Positions 1 through 64,000 of a stretch of DNA of 64,000 nucleotides are shown piece by piece. The stretch spans positions 992,001 through 1,056,000 of the forward strand of contig NZ_CP051514.1 of the NCBI RefSeq assembly GCF_012689525.1. Direction: 5' to 3'. Source of the stretch: Paraburkholderia aromaticivorans (lineage in GTDB: Bacteria; Pseudomonadota; Gammaproteobacteria; Burkholderiales; Burkholderiaceae). The notes beneath the pieces are model-generated. The model was not told where the DNA came from. It made no database searches and was given only the letters and a program-made list of their open reading frames with translations. Made by a program: the position numbers and the translations under genes. Within the stretch, counting starts at the first letter, position 1. Every line of letters starts with the position of its first letter.

Positions 1-266
1 GATAGTCGCATGGCGATCGACTGGATTGAGTCGCCAGCAACAAGCGCCCGCGATATCTCTTCGCGTTTAGCCAGCGTCAATGCCAATCTCGGCCGGTGCC
101 TCTGGGGTGGCCGGATTCCGCCTGTCTCAGCCAGAATCCCTTGTACCGACGAGTGGTTCCGATCAAAAAGCTGGGCGATATGCTGGAGCGATTCACCCTT
201 CCGCCAGCGATCCCACATAAGCGCTTTCTGAGTCTCGGTGTAGTAAATCCGGCGTCGTTGTTTCAT
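1..266 (-). CDS. IS30-family transposase, N-terminal part (runs off window)
   Basis: The minus strand reads an open frame from ATG at 266 to the window edge (88 residues). It begins MKQRRRIYYTETQK and contains a helix-turn-helix (residues about 13-45, with KGESLQHIAQLFDRNHSSV) typical of the IS30 family N-terminus. Family members cut and rejoin DNA with a C-terminal DDE domain, which would lie left of the window. A likely element end follows upstream of the start, around 300-330, where GTGTTGCATCC and TTGAATCCGCC resemble IS30-type terminal repeats; that part is from memory. Family assignment is good; intactness cannot be judged. Confidence 0.82.
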   Translation of the reverse strand, partial: MKQRRRIYYTETQKALMWDRWRKGESLQHIAQLFDRNHSSVQGILAETGGIRPPQRHRPRLALTLAKREEISRALVAGDSIQSIAMRL

Positions 267-427
267 TTGCAACACTCCCACTGCTCACGCAGCTTCTAGC
301 GTGTTGCATCCACCGGTTGAATCCGCCAATACTCAACAGCCACCAAAGTACCCGACTGGTGCGTAATAGCGCATCGTCGATGCAGACTCAGGAACCAACG
401 TGCTACCGCGATCGATTCTTTTAAGCC

Positions 428-1303
428 TCAGGTGCAGTTAAAGTCGGAAGGCGCCCGATTGCCAAACCGTAAAGGATCGCCGTGTGCCGAAGTGAAGCCA
501 TAAAGTTCCGGACTGAGCGGCCCGTCCTCCCAAACGGACGGCCCGTCGGCCCATAGGAGCAGGCTCGCGCCGTAACGCGACGAAAACGCCACCTGCGTCT
601 CAGGTTCCATTACAACGAAGTCGCCCGCTTTCGCCGTCGACACTGCATCGCGCGCGACGAACGAGACATCCCCAGCAAGAACGAACATGTCGACCAGCGC
701 ACCGAGCCGATGCGCCGGTACCTTTGCGCCCGGCAAAAGCATGAGTTGCGTCATCCGACGCATGAGACGCGTATGCGCGTAGTCGTACACGAGCCGGCGC
801 GTCAAACCAGCGACGCGCGTGCCGCTCACCTGCACCGTGTCGAGCCCGATACTGAGGTCCGGTAAATGCTCGGGAAATTCGTTTTCAAAGTTCGTGTGGC
901 GATTGCCCGCGTGCAGCGAGTGCATAACGTCCGCGCCGTACGCGACCGGCCCTTCCATGCGTCCTACGGTCAGCGTGGGCAGATAGGCAATCGCATCGTG
1001 TGTCGAGCCCGCGAAGTTCACGCCGAGTTGTCCAGCGCCCGTAGTACCTTGATAGTCTGTCAGCGCGCCAGAGAGAAAATAGCTGAACGCGGTGCCGAGA
1101 TGCTGATGCACGCCTGTCCGCGCCAAGGTGTCGAACGACATGAAGCCGAACGAATGGCCGGTCCGGTCGTCGCGACGCACGATCTTTTGCGCCAGTCCGC
1201 TCTTGCCCACTCCCTGCCATGGGCTTTCCGACACGTCGAAAACATAGACGCCCGCCTCCCGTTGACCACGCGCGCCGCCACTCAATTCAACCGATGAATT
1301 CAT
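428..1303 (-). CDS. Cupin-domain protein (bicupin, ChrR/dioxygenase-like)
   Basis: A 291-residue cytoplasmic protein with two cupin-like halves. The first has a metal-ligand type HQH at residues 66-68 followed by a Gly-rich strand. The second (about residues 190-275) has LPGAKVPAHRLGALVDMFVLAGDV. Cupins of this layout include ring-cleaving or small-molecule dioxygenases and ChrR-type sensors; the substrate is unknown. The start at 1303 is chosen because GGAGG precedes it by six bases. A frame open up to 1348 would run through the operator-like palindrome and is unlikely to be translated. It is divergent from marR, with which it shares a promoter region, so it is probably a target of that repressor. 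Confidence 0.78.
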   Translation of the reverse strand: MNSSVELSGGARGQREAGVYVFDVSESPWQGVGKSGLAQKIVRRDDRTGHSFGFMSFDTLARTGVHQHLGTAFSYFLSGALTDYQGTTGAGQLGVNFAGSTHDAIAYLPTLTVGRMEGPVAYGADVMHSLHAGNRHTNFENEFPEHLPDLSIGLDTVQVSGTRVAGLTRRLVYDYAHTRLMRRMTQLMLLPGAKVPAHRLGALVDMFVLAGDVSFVARDAVSTAKAGDFVVMEPETQVAFSSRYGASLLLWADGPSVWEDGPLSPELYGFTSAHGDPLRFGNRAPSDFNCT

Positions 1304-1341
1304 TGCCGCCTCCATGTTGTCCGCAATCGTCGCCGACGATA

Positions 1342-1355
1342 TTATCATTTGATAT
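1342..1355. promoter_or_regulatory. Putative MarR operator between cupin gene and marR
   Basis: The sequence TTATCATTTGATAT is an imperfect inverted repeat (core TATCA-TT-TGATA) in an AT-rich stretch between two divergent genes. A near-identical, perfectly palindromic copy lies at 2867-2880 in the other divergent promoter region of the same cluster. MarR proteins typically bind 14-20 bp palindromes of this form. The assignment to the neighbouring MarR protein is inferred from position and repetition. Confidence 0.5.
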
Positions 1356-1451
1356 AATATAGTTGTAGCTCGTTCATGCCGTCAATGCTTCTTTTGGCTA
1401 CCCGGGCACCTCGCATAGAATCGTTCCCTCAGCACTGTCATTGAAACCGCC

Positions 1452-1937
1452 ATGCAATTCAAACAACTGCCTGCCTATCGGGTTCGCCGGGTCGCCGAAT
1501 CAATTCTCGACATGGCCGAGGAACTGTTCGCGCGCCACCTGGAAATTCGGGCGCTGGACTGGCGTGTACTCGTCAAACTGGCGGATGCGCCCGGCAGCAT
1601 CCCAACCGAAATTGGCCGCGACATGCTGCTCACGCCGGTGCAGACGGGGCGCAGCCTGCTGAAATTGCGCGACCTGAATCTCGTCGTTGCCGTGCCCGAC
1701 CCGAACGATGGCCGCGCCACCCGTTATACGCTGACGAAACCCGGCCGCAGCGCGTACGAAGCCGGCATGAAGATCGTGCTCGAGGTACAAAACTTTGCGC
1801 TGCGCGATTTGAGCGCGGTTGAAACGGTCGCGCTCAACGGCCTGCTCGACCGGCTGATTACGAGCACGGCATACTCGTCGGCGGACGTCGAGCGTCTCTC
1901 GCTCGCGTTGTTTGGCGGCAAGCGCAAAAGCGCATGA
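1452..1937 (+). CDS. MarR-family transcriptional regulator
   Basis: A 161-residue winged-helix protein. Residues about 35-110 form the wHTH: DWRVLVKLADAPGSIPTEIG, a recognition helix near LTPVQTGRSLLKLRDLNLV, and a wing with DPNDGRATRYTLT. The ends are helical, as expected for MarR dimerisation. MarR proteins usually repress neighbouring genes until a phenolic or related ligand binds. Two matching palindromes in the divergent promoter regions on either side of this gene (1342-1355 and 2867-2880) suggest it controls itself, the cupin gene, the SDR gene and the permease-SDR pair. Confidence 0.9.
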   Translation: MQFKQLPAYRVRRVAESILDMAEELFARHLEIRALDWRVLVKLADAPGSIPTEIGRDMLLTPVQTGRSLLKLRDLNLVVAVPDPNDGRATRYTLTKPGRSAYEAGMKIVLEVQNFALRDLSAVETVALNGLLDRLITSTAYSSADVERLSLALFGGKRKSA

Positions 1938-1982
1938 AGGCGGCGCAGGCACCTACGCCTGCACCGCGCTATCCGCTCCAGC

Positions 1983-2771
1983 CTATTGACGCGCATTTCG
2001 ATACGATTCAAACGACGCGCCGGTCACGAGCGACAACCCACCGTCGATGTCCAGCGTCGTTCCGGTAATCATCCGCGCAGCAGGACTGCCAAGGAAAAGA
2101 ATCGAAGCGGCCACGTCCTGCGGACTGAGCCAATCGCCCAGCGGCACCATCGCGGCCACTTTGCGCTGTTCTTCCTCGGAGATGACGCGCTGCGTCATCG
2201 CGGTCAGCACCGGGCCCGGACATACCGCGTTCACGCGAATGCCTTCATGAGCCAACTCGAAGGCGGCATGCCGCGTCAGGCCGAGCATGCCGGCCTTTGC
2301 CGCCGTATAGCTGACTCCGCCCGTGTACGACACGCGCTTGGCCGCCAGCGACGCGACGTTTACCACCGCACGGCCTGTTCCAGCCCTGAGCAGCGGCAGC
2401 ATTTGCTGCAGACAGAAGAAACTGCCCGACAGGTTGATCGACAGCACGCGCTGCCACTCGTCGCCGGTCGTCGTTTCGAACATGCCGCGCGAGACGATTC
2501 CCGCGCTATTGACGAGCAGATCAACCCGCTCGACCGATGCCATGCCTTGCTCCACCGCGGCGCGAATCGATGCTTCGGACCCGATGTCGACCTCCACCGA
2601 CGTAATCGTCCAACCCTTGTCCTTAAACTCCGCCTGCATGGCTTCCAGCGCGCCCGTATCGCGATCAAGTGCCACGATTCGCGCGCCCTGCTGCGCCGCA
2701 GCCTCCGCCGTTGCATAGCCAATGCCGCTCGCGGCGCCTGTAATTGCCACTGTCTTGCCGATGTAATCCAC
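1983..2771 (-). CDS. SDR-family NAD(P)-dependent oxidoreductase
   Basis: A 262-residue classical short-chain dehydrogenase. It shows the cofactor motif TGAASGIG (residues about 10-17), NSAG, catalytic Ser in NVASLAAK, and YTAAK as the catalytic Tyr-Lys pair. The C-terminus has the usual DIDGG. It probably interconverts a hydroxyl and keto group on the substrate imported by the divergent permease. The start is GTG at 2771, preceded by AGGAGG at ideal spacing; the frame stays open to 3131 but that part overlaps the divergent promoter and permease start and is not credible. It shares the operator region at 2867-2880 with the permease gene. Confidence 0.9.
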   Translation of the reverse strand: MDYIGKTVAITGAASGIGYATAEAAAQQGARIVALDRDTGALEAMQAEFKDKGWTITSVEVDIGSEASIRAAVEQGMASVERVDLLVNSAGIVSRGMFETTTGDEWQRVLSINLSGSFFCLQQMLPLLRAGTGRAVVNVASLAAKRVSYTGGVSYTAAKAGMLGLTRHAAFELAHEGIRVNAVCPGPVLTAMTQRVISEEEQRKVAAMVPLGDWLSPQDVAASILFLGSPAARMITGTTLDIDGGLSLVTGASFESYRNARQ

Positions 2772-2866
2772 GTCGCCTCCTGAGAAATCGGTCCTGCGGG
2801 CCGGCTTAGCGTTAGGGATTATCCCGACACGATAAGCGTTTTCGTTGCCCCGCTGAGCGGTATATA

Positions 2867-2880
2867 TTATCAATTGATAA
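2867..2880. promoter_or_regulatory. Putative MarR operator between SDR gene and MFS permease gene
   Basis: TTATCAATTGATAA is a perfect 14-bp palindrome in the 151-bp gap between the divergent SDR (start 2771) and permease (start 2923) genes, within an AT-rich stretch (TATATATTATC). Together with the related site at 1342-1355 it forms the best candidate recognition sequence for the MarR protein encoded between them. Confidence 0.55.
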
Positions 2881-2922
2881 CAATTTACGCCCACACGATC
2901 GTGTGTGTCAATGGAGACAAAG

Positions 2923-4266
2923 ATGAGTGGAACCCTCGAGACGACTTTCCCTGCGCAAGTGGACCGGGCGACCGACGCCAAGATATTCTGGCGCCTGATT
3001 CCGGTCATCCTGGTCAGCCTGATTGTCAACCAGCTGGACAAAGTTAACGTCGCCTTCGCCAAACTGCAGATGGCGCCGGACATCGGCCTGTCGAATACCG
3101 CGTACGGCCTGGGCGCGGGAATCTTCTTCATCGGCTATTGCATGTTCGAGGTACCAAGCAACATGCTGCTGCATCGGCTCGGCGCGCGGGTATGGATCAC
3201 ACGAATTCTACTGACATGGGGCGTATTGTCCGCATGCACGATGTTTGTGGTCGGGCCAAAGTCGTTCTACCTCGTGCGTTTTCTGCTGGGCGTTGCCGAA
3301 GCGGGTTTCTCGCCGGGCATCATGCTTTATGTAAGCCAGTGGTTTCCGGCACGCACCCGCGGCCGGATCATCGCCATTTTCATGACTGCCTTGCCGATCT
3401 CCGGCGTGATCGGCAGCCCGCTTTCCGCCTGGCTGATGACCTCGGCACCGGATTTCGCCGCGCTGCGCGGCTGGCAATGGATGTTCCTTTGCGAAGGCCT
3501 GCCCGCCATCCTCTGCGGCATCGCTTTCTGGTTTCTCGTGCCCGATCGTATTGACGACGCCACGTGGCTCGACGCGTCGGAGAAAGCGGCGCTCAAGGCC
3601 GAGGTGGGCGGAGTGAACGCGCATCATTCGGGAAGCTTCGCACGCGGCCTGTCCGATGCGCGAGTCTGGTTGCTGTGTCTGATTTATTTTGCCTTCGTAG
3701 CCGCGCTGTATGGCGTTAGCTTCTGGCTGCCGACGCTCGTCAAGGCGCTAGGGTTTAACGGAATCCGGCAGATTGGCCTGATGACCGCGCTACCCTACGC
3801 AGCCGCCGTCGTGACGATGCTTGTGCTGGCCTGGAACTCGGATCGCACCGGCGAGCGCCGTAAGCATCTCGCGCTAGCCGGCCTGTTCGGCGCAGCCTGT
3901 CTGATTCTAAGCGTGTTGCTGCGCGCTACGCCGATGTGGTCATTCGTCGCGTTGATCGCTGCAATGGCCGGAATTGTGACCACCATTCCGCTGTTCTGGA
4001 ATTTGCCCACGGCGTTTCTGAAAGGCGCAACGGCCGCGACGGGCTTTGCGTTGATTACGTCGATCGGCAATCTGTCAGGCTTCGTTGCGCCGTACCTGGT
4101 TGGCGTAGTCACCGACGCGACCGGCAGCACGGCATCGGGCATGTATGCACTTGCCGTTGCAGCAGTGGTTGGCGTTCTGCTGGTGTTCGCGGTTCCGGCT
4201 GCGCTCGTCGACCGCATGAACTCGAAGCGCCCAGCGAACACTATTGCCGCAGCGAGCCAGCAATGA
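2923..4266 (+). CDS. MFS permease, anion:cation symporter family
   Basis: A 447-residue inner-membrane transporter with about 12 hydrophobic segments. It carries family signatures such as NQLDKVNVAFAKLQM near the first helix, RFLLGVAEAGFSPG and SQWFPARTRGRI in the loop between helices 4 and 5. These resemble the phthalate/tartrate/hexuronate permease group, so the substrate is likely a small organic acid. The ATG at 2923 is preceded by GGAG at suitable spacing; earlier starts at 2905 and 2911 lack one. The stop overlaps the next SDR start (ATGA at 4263-4266), so the two are co-transcribed and translationally coupled. Confidence 0.92.
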   Translation: MSGTLETTFPAQVDRATDAKIFWRLIPVILVSLIVNQLDKVNVAFAKLQMAPDIGLSNTAYGLGAGIFFIGYCMFEVPSNMLLHRLGARVWITRILLTWGVLSACTMFVVGPKSFYLVRFLLGVAEAGFSPGIMLYVSQWFPARTRGRIIAIFMTALPISGVIGSPLSAWLMTSAPDFAALRGWQWMFLCEGLPAILCGIAFWFLVPDRIDDATWLDASEKAALKAEVGGVNAHHSGSFARGLSDARVWLLCLIYFAFVAALYGVSFWLPTLVKALGFNGIRQIGLMTALPYAAAVVTMLVLAWNSDRTGERRKHLALAGLFGAACLILSVLLRATPMWSFVALIAAMAGIVTTIPLFWNLPTAFLKGATAATGFALITSIGNLSGFVAPYLVGVVTDATGSTASGMYALAVAAVVGVLLVFAVPAALVDRMNSKRPANTIAAASQQ

Positions 4267-5060
4267 GTGCATCCCACGCTTCTCAGCTGAGTACGAGTGA
4301 CGATGCGCCGCCACGCATCGCCGTCGTAACGGGCGGCGCGACGGGCATTGGCGCCGCGATCGCCAGCGCACTTGCGGCGGATGGCTTCATGGTGGCCGTC
4401 GCCGACATCAACCTCGACGCGGCCCGCATGCACGCGGCAGCCATTGATGCGGCAAAGGGCAATGCGTGCGCAATATATCTCGACGTTGCCGACCCCTCGT
4501 CGGTCGACGCGGCCTTTGCTGAAATCAGGCAGACATTCGGCCGGTGCGACGTGCTGATTAACAACGCGGGGATCGCGGGCGTGTCCTCCTTTCTGGATTG
4601 TCCACTCGACGTCTGGTCACGCGTGCTCGCCACCAACGTCACCGGGCCGATGCTGTGCGGGCAGCGCGCAGCGCGCCTGATGACGATTCGCGGCTGGGGA
4701 CGTGTCGTCAATATCGCGTCCATTAGCGGCGTTCGGGCGAGCGCTGGCCGCACCGCGTACGGCACATCCAAGGCTGCATTGATCGGGCTCACGAGGCAAA
4801 TGGCCGTCGAACTCGCCGAAGCGGGGATCACCGTCAACGCCATTGCGCCGGGGCCGATCGAAACGCCGCTCACGCGTGACCATCACTCGGCCGAAACACG
4901 CAACGGCTATCACCGCACCGTGCCGATGCGCCGGTATGGCGAGCCGTCCGATGTCGCCGGGACGGTGTCGTTCCTGTGTTCGGAGCGCGCGGGATATATA
5001 ACCGGTCACATGGTGGCGGTCGATGGCGGATTCCTGGCGGCGGGCGTTCTCGACATCTAG
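4263..5060 (+). CDS. SDR-family oxidoreductase (FabG-like), coupled to permease
   Basis: A 265-residue classical SDR. It has TGGATGIG at residues about 22-29, INNAG near residue 100, catalytic Ser in NIASISG, and YGTSK as the Tyr-Lys pair. The C-terminal VDGGF is typical. Its start overlaps the permease stop by four bases, so it forms one operon with it. With the SDR at 1983-2771 the cluster encodes two dehydrogenases, suggesting successive oxidation or epimerisation of an imported hydroxy compound. The substrate cannot be read from the sequence. Confidence 0.92.
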   Translation: MSASHASQLSTSDDAPPRIAVVTGGATGIGAAIASALAADGFMVAVADINLDAARMHAAAIDAAKGNACAIYLDVADPSSVDAAFAEIRQTFGRCDVLINNAGIAGVSSFLDCPLDVWSRVLATNVTGPMLCGQRAARLMTIRGWGRVVNIASISGVRASAGRTAYGTSKAALIGLTRQMAVELAEAGITVNAIAPGPIETPLTRDHHSAETRNGYHRTVPMRRYGEPSDVAGTVSFLCSERAGYITGHMVAVDGGFLAAGVLDI

Positions 5061-5366
5061 CGGCGCCGCCTAGGCGATTGACATGAACGATTTGCGGGCG
5101 GCCGCTTTAGATTTTTGAAGGGCCGGTCGCGTCCTGCAGTCGGACGTCCGGAATTGGCCGAACCGGTCAGACGTTGAACCGGCGGAGCGGGCCCCTCAAA
5201 CCCCACGCGGTCTTGGACGCCGTTTCCCAAGCAACCAACCTTCCTCAACGAGCGGCGACCGTTGGCGCGCTTCTAGCGGCGGGAATACTCGTTGCGAAGG
5301 GATAGAGGGCCGCGCAGAATCGTGCAGTTGTACACGCGTGGCACTCACCTCTAACGGGAGCTTCGA
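5061..5366. other. Intergenic region, no gene seen
   Basis: About 300 bases between the SDR gene and the zinc alcohol dehydrogenase gene. No credible coding frame was found. The part just before 5367 presumably carries the promoter of the alcohol dehydrogenase gene; GGGAG lies shortly before its ATG. Confidence 0.5.
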
Positions 5367-6536
5367 ATGAGAGCACTACGCTGGCACGGCAAACATGACA
5401 TCCGTTGCGACACGGTTCCCGATCCGATCATCGAGGAGGGGCGCGACGCGATCATCAAGGTTTCGACGTGCGCCATTTGCGGCTCGGACCTTCACCTTTT
5501 CGACGGCTTCATGCCGACGATGGAAAGCGGCGACATCATGGGCCACGAGTTCATGGGTGAAGTGGTCGAAGTCGGCAAGGACAACATGGCATTGAGCGTT
5601 GGCGACCGCGTTGTCATTCCCTTCACGATCTTCTGCGGCGATTGTGAGCAGTGCAAGCGCGGCAATTTCTCCGTCTGCGAACGAAGTAACCGCAACCGGG
5701 AGAAGGCCGAGAAAGTATTTGGCCATGCAACTGCCGGACTGTTCGGATACTCGCATCTGACCGGTGGATACGCGGGCGGACAGGCGGAATACGTGCGCGT
5801 GCCCATGGCGGACACCACGCACGTCAAGATTCCGGAAGGACTGACTGACGAACAGGTTCTCTTTCTCGGCGACATTTTCCCGACAGGTTGGCAGGCCGCG
5901 ATGAATTGCGACATACAACCGGAGGATACGGTCGCCATTTGGGGCGCAGGCCCCGTCGGTCAGATGGCGATCCGCAGTGCGGTGCTGCTGGGAGCGCGGC
6001 AAGTGGTCGTCATTGACCGGGTACCGGAACGGCTCGCCATGGCGAAAGCCGGCGGCGCGAGCACGATCAATTTCGACGAGGAGAGCGTGCTCGACCGCCT
6101 GAAGGATCTGACCAACGGAAGGGGCCCTGAAAAATGTATTGACGCGGTCGGCATGGAATCCCATGCGACCCGCTCTTTCGACGCCATGTACGACCGTGTC
6201 AAACAGGCCGTGATGCTGGAGACGGACCGCCCGCACGTCTTGCGGGAAATGATCTACGTATGCCGCCCCGCGGGCACATTGTCCGTGCCGGGTGTATACG
6301 GCGGCCTGATCGACAAGATTCCGTTCGGCGCCTCAATGAATAAAGGCCTCACCTGGAAGATGGGTCAAACGCACGTCAACCGCTGGACCGACGATTTGTT
6401 GCACCGGATTCAGGAAGGGCAGATCGACCCGTCATTTGTCATCACGCATACGGTCTCTCTCGAAGAAGGGCCCGGCATGTACAAAACGTTTCGTGACAAG
6501 CAAGACGGCTGTATCAAGGTTGTCCTTAAGCCATGA
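5367..6536 (+). CDS. Zinc-dependent alcohol dehydrogenase (formaldehyde-dehydrogenase-like MDR)
   Basis: A 389-residue medium-chain dehydrogenase/reductase. The catalytic zinc site is CAICGSDLH (near residue 36) with GHEF; the structural zinc loop is [15 protein letters not shown] (about residues 91-105). The NAD-binding turn is GAGPVG (near 195). The long insert after the structural zinc, and the overall length, match the glutathione-independent formaldehyde dehydrogenase-like group, which oxidises small alcohols or aldehydes with NAD. It stands alone with its own leader. Similar genes occur in stress and low-oxygen clusters of Burkholderiales, but that comparison is from memory. Confidence 0.92.
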
Positions 6537-7177
6537 ACTCGCCATCAATTTAGATGCAAATCTGAGCGCCCTGGAGCCGGCAACCTTCGAGCAAATCGAA
6601 GCCCGAAGTTTGCCGCCCTACTTCCTGCGTGGCTCCGCCGCATTCAGAAACGGATTGAAGCCGGCCGACTTTGCAGGCCGTTTCGGGCTGTCCGGGTGAG
6701 AACGAGGTCGCGTGGCTGACCGGGCACTACCGGACAGTTGCGCAATCAGTTCGCCACCGTCCGCTTCATCGACTTCGTCGGTGCGTCGCGTTTTATCCGG
6801 GTGTTGCGTCGTGGCTAATGTTCGCTGGCGTCTGCATCGATAGCCTGCTTTGGCGCCCCCTGCCCCGCGCTAATGTGCTCGACGATGCTCATAAAAGAGG
6901 AGCCCATCAGCAGAGCGCCCATCGTGGTGCCCTTGTCGATGACCAGTTGCTATCTGTCAGAGTAGTGGAAAGATCGGCCTGGTCGCCCTTACGGTTATCT
7001 TGGCTCTGCCTCGTGGGCCTGCATGAACAAGCAGCGCGATGGCATTCGCGGTTCCTTAATAGCGGCTCTCGCGAGTGAAAGTGCCGGCGTCCGCGGACAG
7101 CAATGGACGTTGCTTGGAGCTACTCACGCCGCGACGCGCATGCAGCGGTCCACGCTGAAAATCCAGGGAGACACAAA
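6537..7177. other. Gene-poor stretch, possible short remnants
   Basis: No complete gene is visible. On the minus strand near 6825-6960 a short frame reads GTTMGALLMGSSFMSIVEHIS and stops at both ends, which looks like the tail of a lost gene. On the plus strand directly after the dehydrogenase a start-less frame reads ALEPATFEQIEARSLPPYF. Neither can be assigned. Confidence 0.3.
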
Positions 7178-7497
7178 ACGCAGATCAGACAGGTGGTGAC
7201 AGCTGTAGTACTCCTCTTTGCCTCTACGTTGGCAGCGGCGCAGGGGGCAGGCGGTGGTGGCGGAGCAGGCGGTAGCAACGGTGGCGGTGCGGGACCCGCC
7301 GGTGCGGATTCGTCCGGTGGCGGCAGCGATAATCCCGCTGCTGGCGGGACAATGAGCCGGGCGCCGCGGGATCCGCTTCGTCAATGAGCCGCTCCAGTAG
7401 CCTGAAGAAATCCGCACACAAATCGATCAACAAGCCAGTAACGGGAATGGGCCAGGACGGTGACGAATGGTCCAATCAGACAAAGGGTGGCAAGTGA
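7178..7497 (+). pseudogene. Small Gly-rich secreted protein, frameshifted
   Basis: A frame with a signal peptide (RQVVTAVVLLFASTLAAAQ) leads into a Gly/Ala/Ser-rich stretch and stops at 7387. In the next frame the same kind of sequence continues as SASSMSRSSSLKKSAHKSIN and ends GDEWSNQTKGGK at 7497, so one base has been gained or lost between about 7340 and 7380. The start is also unclear: GGGAG precedes an ACG at 7178 where an ATG would be expected, and GTG at 7193 is the only standard alternative. It resembles two other low-complexity exported proteins in the window (8194-8517 and 60994-61314). Function unknown. Confidence 0.5.
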
Positions 7498-7593
7498 GGC
7501 TTCGCGAACTGACCCCGGACGGGATCGTAGTCATTAGTCGCTCGTATAGCTGGCGAGCCTGAAGCTTCGATCCCTGTTTCGGTCCGACGATCG

Positions 7594-7995
7594 TTAGGCG
7601 TTACCGAGGGGCGCCGCCGGCTGCAGTTGGCGACCGTCAGTCGTCCCGGGAGGCTCGGTCGATGTTGCGCTCGCCGCGCGCAGCGTCGCTCCGAATTCAT
7701 GCGCTCCGGAATCGAGCCGGGCGCTCATTACGACGCGCGGCGCCGTACTCCATGCAATACTCTCGCCAGCTGCGATCAGCGCGTCGACCGGCGCCACTGC
7801 CACTGCTGCGGCAAGCCCGTCTGCCGCAAGTGGAACGATGATGGGTTCCCTGAAAGCCCAAGTTCGGCAGTCGCATCGGCAGCCGGCGCGGCATCCAGTC
7901 CCCAAGCAGAAGCGGATGCCCGTCAGGCGGCCGACATGGCAGCGCGCGGAGTGGCCCGGGCCGCATGGTTCTCATTCGCAGCTAGTCCCACCCGA
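7594..7995 (-). pseudogene. Possible decayed gene, unknown family
   Basis: A minus-strand frame reads EPIIVPLAADGLAAAVAVAP and continues with alanine-rich, coding-like sequence to a stop at 7594. Upstream, the sequence that seems to belong to it (SASAWGLDAAPAADATAELG) lies in another frame and is preceded by a TGA. This would fit a gene with one frameshift and one stop, but no family is recognised and the region could be non-coding. Nothing else was seen between 7498 and 8193. Confidence 0.25.
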
Positions 7996-8193
7996 CAAAC
8001 GTAAGTTGTCGCGCGGCCCATCGTCACCTTTTGAAGAAAAGCGATTGTCCACAATATGGACCGCACCTTGGAACGATCGTCTTGCCCTGTCTATCCGGAC
8101 AGGTTGACCGAGAAGCCCTGGCGGTGCAGCGCGACAGAACAAGCCTGTCTCGGGCCCATAGCTCCGCTCCCGCGCCTGGGCCCAGGATGGATA

Positions 8194-8517
8194 CTAGCGG
8201 CCGTTTTGTTTTGAACGGCTAAGTCCGCTAGTGACGTCGCTGTTCGCGCCGCTCTTTGTACCCATATTTAACCCGTTGGTCTTCCCACTGTTGGAATGGG
8301 CGCTCGCAGCGCTGTCAGATCCGAAATCAACACCGGTTCTCGCCCGAGCGTCGGTACGCGTGTCCCCCGGCGAACCGTAGCCCTCCTGGTTCAGGGCATT
8401 TGCGGAGCCGGCGGATGTTGGGACCCCTGCAGCGCCATCGGCAGCTCGCGCGCTTGCTGCAGACGACAATGCGACGACAAGAGCCAAAACAACAACCGAC
8501 CTGGTCATAGGTTTCAC
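8194..8517 (-). CDS. Small exported Ser/Asn/Gly-rich protein
   Basis: A 107-residue protein with a clear signal peptide (RSVVVLALVVALSSAASARA, cut near residue 25). The mature part is low-complexity: rich in Ser, Gly, Asn, Ala and Thr, without Cys, and with LNQEGYGSPGDTRTDARAR and NGLNMGTKSGANSD. It is probably periplasmic or secreted and disordered. The start is GTG at 8517 after GGGGG; ATG at 8508 is possible. Similar small exported proteins are common in Burkholderiales stress clusters, but no function is known to me. Confidence 0.65.
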   Translation of the reverse strand: MKPMTRSVVVLALVVALSSAASARAADGAAGVPTSAGSANALNQEGYGSPGDTRTDARARTGVDFGSDSAASAHSNSGKTNGLNMGTKSGANSDVTSGLSRSKQNGR

Positions 8518-8727
8518 GGCTTAACCCCCAAAGCAGGCAAGCGCCCGCATTCCTATGCACCGACGGCGCAAGGTGCGTGCCTCGCGCCGTCGATTCGTAA
8601 CTTTTAGGCTGTGCGCGTTGGCGCGGATAACTAACTGGCTGAGCGCGGGCACTGATCATGCGGATAGAGAGGCTGATCCGCTGGATTCCGATGCCGGATG
8701 ACGCGTGATATTTCGAGGACTTCGAAC

Positions 8728-9566
8728 ATGCCCGCTAGCGACACAGGTTCCAACTCCCCTCATCTCGATGACGGCGAACAGCAACAGGCAGCGCAGCACG
8801 CCTCTCCACGCGCCCTTGTGATCCATGAGGTGGTCCGAGAAGAAGGTGAGGCCGCCATGGACAGAACGGCCGGCGCGCTGACTATGTCCGCGCTGGCCGC
8901 CGGGCTGTCGATGGGCTTCTCCTTCCTGACGCAGGCCGTTATCGAGAGCGCTTTGCCCGACACATCATGGCGCGTTCTCGTCGCTTCCTTCGGCTACACG
9001 GTTGGGTTTGTCATCGTCATTCTCGGCAAGCAGCAGCTCTTCACGGAAAGCACCTTGAGCGCCGTTCTTCCCATCTTGACGCGCCGCGACATGAAAACCG
9101 TCGCGAAGACGGCCCGGCTCTGGGGACTGGTACTTTTCGCCAACATCGTTGGAACGCTGGTGTTCGCGGCGTTACTCCAGATTCCAGGTGTGTTTCCAGA
9201 CGACGTCGTCAAGGCGTTAAGCGCAATCGCAAAGCAACCTTTTCCGGCAGCTTCACAGCGACGGTCGTTCGTGCGATGTTTGCCGGCTGGCTCATCGCGC
9301 TGATGGTTTGGCTGCTTCCGAGTGCCCGCTCGGCCCGGCTCGTGACGATTTTACTGATCACCTACGTGGTGGCGATCAGCAAGCTGTCGCACATCATCGC
9401 CGGTTCGGTTGAGGCAACCTACGGCGTGATGACCGGCGCGGCCAGCGTGCGGGACTATCTGCTCGGATTCTTCGCGCCGACCTTGCTCGGCAATATGATC
9501 GGCGGTATCTCGCTGGTGGCAATCATCAACCATGGCTCCGTCGCAGCGGAAATAACGGACACATAG
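8728..9566 (+). pseudogene. Formate/nitrite-transporter family protein, frameshifted
   Basis: An FNT-type inner-membrane channel in two frames. The first (from ATG at 8728, after GAGG) has a polar N-terminus, then MDRTAGALTMSALAAGLSMG and FGYTVGFVIVILGKQQLFTE, and runs to KALSAIAK. After about 9230 it continues in the next frame as ATFSGSFTATVVRAMFAGW and ends INHGSVAAEITDT at 9566. The expected codons AAG GCA ACC appear as AAG CAA CC, so a single G is missing. The two halves together make a normal-length protein, so this is a recent break or a sequence error. A second copy of the gene's tail lies at 56981-57103. Confidence 0.85.
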
Positions 9567-9886
9567 CCGCAGCGTTGACGCGCCTTCGTCAGCGCAATTC
9601 GCACGCGCTCTCGCTCAGCCCGATGATATGCGCCGCCTGGACGCATCGACGAAAGCCGCCGTCTAACACAATTTCTTCCGGCTGTTCACGAAGTGAAAAA
9701 ACGCGCCCAAGCACCCGCGCAATGCGCCGCAGCCGCGGCGTCCGTCGTCGATCATGCCCAACGGCGTGCCGGAACGGCCCGTCGGGACAGATATAAAGGT
9801 TCGGGTACTTTCTATTTATGCGCGACACCGCAGCACGGTGAACTTCGAGCAACCGCGACGCTTTCCTGATAGTTGTCGGCAGACCC
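9567..9886. other. Intergenic region, no gene seen
   Basis: About 320 bases with no credible coding frame. The first 45 bases after the transporter stop are still similar to the sequence following the transporter remnant at 57103-57137, showing that both copies come from one ancestral segment that included downstream DNA. Confidence 0.4.
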
Positions 9887-10075
9887 TTAAAAACCCACGC
9901 CCACGCCGGCACCACCGCCGATGTTGCCGCCGCCGGATCCGCCGACGCCGATGCCTATATCGGTACGAGGCGCGTAATACCTCGGATCGTTCCCGTACCC
10001 ATCGTCGTACATCGGCGCGGCGACACAACCCGAGACGCCGGCGACCAGAGCCAGCATGCCGACTAACCGTTTCAT
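9887..10075 (-). CDS. Small glycine-rich lipoprotein
   Basis: A 62-residue predicted lipoprotein. The signal peptide MKRLVGMLALVAGVSGC ends in a lipobox (VSGC, Cys17), so it should be lipid-anchored. The mature part has YDDGYGNDPRYYAPR, then a Gly-rich tail (GVGGSGGGNIGGGAGVGVGF). ATG at 10075 follows GGGAG at good spacing; an in-frame start at 10096 lacks one. Small Gly-rich lipoproteins of this type are common in Burkholderia; the role is unknown. Confidence 0.72.
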   Translation of the reverse strand: MKRLVGMLALVAGVSGCVAAPMYDDGYGNDPRYYAPRTDIGIGVGGSGGGNIGGGAGVGVGF

Positions 10076-10812
10076 GATGTTCTCCCAATCATGCACTGCA
10101 CATTAAGATGCAGAGCATTATTCGAGCCGCGGCGGCACGACGGGAACTTGAGCCACATCCTGCGATACGGATTTCAAGTGCACATTTTTCGACAAACTGT
10201 GTTTTGCGGTTTTCGCCTGCGCCTTTCAGCGCTCCCGCCGCCGGGTTTGGTTCTTTAACACGAGAAGGCCGCGACTCACGCGTTTCCGGCTGGGCCGTAA
10301 AAAACCCCGCTCGACGTGTGCTCGCGATTACTGAAACCGCTGAACAGGCGCGGCCTTTGGGCGCGTTTGCCACGCTGCGACAGGAGACGCAGATATGGCC
10401 TTCAATAGGACGAACGCTTTTCGCCGACCCAACGCGGATCGTGGCCCTAGGTGCGCGTGCGTCGATTACCTTTCGGAGCGGTCACTCCACGCTGTCAGGA
10501 CGACTGAGCCGAACAATAGCCGGCTTTTGCCGCCTCTCACCCGCCCATTCGGACCAGCGTGAGAAGCGCCTCACAGAGCCCCGATTGGCACGAAACGCGA
10601 TGGCCGATGCCTTTCCGATGGTCGGCATTTGCATTCACGCGATATCGATGGCGCATCGGGAACGCCCGTTGCGTCAACTGCTTTGGAGAGCGCCGGCAAG
10701 GCGACTTCACGCGATAAGCCGCGCGCTCCGATTTGTTCTACTTCCAGCCAGCGGCGGGCCGATGGTATCTTCACGCGGGCGGGCGTCTGCTTTCTCCTTC
10801 CAGGAGCGTTCC
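10076..10812. other. Long gap before phasin-like gene, no gene seen
   Basis: About 740 bases. A frame is open in phase with the following gene from 10108, but its translation has no recognisable domain, is Arg- and Pro-rich like an out-of-gene frame, and has no ribosome-binding site. I treat it as non-coding leader or decayed sequence. Confidence 0.4.
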
Positions 10813-11313
10813 ATGAATGCAACTACTCTGAAATATCGTCCGCTCCGCCCCGGCAGCGCCGGAACGCTGAAAGTCTACGACTGGATGCTCGGTGCCGCTG
10901 CTGAGCTTGAGAAAGTGGCAAGTTTGAATTCACTTACCGTTAGGACCTCGCCGCACGAACAAAGATTTTCTGCTGAGGCGTCGCTTTATGCGCAGTCCGT
11001 TCGTGAAGCGATTGCCCTCCAGTCGAACCAGCTGCACGCCACGCTGATAAAAACATTCACTTATTGCCGGCACATCGAAGAGATCGCTGCAGAAAGTGGC
11101 GATTTCTTCGCTACTGTGATGCTGGTGAATGTTCAGAGTTTCGTGACGACAATGAGAGCGTTGATTGGCGCTCAGCCAGCGGAAAAGGAGCGTGCCACGT
11201 CAGAGCCGGTTAGGCCAAGTCTGCCCACGTATGCTGCCCGCAGGGAAATTGTGACCGCACCCGAATCAACAGCATTTTTCGCTGAGCGAGTGCCACGCGG
11301 GCGCATGCATTGA
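10813..11313 (+). CDS. Phasin-like protein
   Basis: A 166-residue, mostly helical protein starting at ATG 10813 after AGGAG. The body (about residues 20-120) has amphipathic helices with SVREAIALQSNQLHATLIK and FFATVMLVNVQSFVTTMRAL; the tail is Pro/Glu/Arg-rich. The size and pattern fit phasins, which coat polyhydroxyalkanoate granules, but no diagnostic motif is present. A second phasin-like gene follows at 12151. The assignment is by composition and context, with moderate certainty. Confidence 0.55.
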   Translation: MNATTLKYRPLRPGSAGTLKVYDWMLGAAAELEKVASLNSLTVRTSPHEQRFSAEASLYAQSVREAIALQSNQLHATLIKTFTYCRHIEEIAAESGDFFATVMLVNVQSFVTTMRALIGAQPAEKERATSEPVRPSLPTYAARREIVTAPESTAFFAERVPRGRMH

Positions 11314-12150
11314 GAGGGAGCTGTCACGTTGAGTCTCGGCTTTCGCCGCTGGATAGCCGCGCAGCTGGTCGGTCACGATCTTGCGCGGTGCTCGATCGAG
11401 CGCAAAAGGCATGCATGCGCTTTAAAAACCGCTTGGCTGCTGCCTTAGCGCGGTAAAGCGATTTTGCATTCTTCAACACGCGCTCTTACTTGACCCTCTA
11501 ATCAACGTGACAACGCCCTGCAAAGGCTCGGCACCCAGCAGCGCTGTCGGACTGCCAATTTCCGAATGCCGGAGGCGAGGATTGAGTTTCGTTTTCTTCA
11601 GTTGTGTCGAGGTCGGCGCCGCAGATTAGCAGTAGCGGTCCCAATGAGGTGCGGACGTCGCATCGCCGGGGATAAATGAGTAGATCAGATTGAGGTTGAG
11701 ACCGTCGCGAGGGAATTACTTTTTTCCACACAGGGCTATGTCCTCAGAAACCTGGTTTTGACGTCCGGTTCAATCGACAAAGCCAGGCTCAATTCGATGA
11801 GTTCGGACGCAATTACCGATGATGGGGCACTGGCCCGAGGTCGGAGCAACACCTATACCTGATCCGTCACACAAAGCTGCTTACTAGCCGGTGCTGAAAG
11901 AAGTGTTGCAGTGCACCATTTATCCGCTTATGCTGGGGTCATCGTTGGACTTCTGGAGCAACGCGAACCCTTCGTCGGCGTGCTCTTGAGCGTTGAGTCC
12001 CTTCATATCTCCGACATTGCCGCGCTGGAACTGTGGGCCTCGAGACCGGGACGGTCGCGTGGACTTTTGCCCCTTTTAATAAACATCAAACGCCGTGCTG
12101 GCAATTTTCTCGCCCATGCAAAATTCAATATTTTTAGGCATCCATATCAA
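11314..12150. other. Long gap between phasin-like genes, no gene seen
   Basis: About 840 bases without a convincing gene. A frame open from 11911 in phase with the next gene has no family similarity and no ribosome-binding site, so I start the next gene later. The stretch 12100-12165 is AT-rich and probably carries the promoter of the downstream series. Confidence 0.4.
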
Positions 12151-12666
12151 ATGAATCTTCATATGGAAAACATAACATCTATTTCGTCACGCCATGGACC
12201 CGTCTTCGACGTCTCCTGCAACTGGTTCCGCCTCTTTGCCGAGGTTTGTGAACTGCTCAATGCAACGACGCAAGTGGTGCGCCTGCGCACTGTGCGCATG
12301 GCATTGGCGGGTCCAGTGCCCAGTCCGCGTGACCGGGCTGAGTTCAGCATCATGGGTACCGAGAAATGTGAGGCCGCATCGGAATCGATAGAGGCGATGA
12401 ACTCCGGGGTGATCAAGCTAGCCGTCGAGTTCACTAGCGATACCTGCAATCTGATCTGTGCCATGTCAACGGCGCCTACCGGATTCGCTTCAGGACGCCC
12501 CGTCACGCAAGGGCGTGAACATCAGCCAGGCTTTTTGACGGCCGTCATTCAGTCTCCCTCGAACCCCTTGTACCTGGCAAGTTCAATGACCTCTCTGGTC
12601 CGGGAAATCCTCGCACCGATTCATGGTCGTGCCACCGCGAATGCAAGACGCCTGGGCGCGGGATGA
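12151..12666 (+). CDS. Phasin-like protein, first gene of metabolic series
   Basis: About 171 residues, mainly helical, with NWFRLFAEVCELLNATTQVV, SPRDRAEFSIMGTEKCEA and ESIEAMNSGVIKLAVEF. This pattern (Trp-Phe-Arg helix, RDRxEFxxMGxEK) resembles phasin-like proteins found beside polyhydroxyalkanoate genes in Burkholderiales. The start is uncertain: ATG at 12151 or 12163, with only AGG about 14 bases before the first. Its stop overlaps the methyltransferase start (ATGA, 12663-12666), so the two are coupled. Confidence 0.52.
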   Translation: MNLHMENITSISSRHGPVFDVSCNWFRLFAEVCELLNATTQVVRLRTVRMALAGPVPSPRDRAEFSIMGTEKCEAASESIEAMNSGVIKLAVEFTSDTCNLICAMSTAPTGFASGRPVTQGREHQPGFLTAVIQSPSNPLYLASSMTSLVREILAPIHGRATANARRLGAG

Positions 12667-13556
12667 CCGCCGCCATAGAGCGGCCGCGCGCGCGAGCTCG
12701 CCCTGCGTCGCGCAAACGAAGCAGTCGAGAAATAGCCCGACTGGAGGGTGTGTCGGAAACGATGCTGTGGACGCTCTACGACCGGGCCTGCGAATCGCGT
12801 CGCGCCGACGCCATTCTTGTCGATCCGGACAGCGTGCGCATCTGCGACGCGATTGACTACGATTTCGCGGGCCACTTCGGCCATCCCGTTGGCTCCTTCT
12901 CCGCTCGGGCCGCGGAAATCGATCGGATCCTGAAAGACTGGCTCGACCGGCATCCGAAAGGACTGGTCATATCGCTCGGTGAAGGGCTCGAAACACAGGC
13001 TCATCGTGTAGACAACGGCCACATGACCTGGCTCACGGTCGACTTGCCGCCGGCGATTGAATTACGCGAGCGATTCCTGCCATCTTCGAGGCGCTTTCGC
13101 TGCATCGCTTCGAGTGTTTTCGAGCCAGACTGGGCAAATGGGATCAAAGCCAGCGCTGATGTTTTTGTCGTTGCGCAGGGGCTGTTCATGTATCTCCAGC
13201 CAGATGCGGTGAGACGCCTGTTTATCCGGATCGCCGAGCGCTTTCCGGGCGCCGAGATTGCATTTGACGCGATTCCGCGCTGGTTTTCCGGGCTCACCCA
13301 CTGGGGTGTCATGACAACGCCGCGTTACCGTTTGCCGCCGATGCCATGGGGCATCAACGGCGATGAGATAGAGACGCTTATGCATGGCTGGTCGTCGGAT
13401 ATCGCAGCGCTGCGCACGTTCGAGTATTGCGCGCCACGTGGCTGGCCAAGGCTGGCGGCAGACCTTTGCCGCTTTCATCCGCTCGCGAAGAGTCATTTGC
13501 CGTTCCTGGTGCATGTGGAGTTGAAGGACCGTCGACTATCCGGACGCGCAGGATGA
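12663..13556 (+). CDS. LCM-type class I SAM-dependent methyltransferase
   Basis: A 297-residue protein of the leucine carboxyl methyltransferase/TcmP group. It has the GLVISLGEGLETQAHRVDNG glycine-rich SAM region (about residues 100-120), VDLPPAIELRERFLP (acidic ribose-binding Asp), and VFVVAQGLFMYLQPDAVRRL, a signature of this family. Members methylate carboxyl or hydroxyl groups of small molecules. The first 30 residues are Arg-rich and may be disordered. It overlaps the phasin-like gene by four bases. Its product in this pathway is unknown. Confidence 0.85.
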   Translation: MTAAIERPRARARPASRKRSSREIARLEGVSETMLWTLYDRACESRRADAILVDPDSVRICDAIDYDFAGHFGHPVGSFSARAAEIDRILKDWLDRHPKGLVISLGEGLETQAHRVDNGHMTWLTVDLPPAIELRERFLPSSRRFRCIASSVFEPDWANGIKASADVFVVAQGLFMYLQPDAVRRLFIRIAERFPGAEIAFDAIPRWFSGLTHWGVMTTPRYRLPPMPWGINGDEIETLMHGWSSDIAALRTFEYCAPRGWPRLAADLCRFHPLAKSHLPFLVHVELKDRRLSGRAG

Positions 13557-13660
13557 TGGGCATCGATGTCGCAAGCGTCGCAGGAACGGACTGTGCGTCC
13601 GTTTCCTTAGTGAGGCCAGGGCGACGCGCGCCGCGAACTCACATCTTTCAGGCGAGCAAT

Positions 13661-15646
13661 ATGCAAGACAAGATTGTCACCGCTGACGACGCCATCGGAT
13701 TGATCCGCGATGGCGACGCGGTCTGCTGTTCGGGTTTTGTCGGCATTGGTACGCCGGACGAGTTAATCACGGCTTTGGCCCGACGGTTCACGGCATCCGG
13801 CTTCCCACGCGATCTGACGCTGGTGTTCGCAGCCGCGCCGGGCGATGGCAAGGACCGCGGACTCAATCGCGTCGCGCTACATGGGTTGGTCAAACGCGCC
13901 ATTGGCGGGCATTGGTCGTTAGTGCCAAAACTCGCTCGAATGGCGACCGACAATCTGATCGAAGCCTACAACCTGCCGCTTGGAACGATGTCGCATCTGT
14001 ATCGTGACATTGCGGCCCACAGGGCAGGCACGCTTACTCAAGTGGGATTGGGCACCTTCGTCGATCCGCGTCAGGCGGGCGGGAAGATTAACGCGAGGAC
14101 AACCGAGGATCTGGTTAGCACTATCGATCTCGACGGCAAGACCTGGCTTTTATACAAGGTTTTCCCGCTCAACGTCGCGTTGATTCGTGGCACAACGGCC
14201 GATCCGGAAGGCAATATCACGATGGAACGTGAGGCGCTGGTACTCGACGCGCAGGCGGTAGCGATGGCAGTTCACAATTCAAACGGTTTTGTGATCGCGC
14301 AGGTCGAGAGGATAGTGGCGAGCGGAACACTCGACCCGCGCGCCGTCGTGGTTCCGGGCATCTTCGTCGACCGTGTTGTAGTCGCAACGCCCGATGCGCA
14401 GCCGCAGACTTACGGGACGGCCTACAACCCGGCGTTTTCCAGCGAGATCAGGATTCCGACCGGAGCAAACGAATGCCCACTACTCGACGAGCGGAAAATA
14501 ATGGCGCGTCGTTGCGCGTTCGAACTTCCGCTTGATGGCGTGATCAACCTGGGTATCGGCGTTCCTGAGGTCGTTGGCGCGGTCGCCGCGGAGGAGCGTC
14601 TGCTGAGCCATCTGACCTTGACAGCCGAGCCTGGGATCATCGGCGGCGTGCCGCAGGGCGGCCTGGACTTTGGCGCAGCCGTGAACATGGATGCGCTGCT
14701 TCACCAGAACCAGCAGTTCGATTTCTACGATGGCGGCGGCCTCGACCTCGCGTGCCTCGGTATGGCGCAGATCGACCGAAGTGGAAACGTCAACGTAAGC
14801 CGTTTTGGTCCGCGACTAGCTGGTGCCGGCGGCTTCATCAATATCAGTCAGAATGCTTCGCGGGTGGTATTTGCTGGAACTTTCACGGCGGGTGGCCTTG
14901 AAGTTGTGGTGGAGGCGGGGCGCCTTCGTATCGTCACGGAAGGCTCACAAAGGAAACTTGTCGAGTCAGTCGAGCAGATCACATTCAACGGACAGCTCGC
15001 TGCCGAACGCGGCCAGCCAGTGCTCTATGTGACGGAACGTTGTGTGTTCCGGCTAACGTCAGAAGGGCTCGAGTTGACGGAAGTCGCACCGGGTATGGAC
15101 GTTGATCGGGACATTCTTCCGCACATGGACTTCGCCCCGATTGTGCTAAGTCCACGACCCATGAATTCACGAATCTTCCTGCCGCAACTGATGAATCTGG
15201 CAACCGTGTTGCTTGATTCGCAATTCGCTCAGAGACTCAGCTACGAAGCAGAGCAAAACACCCTGTTTGCAAATTTCGAAGGGATGGCGGTTCGCTCCGG
15301 TAGCGACATTGAAAGCGTGCGCCGCGTGTTCGAGGCATTCTGCAAACCCATCGGGCAGAAAGTCGCGCTAATCGTCAACTATGACGGATTCAGACTGGAC
15401 CACGCAGTAGCCGATCAGTACTTTGAAATGGCAGCGCGGCTGCAATCGCAGTACTACCAGTCGGTGAGCCGCTTCACTAGCTGCGCGTTCATGCGCGCAA
15501 AGCTGCGCGCGGCTTTCTGCGACGCGAATTCTGCATCCCATGTCTGTGAAACGCATGCCGACGCCATGGCGTTTGCGACGGAGCAACACGAAGCTGGTGG
15601 CGACGGCGTGCTCCAGTTCCCACGCCGTCGCCACCAGCCGTTCTGA
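13661..15646 (+). CDS. Propionate-type CoA-transferase with C-terminal extension
   Basis: A 661-residue protein. Residues 1-520 are a fused alpha-beta (AtoDA/Pct-like) family I CoA-transferase: SGFVGIGTPDELI near the N-terminus, INLGIGVPEVV, and the active-site glutamate Glu323 in TAEPGIIGGVP. The enzyme moves CoA from a donor such as acetyl-CoA to a short-chain or hydroxy acid. Residues about 530-661 are an extra domain (SRIFLPQLMNLATVLLDSQF to the end) absent from typical 520-residue enzymes. ATG at 13661 is weakly supported by AGGCGAG; upstream in-frame starts overlap the methyltransferase gene. Together with phasins it could supply hydroxyacyl-CoA for polyester, but that is inference. Confidence 0.9.
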   Translation: MQDKIVTADDAIGLIRDGDAVCCSGFVGIGTPDELITALARRFTASGFPRDLTLVFAAAPGDGKDRGLNRVALHGLVKRAIGGHWSLVPKLARMATDNLIEAYNLPLGTMSHLYRDIAAHRAGTLTQVGLGTFVDPRQAGGKINARTTEDLVSTIDLDGKTWLLYKVFPLNVALIRGTTADPEGNITMEREALVLDAQAVAMAVHNSNGFVIAQVERIVASGTLDPRAVVVPGIFVDRVVVATPDAQPQTYGTAYNPAFSSEIRIPTGANECPLLDERKIMARRCAFELPLDGVINLGIGVPEVVGAVAAEERLLSHLTLTAEPGIIGGVPQGGLDFGAAVNMDALLHQNQQFDFYDGGGLDLACLGMAQIDRSGNVNVSRFGPRLAGAGGFINISQNASRVVFAGTFTAGGLEVVVEAGRLRIVTEGSQRKLVESVEQITFNGQLAAERGQPVLYVTERCVFRLTSEGLELTEVAPGMDVDRDILPHMDFAPIVLSPRPMNSRIFLPQLMNLATVLLDSQFAQRLSYEAEQNTLFANFEGMAVRSGSDIESVRRVFEAFCKPIGQKVALIVNYDGFRLDHAVADQYFEMAARLQSQYYQSVSRFTSCAFMRAKLRAAFCDANSASHVCETHADAMAFATEQHEAGGDGVLQFPRRRHQPF

Positions 15647-15685
15647 AGCGCCTGGCCGCATATTGAAGAAACAAGGAGTCTATTT

Positions 15686-17350
15686 GTGAAAGCATCCGAC
15701 CTGTTCGTCAAGGCCCTGGAGAATGAAGGTGTCGAACGCATCTTCGCCGTGCCGGGCGAGGAAAACCTCGATGTCCTGGATTCGTTGCGGCGCTCGGGTA
15801 TCGAACTCATCGTGACTCGCCATGAACAATCGGCGGCGTTCATGGCGGCCACTCATGGGCGCCTGACCGGAAAGCCTGGCGTTTGTATGGCGACGCTCGG
15901 CCCTGGCGCGTTGAATCTCGTGACAGGCGCGGCTTACGCTCATCTGGGTGCGATGCCGGTGATACTGATCACCGGTCAGAAGGCCATCATGACAGCGCGT
16001 CAGGCTCGCTTTCAGATTGTCGACATCGTGGCGACGATGAAACCGCTCACCAAGGCGTCCCGGCAGATTGTCAATGGCGCCAGCATTCCGACCATGGTGC
16101 GCGAGGCATTCCGGGTGGCTGCGGAAGAGCGGCCTGGTCCGGTGCATCTCGAGTTGCCGGAAGACGTGGCCGGCTCGGAGGTAGGTGGCGACATCCCGTT
16201 GATTCCATTGCATGCGGTCGACCAGCCCGTCGCCGGGCAGGCAGCAATCGAGCAGGCTGCGGCCTTGCTGAAGTGCGCCAGGCGTCCGCTGGTCATGTTC
16301 GGCGCGGCCAGCAACCGGCCCCGTCTTGCCGGGCAGTTGACCGACTTCATCCGGCGCACGGGCATGCCGTACTTCAACACGCAAATGGGTAAGGGGACCG
16401 TGTCCGCAATCGGTCGCGAAGAAGCGGCTGAACTCTGGATGGGAACGGCGGCGCTGAGCGAACGCGATTACCTGCACGAGGCGATCGATCGCGCCGATCT
16501 GATCCTCGCCATCGGCCACGACACGGTAGAGAAGCCGCCGTTCATCATGGGCCCCGGTGGCCCGATGGTTATTCACGTCGGATATACGCCGGCCAATGTC
16601 GAACAGGTGTTCTTCCCGCACGCGGAGGTGGTCGGAGACCTCGGTTTGAGTCTTGGCCGTCTGGCTGATCTGCTGGAGGGAAAACTGCCGCACGCGGCGG
16701 CGTTGGCGCCGCTGCGCGAAGATATCCTGAGACGCACGCTGGGACGGGCGGAGGAATCGCGCTTTCCATTGACTCCGCAACGCATCGTCCACGACGTGAG
16801 GAAGATCATGCCAGCCGACGGCATCGTTGCGCTCGACAATGGCATGTACAAGCTCTGGTTCGCGCGATGCTACAGAACCCGTAGCGCGAATACGCTCTTG
16901 CTCGACAATGCGCTGGCAACCATGGGAGCGGGCTTGCCATCGGCGATGATGGCCGCGATTCTTTATCCGGACCGTCGTGTCATGGCCGTTTGCGGCGACG
17001 GCGGCTTCATGATGAACTCGCAGGAACTCGAGACGGCGGTGAGACTGAAGCTCAATCTCGTCGTGCTGATCATTCAGGACGATGCCTACGGAATGATTCG
17101 CTGGAAGCAGGCCGTCGATAACTTCGCTGACTGGGGACTGACGTTCGGTAACCCTGATTTCGTCAAATATGCGGATGCGTACGGCGCAAAGGGCAGGCGC
17201 ATTGAGACGGCGGAGGCTTTGGCTCCGGCATTGGAGAGCGCATTCGGCGAAGGCGGGGTACAACTGGTCATCGTCCCGGTTGACTACTCGGAAAACGTCC
17301 GCGTTTTTGTCGAGGAACTGGGCAATCGGGTCATGGAGGTCGGGCAATGA
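15686..17350 (+). CDS. Acetolactate-synthase-like ThDP-dependent enzyme
   Basis: A 554-residue enzyme of the IlvB/AlsS superfamily starting at GTG after AAGGAG. The catalytic Glu47 is in TRHEQSAAFMA; the central domain contains ATLGPGALNLVTGAA; the ThDP motif begins GDGGFMMNSQELE. At the metal site the usual Asn-Asn/Asp pattern reads QDDAYGMI. No small regulatory subunit is nearby, so it is probably a catabolic acetolactate synthase or another 2-ketoacid carboligase/decarboxylase. Its stop overlaps the next dehydrogenase start (ATGA), suggesting a decarboxylase-reductase pair. Confidence 0.9.
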   Translation: MKASDLFVKALENEGVERIFAVPGEENLDVLDSLRRSGIELIVTRHEQSAAFMAATHGRLTGKPGVCMATLGPGALNLVTGAAYAHLGAMPVILITGQKAIMTARQARFQIVDIVATMKPLTKASRQIVNGASIPTMVREAFRVAAEERPGPVHLELPEDVAGSEVGGDIPLIPLHAVDQPVAGQAAIEQAAALLKCARRPLVMFGAASNRPRLAGQLTDFIRRTGMPYFNTQMGKGTVSAIGREEAAELWMGTAALSERDYLHEAIDRADLILAIGHDTVEKPPFIMGPGGPMVIHVGYTPANVEQVFFPHAEVVGDLGLSLGRLADLLEGKLPHAAALAPLREDILRRTLGRAEESRFPLTPQRIVHDVRKIMPADGIVALDNGMYKLWFARCYRTRSANTLLLDNALATMGAGLPSAMMAAILYPDRRVMAVCGDGGFMMNSQELETAVRLKLNLVVLIIQDDAYGMIRWKQAVDNFADWGLTFGNPDFVKYADAYGAKGRRIETAEALAPALESAFGEGGVQLVIVPVDYSENVRVFVEELGNRVMEVGQ

Positions 17351-18474
17351 AGATCAAGGCAGCAGTTCTGGAAGCAATGGGCGCAGCGTATCCGTATGCC
17401 GTTTCCCGTCCGTTACGTATCGACGAGGTTAACCTTGCGCCGCCAGGGCCTGATGAAGTGCTTATCAAAATCGCCGCTGCGGGGTTGTGTCACTCCGACC
17501 TGTCCGTGATCAACGGCGATCGGCCGCGCCCCATGCCGATGGCGCTCGGACACGAGGCCGCTGGCGTCGTGGCGGAGCTAGGGACAGGCGTTACCGATCT
17601 ACGGATTGGCGATCATGTGGTGGTGGTGTTCGTGCCGAGTTGCGGCCATTGCGCGCCATGCGCCGAAGGCCGGCCTGCCTTGTGCGAGCCGGGCGCGGCG
17701 GCGAACGGGGCCGGCACCCTGCTCTCCGGCGGGCGTCGACTTACGCGTGATGGCGAGACATTGAACCACCACCTTGGATGTTCGGTGTTTGCCGAATACG
17801 CGACCGTATCGCGGCGCTCGGTCGTCAGGATCGATGCCAGTGTGCCGCTCGACGAAGCCGCGCTATTCGGATGTGCCGTGCTCACAGGCGTCGGCGCGGT
17901 GGTGAATACGGCGCAAGTCCGAGTTGGCTCTTCTGTTGCCGTGGTTGGCCTGGGGGGAGTGGGGCTGGCAGCCCTTATTGGCGCGCAAGCGGCTGGCGCT
18001 CGCCAGATCATCGCGGTCGACCTGTCCGATGCGAAACTGGAGCAGGCGCGCGCCTTGGGCGCCACTCACACGGTCAACGCGGGTCGCGATGACGCCGTCG
18101 AGCAGATCCGCGCATTGAGCTCAGGTGGGGTCGAGTTTGCCTTCGAATTCGCAGGCGCCATTCGCGCGCTGGACCTCGCCTATCGCATCACCCGTCGCGG
18201 TGGGATGACCGTCACCGCGGGTCTGCCGCCGTCTACTGCGCTATGGCCACTGCCGGCAGTGAGTCTGGTCGCTGAAGAGCGCACACTGAAAGGCAGCTAT
18301 ATTGGCACGTGCGTGCCGGCTCGCGACATTCCCCATTACATCGATCTTTACATGCAGGGCAGGCTGCCGGTCAACAAGCTACTTACCGGCCGTCTGGCGC
18401 TAGACGAGATCAATCACGGCTTCGATCTGCTCCACGAAGGAAAAGCGGTTCGACAGGTCGTAGTGTTTGAATAG
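17347..18474 (+). CDS. Zinc-dependent alcohol dehydrogenase
   Basis: A 375-residue MDR enzyme. Catalytic zinc ligands: Cys in GLCHSDLSV, His in GHEAAGVV; structural zinc loop CGHCAPCAEGRPALC; NAD turn VVGLGGVGLAAL. The length and lobe order match class III-like alcohol dehydrogenases acting on aliphatic or aromatic alcohols. It is coupled by a four-base overlap to the ThDP enzyme, so it probably reduces the aldehyde or ketol that enzyme forms, regenerating NAD. It closes the 12.1-18.5 kb series. Confidence 0.92.
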   Translation: MKIKAAVLEAMGAAYPYAVSRPLRIDEVNLAPPGPDEVLIKIAAAGLCHSDLSVINGDRPRPMPMALGHEAAGVVAELGTGVTDLRIGDHVVVVFVPSCGHCAPCAEGRPALCEPGAAANGAGTLLSGGRRLTRDGETLNHHLGCSVFAEYATVSRRSVVRIDASVPLDEAALFGCAVLTGVGAVVNTAQVRVGSSVAVVGLGGVGLAALIGAQAAGARQIIAVDLSDAKLEQARALGATHTVNAGRDDAVEQIRALSSGGVEFAFEFAGAIRALDLAYRITRRGGMTVTAGLPPSTALWPLPAVSLVAEERTLKGSYIGTCVPARDIPHYIDLYMQGRLPVNKLLTGRLALDEINHGFDLLHEGKAVRQVVVFE

Positions 18475-18630
18475 TTCCTGAATCGAGCTCTCGCATTATA
18501 GTTTTCCTTCCGGGTACACGACCATACTGACCTTCCCCGCACTTGCATTTAGCGTCCATTAATCAACCAACGGCGACATCGTGCGATGGTCGGCGTACAG
18601 ACGTGGACGAGAGCATGCAAAAGTTGGGGA

Positions 18631-18647
18631 GGCTCCCAAGGGGAGCC
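18631..18647. terminator. Hairpin downstream of the metabolic series
   Basis: GGCTCCC and GGGAGCC are separated by AAG, giving a 7-bp stem with a 3-base loop 157 bases after the dehydrogenase stop and before the IS6 transposase. No T-run follows, so it may be a weak terminator or a structure at an IS end. Confidence 0.35.
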
Positions 18648-18718
18648 GAGTGGGTCGTGTCGCGCTAAGGGTGCAGGAGTAAAATCCAGGCGGAAATTTC
18701 CCTGAAGTGAAGCGAGAT

Positions 18719-19378
18719 ATGAAGAAGGCGACTGCGAGAAAAGCCCTGCCTGCCGGCGTATCGAAGGTACGGAAGCGCCTGCACTATCCGCTGGACGTAA
18801 TCCTGCTGTGTGTGCGGTGGTATGTGGCCTACCCGCTGAGCCTACGCCACCTGGAGGAGATGATGGCCGAACGGGGTTTCGAGGTTGATCATTCGAGCAT
18901 GCATCGCTGGGTGATCAAACTTGTGCCGTTGTTCGAGAAGGCCTTTCGCAGACAAAAACGCCCACTCGGCAAGAGCTGGAGAATGGCTGAAACCTACGTC
19001 AAGGTGCGTGACCAGTGGAAGTACTTGTATCGCGCAGTGGACAAGGCCGGCAACACGGTGGACTTCCTGTTGCGGGCGCATCGCGACAGGGCTGCCGCGC
19101 GCCGCTATTTCGAGAAAGCCATCGATCAGAACGGTGCGCCTCAGACCGTGACCATGGACATAAGCGGGGCCAATCTGGCCGCCCTCCAGGCCATCAACGC
19201 TGACCGGGAAACGCCCATCAAGGTCCGGCAGGTCAAGTATTCGAACAACATCGTCGAACAGGATCATCGGGCCATCAAACGCCGAATCAGGCCAATAATG
19301 GGCTTCAAGGATTTCCGATGTGCTCGCATCATCCTGTCAGGCATTGAGACGAATGAAATGAACGCGTCCCACTCGTGA
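18719..19378 (+). CDS. IS6-family transposase, first catalytic Asp replaced
   Basis: About 219 residues, nearly full length for IS6. It has the N-terminal HTH (SLRHLEEMMAERGFEVDHSS), the second catalytic Asp in VTMDISGANLAAL, and Glu in NIVEQDHRAIKRRIRP. The usual WRxDETYxKV reads WRMAETYVKV: the codon at 18986-18988 is GCT (Ala) where GAT/GAC (Asp) is expected. The protein should therefore be catalytically dead although the frame is open. The C-terminus (GIETNEMNASHS) also differs from the usual ending. The IS110 gene starts 104 bases downstream. Confidence 0.85.
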   Translation: MKKATARKALPAGVSKVRKRLHYPLDVILLCVRWYVAYPLSLRHLEEMMAERGFEVDHSSMHRWVIKLVPLFEKAFRRQKRPLGKSWRMAETYVKVRDQWKYLYRAVDKAGNTVDFLLRAHRDRAAARRYFEKAIDQNGAPQTVTMDISGANLAALQAINADRETPIKVRQVKYSNNIVEQDHRAIKRRIRPIMGFKDFRCARIILSGIETNEMNASHS

Positions 19379-19482
19379 GTGGTGGAAAAAATAGGGAGAA
19401 GTGGACTCTCACGGGCCGACGGCATCAGCGTGCTCAGAATGGACGATCATGAAGATCTTCACAGGCAACCGGAGAGTCCGAA

Positions 19483-20502
19483 ATGAAGCTTACGCCAGTT
19501 GGAATTGACATTGCAAAGGCCGTCTTTCAGGTCCACTACGTGGATGGAGAAACCGGCGAGATTGTGAACAAGCCGATCAAACGGGCAAAGTTCCTTGAGT
19601 ATTTTGCGAACCGTGCACCCTGCCTGATCGGTATGGAAGCGTGTGGTGGTGCGCAGCACTGGGCACGAGCGCTGACGAGGATGGGACACCAGGTAAGACT
19701 AATCCCTGCGGAGTTTGCCAAGGCGTTCAACATCCGAAACAAGAACGATGCGGCGGACGCACGGGCGATCTGGCTGGCCGTGCAGCAACCTGGCAGGCCG
19801 GTCGCGGTCAAGACAGAAGCACAGCAGGCGGTGCTGGCGCTGCACCGGATGCGGCAGCAGTTGGTTAAGTTCCGGACGATGCAGATCAACAGTCTGCGTG
19901 GCTTGCTGACCGAATACGGCGAAGTGATGGGCAAGAACCGCTCGGCATTGGACAAAGCAATACCAGTCGTGCTGGCAAGGGTCGCAGAGCGTCTGCCGGC
20001 GGTCCTGATAGATACGCTGCGCGAACAGTGGAACGGCTTGACTAAGCTGGATGAGCAGATTGCTGAAATCGAGCGGCGGTTACGTCAGTGGATGAAGGAA
20101 GACCAAGCGGTTAAAGCGATTATCGCGATTCCGGGTGTCGGCGTACTGACGGCGACAGCGGCGGTTGCGACGATGGGCGATGCGAAAGCCTTCAGATCCG
20201 GACGGGAGTTTGCCGCCTGGATTGGACTTGTGCCGAAGCAGACGGGCTCGGGTGGCAAGGTAAGCCTGCTGGGTATCAGCAAACGCGGAGATACGTATCT
20301 CCGCACGCTGCTGATTCACGGCGCGCGCAGCGTGCTGCATCACGCGAAGGAACCGGGTCCATGGGTCGAGCAGATCAGCAAACGACGGCCAGTGAATGTG
20401 GTGATCGTGGCGCTCGCCAACAAGATGGCGAGAATGATCTGGGCGATCCTGGCGCATGAGCGGCAGTACCAGAAAGGATACGTCAGCGCGAAGCCAGCAT
20501 AA
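19483..20502 (+). CDS. IS110-family transposase (first copy)
   Basis: A 339-residue DEDD recombinase. The RuvC-like N-domain has VGIDIAKAVFQVH (Asp), GMEACGGAQHW (Glu) and NDAADARAIW (Asp-Asp). The C-terminal Tnp20 domain has IPGVGVLTATAAVA, FAAWIGLVPKQTGSGGK with the nucleophile-type serine, and ISKRGDTYLRTLLIHGA. IS110 enzymes are guided by a bridge RNA from the element's non-coding end. It appears intact. The flanking non-coding arms (19379-19482 and 20503-20982) may hold that RNA. Confidence 0.93.
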   Translation: MKLTPVGIDIAKAVFQVHYVDGETGEIVNKPIKRAKFLEYFANRAPCLIGMEACGGAQHWARALTRMGHQVRLIPAEFAKAFNIRNKNDAADARAIWLAVQQPGRPVAVKTEAQQAVLALHRMRQQLVKFRTMQINSLRGLLTEYGEVMGKNRSALDKAIPVVLARVAERLPAVLIDTLREQWNGLTKLDEQIAEIERRLRQWMKEDQAVKAIIAIPGVGVLTATAAVATMGDAKAFRSGREFAAWIGLVPKQTGSGGKVSLLGISKRGDTYLRTLLIHGARSVLHHAKEPGPWVEQISKRRPVNVVIVALANKMARMIWAILAHERQYQKGYVSAKPA

Positions 20503-20982
20503 CCAGCGCTTAGCGCTACGAAGGAGATTAACCTTTACACAGGGTGATAGTCGAAAGGTTGCGTAGGAAATCGTATGCGATGACACCCATTAGCGGGTTC
20601 GTGTCAAGCGAGCAAGCAAAACCCACGGCTGTCAGCAGCCGGGTTCGATGCCTGATTGCAGTAGCTGAGCGCGCCCGTTTCTTCAATTCCTGGCTTGCGA
20701 CGGATCGCGCCAGACACCCATCAGGATCAAGCGATCGGCGTACTGCGGTTGCCTGTCGCCCTGGTGGCTGCGCCACCCCAGAAGAACTTTGGTACCGCAA
20801 TGCGTCCATGGGGTTCGCACAAGTGCAAGGGCTGCCGGGTTGTCGGCGCCAATCCACAGCTGGCTCGCATTGCGGGCGATCCGCTTTTACTGCATATCGG
20901 GGACGGCGGCACAGCATCCTATTCAAACCAAAGTGGTTGAATACCAGTCATCACATGAGGCTTGCGGCCGCCGTCGTTAGCT
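20503..20982. other. Non-coding stretch between two IS110 genes; candidate bridge-RNA region
   Basis: 480 bases between converging IS110 transposase genes with no credible gene. IS110-type elements carry a structured guide RNA in one non-coding end, so part of this stretch probably belongs to the end of one or both elements. I could not locate the exact element ends or the RNA by eye. Confidence 0.3.
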
Positions 20983-21996
20983 CTACGTAAAGCAGCGCGT
21001 TATATCGAATGGCTTGTGCTCCTTCAGCATGTGGAAGCATGCGCGGGCGAGCTTGTGCGCCAAAGCTTTGCGCGCCAGGATGGTATTGGTCTTGACCTTC
21101 TTTCGCTCGTAGAATCGTTTGGCCTCAGCGCAATAGCGCAGCGCGAAGTTGGCCGCTTCGATGAACGCCCAGGACAGATACGGGTTGCCATTCTTTGTAT
21201 TGCCTTCGCCTTTCTTCTTGCCGTTGCTCATGTGCTGGCTGTCGACGCAGCGCGCATAGGAAGCAAAGGTGCCGGCGCTGGCGAACCGCTCAATAGTGCC
21301 CACCTCCAGCAGAATGACGGTTGCAAGAGTCTGACCTATGCCCGGCACCGTCGTCAGCAACGTGTAGTCAGGGTTCGGTGCGACTTTTTCGTGAAGACGT
21401 TTTTCCAGGAGGTCGATCTGCGTGCAAAGCGTTGTTATGACCGCGACGTTGGCCTGAACCGCGAGTGCGATGTCGTCTGGCAGGTGCATTTGTTTGATGG
21501 TTTCTCCGTCCAGTCGCTTGACCTGGTTGCTCGTGATTCGCTTGCCGAACTGGCGTGCCGTAATGTTCTCGACCGCGAGGATGTGGCTGGTGCGACTTCG
21601 TACGAGTTGCATCCGTTTCCTTGCAAGATCACGAACGGCACGCTGTTGTGGCGGCAGGATGGTCCCTGTCGGAAGTATCCCCAGCCGCAGCAGGTGAGCC
21701 AGGTAACGCGCATCGGTCTCATCGCCGCTGTGTTTGAGTCCATCGTATTTCTTGATAGCCGTCGTATTGGCGAGATGCACTTTGAAGCCCGCTTCCTGCA
21801 ACCCGTCGACAAGCCAGTACCAGTTGAAGGTGGATTCGACCACGACGCCGGCCAGCTCCGCTCGCCATGGTGAAAGAAACGCAAGGATTTTTGGCAAGTC
21901 GTTAGGCATGCGCTTTTCCGCGACCACCCGGTCCGCCTCATCGGTCACAGTCACGACGCTGTTATTCGAATGCAGGTCAATTCCGCTATATTTCAT
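20983..21996 (-). CDS. IS110-family transposase (second, unrelated copy)
   Basis: A 337-residue DEDD recombinase starting at ATG 21996 after GGGAGG. The N-domain has YSGIDLHSNNSVV (Asp), VVESTFNWYWLVDGL (Glu), and DETDARYLAHLL (Asp). The C-domain has LTTVPGIGQTLATVILLEVG and FASYARCVDSQHMSNGKKKG. It is clearly different from the copy at 19483, belonging to another IS110 subgroup. It appears intact. It lies next to the group II intron fragment, which it may have truncated. Confidence 0.93.
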   Translation of the reverse strand: MKYSGIDLHSNNSVVTVTDEADRVVAEKRMPNDLPKILAFLSPWRAELAGVVVESTFNWYWLVDGLQEAGFKVHLANTTAIKKYDGLKHSGDETDARYLAHLLRLGILPTGTILPPQQRAVRDLARKRMQLVRSRTSHILAVENITARQFGKRITSNQVKRLDGETIKQMHLPDDIALAVQANVAVITTLCTQIDLLEKRLHEKVAPNPDYTLLTTVPGIGQTLATVILLEVGTIERFASAGTFASYARCVDSQHMSNGKKKGEGNTKNGNPYLSWAFIEAANFALRYCAEAKRFYERKKVKTNTILARKALAHKLARACFHMLKEHKPFDITRCFT

Positions 21997-22099
21997 CACA
22001 GCCTCCCTTCGGTTAAAGCAGTTGGCAAACTCACTTTAACCCCGCCGCCTCCATGACGACGGTGGGAGGCCCGCTAGATGATTTTCAAGCCAGGTAGGA

Positions 22100-22657
22100 C
22101 CGGGACTCGTTAAACCTGAATATGCATAGGAGCTTTGAGCTCGTGAGACGAATGAGGTGCGAGTCAGCGGATTTCATAGTGGCCCGCAGCGGTCGTATCC
22201 GCTGTAACAAGGCCGAATATAGATTTGCAGCCCATCCTGTCTGTCAGAACACACGAAAACTCGCGCAAACGGGACGCGTTCATATAGATGCATATGATCA
22301 GGAAAGGCCAGATGAAGGACAACGGCGTTACCCGAACCGCTGCTGCCCAGTTCTATTCGTTGGTAGCATAAGGATTCCTTGCCGTCGCGGAATTTTCTCG
22401 CCTCGCTGAACTTATCGCGACACAACCTTCCCCGATAGGGTCGTCGGATCGGCCTGCGCATCGACATTTTCTTGGCTTGCTCGGCGTTCACTCGCGTTAC
22501 GGCCTGCACACTCGCGCTGTCACCAATTCGTGACACGCATAACCGAAGGCTTCAGCCACTTCGTTACCTCCATAGCTGCTCCGGTTGCTTCCGGCTGGAG
22601 CGGTTGCCGGGTGGGACTTGCACCCACTGGAAAGCGCCACCTTTTCACGGCGCACAC
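22100..22657 (-). ncRNA. Group II intron 5' fragment (domain I), no maturase gene
   Basis: On the minus strand the sequence from 22657 starts GTGTGCGCC, a group II intron-like 5' end. It folds into GCGCC/GGCGC (22634-22638 with 22649-22653) and GGGTG/CACCC around a 7-base loop (22609-22625), the latter part reading GTGCAAGTCCCACC as in domain I of many bacterial introns. Just before the 5' end, exon bases CTGCTCCGG (minus strand) pair over 9 bp with CCGGAGCAG inside the intron (complement of 22576-22584), as an IBS/EBS contact would. No reverse transcriptase gene follows; the IS110 copy lies where it would continue. The inner end at about 22100 is a guess. Confidence 0.5.
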
Positions 22658-22956
22658 CCGGAGCAGTCTTTCGACGCCATGTCGTGCGAACGGCAGTTTT
22701 GATCTGCTAACCGCCATACAGCCGAGGCTTGTTCAACCGTGGTCGGCCCAGCTACGAAGGGCGGCAGGCGGTCAGCAAGGCGAGCGCTTCCCGGAGCAAG
22801 ACCACTGATGCGCTGACGTCCGACTCCGCCCCGTCCGGCGGCGAGGACTTCCCCAGCTTAGGGCGGGTTAGGGGTGGGGCATCGTCACCCAAGAACGCTT
22901 GCATGCTCAAAAAATGTGCAAATCTTTGCCCGCTCCACTTTTGGAATATCCTAGAA

Positions 22957-22987
22957 TTGACTTACCCGATGCGGGGCGGCATATACG
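22957..22987 (+). promoter_or_regulatory. Possible promoter of the passenger SDR gene
   Basis: TTGACT at 22957-22962 and TATACG at 22982-22987 (19-base spacing; ATATAC at 22981 gives 18) lie 46-76 bases before the SDR start. It is a plausible sigma-70 type promoter, judged by eye only. Confidence 0.3.
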
Positions 22988-23032
22988 CTCCGGGAAAGAG
23001 TACCAGGCTAGCGTTTAGGTGGAGGTGACCTC

Positions 23033-23773
23033 ATGGCAATCGCGCTAATCACTGGAGCCAGCCGGGGCATTGGTGCGGCTATTGCGGCGGTTCTGGCCGA
23101 ACGCGGATACAAGGTGGTCGTCAACCATCGCGCCAGCGCATCCCAGGCCGAGGACGTGGTCGCGACTATCGTCGCAGCCGGTGGAGAAGCCGTGGCGATT
23201 AAAGCCGACGTCACCGAACCTAACGATGTCGCGACCATGGTCGATGAAATCAAGCAGCGGTGGGGTGAAGTCGACGTTCTCGTGCACAACGCGTTGACGC
23301 CGTATGACGTTACCTCGTTCGCCAACCTGAACTGGGAGCAACTCGGCGGCAAGCTGAATACTGAGCTGCGGGCCGCCTTCCTGACAACGAAGGCTGTTGT
23401 GCCAGGAATGATTTCTCGTGGCCATGGGCGGCTGATCTATATGAGTACCCTGCTGTCGCGTCATCCGCGTGATGGAATGATTGCGCTGGGCACCGCTAAG
23501 GCCGCCCTGGACCAGTTCGTGCGGTACGTCGCTTTGGAACTGGCACCGCACGGCATCACCGCCAACCTCGTCGCACCGACCACCGTGGAAGGCGCTACTT
23601 CGACGGGGCTAGTCTCGCCCGAACGGCTGGAGGCGCTCGCGGCGTCGATACCGATGCGACGGCTCGCCCGTCCCGACGAGGTGGCCAACACGGTGGCGTT
23701 CCTGGCAAGTGACGCTTCGGGTTTCACCACCGGCCACTACATTCCGGTGAGTGGGGGCTTTGGAATGGAGTGA
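23033..23773 (+). CDS. SDR-family protein lacking the catalytic tyrosine
   Basis: A 246-residue FabG-like protein after GGAGGTGACC. It has TGASRGIG at residues 7-14, a VHNAL variant of NNAG, and the Ser in IYMSTLLS. At the active site, where YxxxK is expected, the sequence reads IALGTAKAAL: Lys is kept but Tyr is replaced by Leu. The C-terminal PVSGGFG is normal. Such divergent SDRs may act as non-classical reductases, lyases or scaffolds. It is first in a three-gene set with an NMT1-like and a VOC protein, enclosed by IS110 and IS630. Confidence 0.86.
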   Translation: MAIALITGASRGIGAAIAAVLAERGYKVVVNHRASASQAEDVVATIVAAGGEAVAIKADVTEPNDVATMVDEIKQRWGEVDVLVHNALTPYDVTSFANLNWEQLGGKLNTELRAAFLTTKAVVPGMISRGHGRLIYMSTLLSRHPRDGMIALGTAKAALDQFVRYVALELAPHGITANLVAPTTVEGATSTGLVSPERLEALAASIPMRRLARPDEVANTVAFLASDASGFTTGHYIPVSGGFGME

Positions 23774-23817
23774 ACACAACGAGCACGCGAATCGTCCGAG
23801 ATTCGGAGAGCAGTATT

Positions 23818-23880
23818 TTGCCAATGCGATTGATTGACCTGACAGAGGTGTTAATTGCCAATGCACTCGATTGACCTGAC
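23818..23880. repeat. 26-bp near-direct repeat at the NMT1-like gene start
   Basis: Positions 23818-23843 and 23855-23880 match at 23 of 26 bases (both begin TTGCCAATGC and end GATTGACCTGAC), offset by 37. The second copy contains the start codons of the NMT1-like gene. The first could start a 16-codon frame ending just inside the gene. It looks like a small tandem duplication of the gene's 5' end. Confidence 0.55.
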
Positions 23881-24727
23881 TTATATGGGGAGTGGTACTC
23901 ACGAAGAGCTGATCGCGCATGTGGCCGATCAAGAGGGATATTTCGAAGACGAAGGTGTCCACGTCGCCCTCCGCGACGGAGCCGCGTGGAAGATTGAACG
24001 CGTGCGCGCCGGCGTAACCATCGGTCTGGGCCGGACTCTATTGTCGCGGCTGACCGACGGCATCCAATGGACGGCCCTCGCGGTCAACACCCATCGTCCG
24101 CTCTTTTGGTTCCTTGGCGCTAACGGGGTGCAATCCATGGACGATCTTCGAGGGCGCCGACTGGCGATCCACGGGGCTCGCACCGCCCCCGGGGTTTTCG
24201 GGCGGATCGTGCTGCGCAAGCACGGGTTGGACCCCGATCGCGACCTGGAATGCGTGGAACGAATCCCGGGTGACTACCAGATGGACCTGCGACGTCTTCG
24301 CGACGGCTCGATTGACGCGGCCTACGTGGGCAGCACGTTAGCGCCCGAACAGGTCGCCAACGAGGAGGGTTTTTCGGTGTTGTGCTGGGTGGGTGACCAC
24401 TTTCAGATCCCCACCGTGGGACTCGTCGTGGACCCTGCGCGCATCTCACTCGACGATCCGGCCCTGCAGGCGCTGGTGCGGGCCAACAAGCGGGCGCTCA
24501 AGACGATCGCCGAACAACCCAGTCTCGCGGTCAAATACATCACTTCGATGTTGGGCCGACTGACCAGCGAGGAAGCGGAGCAACACTACGAGCGGTACGT
24601 CCGCCCGTATTTCAATTCCGACGGTCGGGTGGACCTCAAAGTCGCCCAGCAGGGGGTCGCCGCGGTCGCCACCGAACTTGGCATCCCAGTGGGAACCGCT
24701 GACCAGATGTATCTCCCGGCCTTGTAA
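23855..24727 (+). CDS. NMT1/SsuA-like substrate-binding-fold protein without signal peptide
   Basis: A 290-residue protein with the periplasmic-binding fold of the NMT1/THI5 group: TYMGSGTHEELIAHVADQEG, GANGVQSMDDLRGRRLAIHG and GSTLAPEQVANEEGF are characteristic. No signal peptide or lipobox is present, so it is probably cytoplasmic, like phthalate-type decarboxylases and THI5-type enzymes, rather than an ABC transporter component; no permease or ATPase gene is nearby. The start may be TTG at 23855 (AGAGG six bases before) or ATG at 23861. Confidence 0.72.
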   Translation: MPMHSIDLTYMGSGTHEELIAHVADQEGYFEDEGVHVALRDGAAWKIERVRAGVTIGLGRTLLSRLTDGIQWTALAVNTHRPLFWFLGANGVQSMDDLRGRRLAIHGARTAPGVFGRIVLRKHGLDPDRDLECVERIPGDYQMDLRRLRDGSIDAAYVGSTLAPEQVANEEGFSVLCWVGDHFQIPTVGLVVDPARISLDDPALQALVRANKRALKTIAEQPSLAVKYITSMLGRLTSEEAEQHYERYVRPYFNSDGRVDLKVAQQGVAAVATELGIPVGTADQMYLPAL

Positions 24728-24945
24728 GCGGGCCGCGGTGTGGCGTCATATCTCTTCTGCATGGCCGTTTACAGGGTGAAGCCGACCCGTGAACGTCCGA
24801 CTGACGACGCACATGAACGGCGGTTTGTGGCCGAAGGCACTTGCATCACCTGGTGAGCTAGAAATGCCGGTATTCCCGTTCAATTTCATAGGCGGGAGGC
24901 TTGAGGCGCACACTAGAAAACACTGTATCGGAATCGGAGTCCTCA

Positions 24946-25392
24946 ATGAACAGCGTACAAATCGAGCAGAAGAATTATGAGATGCCCCCGCGAGAGGGGA
25001 TCAGCATCGCGCATTTTCTCACCGTCGCCGACATCGAGCGATCGGCCCGATACTACGAAAAGGTCTTCGGCGCTCGTATTCTGAGCCTCGGTGACGGCAA
25101 CGCGCCGGGGTACCTTCAGCTTGCGAATATCTGGATGATTCTGAACGTTGGAGGCGGGCCGACCCCGGATAAGCCGACGGTAACGCTCAGCGTCCCCGAC
25201 CCGAATCACATCAACAACTTTTTGAATTTCCGCGTTGCAGATATTCAAGCGTGCTATGAATTATGGAAAAGTCGAGGAGCGGAGTTCATCACGGAGCCGA
25301 TCCCCAAGTACGGCGAGACGCGCTGCTACATCCGCGATCCTGATGGATATATTATCGAGGTCGGACAGAGCACCGACCTGGTCTACGGTTGA
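24946..25392 (+). CDS. VOC-superfamily (glyoxalase/dioxygenase-fold) protein
   Basis: A 148-residue protein starting at ATG 24946 after GGAG. It shows the paired beta-alpha-beta-beta-beta modules: ISIAHFLTVADIERSARYYE with a metal-type His23 at the start, and INNFLNFRVADIQACYELWK to RCYIRDPDGYIIEVGQ with Glu as the last ligand. Members are lyases, isomerases or extradiol dioxygenases. It ends the passenger set; IS630 inserted about 50 bases after its stop. Confidence 0.85.
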   Translation: MNSVQIEQKNYEMPPREGISIAHFLTVADIERSARYYEKVFGARILSLGDGNAPGYLQLANIWMILNVGGGPTPDKPTVTLSVPDPNHINNFLNFRVADIQACYELWKSRGAEFITEPIPKYGETRCYIRDPDGYIIEVGQSTDLVYG

Positions 25393-25445
25393 CGCTCGGC
25401 CCGGATTGGATGCCTTAAACGTTTACGGATGCCCGGTTAGTGCTA

Positions 25446-26610
25446 GTGTTGTGCGTCATAAATAATGCAACTTAATTGCGATTTGCGAGTCTCCTTTACT
25501 TGGAGGGAGAACTCATGAGAATCGCGGCGAAAGTTGAGCTGAGTGAAGCACAGCGCGAACAGTTAGAGACATGGGCTAAAGGTCGGAGGGTCCCGGTTCG
25601 ACTGGCCGAGCGTGCCAAGATGATTTTGCTCGCGGCGCAGGGCAAGACGGACAAAGAGATCGGTGCGGACCTTGCTATCTGGCGAGGCACGGTGGCACGC
25701 TGGCGCGCTCGCTTTATAGCTGACGGTGTGACCGGAATCGAGGGGGATGAGACGCGACCCGGGCGCAAGCCGAAGATCTCCGCCCGCAAGGTCAAGAGCA
25801 TCGTGACGCTGACGACGCAGCAGCGTCCGGATAACGCGACGCATTGGAGTACGCGCAGCATGGCGGCGGTGGCCGGCGTCAGTGCCGCGAGCGTGCGGCG
25901 CATCTGGCAAGCGCACGGCCTCAAGCCGCATCGGGTAGAGAGCTTCAAGGTATCGAACGACAAGCACTTCGTCGAGAAACTCGAGGACATCGTTGGGCTG
26001 TATCTCGATCCCCCGGAGCACGCATTGGTCTTGTGCTGCGATGAGAAGAGCCAGATCCAGGCGCTTGACCGGACCCAGCCGGGATTGCCGCTCAAGCGTG
26101 GTCGCTGTCAAACGATGACACACGATTACAAGCGCCATGGTGTGACGACGCTGTTTGCCGCGATGAACACGCTCGACGGGAGTGTCATTGGCCAGTGCCA
26201 GACAAAACATCGTCACCAGGAGTGGCTGAGCTTCTTGCGCAAGATCGATCGCAACACGCCCAAGGGCAAGGAACTGCATTTGATCGCTGACAACTATGCA
26301 ACTCATAAGCATCCCGAGGTAAAGGCGTGGCTTGCCAAGCATCCGCGATTCCACATGCATTTCACGCCCACCAGTGCCTCCTGGCTCAACATGGTCGAGC
26401 GCTTCTTTCGTGACTTGTCAGAGAACCAGTTGCGACGTGCGGTCTTCCGCTCGGTACCTGAATTGATCTCCACCATCGAACAGTACGTGGAGAAGCACAA
26501 TCATCATCCGAAACCGTTCATCTGGACGGCAAAGGCTTCCGACATCCTGGCCAAAGTCACGCGTGCCAGGTCCAAGCTGAATAAGATGCAATCCGTTTGA
26601 CGCAGACCAC
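25446..26610. mobile_element. IS630-family insertion sequence, complete
   Basis: Inverted ends CTAGTGTTGTGCGTCA (25443-25458) and TGACGCAGACCACTAG (26598-26613) match at 14 of 16 positions as reverse complements. TA at 25444-25445 and 26611-26612 fits the TA target duplication typical of IS630. Length about 1165 bp, with one intact transposase gene. Confidence 0.8.
25515..26600 (+). CDS. IS630-family transposase
   Basis: A 361-residue DDE transposase from ATG 25515 after GGAGGG. The N-terminal HTH region has GKTDKEIGADLAIWRGTVARW; catalytic Asp in VLCCDEKSQIQALDR, second Asp in HLIADNYATHKHPEV, and Glu in SWLNMVERFFRDLSE. All acidic residues are present and the frame is intact, so the element may be active. 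It ends inside the right terminal repeat. Confidence 0.93.
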   Translation: MRIAAKVELSEAQREQLETWAKGRRVPVRLAERAKMILLAAQGKTDKEIGADLAIWRGTVARWRARFIADGVTGIEGDETRPGRKPKISARKVKSIVTLTTQQRPDNATHWSTRSMAAVAGVSAASVRRIWQAHGLKPHRVESFKVSNDKHFVEKLEDIVGLYLDPPEHALVLCCDEKSQIQALDRTQPGLPLKRGRCQTMTHDYKRHGVTTLFAAMNTLDGSVIGQCQTKHRHQEWLSFLRKIDRNTPKGKELHLIADNYATHKHPEVKAWLAKHPRFHMHFTPTSASWLNMVERFFRDLSENQLRRAVFRSVPELISTIEQYVEKHNHHPKPFIWTAKASDILAKVTRARSKLNKMQSV

Positions 26611-26915
26611 TAGCTGATTGGCGCGAAGCGCTCCGGCCCTCAACTGCCGAATCGCGAGCCTGAGCGGTCCGACCGCGGCGCACTGACTGTTGCACCGTCC
26701 GAAGCAGAGGCGGCGCCTTGCGCTCTCCGATTGTAGCTAAGCTGACGAGCCTGAATACGCCTCACGCAGCCGGCATGCCGGAAAGCGGACAGATCGAATG
26801 TCGCCTGAGGGTCGCGTGGGGCCGATCGCCGTCGGGCAGAAGCGGTCCGTCACTGCCAACCGGGGAGCATCCGTTCTTGGCCGGTCAGCGACCGCTCGCT
26901 GACCGGCCTGACAAC

Positions 26916-26990
26916 CTATACCTCCGTCTGCTCGGCGATTTCGAGCGCATCATCTACCTCGATGCCGAGGTATCGCACTGTACTTTCGAG
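26916..26990 (-). pseudogene. Tyrosine-recombinase C-terminal tail (24 residues)
   Basis: The minus strand reads LESTVRYLGIEVDDALEIAE and ends TEV at a TAG (26916-26918), the well-known tail of phage-type integrases including the nucleophile Tyr in VRYLG. The gene is cut at its CTCGA codons exactly where a 32-bp palindrome begins (26986-27017). The 300 bases to its left (26614-26915) hold no recognisable gene. Confidence 0.7.
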
Positions 26991-27017
26991 CCTATTGACT
27001 GCAGTCAATAGGCTCGA
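26986..27017. repeat. Perfect 32-bp palindrome centred on CTGCAG
   Basis: The stretch reads the same on both strands for 32 bases (left arm TCGAGCCTATTGACTG). It lies exactly at the junction between the integrase tail to its left and a RIT-type end to its right. It may be a recombination crossover site or a fusion point of two element ends. Confidence 0.85.
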
Positions 27018-27034
27018 CTATCTCCCGCGCGGAA

Positions 27035-27100
27035 CTATGTCCCGTGGCGCACGAGACTAACGGGACGACATCAGCCCGCCGTGCGCGGTGCGGGACATAG
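27035..27100. repeat. RIT-type terminal arms (element remnant A)
   Basis: CTATGTCCCG at 27035-27044 and its exact reverse complement CGGGACATAG at 27091-27100, 46 bases apart, directly follow the stop of the ritC fragment at 27107 (minus strand). The same arrangement follows all other ritC genes in the window. Confidence 0.6.
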
Positions 27101-27106
27101 CGTGAC

Positions 27107-27326
27107 CTACAGGCCCTTCAAGAACGCCAGCAATCGGTCATCTGGTCGATATCTTCCCGGCGTACCTGTTGGGGGCGTGGTTCTATCCAGAACCTCCTGC
27201 TTCAACGTCAGGTTGGCGTCCAGGTAGACCTGTGTGGTTTCCACCGATTCGTGACCGAGCCACAGTGCGATTACCGAGGGGTCGACGCCTTCTTGCAGCA
27301 GATCCATCGCTGTCGTGTGCCTTCAA
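27107..27326 (-). pseudogene. RitC-like tyrosine recombinase, C-terminal fragment A
   Basis: The minus strand encodes RHTTAMDLLQEGVDPSVIAL, then WLGHESVETTQVYLDANLTL to a stop: the HxxR/HT, GH and Tyr part of a tyrosine recombinase. It closely resembles the C-terminus of the complete ritC at 34691-35707. Coding similarity stops just upstream of the Arg-His codons near 27326, where a TGA interrupts, so the rest is lost. The sequence beyond (27327-27547) holds no gene. Confidence 0.8.
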
Positions 27327-27547
27327 TGTCTCCAACGACATTGTCGACACTATGTGCCCTTCCTGACTATGTCTTGTAAATGAACAATAACCCGTATTTC
27401 GTGCGTGAACCCGTGTTGTGAGATAGAGATAGTCTTGATTCCTTCCATCAGTCCCGACGTCCGGGAAGGAGTCTGGATACCGTCAAGCAGCATGTCCGGT
27501 TTACCGACAATCATCTTGGCCGGTCGGTCGGGATGATTGTCGCTGCG

Positions 27548-28366
27548 TCAGGTGATCATGGTTGTCGCTCCGCTCGGATTGTCCGTGGGTAATTGACGGC
27601 GACGCTCTTTCTGGTTGTTGCTAGCGGTGCGGCGCCGATAGCTTTCAACATTCAACTCGAAGATCGTCGAGTGATGGACGAGCCGATCAATGGCGGCCAC
27701 CGTCATGCCGGGGTCGGGGAAGACGTCATTCCACCCCGAGAACGGTTGATTGGCCGTTATCAGAAGACTCTTCCGCTCATACCTCTCAGCGATCAGCTCG
27801 AACAGCACGCTGGTTTCGGCCTGGTCCTTCCTCACATACGACAGATCGTCCAGGATGATCAGGTCGAACCGGTCGAGTTTGGCGAGCGCCGAAGGCAATT
27901 GCAGACTTTGGCGTGCGACCTGGAGTTTCTGCACGATTTCACCGGTACGCGTGAACAGCACCCGATATCCGGCATCGATTAGCGCGTGTCCGATGGCGCT
28001 TCCAAGGTGACTTTTGCCCCCGCCAGGCGGCCCGAACAGCAGAATCGTGGCACCTTTCTCGAGCCACGAATCACCGGTGGCCAGCGCCATCACATGCGCC
28101 TTCGATACCATGGGGACAACGCCGAAGTCGAAGGTGGCGAGCGTCTTGGTCGGATCCAGATGTGACTCGGTACGATGGCGTTCGATTCTTCGATTGGCCC
28201 GCCCGGCAAGCTCATGTTCGAGCAGCGCACCAAGCAAGCGGGACGCCTGCCAGCCTTCCTTGTCCGAGCGTTCAGCGAAGTCGGACCACAAGCGGCCGAT
28301 CGTTGGCAGACGCAACTCATTGAGCATCAGTGCCATACGGCCAGCATCGTAAGCGGAGGCATTCAT
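27548..28366 (-). CDS. istB: IS21-family helper ATPase IstB
   Basis: A 272-residue AAA+ ATPase. N-terminal region MNELRLPTIGRLWSDFAERS-like helix, Walker A GPPGGGKSHL, Walker B LIILDD, and sensor region LLITANQPFSGWNDVFPDP. IstB loads the IstA transposase onto target DNA. The start overlaps the istA stop (ATGA at 28363-28366), the usual IS21 arrangement. It is intact, but its partner istA is truncated, so the element is probably immobile. Confidence 0.93.
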   Translation of the reverse strand: MNASAYDAGRMALMLNELRLPTIGRLWSDFAERSDKEGWQASRLLGALLEHELAGRANRRIERHRTESHLDPTKTLATFDFGVVPMVSKAHVMALATGDSWLEKGATILLFGPPGGGKSHLGSAIGHALIDAGYRVLFTRTGEIVQKLQVARQSLQLPSALAKLDRFDLIILDDLSYVRKDQAETSVLFELIAERYERKSLLITANQPFSGWNDVFPDPGMTVAAIDRLVHHSTIFELNVESYRRRTASNNQKERRRQLPTDNPSGATTMIT

Positions 28367-29160
28367 ACGAGCACCTCCTCATCGAGCAACGTGTCATAAA
28401 GCGCAGCGGACGGCATCTCGACCACCACCACAGGACACTCGGCCTGGCGCGGTGCGAACTCATCGAACAGCGCCTTCAGATCAGGCAGTTCACCGAGATC
28501 AAGCAATGCATCGAGCCGCTCGGCCAGTTGCGCCTCGACCCCGTGGTTCCCGGCCAACTCAAGCAGCCCCACCATGGTTTTGCAGGCGCTGCGCGGAGTC
28601 AGTGCCTGATCCAGTCGCTCCCAGGTCCGGCGGTAGGCTTCGCGTGGAAACAGATCGTCACGAAACGCGAGACCCCTGAACGCCTGCGGCTTACGCTTGA
28701 GCGCGTCGATGAAGTGCCGGTAGTCGATGCCGCGGCCGCGCCGCTTGCTCGTGTGCGTGGCTCTCGTCGTGCTATGCACGAGCGCGCCGGATAGATAGCA
28801 ATCGAGCCGGTCGCTATACACGCGTACCTTCAGTCGATGGCCGATCAACCGTGACGGCGCGCTGTAGAGGACGCAGCGCACGCTGAACGTGCCGCAGCGG
28901 GTCACGCGCGCCTCTTCCTCATCGAAGTCAGTGGTCCGGTGCTCAGGCAGATCCAGCAGGTATTCGCGTTCGACCTGGAACGCCGCAGCATTGCGCCGGT
29001 TCCGCCGCATCACGACGCCGCGCACGAACTCATCGTAGGCCGCCCGATCGGCGAAGTCGCGATGACCGCGCAGTTCCATGGCCTGATCGACCTGATCCTT
29101 CAGGTAGCGATGTGAGGATTCGACACTGCCGTTCTCATGATTATGGGCTCGAGCCCATAA
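28363..29160 (-). pseudogene. istA: IS21-family transposase IstA, N-terminal half missing
   Basis: About 265 residues of the C-terminal half of IstA: the HENGSVESSHRYLKDQVDQA stretch holding the last catalytic Glu of the DDE triad, then the Mu-transposase C-terminal barrel with FSVRCVLYSAPSRLIGHRLK. The catalytic Asp residues and the HTH are absent. Similarity to IstA ends near 29160; to the right lies about 90 bases of unrelated sequence and then the IS91-like element. The minus-strand frame stays open to 29208 by chance. Confidence 0.85.
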
Positions 29161-29517
29161 GGCAGAGGTTTTTTTGGTTGGCGGTCGCGGCAACCAGCGC
29201 ATCGCCATGTCGTCGGACCTGATCCGCGACCGGTAATCAAAAAAACGTTTGTGCTAAACCGCTCCGCAGGCGGTGGCCGCTATGGGCATTGAATGACCGC
29301 CGCGGTAATTTGTGATGTCTTGCAGGGGTGATCAGACACGGACTTCCGGCGAGAGTGGGAAGCATCACGTGTAAAGGAAGCGGGAATGTGCGCGTGAAGC
29401 GGCAAATCACCCGCCATTCTGGAGTACGCTGGTGCGCCAGCAGATCGAAGGCACGAGTGCAGCCGCGTTGGCCTCGTCAGGAAAGGCGAACGTGTACGGA
29501 AACAGGTGCGGTGGCAA

Positions 29518-30723
29518 CTAGCGCGCATGGGTGGGACCTGGCGGGGCTCGTGGAAGGCTGCCGGGCATGTCTTCGATGCGGAGCATGTGTCCCTTGCCAC
29601 ATACGGGGCAGTCGCGCAGTGACTTGCCGGTGAGTCGCTGGTAGCGGTCACGGTAGTCTTCCCCGGGCTCGGCTGCGGCAGCAGCGGGAGCCTCGACACC
29701 GAGCAGCTGCCTGCAGGTGGCGAGCTTGTCGGCACGGTGGCAGTTGGCGAGCCACCCGTAGCTGCGAATGCGCTTGAAGCCGTCAGGCAGCACATGCAGC
29801 AGGAAGCGACGGATGAACTCGTCGGCCGTGAGCGTCATGGTCCTTTGTCTGGACTCGTGCCGGTAGTCCTTCCAGCAGAACTGCACGGTGTGCCCGTCGA
29901 AGGCGAGCAGCCGGTTGTTGGAGATGGCGACGCGGTGGGTGTAGCGGCCCAGGTAATCGAGCACGTGTTCGGCACCGCCAAAGGGTGGTTTGGCGTAGAC
30001 CACCCACTCCGCCCGTGCCGCGGGTGCAAGCCAGGCTGCGAATTCGACGGGATCGCTCAGGGATTCGAACTGACCGTGCAGGCGCAGCCCGCCGGCGTCG
30101 TAAGCGCGGCGCAGCTGTTGGAGAAACAGGCGGCGAAAGAGCCGTGACAGGACCCGCACGGAAAGGAAGAAGCCGGGACGGCAGGCGATCCAGCGCTCGC
30201 CGTCCGGGGAGATGCCGCCGCCCGGCACAACGCAATGCACATGAGGGTGATGCTGCAGATTCTGTCCCCACGTATGCAGGATCGTGAGGAAGCCGATCTC
30301 GGCGCCCAGGTGCTTCGGATCGGCGGCGATCGTGCGCAACGTTTCGGCGCTGGCGCGGAACAGCAGATCGTAGAGCGTCCTCCTGTTCTGGAACGCGAGA
30401 GCGGCGATGGTTTCGGGAAGCGTGAAGACGACATGGAAATACTCGGTCGAGGGGAGGAGTTCCGCATGCCGGCGTTCGAGCCATTGCGCGCGGGCGAGTG
30501 ACTGGCATTTCGGACAGTGCCGGTTACGACACGAGTCGTAACTGATGCGCTGATGGCCGCATGCATCGCACTGCTCGAGATGGGCACCAAGCGCTGCGGT
30601 ACGACACAGCTCGATGGCACTCATCACGCGTCGCTGCACACGACTGAGCCCCTCGGCATGGGATAGCCGGAAACTGGGCCCACACTGGCGGAAAATGTCC
30701 GCCACTTCGAGCGCCGGCCGCAT
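29518..30723 (-). CDS. IS91-family rolling-circle (HUH) transposase
   Basis: A 401-residue protein from ATG 30723. N-terminal zinc finger (CDACGHQRISYDSCRNRHC, PKC), HUH-type motif HPHVH in LQHHPHVHCVVPGGG, and the catalytic Tyr region YLGRYTHRVAISNNRL. IS91 transposases nick and transfer a single strand by rolling circle. The C-terminus has another Cys pair (CPVCGKGH). Its start lies nine bases after the recombinase stop, so the two are co-transcribed. It appears intact. Confidence 0.9.
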   Translation of the reverse strand: MRPALEVADIFRQCGPSFRLSHAEGLSRVQRRVMSAIELCRTAALGAHLEQCDACGHQRISYDSCRNRHCPKCQSLARAQWLERRHAELLPSTEYFHVVFTLPETIAALAFQNRRTLYDLLFRASAETLRTIAADPKHLGAEIGFLTILHTWGQNLQHHPHVHCVVPGGGISPDGERWIACRPGFFLSVRVLSRLFRRLFLQQLRRAYDAGGLRLHGQFESLSDPVEFAAWLAPAARAEWVVYAKPPFGGAEHVLDYLGRYTHRVAISNNRLLAFDGHTVQFCWKDYRHESRQRTMTLTADEFIRRFLLHVLPDGFKRIRSYGWLANCHRADKLATCRQLLGVEAPAAAAAEPGEDYRDRYQRLTGKSLRDCPVCGKGHMLRIEDMPGSLPRAPPGPTHAR

Positions 30724-30731
30724 GACTGCGC

Positions 30732-31610
30732 TCAGAAGTACTCGGGCGCAGGTGGCGGGGATGGAATGGGTGCAGGGTGCGGTAGCAGATCGAAGGGACT
30801 GGTGGTGGCGCACACGGTGCTGGTGGCCACCTTCAGGTAACGGCACGTTGTCGATAGGGACCTATGGCCCATCAGCAGCTGGATCCGGCGCACGTCAGTA
30901 CCGGCTTCCAGCAGATGCGTGGCGAACGCGTGCCGCAAAGAATGGGGTGTCACGGGTTTGGCGATGCCGCTGCGCTTGCGCGCAAGCTCGCATGCGTCGC
31001 CCACGGCATGGCGGGTGATGGGCCGCCCCGGAATGCTGCCTGGAAAGAGCCATTCCTTCGGATGGGCGTCCTGCCAGTACAGCCTCAGGATGTCGAGTAG
31101 CCTCGGGGAGAGCATTACATAGCGATCCTTACGGTTCTTCCCCTGGTTCACACGGATAACCATGCGCTTGCTGTCGATATCGGTGACCTTCAGATGCACG
31201 ACTTCCGACACCCGCAGTCCGGCGGCGTACGCGGTCATCAGGATGGTGCGGTGCTTGAGACTGGCGACCGACTCGAAGAAGGTGGTGATCTCCTCCAGGC
31301 TGAGGACGACCGGCAGTCGGAACGGCTTCCTCGGCAAGGGAAAATCCTCGTCGCTCCAGTCGCGCTTAAGCGTCACACGGTAGAGAAACCGGAGTGCGCC
31401 GATCGTTGGGCCGAGGCTGCCGGGTGCCAGCTTGCGCTCTTCCCGGAGATAGATGAGCCAGGCCCGGATCTCGTCGGGGCCCAGCAGTTCGGGCGAACGG
31501 TGAAAGTGACGGGCGTAACTGGATACCTGAATCAGATAGGACTTCTGTGTGTTCTCGGCGAGATTACGGATCTCCATGTCGTGCAACATGCGTTGGCGCA
31601 GCGGCGTCAT
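30732..31610 (-). CDS. Tyrosine recombinase of the IS91-like element
   Basis: A 292-residue XerC/D-like recombinase from ATG 31610 after GGAGG. The SAM-like N-domain (MLHDMEIRNLAENTQKSYL) and the catalytic domain with Arg in YAAGLRVSEVVHLKV, HSLRHAFATHLLEAG, MGHRSLSTTCRYLKV (His and Tyr nucleophile) are complete. Such recombinases accompany a subgroup of IS91-like elements. It precedes the HUH transposase in the same operon. Confidence 0.9.
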   Translation of the reverse strand: MTPLRQRMLHDMEIRNLAENTQKSYLIQVSSYARHFHRSPELLGPDEIRAWLIYLREERKLAPGSLGPTIGALRFLYRVTLKRDWSDEDFPLPRKPFRLPVVLSLEEITTFFESVASLKHRTILMTAYAAGLRVSEVVHLKVTDIDSKRMVIRVNQGKNRKDRYVMLSPRLLDILRLYWQDAHPKEWLFPGSIPGRPITRHAVGDACELARKRSGIAKPVTPHSLRHAFATHLLEAGTDVRRIQLLMGHRSLSTTCRYLKVATSTVCATTSPFDLLPHPAPIPSPPPAPEYF

Positions 31611-31801
31611 GACTAACCTCCTGGAAGCAGTGGTGGAGCCCGGTTGGGCATCCACATACTGCTCCTGGAGGTATCTGCGTCCCCTCGTTGGGATCCTGCG
31701 TCAGCTCACCGCGACAATGAACGTCAGCCATCAGCTCTCGCACTCCTCCCACTACCGCGTCAGCGGTTTAGTACAATCATGAGTATGGTGTGGTAAAAAA
31801 A

Positions 31802-31862
31802 ATGTGCTGGTCGATAACCAACGAGGCCAAGGCAGCGTCTTTGCGGAAATCGAACAGCACAT
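31802..31862. repeat. RIT-type terminal arms (element remnant B)
   Basis: ATGTGCTG at 31802-31809 and CAGCACAT at 31855-31862 are exact reverse complements 45 bases apart, extendable to 14-base arms with one mismatch. They directly follow the stop of the ritC fragment at 31872 (minus strand), as in the other RIT ends. Confidence 0.6.
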
Positions 31863-31871
31863 ATTATTCGG

Positions 31872-32309
31872 CTACAGGGTGCGGAGGAAGGCCATCAGGT
31901 CGGGCTGATCACGCCATTGTTTTTGTACTTCGGCATTGCCTTGCACTTCGCATGTCGCCAGCGCCCGCGCCTTTGTTTCCAGGTTGATCTCGGCATAGAT
32001 GTTGGTCGTCTCCAACGACACGTGCCCAAGCCAGCCGCGTATCGTATTGATGTCGACACCGGCCTGCAGTAGTAGCGAAGCGGTTGTATGCCGAATCACA
32101 TGTGGGTGCACATTCTTGCCGGCGAGTGACGGCGCGCTGGCTGCAGCACGAATAGCGCAGCGCTTCACCAGAGCATGAATGCCGGAGCGCGTCATCGTCT
32201 GGTGGAACCGGTTGAGGAACACAGGTTCGGCGGCGGCCCTGCCTTCAGTCTGTGAGCGCAACGCCTCGATTGTGGATTTCCAGAGCGGGCAGCGGCGATG
32301 TTTGCGTTC
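31872..32309 (-). pseudogene. RitC-like tyrosine recombinase, C-terminal fragment B
   Basis: About 145 residues: ERKHRRCPLWKSTIEALRSQ at the broken edge, then HPHVIRHTTASLLLQAGVDI, WLGHVSLETTNIYAEINLET, and an AFLRTL end. This is the catalytic half of a RIT-type recombinase. The break falls in the conserved HGKGRK stretch, at the outer edge of the palindrome that starts the complete RIT element. The N-terminal half is nowhere in the window. Confidence 0.85.
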
Positions 32310-32333
32310 ATGCAAATATTTGCATGATCGGAA
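32310..32333. repeat. RIT left direct repeat (att-like)
   Basis: Starts with the palindrome ATGCAAATATTTGCAT (32310-32325) and continues GATCGGAA. It is identical to 35819-35842 in the same orientation. To its left is ritC fragment B. Confidence 0.8.
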
Positions 32334-32351
32334 CTATGACGAACTCGGGAA

Positions 32352-32435
32352 TATGCGCAGCTCCGCGCCAGGGACGTCCGTTTGGCGCCTTGTAAAGGGT
32401 GTTTGGTCACGGGTACCGGTAGTGGACTGCGCATA
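32352..32435. repeat. RIT left-end inner arms
   Basis: TATGCGCAG at 32352-32360 and CTGCGCATA at 32427-32435 are exact reverse complements 66 bases apart. The same arm sequence is found in the right end (35709-35792), so both ends carry the same paired site, probably the recombinase binding site. Confidence 0.65.
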
Positions 32436-32494
32436 ATAAAAGTGCTTTCCTCAGGAGGCAGGTCGACAAGTTCGGCTTTTTGAGGAGGGGTATC

Positions 32495-33754
32495 ATGAAC
32501 AGCGACTTCGCGTTACCGCAGCGGACCCGGGCATGGTTGACGGACGGCGTGCTCAAACCCAGCTATCAAGCCTATTCGACGTATTTGATTGGGCGCGGAT
32601 ATTCGTCGTGGAGCGTCCGGAAGTATTTGTGCTGCGTCGCGCACTTTGCTTATTGGCTGCGCAAGCGACGCATCAAACTCAGTCAGATTGACGAAGCGCT
32701 GATCCGCTATTTTCTGGATGAACACCTGCCTCAGTGCGACTGCCCATTGCGCACGCCAAGAAGCAGGAACCATATCGGGTCGGCCTTAAAGCATCTGCTT
32801 GTCGTGCTGCGCCAGAGGGCGGACATACGCCATCAGCCCGACTTCACACCCCGTCTGATACGGGAGGAGATCAGGGAATTTGACGCACACCTTGACCAGG
32901 TCTGCGGGCTGGCCGCATCTACGAGAAGGTTGCGTACACGCATCGTACGGACGTTCCTGTCGGAGCGATTCGGTGCATCGAGAATCACTATGGCACAGGT
33001 CAAACCGGAACATGTTCATCGATTTGTAGTCAGCCACCTCGAAGGATGCAAGCCGAGCACCGGCAAAGTCCTTGGGAGTGCACTACGGAGCTACTTGCAT
33101 TTCCGAGGAATGCACGGAGATCACGTCCGGTGCCTTATTGCCGCGATTCCACAAATCGCCCAGTGGCGGTTCGCATCGTTACCAGACTCGCTATGTGAGG
33201 CGGAGCTGGAACGGTTTCTTAACGCATTCGATCGCAAATCCGCGATCGGCCGCAGAGACTACGCAATGGCCCGGTGTATGGTCGACCTGGGACTACGCGC
33301 CGGCGAAGTCGCTTCGCTACAGCTGGACGACCTGAACTGGCACGACGGGACGTTGCGGTTATCAGCAGGCAAGGCGCGGCGAACAGATGTGCTTCCGTTG
33401 CCGCCCCGGACCGGGCGCGCAATTGCTCAATACCTGACTGACGGGCGCCCGGTCTCCGATAGCCGGGCGGTATTTCTGCGGCATCGCGCTCCACTTACCG
33501 AACCCGTCGGCTCGAGCGTCGTTCGCAATACCGTCCGTGCCGCTCATGCGCGATGCGGCAGCGATCCACGCTGCAGGGGAACCCATGTATTGCGGCACAG
33601 CGTAGGCAGTCGGCTGATTAACGCTGGAGTCCCTATGAAGGAAATCGCCGATATCCTTCGACACCGCAGCCTCGATACTACCGCGATTTACACCACGGTC
33701 GATATCAGGAGCCTTGCCAAGGTCGCGCTGCCCTGGCCGGGGAGCGAATCATGA
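32495..33754 (+). CDS. RIT tyrosine recombinase A
   Basis: A 419-residue recombinase from ATG 32495 after GAGGAGGGG. A long N-terminal region (residues 1-210) includes the core-binding helices. The catalytic domain has Arg in MVDLGLRAGEVASLQLDDL, THVLRHSVGSRLINAGVPM (HxxR), ILRHRSLDTTAIYTTVD (His and Tyr nucleophile). All catalytic residues are present. The stop overlaps recombinase B by four bases. RIT recombinases act together to move the element. Confidence 0.92.
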   Translation: MNSDFALPQRTRAWLTDGVLKPSYQAYSTYLIGRGYSSWSVRKYLCCVAHFAYWLRKRRIKLSQIDEALIRYFLDEHLPQCDCPLRTPRSRNHIGSALKHLLVVLRQRADIRHQPDFTPRLIREEIREFDAHLDQVCGLAASTRRLRTRIVRTFLSERFGASRITMAQVKPEHVHRFVVSHLEGCKPSTGKVLGSALRSYLHFRGMHGDHVRCLIAAIPQIAQWRFASLPDSLCEAELERFLNAFDRKSAIGRRDYAMARCMVDLGLRAGEVASLQLDDLNWHDGTLRLSAGKARRTDVLPLPPRTGRAIAQYLTDGRPVSDSRAVFLRHRAPLTEPVGSSVVRNTVRAAHARCGSDPRCRGTHVLRHSVGSRLINAGVPMKEIADILRHRSLDTTAIYTTVDIRSLAKVALPWPGSES

Positions 33755-34698
33755 AACGTTCAGTGAGAATGCTATCGCTCGCCGAGGACTACCTTGCGTC
33801 AAGACGCCGCCTTGGTTTTGACCTGCGGTGTACGGGACGCCGGCTTCTTGATTTTGCCTGCTTTGCCGACCGGATCGGCCACCAGGGGCCGCTCACCGTA
33901 AAACTGGCAGCGTCCTGGGCTCGATCTGCATCAAGTCAGGTGCCCTTTACCTGGGCGCGTCGGATTGAGATCGTTCGCCCGTTCGCAAGGTATCTCCAGC
34001 AATTTGACCCTGCCACCGAAGTTCCTCCGCTTTATCTTTTCGGCCGAGCCCATCGCCGTTTGACACCGCACATCTATGCCGATGAGGAGATCCGGGAACT
34101 GCTGGCCGCTGCTTCGACGTTGCCCTCGAAGGAGAAACTGCGGCCCGTGACCTACTCAACCCTGTTCGGGCTGATCGCGGCCACCGGACTGCGGATTTCT
34201 GAGGCGCTTAACCTGAGGCGCGCAGACGTCGACCTCGATCAAGGCCTGCTGATGATTCGGGTAACGAAGTATCGTAAGTCCCGCGTCGTTCCACTTCATC
34301 AAACGGTCGTGCGAGCACTTGCACACTATGTAGAGCTGCGGGATCGCGATTGGCCCATCACGCTAAGCGATCACTTCTTCATCGTGCACGGAAGCAGCAT
34401 GAAGATCAGTACCGTTGAGGAGGTCTTCAGTTCCTTGCGTTCGCAGTTGGGATGGGTCGCCCGTGGTGATCATCCGGCTCCACGCATCCACAATCTGAGG
34501 CACTCGTTTATCTGCCGAAGGGTGTTGCTCTGGTACCAGCAAGGGGTGGACGTCGACAACGCAATGATCATGCTTTCGACTTACGTAGGGCATGCCAAGG
34601 TGACCGACACCTACTGGTATCTAACGGGCATCCCGGAACTGATGGCAATTGCGGCTCAGCGCTTCGAGCACTTTACAGAAGGAGTCTGTCATGTCTAA
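33751..34698 (+). CDS. RIT tyrosine recombinase B
   Basis: A 315-residue recombinase overlapping A by ATGA. Catalytic residues: Arg in ATGLRISEALNLRRADVD, HNLRHSFICRRVLLWYQQGV, YVGHAKVTDTYWYLTGIPE. Compared with A and C the spacing between HxxR and GH is longer (WYQQGVDVDNAMIMLS), typical of the middle RIT protein. The end overlaps recombinase C by eight bases. Confidence 0.92.
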   Translation: MKRSVRMLSLAEDYLASRRRLGFDLRCTGRRLLDFACFADRIGHQGPLTVKLAASWARSASSQVPFTWARRIEIVRPFARYLQQFDPATEVPPLYLFGRAHRRLTPHIYADEEIRELLAAASTLPSKEKLRPVTYSTLFGLIAATGLRISEALNLRRADVDLDQGLLMIRVTKYRKSRVVPLHQTVVRALAHYVELRDRDWPITLSDHFFIVHGSSMKISTVEEVFSSLRSQLGWVARGDHPAPRIHNLRHSFICRRVLLWYQQGVDVDNAMIMLSTYVGHAKVTDTYWYLTGIPELMAIAAQRFEHFTEGVCHV

Positions 34699-35707
34699 AA
34701 GGCAAAGCCATTGTTCGTCGTCGAACTTCGCCGCGCTGCTACAGGAATTCTTCGTTGAGCGGCTAATGCAACAACGGGCAGTCAGCCCGCAGACGATAGC
34801 CAGTTATCGGGATACCTTTCGACTATTCCTTCAGTTTGCTCAGGCGCGTCTGCATAAGTCGCCTGTCGAGCTGGCGTTAGCAGACATCAACGTGGATCTG
34901 GTGCTGGCCTTCCTTCGTCATCTGGAGGACAACCGGCATAATTGCGCGCGCACCCGGAATTCGCGGCTTGTTGCCATCCGTTCATTTCTGAAGTACGCAG
35001 CCCTCAAGGATATTTCTTCGCTGGCTGTTATCCAAAGCACTCTAGCTATCCCAATGAAGCGCTTCGACAGGCCGCTCATCGGCCACCTGTCGCGTGACGA
35101 GATCGAGGCACTACTCGCCGCACCCGACCCCAACACCTGGTGCGGGCAGCGGGACCGGGTACTGTTTGCAACGCTATACAATACTGGCGCACGCGTTTCC
35201 GAACTGATCGGTCTGCGGGTGGGTGACGTCGTTCTGGATAAGGCGCCCTGTGCACATATCCACGGCAAAGGCCGGAAACAGCGCACCGTACCGTTGTGGC
35301 GCTCAACCGCGAGCCAAATCAGAAGCTGGTTGCCGCGGATCCGGTCATCGCCTGATCAGATTCTGTTTCCGAATCGCTCGGGGAACCCGATGACGCGATC
35401 CAACGTTACGGATCGGCTCAAACTCGCAGCGCGGACAGCCACCAGGCAATGCCCTCAACTATCAAGCCATCCCATTTCACCGCATGTCATCCGGCACTCG
35501 ACTGGGACTCATCTGCTGCAATCGGGCGTTGACCTGAGTGTCATTGCACTGTGGCTTGGACACGAAAGCCCAGCGACTACTCACATGTACGTCGAGGCCG
35601 ACCTCGCGATGAAGGAGCGTGCGCTCAATACTTTGCAACCACCTCACAGCAGAATCGCGCGATATCGACCGCCCGATCGCTTGATGCAGTTCCTGGAAAG
35701 CTTGTAA
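34691..35707 (+). CDS. RIT tyrosine recombinase C
   Basis: A 338-residue recombinase, from ATG 34691 inside the end of B. The N-domain has FFVERLMQQRAVSPQTIASY; catalytic Arg in YNTGARVSELIGLRVGDV; a KGRKQRTVPLW stretch; HVIRHSTGTHLLQSGVDLSV; WLGHESPATTHMYVEADLAM. It is the closest relative of the three ritC fragments in this window. These are broken at (or, for fragment A, downstream of) the KGRK stretch that is intact here. Confidence 0.92.
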   Translation: MSKRQSHCSSSNFAALLQEFFVERLMQQRAVSPQTIASYRDTFRLFLQFAQARLHKSPVELALADINVDLVLAFLRHLEDNRHNCARTRNSRLVAIRSFLKYAALKDISSLAVIQSTLAIPMKRFDRPLIGHLSRDEIEALLAAPDPNTWCGQRDRVLFATLYNTGARVSELIGLRVGDVVLDKAPCAHIHGKGRKQRTVPLWRSTASQIRSWLPRIRSSPDQILFPNRSGNPMTRSNVTDRLKLAARTATRQCPQLSSHPISPHVIRHSTGTHLLQSGVDLSVIALWLGHESPATTHMYVEADLAMKERALNTLQPPHSRIARYRPPDRLMQFLESL

Positions 35708-35708
35708 T

Positions 35709-35792
35709 TATGCGCAGTTCACACCACGGATCCGCCATCCACAGCCCATCGCAGAAGAACGAATTGGCGTCTGTGGCGCGGAACTGCGCATA
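35709..35792. repeat. RIT right-end inner arms
   Basis: TATGCGCAGTTC at 35709-35720, starting just after the ritC stop, and its exact reverse complement GAACTGCGCATA at 35781-35792, 60 bases apart. Matches the arms of the left end. Confidence 0.7.
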
Positions 35793-35818
35793 TTCCCGAG
35801 ATCGTCATAGTTGTTCTC

Positions 35819-35842
35819 ATGCAAATATTTGCATGATCGGAA
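35819..35842. repeat. RIT right direct repeat (att-like)
   Basis: Identical to 32310-32333 over 24 bases, same orientation, again starting with ATGCAAATATTTGCAT (35819-35834). The last eight bases (GATCGGAA) are also codons of the flanking ritC fragment C, so one copy of the repeat belongs to the target. Confidence 0.8.
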
Positions 35843-36275
35843 GCTGCGATCGATTCCCCTGTGGGACGCCACCGTCGCCGAGATTCGCAGTTGGTTGCGA
35901 TCGAATCCAATAATGCGCGGCGAAGCCGCCTTGCTGCCCAACCGGGATGGGCAGGCGATGTCGCGCTCCAACGTCGCGCAACGCCTGGATCTTGCCGTGA
36001 GCCGCGCGAGTGTGGAGCAACCCAGCCTCCTCAAGAAGCGCGTTTCACCGCACATCTTGAGACATACGACCGCGATGCACCTGTTGCAAGCGGGCGTTCC
36101 ATTCAACGTAATCGCCTTGTGGCTCGGTCACGAGAGCCCGATGACAACCCATCGCTACGTCGAGGCTGACCTCGCGATGAAGGAGAAAGCGCTCGGTCGG
36201 CTGGAGGCGCCCGATGCCAGGATTCGCCGGTATCAGGCACCCGACGCGTTGATTCGATTCCTGCGGACGCTGTAA
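35835..36275 (+). pseudogene. RitC-like tyrosine recombinase, C-terminal fragment C
   Basis: About 146 residues starting DRKLRSIPLWDATVAEIRSW at the broken edge, then SPHILRHTTAMHLLQAGVPF, WLGHESPMTTHRYVEADLAM, and an IRFLRTL end. The break is at the same codons as fragment B, but the fragment points the other way. It resembles ritC (34691-35707) closely. Confidence 0.87.
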
Positions 36276-36351
36276 CTATGCGAAGGTGTCGCCAGCCTCA
36301 ACCGCACCCCTCAAGGGGCTGGCATCGCCCGCGATGACCATCTGCGCATAG
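36276..36351. repeat. RIT-type terminal arms (element remnant C)
   Basis: CTATGCG at 36276-36282, directly after the fragment's stop, and CGCATAG at 36345-36351 are reverse complements 62 bases apart. Shorter than the other pairs but in the same position relative to the ritC stop. Confidence 0.5.
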
Positions 36352-36418
36352 TCGCGACCTGAGCATAGGGGTCGACCTGAGCCAGTTGCGTAGAGCCGAT
36401 CACCATCCGGCAGGCATC

Positions 36419-38061
36419 GGCCCAGACCGTGTCAAAACGCGTGGCCGCCGGGAATTTGACCAGGCGCTGTCTCGGCGGAGATCGCGGCTTATCGATTGCG
36501 GCATCCTAAACGTCAATTCAGCGCCGAACATGTTGCAAGGACCGTCTGCCGCGCGAGGTTTCACGCCCGCATTGCCTTCATAACCGTATCTGAGCCGAGT
36601 AGCTTGATTACCCGCTTCATGTTGTAAGCGAGCACGTGCAAGCTCATCTCCGTGCTCACCCGCTCGATAGTGCGCGTCAGGAAATGAGTCGCTCCCATCC
36701 AGGCCTTGATCGTGCCGAAGGGATGCTCGACGGTCTGTCGTCGGATACGCATCATGTCCGGGGCGAGATCAAGCCGGACCTGCATCTCTTCGAGCAATCC
36801 TTCGTGCTCCCAACGCGTTACCCGTCGTTCGGTGCTTGGGGTGCATTTATCTTTCAATGAGCACTGTTGGCACTGCGAGCTCCAGTAGCGATCTAACTTC
36901 AGGTCACGTTCAGTTGTCCTGTAGCGCCATATGAGACGCTCGCCCGCCGGACATCGATACTCGTTCTTCTCAGCGTCGTAGATAAAATCTTCTTTGCCCA
37001 AGCGGCCGTCGAACGTCGCGCCCGAGGTCTTCGTCTTGGGAACAAACGCCGTGATTCCGGCCTCGTGGCATGCGAGTATCTCCTCGCTCTTGTAATAGCC
37101 TTTGTCTGCAACTGCCGTGAGTTTCTCGACACCCATTTCCTTACGCGCGAGCTTGGCCATCGACGTAAGTTGGTCACGATCAATGCCGTTGTTGGTGACC
37201 TCGTGCGCGACAATCAGATGGTGCTTTGCATCGACCGCTACCTGGACGTTGTAGCCGACGACGCCTGTACCTCGCGTCTTCATCGAACGCGCGTCCGGGT
37301 CCGTGAGCGACACTTGCTTGTCCGGCGCTGCGTCGAGTTGAACTTCGACTTGCTTGAGGATTTGCATCTGCTCCTTGAGAGCCGCAATCTTGTCTTGCAG
37401 CCGTTCTGTCTTTGCCTTCGCGATCGTCGGCTCCTGGCGATCGGCGGTGTCCATCTGCACAAGATAACGGCTGATGCTTGCCTCGATATCCCGCATTCGC
37501 CGTTCTAGTTTTGCGTTGGTGAAGTTGCGGTCGCGATGGTTCACTGCCTTAAACTTGCTGCCATCGATTGCAACGAGCGCTTCGGAGAACAGGTCCAGGC
37601 GTTGGCATAGCATGACGAACTGACGGCAGACGCTGCGGATCGCTTTGCCGTTGTCTTTGCGGAACCGCGCAATGGTCTTGAAGTCCGGTGCCAAGCGGCC
37701 GGTGAGCCACATCAATTCAATGTTGCGTTGGGCCTCGCGCTCAAGGCGACGACTGGATTGAATACGGTTCAGGTAACCGTAGATATAGATCTTAAGCATC
37801 ACCTCCGGGTGATATGAAGGTCGGCCGGTAAGTGCTGGTTCGACGCCCTCAAACCCAAGCTTCTGAAGATCAAGTTCATCTACAAAGACATCGACTACGC
37901 GCACGGGGTTCGTGTCCGTCACGTAGTCGTCGAGCGCTTCGGGAAGAAGAAAGCTTTGCGTACGATTGTCGCCTTGAACGAACCGCTTCATCTCGCGCAC
38001 CCTCCGCTATCGGACGAGATATTTTAGCAATTCAAAAAGGTGTTTTGACACACTCTGGGCC
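36419..38061. mobile_element. IS1182-family insertion sequence
   Basis: Inverted ends: GGCCCAGACCGTGTCAAAAC at 36419-36438 and, at 38042-38061, GTTTTGACACACTCTGGGCC, matching in 18 of 20 positions as reverse complements. They enclose one intact transposase gene on the minus strand; total about 1.64 kb. No obvious target duplication was seen. Confidence 0.8.
36561..37991 (-). CDS. IS1182-family transposase
   Basis: A 476-residue DDE transposase. N-terminal DUF772-type region with LTGRPSYHPEVMLKIYIYGY, catalytic Asp in VAIDGSKFKAVNHRDRN, a coiled-coil insert rich in Lys/Glu/Gln (about residues 175-235), second Asp in TAVADKGYYKSEEI, and Glu in RRQTVEHPFGTIKAWMG. ATG at 37991 is preferred, with GGAGG nine bases before. 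The C-terminal zinc-type Cys cluster (CQQCSLKDKC) is present. It appears intact. Confidence 0.92.
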   Translation of the reverse strand: MKRFVQGDNRTQSFLLPEALDDYVTDTNPVRVVDVFVDELDLQKLGFEGVEPALTGRPSYHPEVMLKIYIYGYLNRIQSSRRLEREAQRNIELMWLTGRLAPDFKTIARFRKDNGKAIRSVCRQFVMLCQRLDLFSEALVAIDGSKFKAVNHRDRNFTNAKLERRMRDIEASISRYLVQMDTADRQEPTIAKAKTERLQDKIAALKEQMQILKQVEVQLDAAPDKQVSLTDPDARSMKTRGTGVVGYNVQVAVDAKHHLIVAHEVTNNGIDRDQLTSMAKLARKEMGVEKLTAVADKGYYKSEEILACHEAGITAFVPKTKTSGATFDGRLGKEDFIYDAEKNEYRCPAGERLIWRYRTTERDLKLDRYWSSQCQQCSLKDKCTPSTERRVTRWEHEGLLEEMQVRLDLAPDMMRIRRQTVEHPFGTIKAWMGATHFLTRTIERVSTEMSLHVLAYNMKRVIKLLGSDTVMKAMRA

Positions 38062-38464
38062 AATTGCTGCCATTCGCTTATTGCGTAATGCCGTCATTCG
38101 AGCGACTGGTCCACTCCGAAACCTGCCGGAAGCCAAATGCTAGATATCGGTCATTGCCGCCGCTTTTTCAACGCGACTTTCATGGCCGCCCCCCCCGCGC
38201 AGGCTCAAACCTGTAACCCTGACTTGCGCCGCTGGTGGACAGACCTCATGGAACGTTCGCCAGCGAACAGACGACCGTAACGATGCTTGCTCAACTTGGG
38301 TCATTTCATTCGATGCGGTCTGCCTGGATCTGCGACGGGCGTGTCCAACTCGCCAGCGCAGTGACTGATCAGCAGCAGGTCCACGTTCCGTATCGCTCTC
38401 AGACTCGCTGGGAAAATCGAACGTGTACGCATTCCTCTGACCTCCTGAATGGAGAGGTGCCGCC
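38062..38464. other. Intergenic region, no gene seen
   Basis: About 400 bases between the IS1182 end and the lipoprotein gene. No credible coding frame. A run of eight C (38184-38191) is present. GGAG lies before the next gene's ATG. Confidence 0.4.
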
Positions 38465-38947
38465 ATGAAGTCATTTACCGTTGCTGTCCTGGTGCTGGCG
38501 CTCGCAGGATGCGCCGCAGACCAGAGCACGTCAAACAATGCGTCGTCGTCCCGCACTGGCAGCTGTAAGGTCACGTCGGATGATGAGATTGCAGCGTTGT
38601 TTGATCGATGGAATCAGTCGCTGCAAACCGGGGATCCACACAAGGTAGTCGCCAACTATGCGGAGCGGTCAATTCTTCTTCCGACGGTATCTAACAAGCC
38701 GCGCTTGACGGTTGCTGAGAAGGAGGACTATTTTCGTCATTTTCTACAAGATCGCCCCTCCGGCAAGATTGATTTCCACTACATCGAACTGGGGTGCAAT
38801 TCGGCCGTGGACGCTGGGCTTTACACTTTCACCTTCGCAAGAACTGGGGTGGTTGTTAAGGCCCGTTATACCTATACCTATCGTTGGGATGGGGCGCAAT
38901 GGCTAATTACAAGTCATCACTCATCGGCCATGCCAGAGAAGGAGTGA
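38465..38947 (+). CDS. Lipoprotein with NTF2-like (DUF4440/SgcJ) domain
   Basis: A 160-residue predicted lipoprotein. Signal MKSFTVAVLVLALAGC ends in the lipobox ALAGC (Cys16). The mature part is an NTF2-like fold: SDDEIAALFDRWNQSLQTGD, VVANYAERSILLPTVSNKPR, RHFLQDRPSGKIDFHYIELG, and a C-terminal WLITSHHSSAMPE typical of the SgcJ/EcaC and CaMKII-association group. The family's roles are diverse and the ligand is unknown. GGAGAGG precedes the start. Confidence 0.85.
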   Translation: MKSFTVAVLVLALAGCAADQSTSNNASSSRTGSCKVTSDDEIAALFDRWNQSLQTGDPHKVVANYAERSILLPTVSNKPRLTVAEKEDYFRHFLQDRPSGKIDFHYIELGCNSAVDAGLYTFTFARTGVVVKARYTYTYRWDGAQWLITSHHSSAMPEKE

Positions 38948-39042
38948 CAGAGGTACAGGCTTCTGTTGCTGCGAATAGTCGACCCGCCAACGCCCGTATT
39001 TGAATGTCGGCAATGGTCGATGAAGCTCAAGCGTCGCAGACC

Positions 39043-39463
39043 TTAAAGGCCTGGCGGGTTGGCCGCACCGAGTTGTATCATCAATCCGAGTGTATCCATG
39101 ATGATGCGGGTCTCCTTCATCCTGCCTTCCTGAACGCGATCGATAACCATACCCCAGACGCGTACCGGGCGCCCGGTGGCGGGCACGCCGAGGAACTCTC
39201 TACTGTGCGTGCCCGTCCATTCGAAGCGCATCAGTACCCTGTCTGCGTCACAAAGTTGCTCGTCAACGGGCCAATGCATATCCGGGAACGTGGCCCGCAT
39301 ATTCCGCAAGACATCCTCGAAGCCTTCGAGACCGGGGCCTTGGCCAGGCAATGGGACCCGCTCTACCATGTCCTCCCCAGAAAAAGTTGCCAGTGGCGTC
39401 GATACGCATCCGGTTCAGAACCTCCTCTATAAATCCGCGAACGATACCGCTGATCTCACGCAT
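39043..39463 (-). pseudogene. SnoaL-like ester cyclase (NTF2 fold), frameshifted
   Basis: From ATG 39463 the first frame reads REISGIVRGFIEEVLNRMRI up to NFFWGG; the next frame continues EDMVERVPLPGQGPGLEGFE, RATFPDMHWPVDEQLCDADR and FEWTGTHSREFLGVPATGRP, the standard SnoaL-type sequence, to a stop at 39043. The join near 39372-39378 needs one base inserted or deleted. Either the gene is broken or there is a sequence error; a downstream ATG (39369) could give a shortened protein. Confidence 0.75.
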
Positions 39464-39680
39464 GGGATGAACTCTTGACGGGGGGTGAACGATAAACGGG
39501 CCAGCAATGACCGGAACGCGGCGACCCCTGAATGCGCTTACTGAGCGCTAACAGAAAAACCGGGGAGGCGGACGAACGCCGCTGAAAGAATGTCCGTTGT
39601 TACCGTGGGAAGCCCCCCGCGTCAGAATACTTGTCGTCCCGATAGAATCGATGAACCGGGGGCGATGATGAGAAAACGAA

Positions 39681-40154
39681 TTGGCAAAATACGGACAAGC
39701 ATTCAAGGACAGAGCGGTTGCGCGGTTGCTGCCGCCGGAGAGCGCGGCGTTGGAAGACGTTGCACGTGAGGTTGGCGTGGGCGTGGGGACGCTGGAGCGC
39801 TGGCGCAGTGATGCGCTGTCCAGACCCGCTCGCGAGCGGGCCTGGACAGCGGCGGCCCGATTCGACGCCGTGCTGACGACCGCTGCGATGGATGAGGCTG
39901 CCAGGAGCGCATGGTGCCGCGCCAACGGTGTGTACCCGCACGAGCTGGCTTCCTGGCGGCAAAGCGCCACGCAGGCGCTGGCCGAGTCTGAGGAGGCGCG
40001 TGCCAGCCCGCAGCAGACCCAGCAGGACCGGCGTCGCATCAAGGAACTCGAGCGCGAGTTGCGGCGCAAGGACCGTGCGTTGGCTGAGACGGCCGCGCTG
40101 CTGGTCCTGTCAAAAAAAGTCGCGGCGATCTTCAGCACGGGCGAGGACGAATGA
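39681..40154 (+). CDS. IS3-family OrfA (DNA-binding part)
   Basis: A 157-residue protein starting at TTG 39681. N-terminal HTH: AKYGQAFKDRAVARLLPPES, EDVAREVGVGVGTLERWRSD; C-terminal leucine-zipper-type helix RRRIKELERELRRKDRALAE. OrfA binds the IS ends. Its stop overlaps the orfB start (ATGA at 40151-40154), and an A7 run at 40112-40118 allows a -1 shift into orfB. Confidence 0.88.
   Translation: MAKYGQAFKDRAVARLLPPESAALEDVAREVGVGVGTLERWRSDALSRPARERAWTAAARFDAVLTTAAMDEAARSAWCRANGVYPHELASWRQSATQALAESEEARASPQQTQQDRRRIKELERELRRKDRALAETAALLVLSKKVAAIFSTGEDE
40112..40118 (+). promoter_or_regulatory. Probable -1 programmed frameshift site (A7)
   Basis: Seven A in the orfA frame read TCA AAA AAA GTC. 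A slip by -1 continues AGT CGC GGC and stays open, in phase, through the orfB ATG at 40151. This would give the OrfAB fusion transposase typical of IS3. Confidence 0.65.
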
Positions 40155-41242
40155 TCGGCCTCGAAGATCGCCAGTCGCTGGCTCATGATATCCACATCGC
40201 ACACAAGGCCGGCGCACGGCTGCGCCTGGCCTGCGAGACGGCCGGCATCGACGTGCGCACGCTGCAGCGCTGGAATGCCGGCGTGGGCCTCGTATCGGGC
40301 GATGGCAGGCCCCATGCGGTACGCCCGCAACCGGCGCATGCGCTGAGCGCCGCCGAGCGTGCCGAGGTGCTGCGCGTGGCCAACGAGCCGCGCTTCGCCG
40401 ATATGCCTCCTGCGCGCATCGTGCCCATGCTCGCTGATGAGGGCGTGTACGTCGCCAGCGAATCCACCTTCGCCCGTGTGCTGCGCGAGCACGGGCAAAC
40501 CACACATCGCGGCCGGGCCAAAGCACCCAGGGCGGGTCGACCGCCGACCACGCACATCGCTGGCGCAGCACGGCAAGTCTGGTGCTGGGATATGACCTAT
40601 TTACCCGCTGAGGTCGTCGGTCAATGGTTTTACCTGTACCTGATCCTCGATCTGTACAGCCGCAAGATCGTCGGATGGGAGGTGCACGAGCGCGACGATG
40701 CCAGCCATGCGGCCCATCTGGTGCGGCGCACAGCGCTGGCCGAGGGCATCGCCACTCTGGCGGACAAGCCGGTGCTGCACGGAGACAACGGCTCCACGCT
40801 CAAGGCCACGACCGTGCTGGCCATGCTTCACTGGCTTGGCGTGAAGCCTTCGTACTCGCGCCCACGCGTCAGCGACGACAACGCCTTTGCCGAGGCGCTG
40901 TTCCGCACGGCCAAGTACCGCCCGGAGTTCCCCAACACGGGCTTCGCCGATCTCAATGCTGCACGCGACTGGGCAAGCGACTTCGTGCATTGGTACAACT
41001 TCGACCACCGTCACAGCAGCATCCGCTACGTCAGCCCGGCGCAGCGCCATGACGGCAACGATCACGTGATCCTGGCGGCTCGTCACGAGGTGTATGTCCA
41101 GGCACGGGAACGCAACCCGGCACGCTGGTCACGCTGCACGCGCGACTGGACGCCAATCGGCGCCGTCACCCTCAATCCGGAGCGCGAGTCAGTCGTCACG
41201 ATGGCCTCGCACGCCACACTTAAACAGCCTTTGGCTGCATGA
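40151..41242 (+). CDS. IS3-family OrfB (DDE catalytic part)
   Basis: A 363-residue integrase-fold protein. An HTH_21-type region lies at residues 60-120; catalytic Asp in VWCWDMTYLPAEVVGQWFYL, second Asp in KPVLHGDNGSTLKATT, and Glu in SDDNAFAEALFRTAKYRPEF. All three are present and the frame is intact. Expressed mainly as a fusion with OrfA by frameshifting, as known for the family. Confidence 0.92.
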   Translation: MIGLEDRQSLAHDIHIAHKAGARLRLACETAGIDVRTLQRWNAGVGLVSGDGRPHAVRPQPAHALSAAERAEVLRVANEPRFADMPPARIVPMLADEGVYVASESTFARVLREHGQTTHRGRAKAPRAGRPPTTHIAGAARQVWCWDMTYLPAEVVGQWFYLYLILDLYSRKIVGWEVHERDDASHAAHLVRRTALAEGIATLADKPVLHGDNGSTLKATTVLAMLHWLGVKPSYSRPRVSDDNAFAEALFRTAKYRPEFPNTGFADLNAARDWASDFVHWYNFDHRHSSIRYVSPAQRHDGNDHVILAARHEVYVQARERNPARWSRCTRDWTPIGAVTLNPERESVVTMASHATLKQPLAA

Positions 41243-41264
41243 CTGAGGCGACAAGTACCTTGAC

Positions 41265-41694
41265 ACGCGCCGGAAGCCGTTAGCACGGAGGCGGGTCGAC
41301 AGGCGGAAGCGGGGCGAGAGTACGCATTCGCCGTCCGGGAGACCGGTAATTCGCGACCGCCGACCTGCGAATGTCAGGAGAGCGACCGCTAGCCGCCTGA
41401 CCAATGCCGATACACGAATGACGGTAAAGGCCGATAACTTTCCCTTGATCGCCGGTGTGCAACGACCGCTGCACTCCGATACCCTCCTCTGCGCGCGAAT
41501 CGGCTTGATCGCTTTCGTTGACTTTTCCTGCCCCATGCTCTCCTCTCGTTCTTGGCATAGAGGTCTCAGGAGCAAGACACTCAGCGTTCAGGGCACCAGC
41601 AGAGTTCCCTGGACGCCAGCGAGTCCGATGTCAGTCTCCCCTCCCTTATAATTCCCGAATCGATAGTGATTTCACCGGCGGAGAGTCCCACTTC
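41265..41694. other. Intergenic region with a -10-like TATAAT
   Basis: No gene seen. TATAAT at 41647-41652 lies 42 bases before the next start codon and may be its -10 box; no good -35 was seen. GGAGAG precedes the ATG by about ten bases. Confidence 0.35.
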
Positions 41695-43053
41695 ATGAGT
41701 CAGCCACATGGGCGATATTCGGGATCTCGAGACAAGGGTCCGCGTCAATCGCGCCAAACTTCGAAAACGACATCCCACCGACAGAACAAGCCGTACGTAA
41801 AAACGCCGCCCGCGCGAGACCCGGCCCAGACCGCGTCCATTTTCAAAACGCGTTCGTTCAAGTGGCTGGTCGATGCCGTGGGCGCAGAGAATATCGCACT
41901 GGGACTCGATTCGAACCTGACACGCGTGGACGAGTTGATCAACGGCGAGAGATTCACACCCGAGACGGCCTTCCACATTGAAACGACGCTCGGGCTACCC
42001 GATGGATTTTTCGATCAGCCCAACCCCGCTCTCACGTCCGAGACCCTCAGTCGTCTGAGGGCGCCGCTCGACTTTATCCACGCGAATGCCGAACCGGAAC
42101 CGGTGGATGGGCAGGCATTGGAACCGGCTCCCGCAATACCTGCTAATCACCACCCTACTCCCACTGACCGTTTGCCCAGGGAATCAGAAATGTCAAAGAG
42201 AACCGCCGGCGGCTCGCCACAGGCCGTCGCACAGAGCAAACCTGCTGCGGCAAAGACTGCCCGGGTTCCCTCGTCGAAACCGGCATCAGCGAAAGCCAAA
42301 GCATCCATGAAGTCGGGGGCCCAGCAATCCCTGCCACTGAACGGCATCGCGGCTCTGCAAAACATCCGTCGCGCCAACCTGCACATCCTCACCTCCCGTA
42401 AAGGCTCGAAGGTGCGACTCAGCGCGGTGATGGGTATCAGCGCCTCCAACCTGGACAATCGTCTGTATGGACAGAAGCGCATGGACGACGCCGAAGCCAA
42501 CCGTTTCACTGAGCGCCTTGGGCTGCCAACTGCGTGGCTGGACGTTCCGCGTTCAGTCACGGACATTCCTGAGCCGGTGACGGCCCTGCTCGATCCACAG
42601 TCGGGTCGACCTGCACCTGATCAGCGGGAACTGCCAGACGCGGCGGAGCCGGAAGCGGTGGTGGCAAGAAAGTCTGCGGGCAGAAAGGCAAAAGCCGCGA
42701 GCGATCGACACGCTCAATTGTCCGAGGCGGATCACACCCGCGACGCCGCCATGACGAAGGCAGTCGTGGAACAACAGGATCCGGTACTTCCGGCTGCTTC
42801 CGATCTGGCACTCCGGCAAACTGTTGACAACGATGTCCCCCCGTCCGCCTCCCACCAGCAGGCTGCGACGGCGCCTGTCACAGAGGTCATTGAGGAGCCA
42901 CGCCGTACTGCTCCCGTCACCAGCCTGGACGATCTCATAGGAATCCAGCCGATCGCAGAGGCGCTGATCAAGACACTTGCGGGTAAAGCACGAACTGGTC
43001 GTCTGGACGAAATGAAAGCGCTGGAACTATTGCGACAGATCGTCTCGCTCTGA
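41695..43053 (+). CDS. Two-module putative DNA-binding protein with Ala/Lys/Pro linker
   Basis: A 452-residue protein. Module 1 (about residues 50-115: FKWLVDAVGAENIALGLDSN, GLPDGFFDQ) and module 2 (about residues 225-285: RRANLHILTSRKGSKVRLSA, MGISASNLDNRLYGQKRMDD, GLPTAWLDVPR) look like XRE-type HTH units with a shared GLPxxxxD/F ending. The linker is rich in Ala, Lys, Pro and Ser, like histone-H1-type tails. The C-terminus has a short helix (MKALELLRQIVSL). An internal ATG at 42190 with AGGG before it could start a module-2-only form. Function unknown; nucleoid or regulatory role is inferred. Confidence 0.62.
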   Translation: MSQPHGRYSGSRDKGPRQSRQTSKTTSHRQNKPYVKTPPARDPAQTASIFKTRSFKWLVDAVGAENIALGLDSNLTRVDELINGERFTPETAFHIETTLGLPDGFFDQPNPALTSETLSRLRAPLDFIHANAEPEPVDGQALEPAPAIPANHHPTPTDRLPRESEMSKRTAGGSPQAVAQSKPAAAKTARVPSSKPASAKAKASMKSGAQQSLPLNGIAALQNIRRANLHILTSRKGSKVRLSAVMGISASNLDNRLYGQKRMDDAEANRFTERLGLPTAWLDVPRSVTDIPEPVTALLDPQSGRPAPDQRELPDAAEPEAVVARKSAGRKAKAASDRHAQLSEADHTRDAAMTKAVVEQQDPVLPAASDLALRQTVDNDVPPSASHQQAATAPVTEVIEEPRRTAPVTSLDDLIGIQPIAEALIKTLAGKARTGRLDEMKALELLRQIVSL

Positions 43054-43555
43054 GCTGAACGGCGGTTGACTAGAATTTCGCGGCGGCCATGCCGCCAGGG
43101 GAACGACCACCTTTTCAACGGCGTGCGATGAAGCAGAAGTCGCATCGTTCCGGAAGTAAACGGCGCGCCACTCTGGCGGCCATTCGCGCAACGACCCGGT
43201 CTCATCGGTGCTCCCGACTGGCGGACAACACAAGCTGATTGATGTGAGCACCTGATCCCGGCGACACCGACACCTGAACGGAATGCAGCATCCCGGAGGG
43301 CGGGGAGACTGCGCCGGTCGAAGGCCGGCGATATGGCTACGCGCATCACGATGAGAGAGATTTCATTCACACTGAGGGCCGCCGCGCATGGCCGCTCGCG
43401 CGCTGCAGGCCATGCCGACTTAGCCCCAACTGTCGACCCAGCCGCGCGCCCATGCTGTAGCGTGCGCCAGCGCCAGGCACAGCGAATGCGCCTAACTTGC
43501 AGGTGACTACAACCCTGCCCTCATAAGGCGCGAATCGACGCATTCGGAGAACGAA
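43054..43555. other. Intergenic region, no gene seen
   Basis: About 500 bases with no credible gene on either strand. Confidence 0.4.
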
Positions 43556-43816
43556 ATGGCACAGTCAACGACCAGCAGCGCGACACCCGAAGAGCCCTCA
43601 TCCTCTACGGACCGGAAAGACAAAAAGTCATCCGAGGAATGTGTGTCGGACGAGGACGCCCAACGGGCGCTGGACGGCGGCGACAACAGAAAAATTGACG
43701 AGGCGTTGGACCAGCTCGACGTCTCTACAACCGCCTCCGGCAAGGATCAGACAGCGGAACCTGACACGGAGGGGTCTAATTCATCGAGCAAAGACCTTGA
43801 CCACCAGGACGATTAG
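43556..43816 (+). CDS. Small acidic, disordered protein
   Basis: An 86-residue protein after GGAGAACGAA. Very rich in Ser, Asp, Glu and Thr (TPEEPSSSTDRKDKKSSEEC, a middle helix QRALDGGDNRKIDEALDQLD, acidic tail KDLDHQDD). No signal peptide or known domain. It is likely soluble and mostly unstructured. The ribosome-binding site and stable frame suggest a real gene; role unknown. Confidence 0.6.
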   Translation: MAQSTTSSATPEEPSSSTDRKDKKSSEECVSDEDAQRALDGGDNRKIDEALDQLDVSTTASGKDQTAEPDTEGSNSSSKDLDHQDD

Positions 43817-43970
43817 CGCTCACCCCAGCCCGCAGTCGCCCAAAAAATGGAGTTGGCAGGACCAGCCGCACGTCGGTGTCATTTGACTATGCGGCAGCTC
43901 GCGATTGCGTCCCGGCCCGCGAGTTTCACGTAAGCGGGTTCGCGCGCCAGCGGTCCATAATTCCGCATGC

Positions 43971-45101
43971 TCAGTCAGGCGGACAGCACGTGCGAGGGAG
44001 CCGAACCGTAAATACGGTCTCGGTTTCGTCGGAGTGTGCCTGTATTTCGCCGCCGTGAGCGCGCGCGATCTCCCGCGCGATGTAGAGTCCCAGACCGAGG
44101 CCGTCCTTCGAGCCGGTCCGATTTTGCGCGTCCGGACCGCGTTCAAGGGGTTCGAATATGCGATAAAGGGCGGACCGCGGTATTGCGGGTCCCCGATTTC
44201 TCACCTCGATGGATATCTCCCGGTCCCCTCCGCTGACGGCCACCTGCACGGCGGCCGTTGGCTCCCCATACCTGATCGCATTTCCCACCAGGTTGCCGAG
44301 CATCTGCTGGACGCGCCGCCCGTCCCAAAGTGCCGCGGTTTCGCCTGTCACTTCAAGTTCCACGGTCTGCGTTCCGTGCGCCGCCCGTAGCTGGTCCAGT
44401 TCGTCGTCGACCAGGGCTGCAACATCGACCGGAGTCGGCGCCACCCGGATACCGAGCCCGAGCTTCGTGCGGCTGAAGTCCACCATGTCATCGAGCAGTG
44501 CCTGCATCCGGGTGCCGCTCCTGATCAAGCGGGCCGCGGCGGCGGAAACGTCCTCGCCATTGTTAAGTTTCCCGAGATGATGTGCAGTCATCTGGATGGT
44601 CTGCAGGGGGCTGCGCATGTCATGCCCGAGCATGCCGAGGAGAAGATTGCGCGACCGCTCAACCTGACTGCTGAAGAAGCTTACCGACTCGGTAAGCGCC
44701 TGATCGATAGCTTCGTTAAACCGGATGACGTCGTCCAGTTCAAGCGGTTGCACCCTGCCGTTTTCCAGCCACAGCCGCAGCACGGTAGCGCGCAACGCGC
44801 GGTACTCCGCGCACAGCTGGTTGATATCGAAGCCGCGCCGGGCGCGCAGCACGGCATGAGTCTGTGCAGCCGTTTCCCGCGGCCCGGCTGCGGGCGCAAG
44901 ACCCCTCGATTTGTCGACCTGCGCCTGTCTCGTCTGTGGCGTTGACAGATCCCTGGCGACCGCCTCGAGGATCTGGCGGGCATGGTCGCGCAGTTCCAGA
45001 GACGACATATCGTTCGCCACGGGCAGCAACGTAGCGGCGAAGCTTTCCCATTCCGCGACGATCGCTTCCATTTCGTTTGAGATGAATTGCGCAAGGCGCA
45101 T
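43971..45101 (-). CDS. Sensor histidine kinase with RsbRD-like N-terminal domain
   Basis: A 376-residue cytoplasmic kinase from ATG 45101 after GGAG. Residues 1-150 form an RsbRD/helical-bundle sensor (MRLAQFISNEMEAIVAEWES, FDINQLCAEYRALRATVLRL). The H-box is LLLGMLGHDMRSPLQTIQMT; ATPase boxes: N in MLGNLVGNAIRYGEPTAAV, G2 in KDGLGLGLYIAREIARAHGG. No membrane segments, so it senses an internal signal. It is divergent from the hybrid kinase at 45293 and may work with it. The frameshifted kinase at 49252-50480 is a paralog. Confidence 0.9.
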   Translation of the reverse strand: MRLAQFISNEMEAIVAEWESFAATLLPVANDMSSLELRDHARQILEAVARDLSTPQTRQAQVDKSRGLAPAAGPRETAAQTHAVLRARRGFDINQLCAEYRALRATVLRLWLENGRVQPLELDDVIRFNEAIDQALTESVSFFSSQVERSRNLLLGMLGHDMRSPLQTIQMTAHHLGKLNNGEDVSAAAARLIRSGTRMQALLDDMVDFSRTKLGLGIRVAPTPVDVAALVDDELDQLRAAHGTQTVELEVTGETAALWDGRRVQQMLGNLVGNAIRYGEPTAAVQVAVSGGDREISIEVRNRGPAIPRSALYRIFEPLERGPDAQNRTGSKDGLGLGLYIAREIARAHGGEIQAHSDETETVFTVRLPRTCCPPD

Positions 45102-45292
45102 GGCTACTCCGAAGATAAGGTACCGATTGGAGGCAGGCGGCCCGGACCGGATGATCGTACCCGATCCGGCGCAAGTCCGATCGCCATGTCTGCGCCGCCG
45201 CCGGACCCGTTCGGGCCCGGCAATTGCTGCAACCGGTGGCTCGTTTCCATCCCGGCGCGTCGACCAGACTGGCGCTAACAAACCTTGATCAG

Positions 45293-47677
45293 ATGAACCA
45301 CGCTAACCCTGACCCCGGCGAGTTCAGTGCTGTCTGGCTCCGGCTATGGGCCGAATCCACCCAGGATTACTCAATCTGCGCCCTCTCGCCGCAAGGCGTC
45401 GTGCTGACGTGGAACCCGGGCGGCCAACGCATCCAGGGCTACCGGTCCGGGGAGATTGTAGGCCAGCCGTTCTCTGTCTTCTATCCGGAAGCGGAGCGCG
45501 CCTCCGGCGCGCCCGAGGTAGCGCTCCGGGCCGCAGCCGATTCGGGGCGTTACGTCGTGGAGGGCTGGCGCGTGCGCAAGGACGGGACAACGTTCTGGGC
45601 AAATGTCGTAATGACGGCCCTGCGCGACAGCCAGGGCCAGCTTATCGGCTTCGGGAAGGTGGTTCAGGACGTCAGCGACAGGAGGGCCGCTCACGACGCG
45701 GTGCTCAGGAGCGAACGAAGCTTCCGCCTCCTGGTTCAGGGCGTGACCGACTATGCCATCTTCATGCTGTCGCCCGATGGGCACATTACAAGCTGGAACT
45801 CCGGGGCGCGCCGGATCAAGGGGTACACCGAAAGCGAGATTATCGGCTCGCATTTTTCCCGGTTTTACACGCCGGAGGATGTGGCGGCCGGCGTCCCCTT
45901 CCGGGGCCTGGAGACAGCGAGGCGCGAGGGACGCTTTGAAGCGGAGGGGTGGCGCGTGAGGCGCGATGGAAGCCGTTTCTGGGCGCACGTCGTCATCGAC
46001 GCCATCCACGAAGACGGCGAGCTGGTCGGATTTGCGAAAGTCACGCGCGATATCACCGAGCGCCGGCGCGCAGGCGAGTTGCTTGAGCAAACCCAAAGGG
46101 CGCTGTTCCAGTCGCAGAAAATGGAAGCATTGGGAAAACTCACGGGCGGGGTGGCGCACGATTTCAACAACGTGCTGCAGGTGCTACGGGGCAATCTGGA
46201 ACTGCTTGAAAGCAGGCATGGCCGCGACGGCTGGAGCGCCGAGCGCCTGGGTAACGCTATCGACGCCGTCGACCGGGGTGCAAAGCTCGCCTCACAGCTA
46301 CTTGCTTTCGGACGTCAGCAACCGCTGGCACCCGTCGTCATCAAACCTTCGCGTCTGCTTCAGGCTCTCGACGACCTGCTGCGACGGGCGTTGGGCGAGA
46401 CGATCAAGATTGAGTCTGTGGTTGCGGGCGGCCTGTGGAACACCGCTGTCGATCCGCATCAGCTGGAAAATGTGATCCTGAATCTGGCGATCAATGCGCG
46501 CGATGCAATGCCGGATGGCGGCAAGCTCACTCTTGAACTCGCCAATGCGACGCTTGATGACGACTACGTATCGTCACTCGATGAGGTCTCCGCCGGACAG
46601 TACGTGATGCTGGCCGTTACGGACACCGGAACCGGTATGACCCAGGAGGTGATGGAGCGCGCTTTTGATCCGTTCTTCAGCACCAAGGCCGACGGTCAGG
46701 GCACCGGCCTCGGTCTGAGCATGGCCTATGGCTTCGTCAAGCAGAGTGGCGGCCACATCCGGCTCTATAGCGAAGTCGGCGAGGGGACGACCGTCAGGAT
46801 CTATCTGCCCCGCTCAACCGGCACGGCGGTGGAAACAAAGGCGCGCACACAGGGCACCCTGAAACACGGCAACGAAACTATCCTGGTCGTCGAGGACGAT
46901 TTGAAGGTTCAATCGACTGTCGTCGAACTTCTTACCGGTCTCGGCTATGCGGTGCTCAAGGCCAACGATGCGGAGCAGGCCTTGACCGTCATTTCGAGCG
47001 GCGCACATATCGATCTGCTGTTTACGGACGTGGTGATGCCGGGAGCGCTGCGCAGCCCGGAGATGGCTCGAAGAGCAGTCGAGATACTGCCGGGGCTGAA
47101 AGTGCTTTTCACCTCGGGCTATACACAGAACGCGATCGTCCATGGTGGCCGGCTGGATCCGGGTGTGGCGCTGCTGAGCAAGCCATACAGCCGTCAGCAA
47201 CTCGCCTTCAAGGTGCGGCAGGTGCTGGGAAACAGCGATACCGACGCGATCGAGGCCGGTGCCGCTGATACGCACCCAGGTAATGGCCCCGGGTCTGTCT
47301 GGCACCCGGAGAGCCTGCGCATACTTGTCGTTGAAGACGACGCCGCGTCGCTGGACGCAGTCTGTGAGCTTCTCATGCTGATCGGGATAAGCCCGCAGCG
47401 CGCCGAAAACGCAGCGGCAGCTTTAAACGCGATCGAAGCCGACGACTTCGACATACTGTTCACAGACGTCGTCATGCCCGATATGTCAGGCATAGAACTC
47501 GCGCAGCGCGCATTTACCATTCGTCCAGAGCTCCGGATTATCTTCGCTTCTGGAAACGCAATCCCCGACCACGAGCGATTCCCCTTCAACTGGTCGGCGC
47601 TGCGCAAGCCCTATACGCTTGACCAGTTGCGTCTTGCACTGCAGTCGGGTAGCACCCCGCGCACGGACAAGGGTTGA
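45293..47677 (+). CDS. PAS-PAS hybrid histidine kinase with two receiver domains
   Basis: A 794-residue soluble protein. Two PAS domains (residues about 20-125 and 145-250; STQDYSICALSPQGVVLTWN and VTDYAIFMLSPDGHITSWNS), each followed by a PAC-type end. Phospho-acceptor H in LTGGVAHDFNNVLQVLRGNL; ATPase N box LNLAINARDAMPDGG, G boxes DTGTGM and GTGLGLSMAYGFVKQSGG. Two receivers: ILVVEDDLKVQ with LLFTDVVMPGAL, and ILVVEDDAASL with ILFTDVVMPDMSG. The PAS domains suggest redox, oxygen or small-molecule sensing, but no heme/flavin residues can be named. It is divergent from the 43971 kinase. Confidence 0.93.
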   Translation: MNHANPDPGEFSAVWLRLWAESTQDYSICALSPQGVVLTWNPGGQRIQGYRSGEIVGQPFSVFYPEAERASGAPEVALRAAADSGRYVVEGWRVRKDGTTFWANVVMTALRDSQGQLIGFGKVVQDVSDRRAAHDAVLRSERSFRLLVQGVTDYAIFMLSPDGHITSWNSGARRIKGYTESEIIGSHFSRFYTPEDVAAGVPFRGLETARREGRFEAEGWRVRRDGSRFWAHVVIDAIHEDGELVGFAKVTRDITERRRAGELLEQTQRALFQSQKMEALGKLTGGVAHDFNNVLQVLRGNLELLESRHGRDGWSAERLGNAIDAVDRGAKLASQLLAFGRQQPLAPVVIKPSRLLQALDDLLRRALGETIKIESVVAGGLWNTAVDPHQLENVILNLAINARDAMPDGGKLTLELANATLDDDYVSSLDEVSAGQYVMLAVTDTGTGMTQEVMERAFDPFFSTKADGQGTGLGLSMAYGFVKQSGGHIRLYSEVGEGTTVRIYLPRSTGTAVETKARTQGTLKHGNETILVVEDDLKVQSTVVELLTGLGYAVLKANDAEQALTVISSGAHIDLLFTDVVMPGALRSPEMARRAVEILPGLKVLFTSGYTQNAIVHGGRLDPGVALLSKPYSRQQLAFKVRQVLGNSDTDAIEAGAADTHPGNGPGSVWHPESLRILVVEDDAASLDAVCELLMLIGISPQRAENAAAALNAIEADDFDILFTDVVMPDMSGIELAQRAFTIRPELRIIFASGNAIPDHERFPFNWSALRKPYTLDQLRLALQSGSTPRTDKG

Positions 47678-47956
47678 CGGAATTGATAGCCATTGCGCGC
47701 AACGCCGGACTTGCATGCACGACGGTCATGTGCTGCGAGTGCTGCAGTGGGGCTGCGCCTGGGCCTGACGTCCAACCGCGTTGCTTCTGCTTCCTTATCT
47801 CGGGAAGCGCGTTGCCGTCAGGGGCGGGTCATCTGTCCGGATTCCGGTATCCGGTTTCAGCCGTATCCAGGGAAAACGCCGCGATCAGACCGGAAGCGCG
47901 CGGCCCCGCGAGGAGGCTAGTCAAGCAAAGGCCGGCCGACCGGCCCTTGCGATACG

Positions 47957-48150
47957 TTACGGCGGCGAAATGTTCGCGGCCCGCAAACCCTTCGGGCCGC
48001 GCTTTGTCTCGTAGCTCGCCTTCTGGTTTTCTGCGAGCGTCTTAAAGCTGTCGCCCCAAACTTCCGAGAAATGAGCAAAGAGATCGTTGCGCCAGCGCCA
48101 GGAGCAGCGGGAAGCCAAAGCCGTTTGCTATCGTTGAACGCCCTCGACAT
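47957..48150 (-). pseudogene. Cold-shock protein gene, decayed copy
   Basis: The minus strand from ATG 48150 closely matches the intact cold-shock gene at 54127-54330. It shares TTCAACGATAGCAAA, GGCTTTGGCTTC, ACAGAAAACC-type (GCAGAAAACCAGAAGG), ACGAGACAAAGCGCGGCC and the stop context TAACGTATC. Part of the 5' end is missing and at least two single-base changes of length (an extra C in AAACGG, a missing base in GGCGCAACG) break the frame. A hairpin like the intact gene's terminator follows (AAGGGCCGG then CCGGCCTTTG). Confidence 0.78.
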
Positions 48151-48167
48151 TCCCGGGCCGCCAGGAA

Positions 48168-48623
48168 TCAATCCGCCTGGAAATCGACAAGCCGACGCCA
48201 GTATTCATCCTGTCGCCCTTCGGGACTTCCTTCCTGCTGCCACAGAACGTAGGCCCGCTCCCGAAGATGCTGGTCGAGAGCCCGATGCCAGTACTCCTCC
48301 GCGCGCCCATCGGGGCGTCCATCTTTCTCCCAGAGCAGGTAAGCGCGTTCGCGGACAGCCTGGTCCAACCCCGGCTTCGTTTCCGAATTTTTCTCAAGGT
48401 CGTCGCCGTAGGGCGCCATTTGACCGCCCCGAGCCGTGCGCATCCTGGCTGTCAGGGTGCCGAGTTCAGCATCCGGCACAAGCCGGCCGTGCGCTGCCGC
48501 TTCCAGGGCCTTGGCCTGATAGGCGGAATCGTCGGAGGCATTGCCCGATCCGCTCAGCGTAATCGGATACGTGTGCAGCACTGCGCCGCTACGATCTATT
48601 ATGTCAACCAATCGCTCAGTGAT
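48168..48623 (-). CDS. DUF2934 protein with two repeats; start codon unusual
   Basis: About 151 residues. N-terminal part LVDIIDRSGAVLHTYPITLS and AKALEAAAHGRLVPDAELGT; then two DUF2934 repeats, VRERAYLLWEKDGRPDGRAE-EYWHRA and LRERAYVLWQQEGSPEGRQD-EYWRRL. DUF2934 is a short helical motif of unknown role. The expected start (Met-Thr-Glu-Arg-Leu) reads ATC ACT GAG CGA, with AGGA eight bases before the ATC at 48621-48623. So either ATC is used or ATG was lost; TTG a few codons later (LVDII) is an alternative. The frame extends upstream without stop but without a ribosome-binding site. Confidence 0.68.
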   Translation of the reverse strand: MTERLVDIIDRSGAVLHTYPITLSGSGNASDDSAYQAKALEAAAHGRLVPDAELGTLTARMRTARGGQMAPYGDDLEKNSETKPGLDQAVRERAYLLWEKDGRPDGRAEEYWHRALDQHLRERAYVLWQQEGSPEGRQDEYWRRLVDFQAD

Positions 48624-48776
48624 GACTGTCTTCCTGGTGTTGTGCGTTTGATGTAGGGGTGGTGGCTCGACTCTATAGTTGAACACCGGCCTGCCCGGCC
48701 TGGCAGAGGCAAAACCGCCCGGCGCGATCCGCCTGTCACGCGAATGCTCTGGCGCCGCTCGGGCTGATACGCACAC

Positions 48777-49251
48777 CGCACCAAGGGCCTTTGCAGTACG
48801 CCGTGACGAAGTCCTTCCAGCTTTTCGCCGCAGGCGTTATTGCGCAATTTTCATGCTTGATCGATGCGCTTAAGAAACGCCGTGCCCGTTCGCGAACCCG
48901 AACGCGTGCAGTGATGCATCTCGGAAGACAGCTATCCCGAAAATTTGGCTTGACTGGAGAAAAACCTGCCTGGTGGCGGAATCACGCGGTCATTAACAGG
49001 AATCAAGCGAACGCAATCTGAGCACCGACTAGTCGCGCGTTGCTGTAAATTCGACATGAAACGACGTACGGCTACCAGCGGCGCGGAATGCGCTGAAGAT
49101 GCGCCGCAAGACCGCTGTTGGCTGCCCGAGGACGCAGCGTGACCCCGGAAGGCACCGGGCGTCCTGGAAGTTGTAAATACGGGCTTTCGAGGGGACACTG
49201 TGGCTCGCGTCTGGTTGGTTCCGAATGCATATCGAACCGATCCCCGGACGT
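48777..49251. other. Intergenic region, no gene seen
   Basis: About 470 bases between the DUF2934 gene and the broken kinase gene. A short frame from 49056 (MKRRTATSGAEC) has no family similarity. Nothing else is supported. Confidence 0.4.
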
Positions 49252-50480
49252 TCAGTGGCGCGAATCCAGGGAGGCACTGTGCTGGAATGGGAAGCGGATC
49301 TCAAAGGTCGTGCCGAGCCTTTCGCGTGTATCAAATCGGATCTTGCCTTCACGGATCCGACAAAGTTCCTTGACGATCGCCAGACCAAGGCCGACGCCCG
49401 GTATATCGTCGGCCGCAGCCCGTTCAAATTCATCGAACACGCGGTCTCTGTCCGACGGCGCAATGCCCACTCCGGTGTCGGCAACGCGCAGATACCAGGC
49501 TCCTTCGCCGTGGCGGCCCATCGCCAGTTCGATTTCACCGGCTTTCGCGTACTTTGTCGCGTTCGACAGCAGGTTTAGCGCCACCTGCTTCACCTTGATG
49601 CGGTTCGACAGCACCGTTGGCATGTCCGCGTCGAAGCAGGTAGACAGACGTAACCCTTTGGCCACGATAGCGGGTCGGCAGGCCCCGACCAGCTCGTCAA
49701 AGAGTTCGCGCAGGTCGAATGGCTCGACCGCAAGCGGGGTGCTGTCGCCCAGCACCACCGAGTACTCGACCATGTCGTCAACCAGCTGCTTCATGTCCGC
49801 GGCTTGGCGGGTGGCCATCGCCAGTCCGGCTTCCGCTTTCGATGGCGCGCGTGAAATCAGCTGCAGCGCGATGGAGAATGCGTTCAGGAAGTTACGCAGG
49901 TCGTGCGCCACACTGCGGTAATCTGCATGCGCGATTCGTAAAGGTCGCGCACCAGCCGCTGCTTCAATGTCAGTTCGAGGTTTGCCCGCTCCAGACTGCC
50001 GGTGTATCCATCAATTTTCCGGTCGCGCTCGGTGACCACTTCCCGGATCGACGTGACGGTGACGAAGCCGAGCGCTTCATCGATCAGCCGCCCGGCACGC
50101 CGTTCGTGGCGCCTCGTGAACGCGTCATCCGATTCGGCGAACGTCTCGGCCGCATCCGCCAGCACGTGCCGGAACAGATCCAGCTCGTGAACGAGTCCAT
50201 CGATGCGATAGCCCTGTTGCCAGCGAACCATTCCATGCGTGCGGGCGTCGCGTTCGATCGCCGGCTCTGCCTGTTCAAGATCCTGCGCGTCGAGCGCACT
50301 ACAGATCCCGTCCAGGATTTCCGGCAAATGATCAGCGAGTTGATCGTACGTCAGCTTGTCGGCCTCGACCAGGCCCGCGTCGCCGGACACGGCATTCATC
50401 CATTTTTCGGTCAGGGTGGTCCGTTCCCGACGCAGAAACCCGGCAAAACTGCGAAGCGGCGCTGCTTGTTTGTCATTCAT
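49252..50480 (-). pseudogene. RsbRD-type sensor histidine kinase, frameshifted
   Basis: From ATG 50480 the first frame encodes an RsbRD-like sensor domain (LRRERTTLTEKWMNAVSGDA, GMVRWQQGYRIDGLVHELDL) and a coiled linker, then runs to a stop after ITAVWRTTCVTS. In the next frame the kinase resumes as DYRSVAHDLRNFLNAFSIAL (H-box) and continues through NLLSNATKYAKAGEIELAMG, DTGVGIAP and GVGLGLAIVKELCRI to 49252. The join near 49915-49935 needs a one-base shift. The two parts give a normal kinase, paralogous to 43971-45101. Confidence 0.87.
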
Positions 50481-50747
50481 AATTCGTCTTCGCAGAAAAA
50501 TGTTTCAACAGAGCGGGTGCGCAGTGACACAGCACCCGCCCGGAATCTCCCTGAACGGATACGAGGGGACGGCTCCCCGAATTTGACGGGGAAAGCAGAA
50601 AAGCCGCGAATCCCTACCGTCGCGAGAGGCGACCTGATGTACTGGCCTGTATCGCCGCACGGGTCATTATCCTTCAACCGCGTAGCTGGAACACGCCTTG
50701 CCAGACGGTCGGCGGGAACCGAGCACGTAAACCGGGGCGAGATTTTC

Positions 50748-51114
50748 ATGTATCCAATCCTGCTTGTCGACGACGAGGCTGACCTGCTCGCGGCGTAGTA
50801 TCTGATACTGCACTCAGAGGGGTATGAAGTGCGCTGCCGCCAATGGTGCGGAGGCACTGGAATTGATGCGACAACGCGTCCCTGACCTGGTCATTACGGA
50901 CTGGATGATGCCCGTGACGGGCGGCGCCGAACTCTGTCGCCGTCTGCGCGCGCAGCCGAACCTGGCACGGGTCCCCATCCTCGTCCATAGGTCGGCTCCG
51001 CCCCCGGTGAATGAAGCTACCGCCGAGGGCAATGCCTGGAATGCCTGCCTTCAGAAGCCAGTGCCCATGCAGGGTTTTCTCACCACGGTAGGAAGGTTAT
51101 GTGCGGGGTGTTGA
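50748..51114 (+). pseudogene. Receiver-domain response regulator, stop plus frameshift
   Basis: ATG 50748 begins MYPILLVDDEADLLAA and meets TAG at 50796-50798 in place of an expected Trp codon. Past it the frame reads YLILHSEGYEVRC, then a one-base shift leads to ANGAEALELMRQRVPDLVIT, DWMMPVTGG (phospho-acceptor Asp), and LQKPVPMQGFLTTVGRL to the stop at 51114. The single-domain regulator (about 120 residues) was thus lost by two separate changes. It was probably the partner of the broken kinase at 49252-50480. Confidence 0.82.
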
Positions 51115-51396
51115 TAGTACATCACACGCCCAAGATCGATTTCGCGACGGCCCGAACGGCCGTCTCGCAGTCTGCGAAGCTGTCGGCTCGAATCACGTAA
51201 CTCACGTTGTAACACCGGAGAATTCACGCCCCTGAACGCCGGCTTTGCCGGGCACGATATCGGTCACGACCCTGCCGATACAGGGCGAGGTTGACGGACG
51301 GTCCAGCCGGAGCTACAGATAGTCGCCCGGCGGTCTGTCCGTGACCCCGCTGGATCGTGCACGTGATCCCGATGTCCTGTCGCGACGGCAGAGTTT

Positions 51397-51480
51397 TCAG
51401 GGGGGCTCAGCGGCAGCCGCAGCGGCCGAGCCCGCGGCCAGAACAGCCGACGCCAGCAGTGCGTGTGAGCGTTTTTGCAT
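51397..51480 (-). pseudogene. Truncated exported-protein start
   Basis: ATG 51480 after AGGAG starts a 27-residue frame, MQKRSHALLASAVLAAGSAA to AEPP, a typical signal peptide that stops at 51397. Presumably a small periplasmic protein whose body was lost by a shift; the following frame is not recognisable. 51115-51396 otherwise holds nothing I can support. Confidence 0.35.
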
Positions 51481-51579
51481 GATGCTGCTCCTGTCGACGC
51501 GGTGGAGTTGATCCGTGGCTTACCCGGCGCACTGACTGATCCGGGGCCGCCGTTGCGGTGCAGCGCAATCGCCCAACAA

Positions 51580-51690
51580 TCACTGGATGGGCGGCACAAC
51601 GCCCAGCTTCTCGGCGAGCATGCGCTCATAGACGCCGAAGTGCAGGTCGACTTCCTCCTGACTGACCGTCGTCACGGTGACGTTCACCTG
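51580..51690 (-). pseudogene. C-terminal fragment of unknown protein
   Basis: The minus strand reads NVTVTTVSQEEVDLHFGVYE then RMLAEKLGVVPPIQ and stops at 51580. It has coding character but no start; upstream sequence (to 51800) gives no continuation. Confidence 0.3.
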
Positions 51691-51819
51691 AGTCTTACAG
51701 CAGGACCAGACCTACGATATCGCCGTTGGCACGACTGTGGTGGAGGACAGTCTTGCGATGCGTTCGACAATAGGCGCCGGCTGACGGTTTTCAAACCCAA
51801 AAAATTTTCACCACTACCC

Positions 51820-51850
51820 CTTGAAGTTTTCAATGTAGGGTCTATTTTGA
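51820..51850 (+). promoter_or_regulatory. Possible heat-shock (sigma-32-like) promoter
   Basis: CTTGAA at 51820-51825, in an AT-rich stretch, matches the -35 of sigma-32 promoters; GGGTCTATTT about 13 bases later is a poor -10. It lies 130-160 bases before the first Hsp20 gene, as expected for heat-shock control, but the match is partial. Confidence 0.3.
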
Positions 51851-51980
51851 ATTTCGCTCAGGCAGACGCGCTGTGTTTTCGGGCGCGCTGCGTGTTTCGA
51901 TTTGTCTGCCAGCAGCTGGCAGGCGGACTGGAGCGCATAGGCCAGTTCGCCTCCATGCTGCATTCAAGGAGGATACGACC

Positions 51981-52433
51981 ATGAGTGATCTCTATTCCGG
52001 AACCGACCTGTTCAGCGAATTAGACCGTCTGCAACGCCAGATGGCCGGCCTGTTCGGCGGTCTTCCATCCAGCATCCGTTCCGGCAATGCCGGTGCCTTC
52101 CCGCAGATCAATATCGGTGCGACCGACGACTCGATCGAGATCGTCGCGTTCGCACCGGGCATCGACGCCGCCGGGATCGACCTGTCGATCGACAAGCGGT
52201 TGCTGACGATTGCCGGGGAGCGCAAGCCAGCACGGCCGGATGCCAGTGGTGACATCCGCGACGACGTTCGCACCTACGCGCAGGAGCGCTTCAGCGGTGC
52301 GTTTCGCCGCGTGATCGAACTGCCGCAGAATGCCGATCCCGACAAGGTGCAGGCGCGCTACACCAACGGCTGCCTGTCGATTACCGTTGGCAAGCGCGAA
52401 GCGTCGAAGCCGCGGGCCATCACCGTCCAGTAA
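51981..52433 (+). CDS. Hsp20 small heat-shock protein (first)
   Basis: A 150-residue alpha-crystallin-type chaperone from ATG 51981 after AAGGAGG. Residues 45-140 form the ACD: INIGATDDSIEIVAFAPGID, RLLTIAGERKP, YAQERFSGAFRRVIELPQNA, ARYTNGCLSITVGKREASKP. It holds unfolding proteins under stress. It is 24 bases before the second Hsp20 gene, so they form an operon. Differs from the next two by a DxxGID and a long polar loop (DASGDIRDDVRT). Confidence 0.95.
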   Translation: MSDLYSGTDLFSELDRLQRQMAGLFGGLPSSIRSGNAGAFPQINIGATDDSIEIVAFAPGIDAAGIDLSIDKRLLTIAGERKPARPDASGDIRDDVRTYAQERFSGAFRRVIELPQNADPDKVQARYTNGCLSITVGKREASKPRAITVQ

Positions 52434-52457
52434 CGCCAGTTATTCGAGGAGCAAGCC

Positions 52458-52865
52458 ATGAACGACAGGACACAGGTTGCTGAACGCAACCAGCAACCGG
52501 CAGCACGACGCGGCGGGGACCAGCCGGCGCGGCAGATAACGCTCACGCCCGCAGTTGACGTATTCGAGACCAGTCATGGCATCACGCTGTGGGCGGACCT
52601 GCCAGGCGTCGCGAAAGACGCGCTCGAGGTGAAGGTGCCCGACGGCAATCTGTATATCGAGGCCGAAGCGGTCGTGCCGACACCTGCCGGTCTGCGGCTG
52701 CAGCACGCCGAGATCCGTGAACCGCGATTCGCGCGTGCGTTCTCGCTGAGCCCGGACTTCGACACATCGAAGATTGACGCGAACCTGCAGGACGGCGTGC
52801 TGAAACTGACCATTCCGCGCCGCGACGAAGCAAGGCCGCGACGCATCGAGGTGCAGACAGGCTGA
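52458..52865 (+). CDS. Hsp20 small heat-shock protein (second)
   Basis: A 135-residue ACD protein after GAGGAGC. ACD: TPAVDVFETSHGITLWADLP, GVAKDALEVKVPDGNLYIEA, PRFARAFSLSPDFDTSKIDA, LQDGVLKLTIPRRDEARPRR. Short polar N-terminus rich in Arg/Gln (RNQQPAARRGGDQPARQ). In B. cenocepacia-like genomes pairs of such genes sit side by side; here it probably forms mixed oligomers with the first. Confidence 0.95.
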   Translation: MNDRTQVAERNQQPAARRGGDQPARQITLTPAVDVFETSHGITLWADLPGVAKDALEVKVPDGNLYIEAEAVVPTPAGLRLQHAEIREPRFARAFSLSPDFDTSKIDANLQDGVLKLTIPRRDEARPRRIEVQTG

Positions 52866-52900
52866 GCCCGGACGATCAGCAACGACGACAGGAGAAAAAA

Positions 52901-52928
52901 GCGGTGGCGGCCGTGAGGTCGCCACCGC
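52901..52928. terminator. Strong hairpin after the Hsp20 pair
   Basis: GCGGTGGCG (52901-52909) and CGCCACCGC (52920-52928) are exact reverse complements with a 10-base loop, 36 bases after the second Hsp20 stop. An A-run precedes it, so it may serve both strands; no T-run follows. Confidence 0.55.
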
Positions 52929-53071
52929 CTGCGTTATAGAGGCACGGATGCAGAACGTAGTGGAAAAATGGTGGCCCCTCGCGAGGCGCAGTCCAGCCAC
53001 GTAAGCAGAAGCTTTCCACTGGGAGCGCAGAGGGAGATTCAGTTTCCTGTCAGACCGTGGAGGTGGCTACG

Positions 53072-53635
53072 ATGAACAACGACCCGAAAAAGTGGAACCC
53101 TTTCAAATTTCTTCGCGGCTCAGGGGGCAAGTCCCACACGGACAGCCCGGAGAGTCAGGCAGCTAGCGAGCAGGGGCGTGCCACGTGGCCCGACATCCAG
53201 CGACTTTTCTCGCGTGATTCCCTGCGTGCGATGGAGGATTTTTTTCTCGATCCGTTCGCAGTGCGCGGCACGCTCGAACGATGGTTCGGCGACTTCAGCT
53301 CATCGCGTTTCCAGCCGCGCATCGACGTGGTGGACGAGGGGAAGATACTCCGCGTGACCGTCGAGCTGCCAGGCATCGAGAGGGAGGATCTGACCATCGG
53401 CGTCGAGGACGGAGCACTGGTGCTGCGCGGCGAGAAAAGGCAGGACGTGCACAGTGAGGAGGACGGCTGCTATCGTCTGGAACGCGCATACGGGGCCTTC
53501 ACGCGCACGATCCCGATGCCTGAAAACGCCGACCCCGACCATGCTCTCGCAAAGTTTGACAAGGGCGTGCTTACATTGACCGTACCCAAATATGAGCCCT
53601 TGCGATCTGCCAGCCGCACGATCGATATTGGCTAG
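53072..53635 (+). CDS. Hsp20 small heat-shock protein (third)
   Basis: A 187-residue ACD protein from ATG 53072 after GGAGG. It has a longer N-terminal arm (residues 1-85, with DIQRLFSRDSLRAMEDFFLD). ACD: PRIDVVDEGKILRVTVELPG, IEREDLTIGVEDGALVLRGE, EEDGCYRLERAYGAFTRTIP, FDKGVLTLTVPKYEP. The terminator-like hairpin at 52901-52928 separates it from the first two, so it is probably transcribed on its own. Confidence 0.95.
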   Translation: MNNDPKKWNPFKFLRGSGGKSHTDSPESQAASEQGRATWPDIQRLFSRDSLRAMEDFFLDPFAVRGTLERWFGDFSSSRFQPRIDVVDEGKILRVTVELPGIEREDLTIGVEDGALVLRGEKRQDVHSEEDGCYRLERAYGAFTRTIPMPENADPDHALAKFDKGVLTLTVPKYEPLRSASRTIDIG

Positions 53636-53739
53636 CGTCGGACGGCCCTCTTGCGATTGCAAAGTGAACGGAGGGAAATAGCTCACGCTTCTGAAGATGG
53701 ATAGTGATCGCCGCGGGTCAGGTCAAAGGACTCGCGGCG

Positions 53740-53899
53740 ATCATTGCGCCTCAAAGTTGCGTCCGGTGCCAGTATTCGTCGGCCCGCGCTTCAGGACGCC
53801 CATCCTGCCCAGGGCACGTGAGCCCACTCCCGCAGATGCTGCTCCAGCGCGCGAAGCCAGTATTCCTCCGCGCGTCCGACAGGGCGCCCGTCTGTGATT
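53740..53899 (-). pseudogene. DUF2934 gene remnant
   Basis: The minus strand reads TDGRPVGRAEEYWLRALEQH, LREWAHVPW, then a shift, and in another frame the ADEYWHRT-like end. This matches the two DUF2934 repeats of the gene at 48168-48623 (DGRPDGRAEEYWHRALDQHL). The beginning is missing and at least one shift is present. Confidence 0.65.
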
Positions 53900-54126
53900 C
53901 TGGGAACCACGGGCTGAATCTCTCCCGGCTGCCTTGGCAGGGCGAAGCGCAAAAAGCGTTGACATTATTGCTCTGTCGCTATACCGTGACCTTCGGAATA
54001 TTCAAGAAGCCCGATTGCTGATCACCACTTGCCGCCTGTTCTGTGCGGTACTCGTTATCCTCTCTTCTTCCTTGAAGTTTTTGTCGCTCCGCCACGGGGC
54101 TATTATTTTTATCTCAAGGAATTCTC

Positions 54127-54330
54127 ATGGATACCGGTACTGTCAAGTGGTTCAACGATAGCAAAGGCTTTGGCTTCATTACTCCTGACGCTGGCGGCGA
54201 CGATCTTTTCGCTCACTTCTCGGAAGTGCGTGGCGATGGGTTCAAGACGCTCACAGAAAACCAGAAGGTGAGCTACGAGACAAAGCGCGGCCCGAAGGGT
54301 ATGCAGGCCGCGAATATCTCGCCGCTGTAA
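54127..54330 (+). CDS. Cold-shock protein (CspA family)
   Basis: A 67-residue OB-fold protein after AAGGAATTCTC. RNP1 KGFGFITPD (residues 13-21) and RNP2 DDLFAHFSE are present, as is TGTVKWFND at the start. It binds RNA and single-stranded DNA and melts structures in cold or stress. The AT-rich leader (54040-54126) could form the long regulatory 5' UTR common in this family. A hairpin follows the stop. A decayed copy lies at 47957-48150. Confidence 0.95.
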
Positions 54331-54339
54331 CGTATCCTG

Positions 54340-54357
54340 GGGTCGGTCTACCGGCCC
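54340..54357 (+). terminator. Terminator after the cold-shock gene
   Basis: GGGTCGG and CCGGCCC form a 7-bp stem (one T-G pair) with a short loop, followed by TTTGC, ten bases after the stop. The decayed copy of the gene keeps a similar hairpin. Confidence 0.55.
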
Positions 54358-54526
54358 TTTGCATGTTTGCCTGACTAGAATCCTCGCGGAGCCATGCGCT
54401 CCCGATCTGATCGCCGAGTTCAGCGTGCGCATCATTTGTCTTTTCGACACGATCCGTCTCGCCCATTTTCTATTTTTTACGCTTGTACGGCATGAATGTC
54501 GTGCGGGCGTCGCCCGGTTATCGCTT

Positions 54527-54757
54527 ATGCAAAATAATAAACATCTTCACCACTACAATGGTTATTCAGTCTCCCCCTCTGCGCATCGGTTACCGGACGG
54601 CTGGTTTGCCGCTAACCTTATGCTGGTAAGGGGTGACGCCCTTGACGCAGATCCGGTTTCCTACAAGTTCCACGCGCTCGACTATTTCGATAACGAAACG
54701 CAGGCCCTGGGACACGCTACGACCTGGGCACGTGACTGGGTCGACAGTCGCGGTTAG
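54527..54757 (+). CDS. Small conserved protein (CV_2116-like fold suggested)
   Basis: A 76-residue protein: HHYNGYSVSPSAHRLPDGWF, ANLMLVRGD, YKFHALDYFDNETQALGHAT and a WARDWVDSRG end. The pattern YxGYxVxPSAHRLPDG is common in small Burkholderia proteins I associate with the CV_2116 fold; this is from memory. The ATG at 54527 is preferred because conservation starts there; the open frame upstream to 54359 is not protein-like. Function unknown. Confidence 0.6.
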   Translation: MQNNKHLHHYNGYSVSPSAHRLPDGWFAANLMLVRGDALDADPVSYKFHALDYFDNETQALGHATTWARDWVDSRG

Positions 54758-55141
54758 TCGACATTCATCCTTCGTAGTAGCGGCAGGATGGACGGCGTCG
54801 AGAATCGACTGGCCGTCGGTGCAGTACCCGTCTGATCGCAACGATACACAGCAATAGCACCTCTGACCGGATGGACAGGTGTCATTCAGGCGACACCGCT
54901 TTGACGACTCTTCCTGGTGTCGTCACAGATTGGCGCGCAGAATGTCCGCCGTATGATGCGCCTCACGACACACGATGCCTGCCACACCCGCACCAATCGT
55001 ATTGTTTCGCACAGCGTCGCAACGAGCGCCTCAAGGGTGCCCGGGCCCGCACCAACCAGAACGTCACTCAACCGGATCACGGGATCTGGTCGCCTGATCG
55101 GCACAACGCTATTCCCGTCAATCGCAACACAAGGAACAAAG

Positions 55142-55717
55142 ATGGCGTTACTGGTCATGCAGGTCGCGGTACGCGGCGAACTGGTCGAGGTTTTCGAAAT
55201 GCCGGTTGATGATGTCGACGGCCACCGGATGCTCGCTGCCGCCAATGAGGACGAACGGGTGATTCATCCGTCGGGACAGGCGATCGAAGACGGTGAGGTC
55301 TGGATTGACCTGATCGACGGAGATGGCGAGACGCTGTTCGATCAGGTGGCGTGTTTTCACCGGGCGGATGCTGCCGACGCGCTGCAGGTTCATTTTGGCA
55401 TGAATGTCGAGGTCGTTAAGGATTGCCTTTCAAAGTCGAATATCGCCTCGCTCCATGCAAGGCACCGTCTGGCGACCCAGGCCTACTTCCGCAAGGTTGA
55501 CCGTCTTGTCGATTGCTCACTGGTCGGCTCCAGGCAGAGCAATCGCCGGCGTGTCGGTGATGCCAGTGTCATGGATCTCGTGATAGAACTTCGCAGGCGG
55601 CTGGACAGTGCTGTCACCCAACTTGCACTGAGCGAGCTGCCAACGCCCGTGCAGGCCGCAGCGCAGCAGCTGAGGGATGCGACAGGGACCTACGTGGGTG
55701 CAGTTCAGCGCCTTTGA
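55142..55717 (+). CDS. Hypothetical protein, 191 residues
   Basis: From ATG 55142 after AAGGAAC. N-terminal part VAVRGELVEVFEMPVDDVDG looks beta-rich; the middle VEVVKDCLSKSNIASLHARH and C-terminal VMDLVIELRRRLDSAVTQLA, PVQAAAQQLRDATGTY are helical. No known domain, signal peptide or membrane segment. The gene-like codon pattern and ribosome-binding site support it. The gap before it (54758-55141) holds no other gene. Confidence 0.55.
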   Translation: MALLVMQVAVRGELVEVFEMPVDDVDGHRMLAAANEDERVIHPSGQAIEDGEVWIDLIDGDGETLFDQVACFHRADAADALQVHFGMNVEVVKDCLSKSNIASLHARHRLATQAYFRKVDRLVDCSLVGSRQSNRRRVGDASVMDLVIELRRRLDSAVTQLALSELPTPVQAAAQQLRDATGTYVGAVQRL

Positions 55718-55758
55718 AGCGGAGTCCCGAGGCACATTGTGGAATGTGAAGGAACAGT

Positions 55759-55995
55759 ATGCAAAGAACGGTGAAGTATCGCGGGCTCGAGATTTATATT
55801 GAGCTGGTGCCCACGTCCGAAGACATGTTTGACGCGTGGTTCCGCATAGAGGGGCCGACTCATGCGCCGGGAGTGGCGGCGGCAGGTCAGCGGATAAAAG
55901 TTCACGGCGGCCCGTTTTCGAGTCGTTGGGCCTACTTCGTCGCGGAGATCGCTGGCCAGGCGTCAATCGACGTCATCCTCGGCCCTGGCGAATAG
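55759..55995 (+). CDS. Small conserved hypothetical protein
   Basis: A 78-residue protein after AAGGAAC. TVKYRGLEIYIELVPTSEDM, FDAWFRIEGPT, a Gly-rich turn, and SSRWAYFVAEIAGQASIDVI. The YRGLEIYIE start resembles the small YxGY-type proteins such as the one at 54527, so they may share a fold. Probably co-transcribed with 55142. Function unknown. Confidence 0.6.
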   Translation: MQRTVKYRGLEIYIELVPTSEDMFDAWFRIEGPTHAPGVAAAGQRIKVHGGPFSSRWAYFVAEIAGQASIDVILGPGE

Positions 55996-56073
55996 TTTGA
56001 CACCGGCAACGCGATGAGCGGACCTCCCTGTCGCACGCGAATCAGAGAACCGATTTACAAGGAAACAGGTTTC

Positions 56074-56391
56074 ATGGATGAACGCAAGCGGGACAGTATG
56101 ATTGCCTATCTCCGTCACCGCATGGAGGACTTCGGGATCAGCCCGGATGATCTGGCCTCAGCACTCGCGGCCGCGCCTGAAGCTGGCCGTTACCGTAGCG
56201 CGAATGGCGATAGCTGGAGCGGCGAAGGGCCGATGCCTCAATGGCTGAAGCAGGCAATCAGTGCGGGACAGTCCATCGGGCACTTTGAATTGTCGTCAGG
56301 TTCCGTTTCCAAACCATCTTTGCGAGCAGGTGCGGACTGGGCGAACGACCCATTCGCAGGCAGTCCACTCGCGCGGTCGGCCCCCCGTTAG
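56074..56391 (+). CDS. Small H-NS-like protein (C-terminal DNA-binding motif)
   Basis: A 105-residue protein from ATG 56074. The N-part (KRDSMIAYLRHRMEDFGISP, LASALAA) is helical. The middle GRYRSANGDSWSGEGPMPQW LKQAI resembles the H-NS C-terminal YRxxxGxxWxGxGxxPxW motif, though the basic residues of classical H-NS are few. The tail is Pro/Ser/Ala-rich. It may be a nucleoid or silencing protein of the accessory region. Moderate certainty. Confidence 0.58.
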   Translation: MDERKRDSMIAYLRHRMEDFGISPDDLASALAAAPEAGRYRSANGDSWSGEGPMPQWLKQAISAGQSIGHFELSSGSVSKPSLRAGADWANDPFAGSPLARSAPR

Positions 56392-56462
56392 AGCACCCTT
56401 CGGGTTTTTCGGATTCTGTGTCTGATCGTCGCCGATCGAATGACCGCGATCGCTCGCATTGA

Positions 56463-56948
56463 TCAACAGTCCGAAAAACACCACGACATATCTGCTCTCG
56501 CCCAGATTAACGGCGATGGAATGACAATGTGTCTGCCGGCAGGCAGTGCCTGGTTAGCGTCGAGCAGGACATCCGGTTTACCGGCAAACATCCTGGCCAG
56601 TCGGCGAGCGGCTCGGCCGCCGTTGAAACAATCCGTGCCATCAGGACGCAGTGCCCCTAACGGTTGCAGTACGTCACCAATCGCCAGCAGATCGGCAACG
56701 TATCGGTCGATCTAATCGATTACGTCCGCGATGTGATCAACAAATGGCTCATCGTGCGCGCGGACCATCAGCCCGGCGCCGTTGACGAGCGTGTGGGCAA
56801 TCCTGAGCAGGCGCAGCAGATCGACGCGCAGGCCTTCCGGATCGTGAAGACCGGTACGTAGCTCATCGAGCGGATCGACGGCGTCCAGCATCCGCGTCGT
56901 GTCATGGCCCGATCCCAGTGTTTCGAGCGGGGGCGTCCAACTCGACAT
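56463..56948 (-). pseudogene. Conserved hypothetical gene with in-frame TAG
   Basis: From ATG 56948: SSWTPPLETLGSG, RMLDAVDPLDELRTGLHDPE, LRLLRIAHTLVNGAGLMVRA, DHIADVID, then TAG (56712-56714). The same frame continues without further stop as IDRYVADLLAIGDVLQPLGA, FNGGRAARRLARMFAGKPDV, up to a stop at 56463, giving 161 codons. The continuation is clearly protein-like, so one substitution (probably CAG to TAG) split the gene. Family unknown. Confidence 0.68.
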
Positions 56949-56980
56949 AGGGCGTCGCAGTCACCGCGGCCCCTGCGCTC

Positions 56981-57103
56981 ATGCAGTCGTTATTCTTCCC
57001 GCTCACCTTGACCGGCAATATGATCGCCGGTACCGCGCTGGTGGCGATGACTAACCACGGCTACATCGCAGCGGAAATAAAGGACCCGGAGCCGCAGCGC
57101 TGA
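56981..57103 (+). pseudogene. Formate/nitrite-transporter C-terminal remnant
   Basis: The plus strand reads LFFPLTLTGNMIAGTALVAM, TNHGYIAAEIKDPEPQR and stops. It matches the end of the transporter at 8728-9566 (LGNMIGGISLVAIINHGSVA). DNA similarity continues about 35 bases past the stop. The rest of the gene is absent, so this is a leftover of a second copy. Confidence 0.72.
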
Positions 57104-57134
57104 TGCGCCTCCGCCCGCGCAATTCGCAAGCGCT

Positions 57135-58061
57135 CTAACGTGCGTTGTGTGGAAGGCTCTTATGAATCGCCGTCGCGGCAATGGCCGCTTCGCCTGAGGC
57201 GACGCTGATCTGATTGAGCGTATTCACGATGTCGCCGGCCGCGTAGAGATGTTCAATGCTGGTACGCTGATGCTTGTCAGTTCTCACCATTCCGTCCTCG
57301 TCGCGCTCCACTTCGAGTCCCAATACGTCGGTCCGAGGATGGCAACCCATGACGGGATAGACCGAGTCGAAGCGGTGAATCACTCCGCCCAGGCCGATGA
57401 TCTGCACTGCCCGGTCAGCGCCCTGAGGTGCTTCGAGTCTCGATAGCGCGATCAAACTGACGCCACTGGCGGCAGCCGAATCCACTTCTGCGTCCGATAG
57501 GGCGTCGAGGTCAGACGCCACCACCGACACGTCGCGCGAAAATGTCCGCATGAAAACGGCGTGCGATAGCGCACACTTCGCCGGTCCCAACATCGCGACG
57601 CGCTTGCCTTCATTCTCATAACCGTCGCATATCGGACAGAGGCGGAACAGGCCGGAGCGTGTCAGCTCATCCGCGTTGGGCACCGACGGCAGTCCGTCAC
57701 GTATGCCCGCGGCGAGCAAAACACGCCTGGCGTAAACCGGGCGCGCTGCTTGTGTGTCACCGCCTCGCACTGGACGATAGTCGATCCGGAAACCATTGCT
57801 GACAGCCTTGATGGCCTCCACCTTGGCATGTTCGGGCGCCACGTCGTACGGCGTGAGCTGTTCGCGCACGTTCGCCAGCCAGGCTTCACCGCTAATGCCC
57901 GTCGGAAAGCCTGGCACGTTGCGCGCAACGGGGATAAGCCGCGCGCGACTTTCGCCGGCGTCAAAGACTCGCATCGTTCGGCGATAGCGAGCAAGATAAA
58001 GTGCCGCGGTCAAGCCGGCCGGCCCTCCGCCTACGATTACACAGTCGATCGAACAACTCAT
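57135..58061 (-). CDS. Thioredoxin-reductase-like FAD/NAD(P) oxidoreductase
   Basis: A 308-residue two-dinucleotide-domain flavoprotein. FAD motif VGGGPAGLTAALYLARY (residues about 9-25), a redox-type CPIC in LFRLCPICDGYENEG (the TrxR active site is CxxC), VAMLGPAKCALSHAVF as a weak NAD(P) turn, and HLYAAGDIVNTLNQ near the end. It may reduce a thioredoxin-like partner or another disulfide; a partner gene is not next to it. The NAD(P) motif is less typical than in TrxB. It precedes the hydrolase gene's C-terminal end on the same strand. Confidence 0.88.
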   Translation of the reverse strand: MSCSIDCVIVGGGPAGLTAALYLARYRRTMRVFDAGESRARLIPVARNVPGFPTGISGEAWLANVREQLTPYDVAPEHAKVEAIKAVSNGFRIDYRPVRGGDTQAARPVYARRVLLAAGIRDGLPSVPNADELTRSGLFRLCPICDGYENEGKRVAMLGPAKCALSHAVFMRTFSRDVSVVASDLDALSDAEVDSAAASGVSLIALSRLEAPQGADRAVQIIGLGGVIHRFDSVYPVMGCHPRTDVLGLEVERDEDGMVRTDKHQRTSIEHLYAAGDIVNTLNQISVASGEAAIAATAIHKSLPHNAR

Positions 58062-58145
58062 CGGAAAGCATCCATCCTGAGCACAATGCGTATCGCAGCC
58101 CGCTTCAGCCAGCCGCTCGCTACAGACCGCGAGCGTTGCTGGCAG

Positions 58146-59201
58146 TCAGGTCGTCACTGGTGCATCCTCAAGCATTTCAGTTGCAGATGATATGTCGCCG
58201 ATGGTGGGATCGCCAGCCCTCGACTGCTCATGCTGCCCGGCGGTCATCCGATCGACTGCCTCCACTATTTCACCGGCTACCGCGTAATGCACCATATGCC
58301 CGGCCTCGGGAGCAACAGCCAGCGTGCTGTGAGGCACCGCGCCGTGCAGCCGGACTGAATTCGATTCAGGGTCGACGACCTTGTCCTTCGCGCCGGCAAA
58401 AATACTGACTGGTATCTTCAGGTCGGAATAATGAGCACGCAGCTGCGCCGCGGCCGGGATCATTAACGCGGCGTCCTCGGCCTCGGCCCTGATTTGCACG
58501 GGACGCAGCAGCATCTCACGAGGAATGACATCGAAGAAGTCGGCTGGCACGGGCGCCGGAGCGAACATCACTTCCACGCTGCGCTCGAGCGACAGGCGAG
58601 CGGTCAGCGGCGATACGGTATAGCGCAAGACATCCCCGAGCACGGGAAGTGCCGCGGGCGCCGCGAGCGCAACATCGGCGCGCGCGCTCGGGTAGTAGTA
58701 ACCGGACACCAGCACGAGTCCGCGCACGTCAGCGGCACTGCCGACCGCCATGCCAAGTGCGACCAGCGTGCCCCACGAATGTCCGAGTACGATGGGTTGC
58801 TCTACGCCCAGCCGCCTGAGCGCCTGTTGAATAAGGGCGGCCTGCGCCTGCGCGCTCCAGAGACGGTCGCGGGGTCGCCCGCTGTAACCGAAGCCCGGCC
58901 GGTCAAACGCAATCACCCTGTGCCGCTCGGCTAACCGGTCGATCAGGCCGCTACCAACGAAGTCCTGAAGTAGCACCGCATTGCCATGCAAGAGCACGAC
59001 GGCAGGTCCTTCGCCCTTGTCGACATAATGAAGCGGTATTCCGTCGACCTCGACGAAGCTCCCGATTGGTGGATTATCGCGTTCGGCTCTACGCGCACGA
59101 TATTGAACCCACAGCGCACTGACGGCTGCGGCAGTTGCGGCTGCTGCGAGCGCTCCGACCGTTTTCGGGGAAACAGCGACCTTGCTGAATGCGCGACTCA
59201 T
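58146..59201 (-). CDS. Alpha/beta hydrolase with N-terminal membrane anchor
   Basis: A 351-residue protein from ATG 59201 after AGGAG. An N-terminal hydrophobic helix (VGALAAAATAAAVSALWVQY, residues about 15-34) probably anchors it. Fold motifs: oxyanion VVLLHGNAVLLQDF, DRPGFGYSGRP, nucleophile Ser in VLGHSWGTLVALGMA, Asp in FAGAKDKVVDPES, and His in PEAGHMVHYAV. Likely an esterase or epoxide/haloalkane-type hydrolase; the substrate is unknown. It has its own leader and probably the TrxR-like gene downstream in the same transcript. Confidence 0.92.
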   Translation of the reverse strand: MSRAFSKVAVSPKTVGALAAAATAAAVSALWVQYRARRAERDNPPIGSFVEVDGIPLHYVDKGEGPAVVLLHGNAVLLQDFVGSGLIDRLAERHRVIAFDRPGFGYSGRPRDRLWSAQAQAALIQQALRRLGVEQPIVLGHSWGTLVALGMAVGSAADVRGLVLVSGYYYPSARADVALAAPAALPVLGDVLRYTVSPLTARLSLERSVEVMFAPAPVPADFFDVIPREMLLRPVQIRAEAEDAALMIPAAAQLRAHYSDLKIPVSIFAGAKDKVVDPESNSVRLHGAVPHSTLAVAPEAGHMVHYAVAGEIVEAVDRMTAGQHEQSRAGDPTIGDISSATEMLEDAPVTT

Positions 59202-59498
59202 GATTTCTCCTGTAATGGCCACGGACGGAGGACGATCTGCTCGTGGAGAAGACCGGCCGCCCTGCCGTAGCCCGTAGATACTCGATGATTCGGTCGCGCC
59301 GATTCGCGCGGCCAACATAGACTCCCAACCTTCTTCAGGCGCGCAACGTTCATGCCGCGACCGCGCCCTGACAGCGGTGCCGTCCGTAACGAGCGATTGC
59401 TTGCGTACCGTCGACTACAGCACGCGGCATACAACGGATACGCGTCAAATTTTCAAACTGATGCGAACGTCCACGCAAGTTCGGCAAAGGGGCTGCAT
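59202..59498. other. Intergenic region, no gene seen
   Basis: About 300 bases upstream of the hydrolase gene, presumably holding its promoter. No credible gene. Confidence 0.4.
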
Positions 59499-59777
59499 TC
59501 AAACAGATCTGCACGTGAGCATCGACCGTATATTTCCGATGGCGCGGGCAGGATTAAAGTCTTTCGGACAGACGACGACGCATTTCATGGTGGTGCGGCA
59601 GCGAAACAGCCGGTACGGATCCTCCAGATTGTCGAGGCGTTGAGCGGTGGCTTCGTCGCGTGAGTCGACAATGAGGCGGTAAGCCTGTAGCAGACCCGCG
59701 GGGCCGACCAACCAGTCAGGATTCCACCCGTACAACGGACACGCAGTCGAGCAGCATGCTATTCTGCACACGGTCAG
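59499..59777 (-). pseudogene. sdhB: Succinate dehydrogenase iron-sulfur subunit, C-terminal remnant
   Basis: The minus strand encodes RIACCSTACPLYGWNPDWLV, GPAGLLQAYRLIVDSRDEAT, AQRLDNLEDPYRLFRC, TTMKCVVVCPKDFNPARAIG and a stop at 59499. This is the C-terminal half of SdhB, with cysteine ligands of the [4Fe-4S] and [3Fe-4S] clusters partly kept (CILCACCSTSCP is altered to CRIACCSTACP). The ferredoxin-type N-terminal half is absent and no sdhA/C/D is near, so this is a stranded fragment. Confidence 0.78.
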
Positions 59778-59985
59778 CCGGGCCGCGTTCGATCGAATTC
59801 TGCTGCAGACGCGGATGACTATCGACATCCGGGTCGTACCTGTAAATGTCGAAACTTCGACGACCACTCGTGACAAATCTCCAGGCCGGAGGCGCCGATC
59901 GCGACGAGCCCGACAGCTGGCGACCGTTTGGCCGTTGTCTATATTCGGACGACTAAAGATGCCGCTAATGCGCCGCGACGCGGGA

Positions 59986-60663
59986 TTATTCTGGCTGCAT
60001 CCCAGCTCCGAGCGGCGACGCGTCGAAGCAGGCCAGCAATGCCCCAGGTCCCGGGGTACACGGCCACGCAGCCGCCAGCTCGAAGACTGCCCTCCGTAAA
60101 GCCGCCACACAGCAGGCCCATGGTTTGCATCCCGGCTTTCCCGGCCGCTTGCGCGTCGTACGGCGTATCGCCTATCGCCACAGCACCGGTCGCGGCGATC
60201 CCAGTTTTTTGAGCGCCACTTCGAAGATGTCCGGTGCGGGCTTCGACTTCGCCGCGTCGGTCGATGACGTGGATTCGTCGACCAGTTGCGAAATTCCAGC
60301 GATATCCAGGTAAATCTCGAGTTCTTCCTTTTTCGCCGACGACGCCACCGCTACCTTGAGGCCGCCGTCGCGAACGCGACGTAGCAAATCCGGCACCGCC
60401 GAAAACGGGCGAACCATCGGCAGGTACTTTGTTGTGAATCGCTCGCCGCGCCATTTTTCCAACGCGTCGCCATAGTCCTCGCGCTGCGCGGAGGAAAGAA
60501 AAACCGGCAGAAGTTGGTCGCCACCCTTGCCGATCTGGCTGCGTGCCTGCTCGAACGTGACGTTATGCCCGAAGCGGGCGAACGCCTCTTGTCAGGCGCT
60601 CGCATGCAGATCGACAGAATCGACCAGCGTTCCGTCGATATCGAAGACCGCAGCCTTGATCAT
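59986..60663 (-). pseudogene. HAD-superfamily phosphatase, one stop and two frameshifts
   Basis: From ATG 60663: IKAAVFDIDGTLVDSVDLHA (nucleophile Asp in DxDGT), then TGA (60592-60594) where Trp is expected in ASAWQEAF, then FARFGHNVTFEQARSQIGKG, VAVASSAKKEELEIYLDIAG and SKPAPDIFEVALKKLG. Near 60200 the frame shifts to ATGAVAIGDTPYDAQAAGKA (motif IV), and near 60050 a second shift leads to GPGALLACFDASPLGAG and the stop at 59986. The complete fold can be read, so it is a recent pseudogene of a phosphoglycolate-phosphatase-like enzyme. Confidence 0.88.
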
Positions 60664-60993
60664 GGCGAATTACTCCAGGTAAGAGCTCGGCGGCAGTTAT
60701 GTGGCTGTGTTCGCGGGTCGAACGCTTCCGTTCCGTTCCCTCTCTACCCTCCCGCACGGCCTTCAGAGGGGCTGCGATCCTTGTCTACCTGTCGGGGACG
60801 CGTTCGCTCCCAGCCCGGGGCTCCGACCCGACGGATCGTGGCCTTCGCCTGGCAGGAGGCGTGCCCTTCCGACGAGCGCGCGTGCGCGCATGGTTAGCGG
60901 CGCGCAACTGACCCATCTCCGCCCCTTCGGCTGAACTGCGCGTCTATCACTCCGCGATCGGAGCCCGGAGGCTTCCCTGAACAGGCTGGCGAG
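60664..60993. other. Intergenic region, no gene seen
   Basis: About 330 bases without a supported gene. Frames open on the plus strand are Pro/Arg-rich and not protein-like. Confidence 0.4.
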
Positions 60994-61314
60994 TCAATCG
61001 GGCTTCTTCAGTCCGCTCGGATTCTCGGGCCCACCGCGGGTGACACCCTGGTCGGTCGGAGCGCTTGCGCCGCGGCTACCAGACTTCGTCGTGGGCCGTC
61101 CGGAGGCCGTTGACGCAAACTGGGGCGCGCGGATTGCGTCGGGCATGCGTGGTCGATCGCCGCCCTGAGGCGCCTGCGAGACGCCAGCGGCGCGGGCCGT
61201 CCCGGAACCACTCGCTCCCGTTTCACGGGCCGCACCTGTCTTCTGCGCTGAGCCGGTCGCCGCAAAGGTCGATATCAGCGCTGCAGCCACGAAGCTTTTA
61301 AGGAGGACGTTCAT
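60994..61314 (-). CDS. Small exported low-complexity protein
   Basis: A 106-residue protein from ATG 61314 after GGAG. Signal peptide NVLLKSFVAAALISTFAATG (cut after SA, near residue 22). The mature part is rich in Gly, Ala, Ser, Thr, Arg and Pro (KTGAARETGASGSGTARAAG, TASGRPTTKSGSRGASAPTD), without Cys or Trp. Probably disordered and periplasmic. Similar in style to 8194-8517. Function unknown. Confidence 0.62.
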   Translation of the reverse strand: MNVLLKSFVAAALISTFAATGSAQKTGAARETGASGSGTARAAGVSQAPQGGDRPRMPDAIRAPQFASTASGRPTTKSGSRGASAPTDQGVTRGGPENPSGLKKPD

Positions 61315-61927
61315 TTCCATCTCCATCATCAGGTGAGTACGCACCCATCGGTTTGCGTGCGCTTTAAACCAACAAGTTACTGCTGACGCACCCGAGGCTT
61401 CTCCCATCAAGCCGACAGAAATCCGCTGAACCCTCACTGATGCGATCTGATGATCAACGCGACCGGAATAAATGCCAGCATCTCGACCGGAGGGAACGCC
61501 CGTCGTGTTTCACGCCACTGCAGGGCTTCGATGAAATTGCGGTGCCCAGGCACACATCGTAAAGGACGCTCACTCGGGCATCCCTTCTTCGGGAGATCGC
61601 CTCCATCTGAAATTTGCAGCCTGTGCGGCGCGCGAGCAGGGTACGCCACGCGCTCTTCACTGGCGGCGCTTTGATCTTAGCTCCACCTGGCGATGACGGG
61701 ATCCGCATTTTTCGTTACCCGACAGAGTTGCAATGGAAGCCGTACTGAAAGCGCCGGCCTTGCCAATGTGTGCGTCAACGAATCGTCGAGTTAGGTCCAA
61801 CTTTTGCGCAGCATCTAGCAAGCCGTGCCGGTGCACAGCCAGCGCTTTGCGGCGAGGCGTGGTTCTCAACTTTCATGCCGGCGCATTTCCCCGTGCGGGC
61901 TGATCGCACTCACCTGAGGAGCAGACA
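61315..61927. other. Intergenic region, no gene seen
   Basis: About 610 bases between divergent genes, holding presumably both promoters. No supported gene on either strand. GAGG lies shortly before the start at 61928. Confidence 0.4.
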
Positions 61928-62224
61928 ATGGAAACGACGAAAGCAGAAGGAACGCTACGGGAGGTTGCGGGCGACGTGCAGCAAGCCGCCGGTGATCTGC
62001 TGGGCAAGGCCGGTGAACAAGTTAGCGGGACAGCGAAAGAGTTGAGTGGTAAGGCGCAGCGACTCTATGCCGATTTTGCAGACCTCGTGCGCGAGTCCAC
62101 TGTCGAGCGGCCGTTCGCCGCGCTGGCAATTGCCGCAGGCGTGGGCTTCATCCTTGGCGCGTTACGCTCCGCGATTCGCGCAAGGCCCGATCACGACCGA
62201 AGCGACTGGAGAGACCGCGAATAA
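61928..62224 (+). CDS. CsbD-like / DUF883 (ElaB-type) stress protein
   Basis: A 98-residue protein. N-terminal CsbD-like repeats (GTLREVAGDVQQAAGDLLGK, AGEQVSGTAKELSGKAQRLY), then a DUF883-type end with ALAIAAGVGFILGALRSAIR as a single membrane-binding helix. ElaB/YgaM-type proteins sit on the inner membrane and bind resting ribosomes; CsbD proteins respond to stress. It starts a three-gene group with the next two membrane proteins. Confidence 0.8.
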   Translation: METTKAEGTLREVAGDVQQAAGDLLGKAGEQVSGTAKELSGKAQRLYADFADLVRESTVERPFAALAIAAGVGFILGALRSAIRARPDHDRSDWRDRE

Positions 62225-62327
62225 GACTATTCGCGTTGCCTTCGACGAGGCCTGAAAGGTGAAGACGGCAAACCCCTGGCGTGCGGCCGCGACGTCCGCG
62301 CAACACGCCAGTCCCGAGGAGTCCGCA

Positions 62328-62702
62328 ATGTCCATGCGTTTAAAGGTCACGAAGTGGCGCAACATCGGCAAGTTTTGCGTCGGGCGAGTCACCGATTATG
62401 GTGAGCTCCTCGGTGTCGAACTTGAAGAGACCAGGAAACGTCTGGTCCGCGAATTGAGCGCACTTGTCGCCCTGGCCGTCGCCGGCCTGTTCACGCTTTC
62501 ATTCTTGTGCATTGCGATCATCGCGACAGCGTGGCGAACCCCTTACTTCCTTCCCGTGGTCTGGGGCGTTGCCGCGACGTGGCTGGTTGTTTCCTTTGTC
62601 TCCCTGCTCTTCGTCCGCTCGCAGAAACCTGGGCGTTCGCTTCATCTCCTGCAGGGGGAACTCCGGAGCGATCTCGACACGTTAAAGGAGGCGCTAGAAT
62701 GA
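62328..62702 (+). CDS. Phage-holin-family membrane protein (Superfamily III type)
   Basis: A 124-residue protein from ATG 62328 after GAGGAG. Cytoplasmic helix ELLGVELEETRKRLVRELSA, two membrane segments (ALVALAVAGLFTLSFLCIAI and FLPVVWGVAATWLVVSFVSL), and a C-terminal helix (LHLLQGELRSDLDTLKEALE). This layout is that of the holin-like proteins usually found after DUF883 genes, not of a lysis gene. Overlaps the next gene by four bases. Confidence 0.85.
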   Translation: MSMRLKVTKWRNIGKFCVGRVTDYGELLGVELEETRKRLVRELSALVALAVAGLFTLSFLCIAIIATAWRTPYFLPVVWGVAATWLVVSFVSLLFVRSQKPGRSLHLLQGELRSDLDTLKEALE

Positions 62703-63007
62703 ACCGCGCATCTATCAATCGGGAAGCCGAGACCGCCATCCTGCTGCGCATGGCGGAATCGCGCACAGCGTTGCTAGCCGCAAATAGCACCTCACCATCG
62801 GTCCCGGCCGTAGGCGGACAGACGCCGTTTTCTGCGGCCGGCCTGATCGTTTCACTGGCAGACGCACCGCGCGTCACTCTGCTGCTGGCGTTGTGCGTCG
62901 GCGCAATCGTCCTCGGACCTCGCCGGACCATCATTATTGCCAGCCGTTCGGGGATCACCGCGTGGCTACGTGGTACCGTCCGGAAGGTCATCCTCAGGCA
63001 TGCGTGA
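62699..63007 (+). CDS. Small membrane protein, third of the DUF883-holin group
   Basis: A 102-residue protein overlapping the previous stop (ATGA). N-terminal polar helix INREAETAILLRMAESRTAL, then one membrane segment (PRVTLLLALCVGAIVLG) and a basic tail. In DUF883-holin sets the third gene often has this form. The order suggests one membrane-associated stress module. Confidence 0.68.
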   Translation: MNRASINREAETAILLRMAESRTALLAANSTSPSVPAVGGQTPFSAAGLIVSLADAPRVTLLLALCVGAIVLGPRRTIIIASRSGITAWLRGTVRKVILRHA

Positions 63008-63022
63008 GTTGGACACTGCCGC

Positions 63023-63370
63023 TCATACCGCGCTACGGTAGCGTAGCGTATCGACCGACCTGGCTGTCGCGCGCGAACAGGCCTCATCCCTCACCCGGCC
63101 CGCCGGGTAGCATTCTGCTGCCGGCTTTCCAAGGGTCCTTCTGGCCAGGACGGCTCCATCAGCGATGTTGACCCCCGTCGACCGGTAGTGAATTCGGGTT
63201 TGTACTGCGCAAAGCCGTCCGTCGCCTTGCATGGCCCTTCTCGTGCGTGCGCCCAGATTGACGAACGTATATTGCCAGTCGTCACCGTCGACCGTGATGT
63301 TCGCGAAATCCCCGAGTACTTCGACGACGGCCCGGTCGCGCGTGTCCGCCGTGAGCGTACTTCGGCGCAG
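63023..63370 (-). CDS. Hypothetical protein, non-ATG start
   Basis: The minus strand has coding character: RDRAVVEVLGDFANITVDGD, WQYTFVNLGARTRRAMQGDG, IHYRSTGVNIADGAVLARRT, to a stop at 63023. An ATG is found only at 63232, inside the conserved-looking part. GAGG stands before a CTG at 63368-63370 (LRRSTLTADTRDRAV), so a CTG start or a lost ATG is likely; a TGA lies a little further upstream. No family recognised. Confidence 0.38.
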   Translation of the reverse strand: MRRSTLTADTRDRAVVEVLGDFANITVDGDDWQYTFVNLGARTRRAMQGDGRLCAVQTRIHYRSTGVNIADGAVLARRTLGKPAAECYPAGRVRDEACSRATARSVDTLRYRSAV

Positions 63371-63896
63371 GAATGCCCTCGCGCCAGTTCAAGCGCGTCA
63401 GCCGTGCGGTCAAAGTGAACGTGGCGTATTGCACGCCCGCACCAGATTTACGCCGCGCGCTTAAGGAAACCTTAAGATTATGCCGAAGCTGTTGCACGCA
63501 AGGCAGTGTGCCTTTCCGTGACGGAGTCTTGCGCGTCGACGATGACGCTTGGTGCACTGGTCGAGGGGTCGGCCAATTCCGCCCGCCTGTTTTTGGCGAA
63601 ACAGGCGCCCATGGTGATCGCTTATGCCGGCTCCTAACTACTCCTTCACGGCAAGATCGGGAAGTACCCGGTCACGCGCACCTGTCGCGGGCACCATGCA
63701 TTGCAGCCGAACGCGGTGGATGTCCGCACAACCGCTGCGGCGGCGCAGAAGTAACGACGCCGACGAATAGCAAGAGATTCCCAGTCCGGTAGCGCGAGGG
63801 CCAGCATAGCTCGTGAGTCCTCGCGCACCGCGGACCCGCTAACAGTGTCGTGGCCCGATTCCTGCGCGGCTCTCCGGGAACCGGCTGGAGTCCATC
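63371..63896. other. Intergenic region, no gene seen
   Basis: About 530 bases without a supported gene. Open frames are short and not protein-like. Confidence 0.4.
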
Positions 63897-64000
63897 ATGA
63901 GAACTCGCATTTTCACCTACGTCGAATGTTCGTGTGGACATCGGGGGGCACTCATTGAAAGCGCCGACCCGGGCGTTCTCCCAGACGGGTGGTATCAGGC
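63897..64000 (+). CDS. Hypothetical protein, start only (runs off window)
   Basis: ATG 63897 after GGAG opens a frame to the window end: MRTRIFTYVECSCGHRG, ALIESADPGVLPDGWYQA. The CSCGH near the start may be part of a metal site. Too short to assign. Confidence 0.55.
   Translation, partial: MRTRIFTYVECSCGHRGALIESADPGVLPDGWYQ

Follow-up and report, generated by a model that had tools for sequence, protein, structure and literature searches.

Paired arms do follow ritC genes, in a layout that is conserved. They belong to a set of probable binding sites for recombinases, with strict spacing, which is present at both ends of RIT (recombinase in trio) transposons. Little is understood of this family of bacterial mobile elements. 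A full RIT end contains three 10-bp arms: A1, which usually lies directly after the ritC stop, A2, which is inverted, and A3, a direct repeat of A2. Outside A3 there are 6 variable bp followed, usually at one end of the element only, by a 20-bp palindrome (P) made of two abutted arms, and then by 6 bp. The pair recognized in the initial annotation of the window (the whole 64,000-nt stretch of DNA analysed, to which all coordinates refer) is the inner part only; the full set adds the third arm, the 6-bp spacer and the 20-bp palindrome.

Layout of the ritC ends

The 143 loci fetched (80 + 63) were reduced to 138 by omission of L180 and L181, of L179, which has no in-frame stop, and of two with less than 80 nt. 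Loci such as L046, in which the frame continues beyond the match and reaches a stop further on, were retained. Together with seven ends from the genome of the window these gave 145, which shared 8-mers reduced to 109 non-redundant ritC ends, including the 7 from this genome. A blind search found a 10-bp inverted pair matching in at least 9 of 10 positions in 84 of the 109 ends, compared with 55 of 436 dinucleotide shuffles. The layout was then scored free of any motif, as the inverted pair plus a copy of A2 situated 17 bp further out. A score of at least 16 of 20 was reached by 75 of the 109 ends, by 0 of 545 shuffles, by 4 of 1010 stretches taken from within rit genes and by 0 of 235 stretches 400-900 bp downstream, in agreement with the excess of paired arms expected in a larger set. 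Against these controls, it is exceedingly improbable that the pairs match by chance or are remnants of decayed terminal repeats, even though the arms are short, some are mismatched and 34 of the 109 ends stay below the threshold. Some of the 34 miss it through a contig stop or a lost end, others without an established reason. The claim that every ritC end carries the arms therefore holds for all four ends in the window, but not everywhere.

The layout signal of the 109 ends has a spike at an A2-A3 distance of 17 bp only, and this distance is found in 70 of 70 regex-positive non-redundant ends (15-21 bp permitted). The A1-A2 distances are helically phased (R 0.75 at a period of 10.75 bp, a value reached in 0 of 5000 random draws). 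At right ends they are mostly 64-67 or 74-79 bp, at left ends 85-88 bp in 28 of 44 and 64-67 bp in 12 of 44. Left ends were found for 64 loci, in a search confined to loci with a regex-positive right end and to the 17-bp spacing. They mirror the right ends (n=45; A2 9.53/10, A3 9.76/10, with only 11.4/30 in the 30 bp inside A2), extending to a larger set what had been seen at the left end of the window element. The different A1-A2 distances at left and right ends, the location of A1 outside the contiguous terminal repeat and a phased spacing that suits a loop would all be compatible with A1 being an operator, where a recombinase dimer bridging A1 and A2 represses the rit promoter and recombination involves A2, A3 and P alone. 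Such a role is unlikely, as A1 is also present behind ritC, where a promoter of the element is not expected.

The A1-A2 pair might instead form a 3' hairpin in the RNA, ending or protecting the rit transcript and unconnected with recombination. The A1-A2 loop folds better than shuffles (z < -2) in 29 of 70 right ends, and in 6 of 44 left ends read outward and 4 of 44 on the other strand; all four ends in the window fold into long stems. However, the same arms occur at left ends, their letters are common to A3 and P, a T5 run is found in just 1 of 70 ends, and helical phasing has no reason in RNA, making a purely RNA-level function highly unlikely. A pure RNA terminator was rejected, despite the folding of the right loops, because left ends have the same arms and T runs are nearly absent. 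An RNA hairpin may nevertheless coexist with recombination sites.

The complete RIT element and other ritC ends of the window

The four arm pairs previously noted behind ritC in the window, and the pair at the left end of the complete element, are all at the places given for them (Table 1). The complete element spans 32302-35842. Its three adjacent, overlapping genes are in the order ritA, ritB, ritC, with PF00589 in 3/3, and A2-7 bp-A3 followed by a spacer and P is present at both ends. In the AF2 models, RitA has two tandem four-helix core-binding bundles (21-107 and 120-206) N-terminal of the catalytic domain, and RitC has an extra C-terminal helix (328-336, pLDDT ~69-79). These are the features that excerpts of PMC8138268 give for RIT proteins, namely two core-binding domains in RitA and an extra C-terminal helix in RitC.

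The arms of the right pair of the complete element (TTATGCGCAG/CTGCGCATAT) are complementary in 9/10 positions with 66 bp between them, or in 12/12 with 60 between in a 12-bp register; the left pair is likewise 66 bp apart. The corresponding pairs are CTATGTCCCG/CGGGACATAG at the ritC end at 27107 (minus strand; 10/10, 46 bp between), ATATGTGCTG/CAGCACATTT at 31872 (minus strand; 9/10, 45 bp) and CTATGCGAAG/CTGCGCATAG at the ritC fragment ending at 36275 (9/10, 56 bp). The 20-bp palindrome CTATTGACTGCAGTCAATAG occurs once in the genome.

The flanks of the complete element are the 3' parts of two different ritC genes, and the idea that both came from one interrupted ritC was dropped. The window copy thus looks like a recombinant of two insertions. 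A 26-bp direct repeat at 32308 and 35817 was considered as part of the target and rejected, as comparison of five copies shows it to be P plus a spacer.

Table 1. Positions of rit genes, arms, spacers and palindromes in the window
Feature	Position	Strand	Basis
27107 lineage, spacer-palindrome-spacer TCGAGC-CTATTGACTGCAGTCAATAG-GCTCGA, perfect 32-bp palindrome	26986..27017	.	sequence
27107 lineage, A3, outward CGGGAGATAG, 17 bp beyond A2	27018..27027	+	sequence
27107 lineage, A2, outward CGGGACATAG	27035..27044	+	sequence
27107 lineage, A1, CTATGTCCCG	27091..27100	-	sequence
31872 lineage, 6-bp spacer TCATGA, directly adjoined by IS91-family element end	31777..31782	.	sequence
31872 lineage, A3, outward CACACCATAC	31783..31792	+	sequence
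31872 lineage, A2, outward CAGCACATTT	31800..31809	+	sequence
31872 lineage, A1, ATATGTGCTG	31855..31864	-	sequence
Left flank (target half), 3' part of another ritC	31872..32301	-	ORF list, comparisons
Left end, outer 6-bp spacer, outward ACGCAA	32302..32307	.	sequence
Left end, P	32308..32327	.	sequence
Left end, 6-bp spacer, outward TTCCGA	32328..32333	.	sequence
Left end, A3	32334..32343	+	sequence
Left end, A2	32351..32360	+	sequence
Left end, A1, outward TTATGCGCAG	32427..32436	-	sequence
ritA, tyrosine recombinase	32495..33754	+	ORF list, Pfam Phage_integrase, AF2 model pLDDT 90.3
ritB, tyrosine recombinase, overlaps ritA	33751..34698	+	ORF list, Pfam
ritC, tyrosine recombinase, overlaps ritB	34691..35707	+	ORF list, Pfam, AF2 model
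Right end, A1, TTATGCGCAG	35708..35717	+	sequence
Right end, A2, CTGCGCATAT	35784..35793	-	sequence
Right end, A3, ATCGTCATAG, 17 bp beyond A2	35801..35810	-	sequence
Right end, putative 6-bp exchange spacer TTGTTC	35811..35816	.	five-copy identity ends inside, 35812-35813
Right end, 20-bp palindrome P, TCATGCAAATATTTGCATGA	35817..35836	.	sequence
Right end, outer 6-bp spacer TCGGAA, adjoins ritC target half	35837..35842	.	sequence
Right flank, 3' part of a ritC	35843..36275	+	intact relative L006 shows empty target
36275 lineage, A1, CTATGCGAAG	36276..36285	+	sequence
36275 lineage, A2, CTGCGCATAG	36342..36351	-	sequence
36275 lineage, A3, CTGAGCATAG	36359..36368	-	sequence

Arm letters, strand exchange and a proposed mechanism

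The arms are mostly TTATGNNNAG. Most lineages retain TTATG or CTATG and vary mainly in the next three bases, while a few have replaced the core too, in concert (L010-type TAATTCCG, L012-type TAATG). At bases 6-8, A1 matches A2 in 66% of cases versus 33% when permuted, a value that 0 of 5000 permutations reached. The covariation extends to A3 and P and also holds inside RitC clusters. The proposal of a conserved site architecture, with arms that covary after ritC stops and letters particular to each lineage, is thus supported by the fixed 17-bp and 6-bp spacings, the phasing, the covariation within elements and the mirrored left ends. Residues L90/T93 of RitC accompany C at arm base 1 (12/12 versus 0/79), a link that comprises three independent changes only (sign test p 0.25). 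RitA and RitB also hold columns that segregate perfectly with arm base 1, in a comparison where just 8 C-arm loci gave these proteins.

The window ritC is present in five identical copies at different places in the genome, and the intact ritC genes L006 and L007 are the empty sites of two insertions, which is indirect evidence that the element is mobile. The right ends of the five copies are identical up to 35812, two bases into the 6-bp spacer. Taken with the empty ritC targets, this would place strand exchange inside the 6 bp. Among the 55 of 64 loci with a left end in which both ends were readable for P, it is at the left end only in 24, at the right only in 22, at both in 2 and at neither in 7. 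P is at both ends in the window copy and in L049 and L121, the flanks of the latter two being unlike. The three 6-mers of 46 single-P loci (redundancy kept) are all equal in 23, two of three equal in 13 and all different in 10.

From the arms, their spacings, the covariation, the copy-variable spacers, the usual location of P at one end and the two empty sites, we infer protein binding, a circle, an order of steps and an assignment of proteins to arms. The arms would be binding sites for the Rit recombinases at both ends, with A1 reading outward, A2 inverted, A3 repeated directly 17 bp out and the strand-exchange spacer of 6 bp beyond it. A circular intermediate would have the joint A3-6 bp-P-6 bp-A3. 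As P is two abutted arms, this joint would amount to a pair of equivalent dif-like cores, each arm-6 bp-arm, placed back to back with P in common. Either core could recombine with a target, which for the window lineage would be the GRK codons of ritC genes, so that the element would insert with P on either side. Recombination would leave P at one end, left or right, flanked by the 6-mers of donor and target as coupling sequences. Further recombinase domains of the complex would be held by A2 and by the helically phased A1, and RitA may reach across both A2 and A3 with its two core-binding domains. Were the arm letters to drift with the recombinases, lineages would differ in letters and agree in layout. 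As a whole, this explanation, drawn from sequence comparison, is likely to be correct.

At the two insertions with known empty sites, A3 and P are separated by the target's 6-mer in inverse form, a result that fits the simple model only if the donor happened to carry that 6-mer. No circle was seen as identical ends of 20-399 bp in 141 loci, many of which are pieces of longer contigs. The inferred joint is a near-perfect palindrome, and the body of L033 and of L034 has the 6-mer in inverted form at each of its ends. Both observations would suit ends that work as folded single strands, as in integron attC sites or as has been suggested for strand-biased circularizing elements, with a hairpin of P and arms as the true substrate. 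We regard this as rather improbable, because two double-stranded dif-like cores account for the same palindrome and the helical phasing of A1 speaks for DNA in double-stranded form.

A fuller version of the circle model can be offered tentatively. The circle would have a doubled dif-like joint, with cores on the 20-bp P, direct arms 17 bp away and phased inner arms, and P would come to lie on either side. RitC residues 90/93, in the fourth core-binding helix, would partly read the arms, and an IS91-family group with its own tyrosine recombinase would settle exactly at the cores. The defined arms, spacers and predicted circular joint make binding, footprint and PCR tests possible. Many natural lineages with differing arm letters and a single layout are a resource on how tyrosine recombinases choose DNA, and the 6-bp coupling sequences may let the order of insertions be read from genomes.

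Comparison with known systems

A terminal repeat and a palindrome have already been published for RIT elements. In the sections available of PMC3414803, PMC10214605 and PMC2864759, these elements have a trio of overlapping genes for tyrosine recombinases whose order is fixed, a length of ~3.5 kb, several copies per genome, and termini in which an inverted repeat of 28-29 or 34 bp overlaps with a palindrome. The window element shares the gene order, size, terminal repeat, palindrome and multiple copies. The available text of PMC3414803 reports no other convincing repeats and states that the known ones do not match the customary core and arm sites. In the present data, the terminal repeat is resolved into A2, 7 bp, A3 and the 6-bp spacer, the palindrome consists of two abutted arms, and A1 joins the set. 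No account of A1, of the 17-bp rule or of the doubled core came up in a literature search that had Ricker 2013 (the main RIT paper) outside its scope.

Strand-biased circularizing elements (SE), GInts and Tn554 resemble RIT elements in having several tyrosine recombinases and imperfect terminal inverted repeats, and the 6-bp footprint of SE and Tn554 resembles the RIT spacer. They differ in their gene sets (four conserved coding sequences in an SE or GInt), and the portions of PMC10214605 at hand describe no one-end palindrome or direct arm 17 bp inside. Judged by gene content, the window element is neither an SE nor a GInt, as three recombinase genes fill the space between its ends. In Tn916/Tn1549-type elements, which use a single integrase, insertion leaves unlike short spacers, derived from donor and target, at the two ends, and the copy-variable 6-bp spacers of RIT elements are similar to these coupling sequences. 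Unlike RIT, these elements are not known to have a doubled core with a palindrome.

In the Xer/dif site, a central region of 6 bp lies between two inverted arms, each about 11 bp long (excerpts of PMC5357621 and PMC3025954). The form A3-6 bp-P, found in 27 of 70 regex-positive non-redundant right ends, is like it in its inverted arms around 6 bp, with the inner bases CATAA/TTATG. A3 of L077 is identical in 11/11 positions to GGTGCGCATAA, the left arm of dif in E. coli, and the best sequence match of the RitC profile in the PDB is XerD. Beyond the five bases required by the regex, likeness to E. coli dif is modest (A3 2.5/6, P 2.1/6 versus 1.5 expected). Unlike Xer/dif, the RIT sites are carried by a mobile element, have a spacer that varies from copy to copy, and combine two cores on a shared palindrome with further arms at fixed distances and three recombinases.

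Arms at the ends of RIT elements

The ends of recombinase in trio (RIT) elements carry a set of 10 bp arms behind the stop of the third gene, ritC. The initial annotation had placed paired inverted arms behind every ritC end, and all the pairs that it listed in the window were confirmed in position. The larger sample comprised the sequence 3' of the ritC stop at 80 loci on genome contigs and 63 on viral contigs, to which seven ends of the window's own genome were added; those of 80 nt or longer, 145 in all, reduced to 109 non-redundant ends. A blind search found a 10 bp inverted pair matching at 9/10 positions or better in 84 of the 109 ends, compared with 55 of 436 shuffles. In the 76 ends having at least 9/10 in a narrower search, each anchored on its best blind pair, the 10-mer situated 17 bp outside the second arm matched that arm at 6.07 of 10 positions; every other offset between 11 and 30 gave 1.9-3.3. 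The joint score of pair and third arm was 16 or more in 75/109 ends and in 0/545 shuffles, showing that the excess of paired arms extends to the larger RIT set. Scores this high were found in one to four of the 109 ends at each of six other offsets, in 4 of 1010 stretches within rit genes and in none of 235 downstream stretches. The other 34 non-redundant ends missed a joint score of 16. Thus "every" holds for the four ritC ends in the window and not for the larger set.

The first arm, A1, starts at the base after the ritC stop in 51 of the 70 non-redundant right ends that match the arm pattern with a TTATG/CTATG core. The second arm outward, A2, is inverted, and the third, A3, repeats A2 directly at a distance of exactly 17 bp outward in 70/70 ends (15-21 allowed). 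Outside A3 lie 6 variable bp, followed in some ends by P, a 20 bp palindrome of two abutted arms, and 6 bp more. The lineage whose ritC ends at 27107 on the minus strand has equal anatomy in different letters (CTATGTCCCG, CGGGACATAG, CGGGAGATAG, TCGAGC, CTATTGACTGCAGTCAATAG, GCTCGA). The left ends mirror this anatomy in 64 loci, sought with the 17 bp spacing required. In 45 non-redundant loci the identity between left and right is 9.53/10 for A2, 9.76/10 for A3, 6.18/7 for the 7 bp spacer and 8.25/10 for A1, and merely 11.4/30 over the 30 bp inside A2. Because identity is high over A2-7-A3 and low inside A2, the published terminal repeat of 28-34 bp equates to A2-7-A3-6, and A1 stands apart from it as an arm of its own.

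Covariation, helical phase and the Rit proteins

At bases 6-8, A1 and A2 are the same in 66% of comparisons, against 33% after permutation across loci. The agreement of A1 with A3, of A2 with A3 and of the arms with P (available in 27/70 ends) is likewise above permuted values. This covariation persists within RitC clusters at minimum identities of 50, 55 and 60% (0/2000 permutations each), and among 42 nearest-neighbour pairs A2 differed at 24 of the 46 positions with a change in A1 vs 18 of the 80 without one. Covarying arms, which the initial annotation had suggested seeking across many RIT elements, are thus found; together with the fixed spacing, they bear out its proposal that the layout is conserved while lineages alter the arm letters. 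Most lineages retain the TTATG/CTATG core, which was demanded by the regular expression and not by the motif-free test. Ends of the L010 type have TAATTCCG in A1 and P and close variants in A2 and A3; those of the L012 type have a TAATG core.

The A1-A2 span clusters at 57, 64-67, 74-79, 86-88 and 108-110 bp. The 29 distinct combinations of cluster and span give a Rayleigh R of 0.75 at 10.75 bp, a value attained in 0/5000 draws from a uniform null, related lineages being not fully independent. This phasing speaks for arms that sit on one face of double-stranded DNA. The right end may double as an RNA 3' hairpin, as right A1-A2 loops fold as RNA (z < -2) more often than left ones (29/70 vs 6/44), but such a hairpin leaves the mirrored left ends, A3 and P unexplained. 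The most serious partial rival is that A1 is an operator. An extra RNA hairpin is common in right-end A1-A2 loops, including 35718-35783, and mostly absent from left ends.

In its AF2 model, RitA carries two four-helix bundles (21-107 and 120-206) N-terminal to the catalytic domain; RitA is likewise described with two such bundles in the accessible part of PMC8138268. A Foldseek search with the model placed XerA chains at the top, and XerH and the integron integrase within the top ten. So modelled, RitA could span A2 and A3.

Arm base 1, scored as C where two or more of the arms A1, A2 and A3 carry it, is C in 12 of 91 elements. RitC residues 90 and 93, within the fourth core-binding helix (85-105), are L and T in 12/12 of these elements and in 0/79 others. 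Outside the 91-element set, locus L132 combines LT with CTATG arms; the A1 arms of L140 (H,T) and L007 (L,A) read TTATG. The residues and the base changed together three independent times (sign test, p 0.25), and RitA and RitB also have columns that segregate by arm base 1. The sequence comparison makes a tie between RitC residues 90/93 and this base a lead, not proof.

Probable exchange point and insertion sites

The 10.8 Mb genome contains five identical ritC copies and several further ritC lineages, some whole and some broken.

Features of the window's complete RIT element and the IS91-family element
Feature	Position	Description	Pfam
IS91-family element	31776 and leftward		
Y2 transposase	29518-30846	in IS91-family element	
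Tyrosine recombinase	30732-31655	in IS91-family element	
Complete RIT element	32302-35842		
ritA	32495-33754	tyrosine recombinase gene	Phage_integrase
ritB	33751-34698	tyrosine recombinase gene, overlapping in a row with ritA and ritC	Phage_integrase
ritC	34691-35707	tyrosine recombinase gene, overlapping in a row with ritB	Phage_integrase

At the right end the five copies are identical through A3 and two spacer bases and diverge beyond. Three copies have P solely on the left and the window copy has it on both sides; the fifth has lost its left end. All five occurrences of P in the genome are at an end of this element. Each flank of the window copy is the 3' part of a different ritC gene, the two being oppositely oriented, and the double flank and double P look as if the copy were a recombinant of two insertions.

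Intact ritC genes elsewhere represent the empty sites of two insertions, L006-like for L034 (target 6-mer ACGCAA) and L007-like for L033 (TCGGAA). In both, the P-less end retains the target 6-mer, A3 and P are separated by the inverse of that 6-mer, and the 6-mers farthest out are foreign (GAACAA, ACGCAA). Among 55 loci, 24 have P at the left end alone, 22 at the right end alone, 2 at both ends and 7 at neither; the 46 single-P loci comprise 23 with three identical 6-mers, 13 with two identical and 10 with three different ones, these counts including redundant loci. The simplest reading is that donor and target 6-mers would be swapped as coupling sequences, a circular joint having two equivalent cores, either of which could be used. 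The 6-mer bookkeeping is incomplete, because 10 single-P loci have all three different.

The window lineage is inserted in ritC genes of other RITs, at GKGRK codons. Other lineages, judged by the right flanks of L043, L048 and L077, are inserted at sites that by eye resemble GRKN codons in IS66-type transposase genes. A short coding motif common to ritC and IS66 genes may therefore be the target; a RIT within an IS66-family gene is already reported in the accessible text of PMC2864759.

The IS91-family end (T[TA]GTACTAAACCGC...) directly abuts A3 + 6 bp of RIT ends in 6/6 genome copies, which adjoin three RIT lineages, and L086 has the same arrangement. Four matches to this end lie in other genomes of the order; two of them (L190, L191) adjoin a RIT and two (L192, L193) do not. 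Ten plasmid copies lie beside A3 (L202, L207), beside P (L201, L203, L208) or beside neither (L199, L206), or are ambiguous (L200, L204, L205). In further genomes of the family L212 is beside P, L215 beside A3 and L214 beside neither; L211, L213, L224 and L232, behind GATAA, are ambiguous. A more distant subgroup (L216 onward) has no such placement. Either RIT cores are insertion sites for IS91-family elements or the ends of those elements are insertion sites for RITs; IS elements targeting dif sites (PMC10132070) are a comparison case. At L208, L212 and L201, P and its two 6-mers adjoin IS91-family ends without a visible A3, perhaps as an excision scar.

Comparison with published RIT ends and dif

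The RIT terminal repeat is given as 34 bp in the consulted section of PMC10214605. The available portion of PMC3414803 describes at RIT ends just an inverted repeat of 28-29 bp with a palindrome overlapping it, which did not match core and arm sites. No description of A1, the 17 bp rule or the doubled core was found in the literature searched, which included few subscription papers; Ricker 2013 could hold one. The A3-6 bp-P unit is built like dif, in which two inverted arms flank 6 bp (PMC5357621, in part). The outer six bases match E. coli dif at a mean of 2.5 for A3 and 2.1 for P, 1.5 being expected, and the left arm of E. coli dif, as given in an extract of PMC3025954, is identical to one RIT A3.
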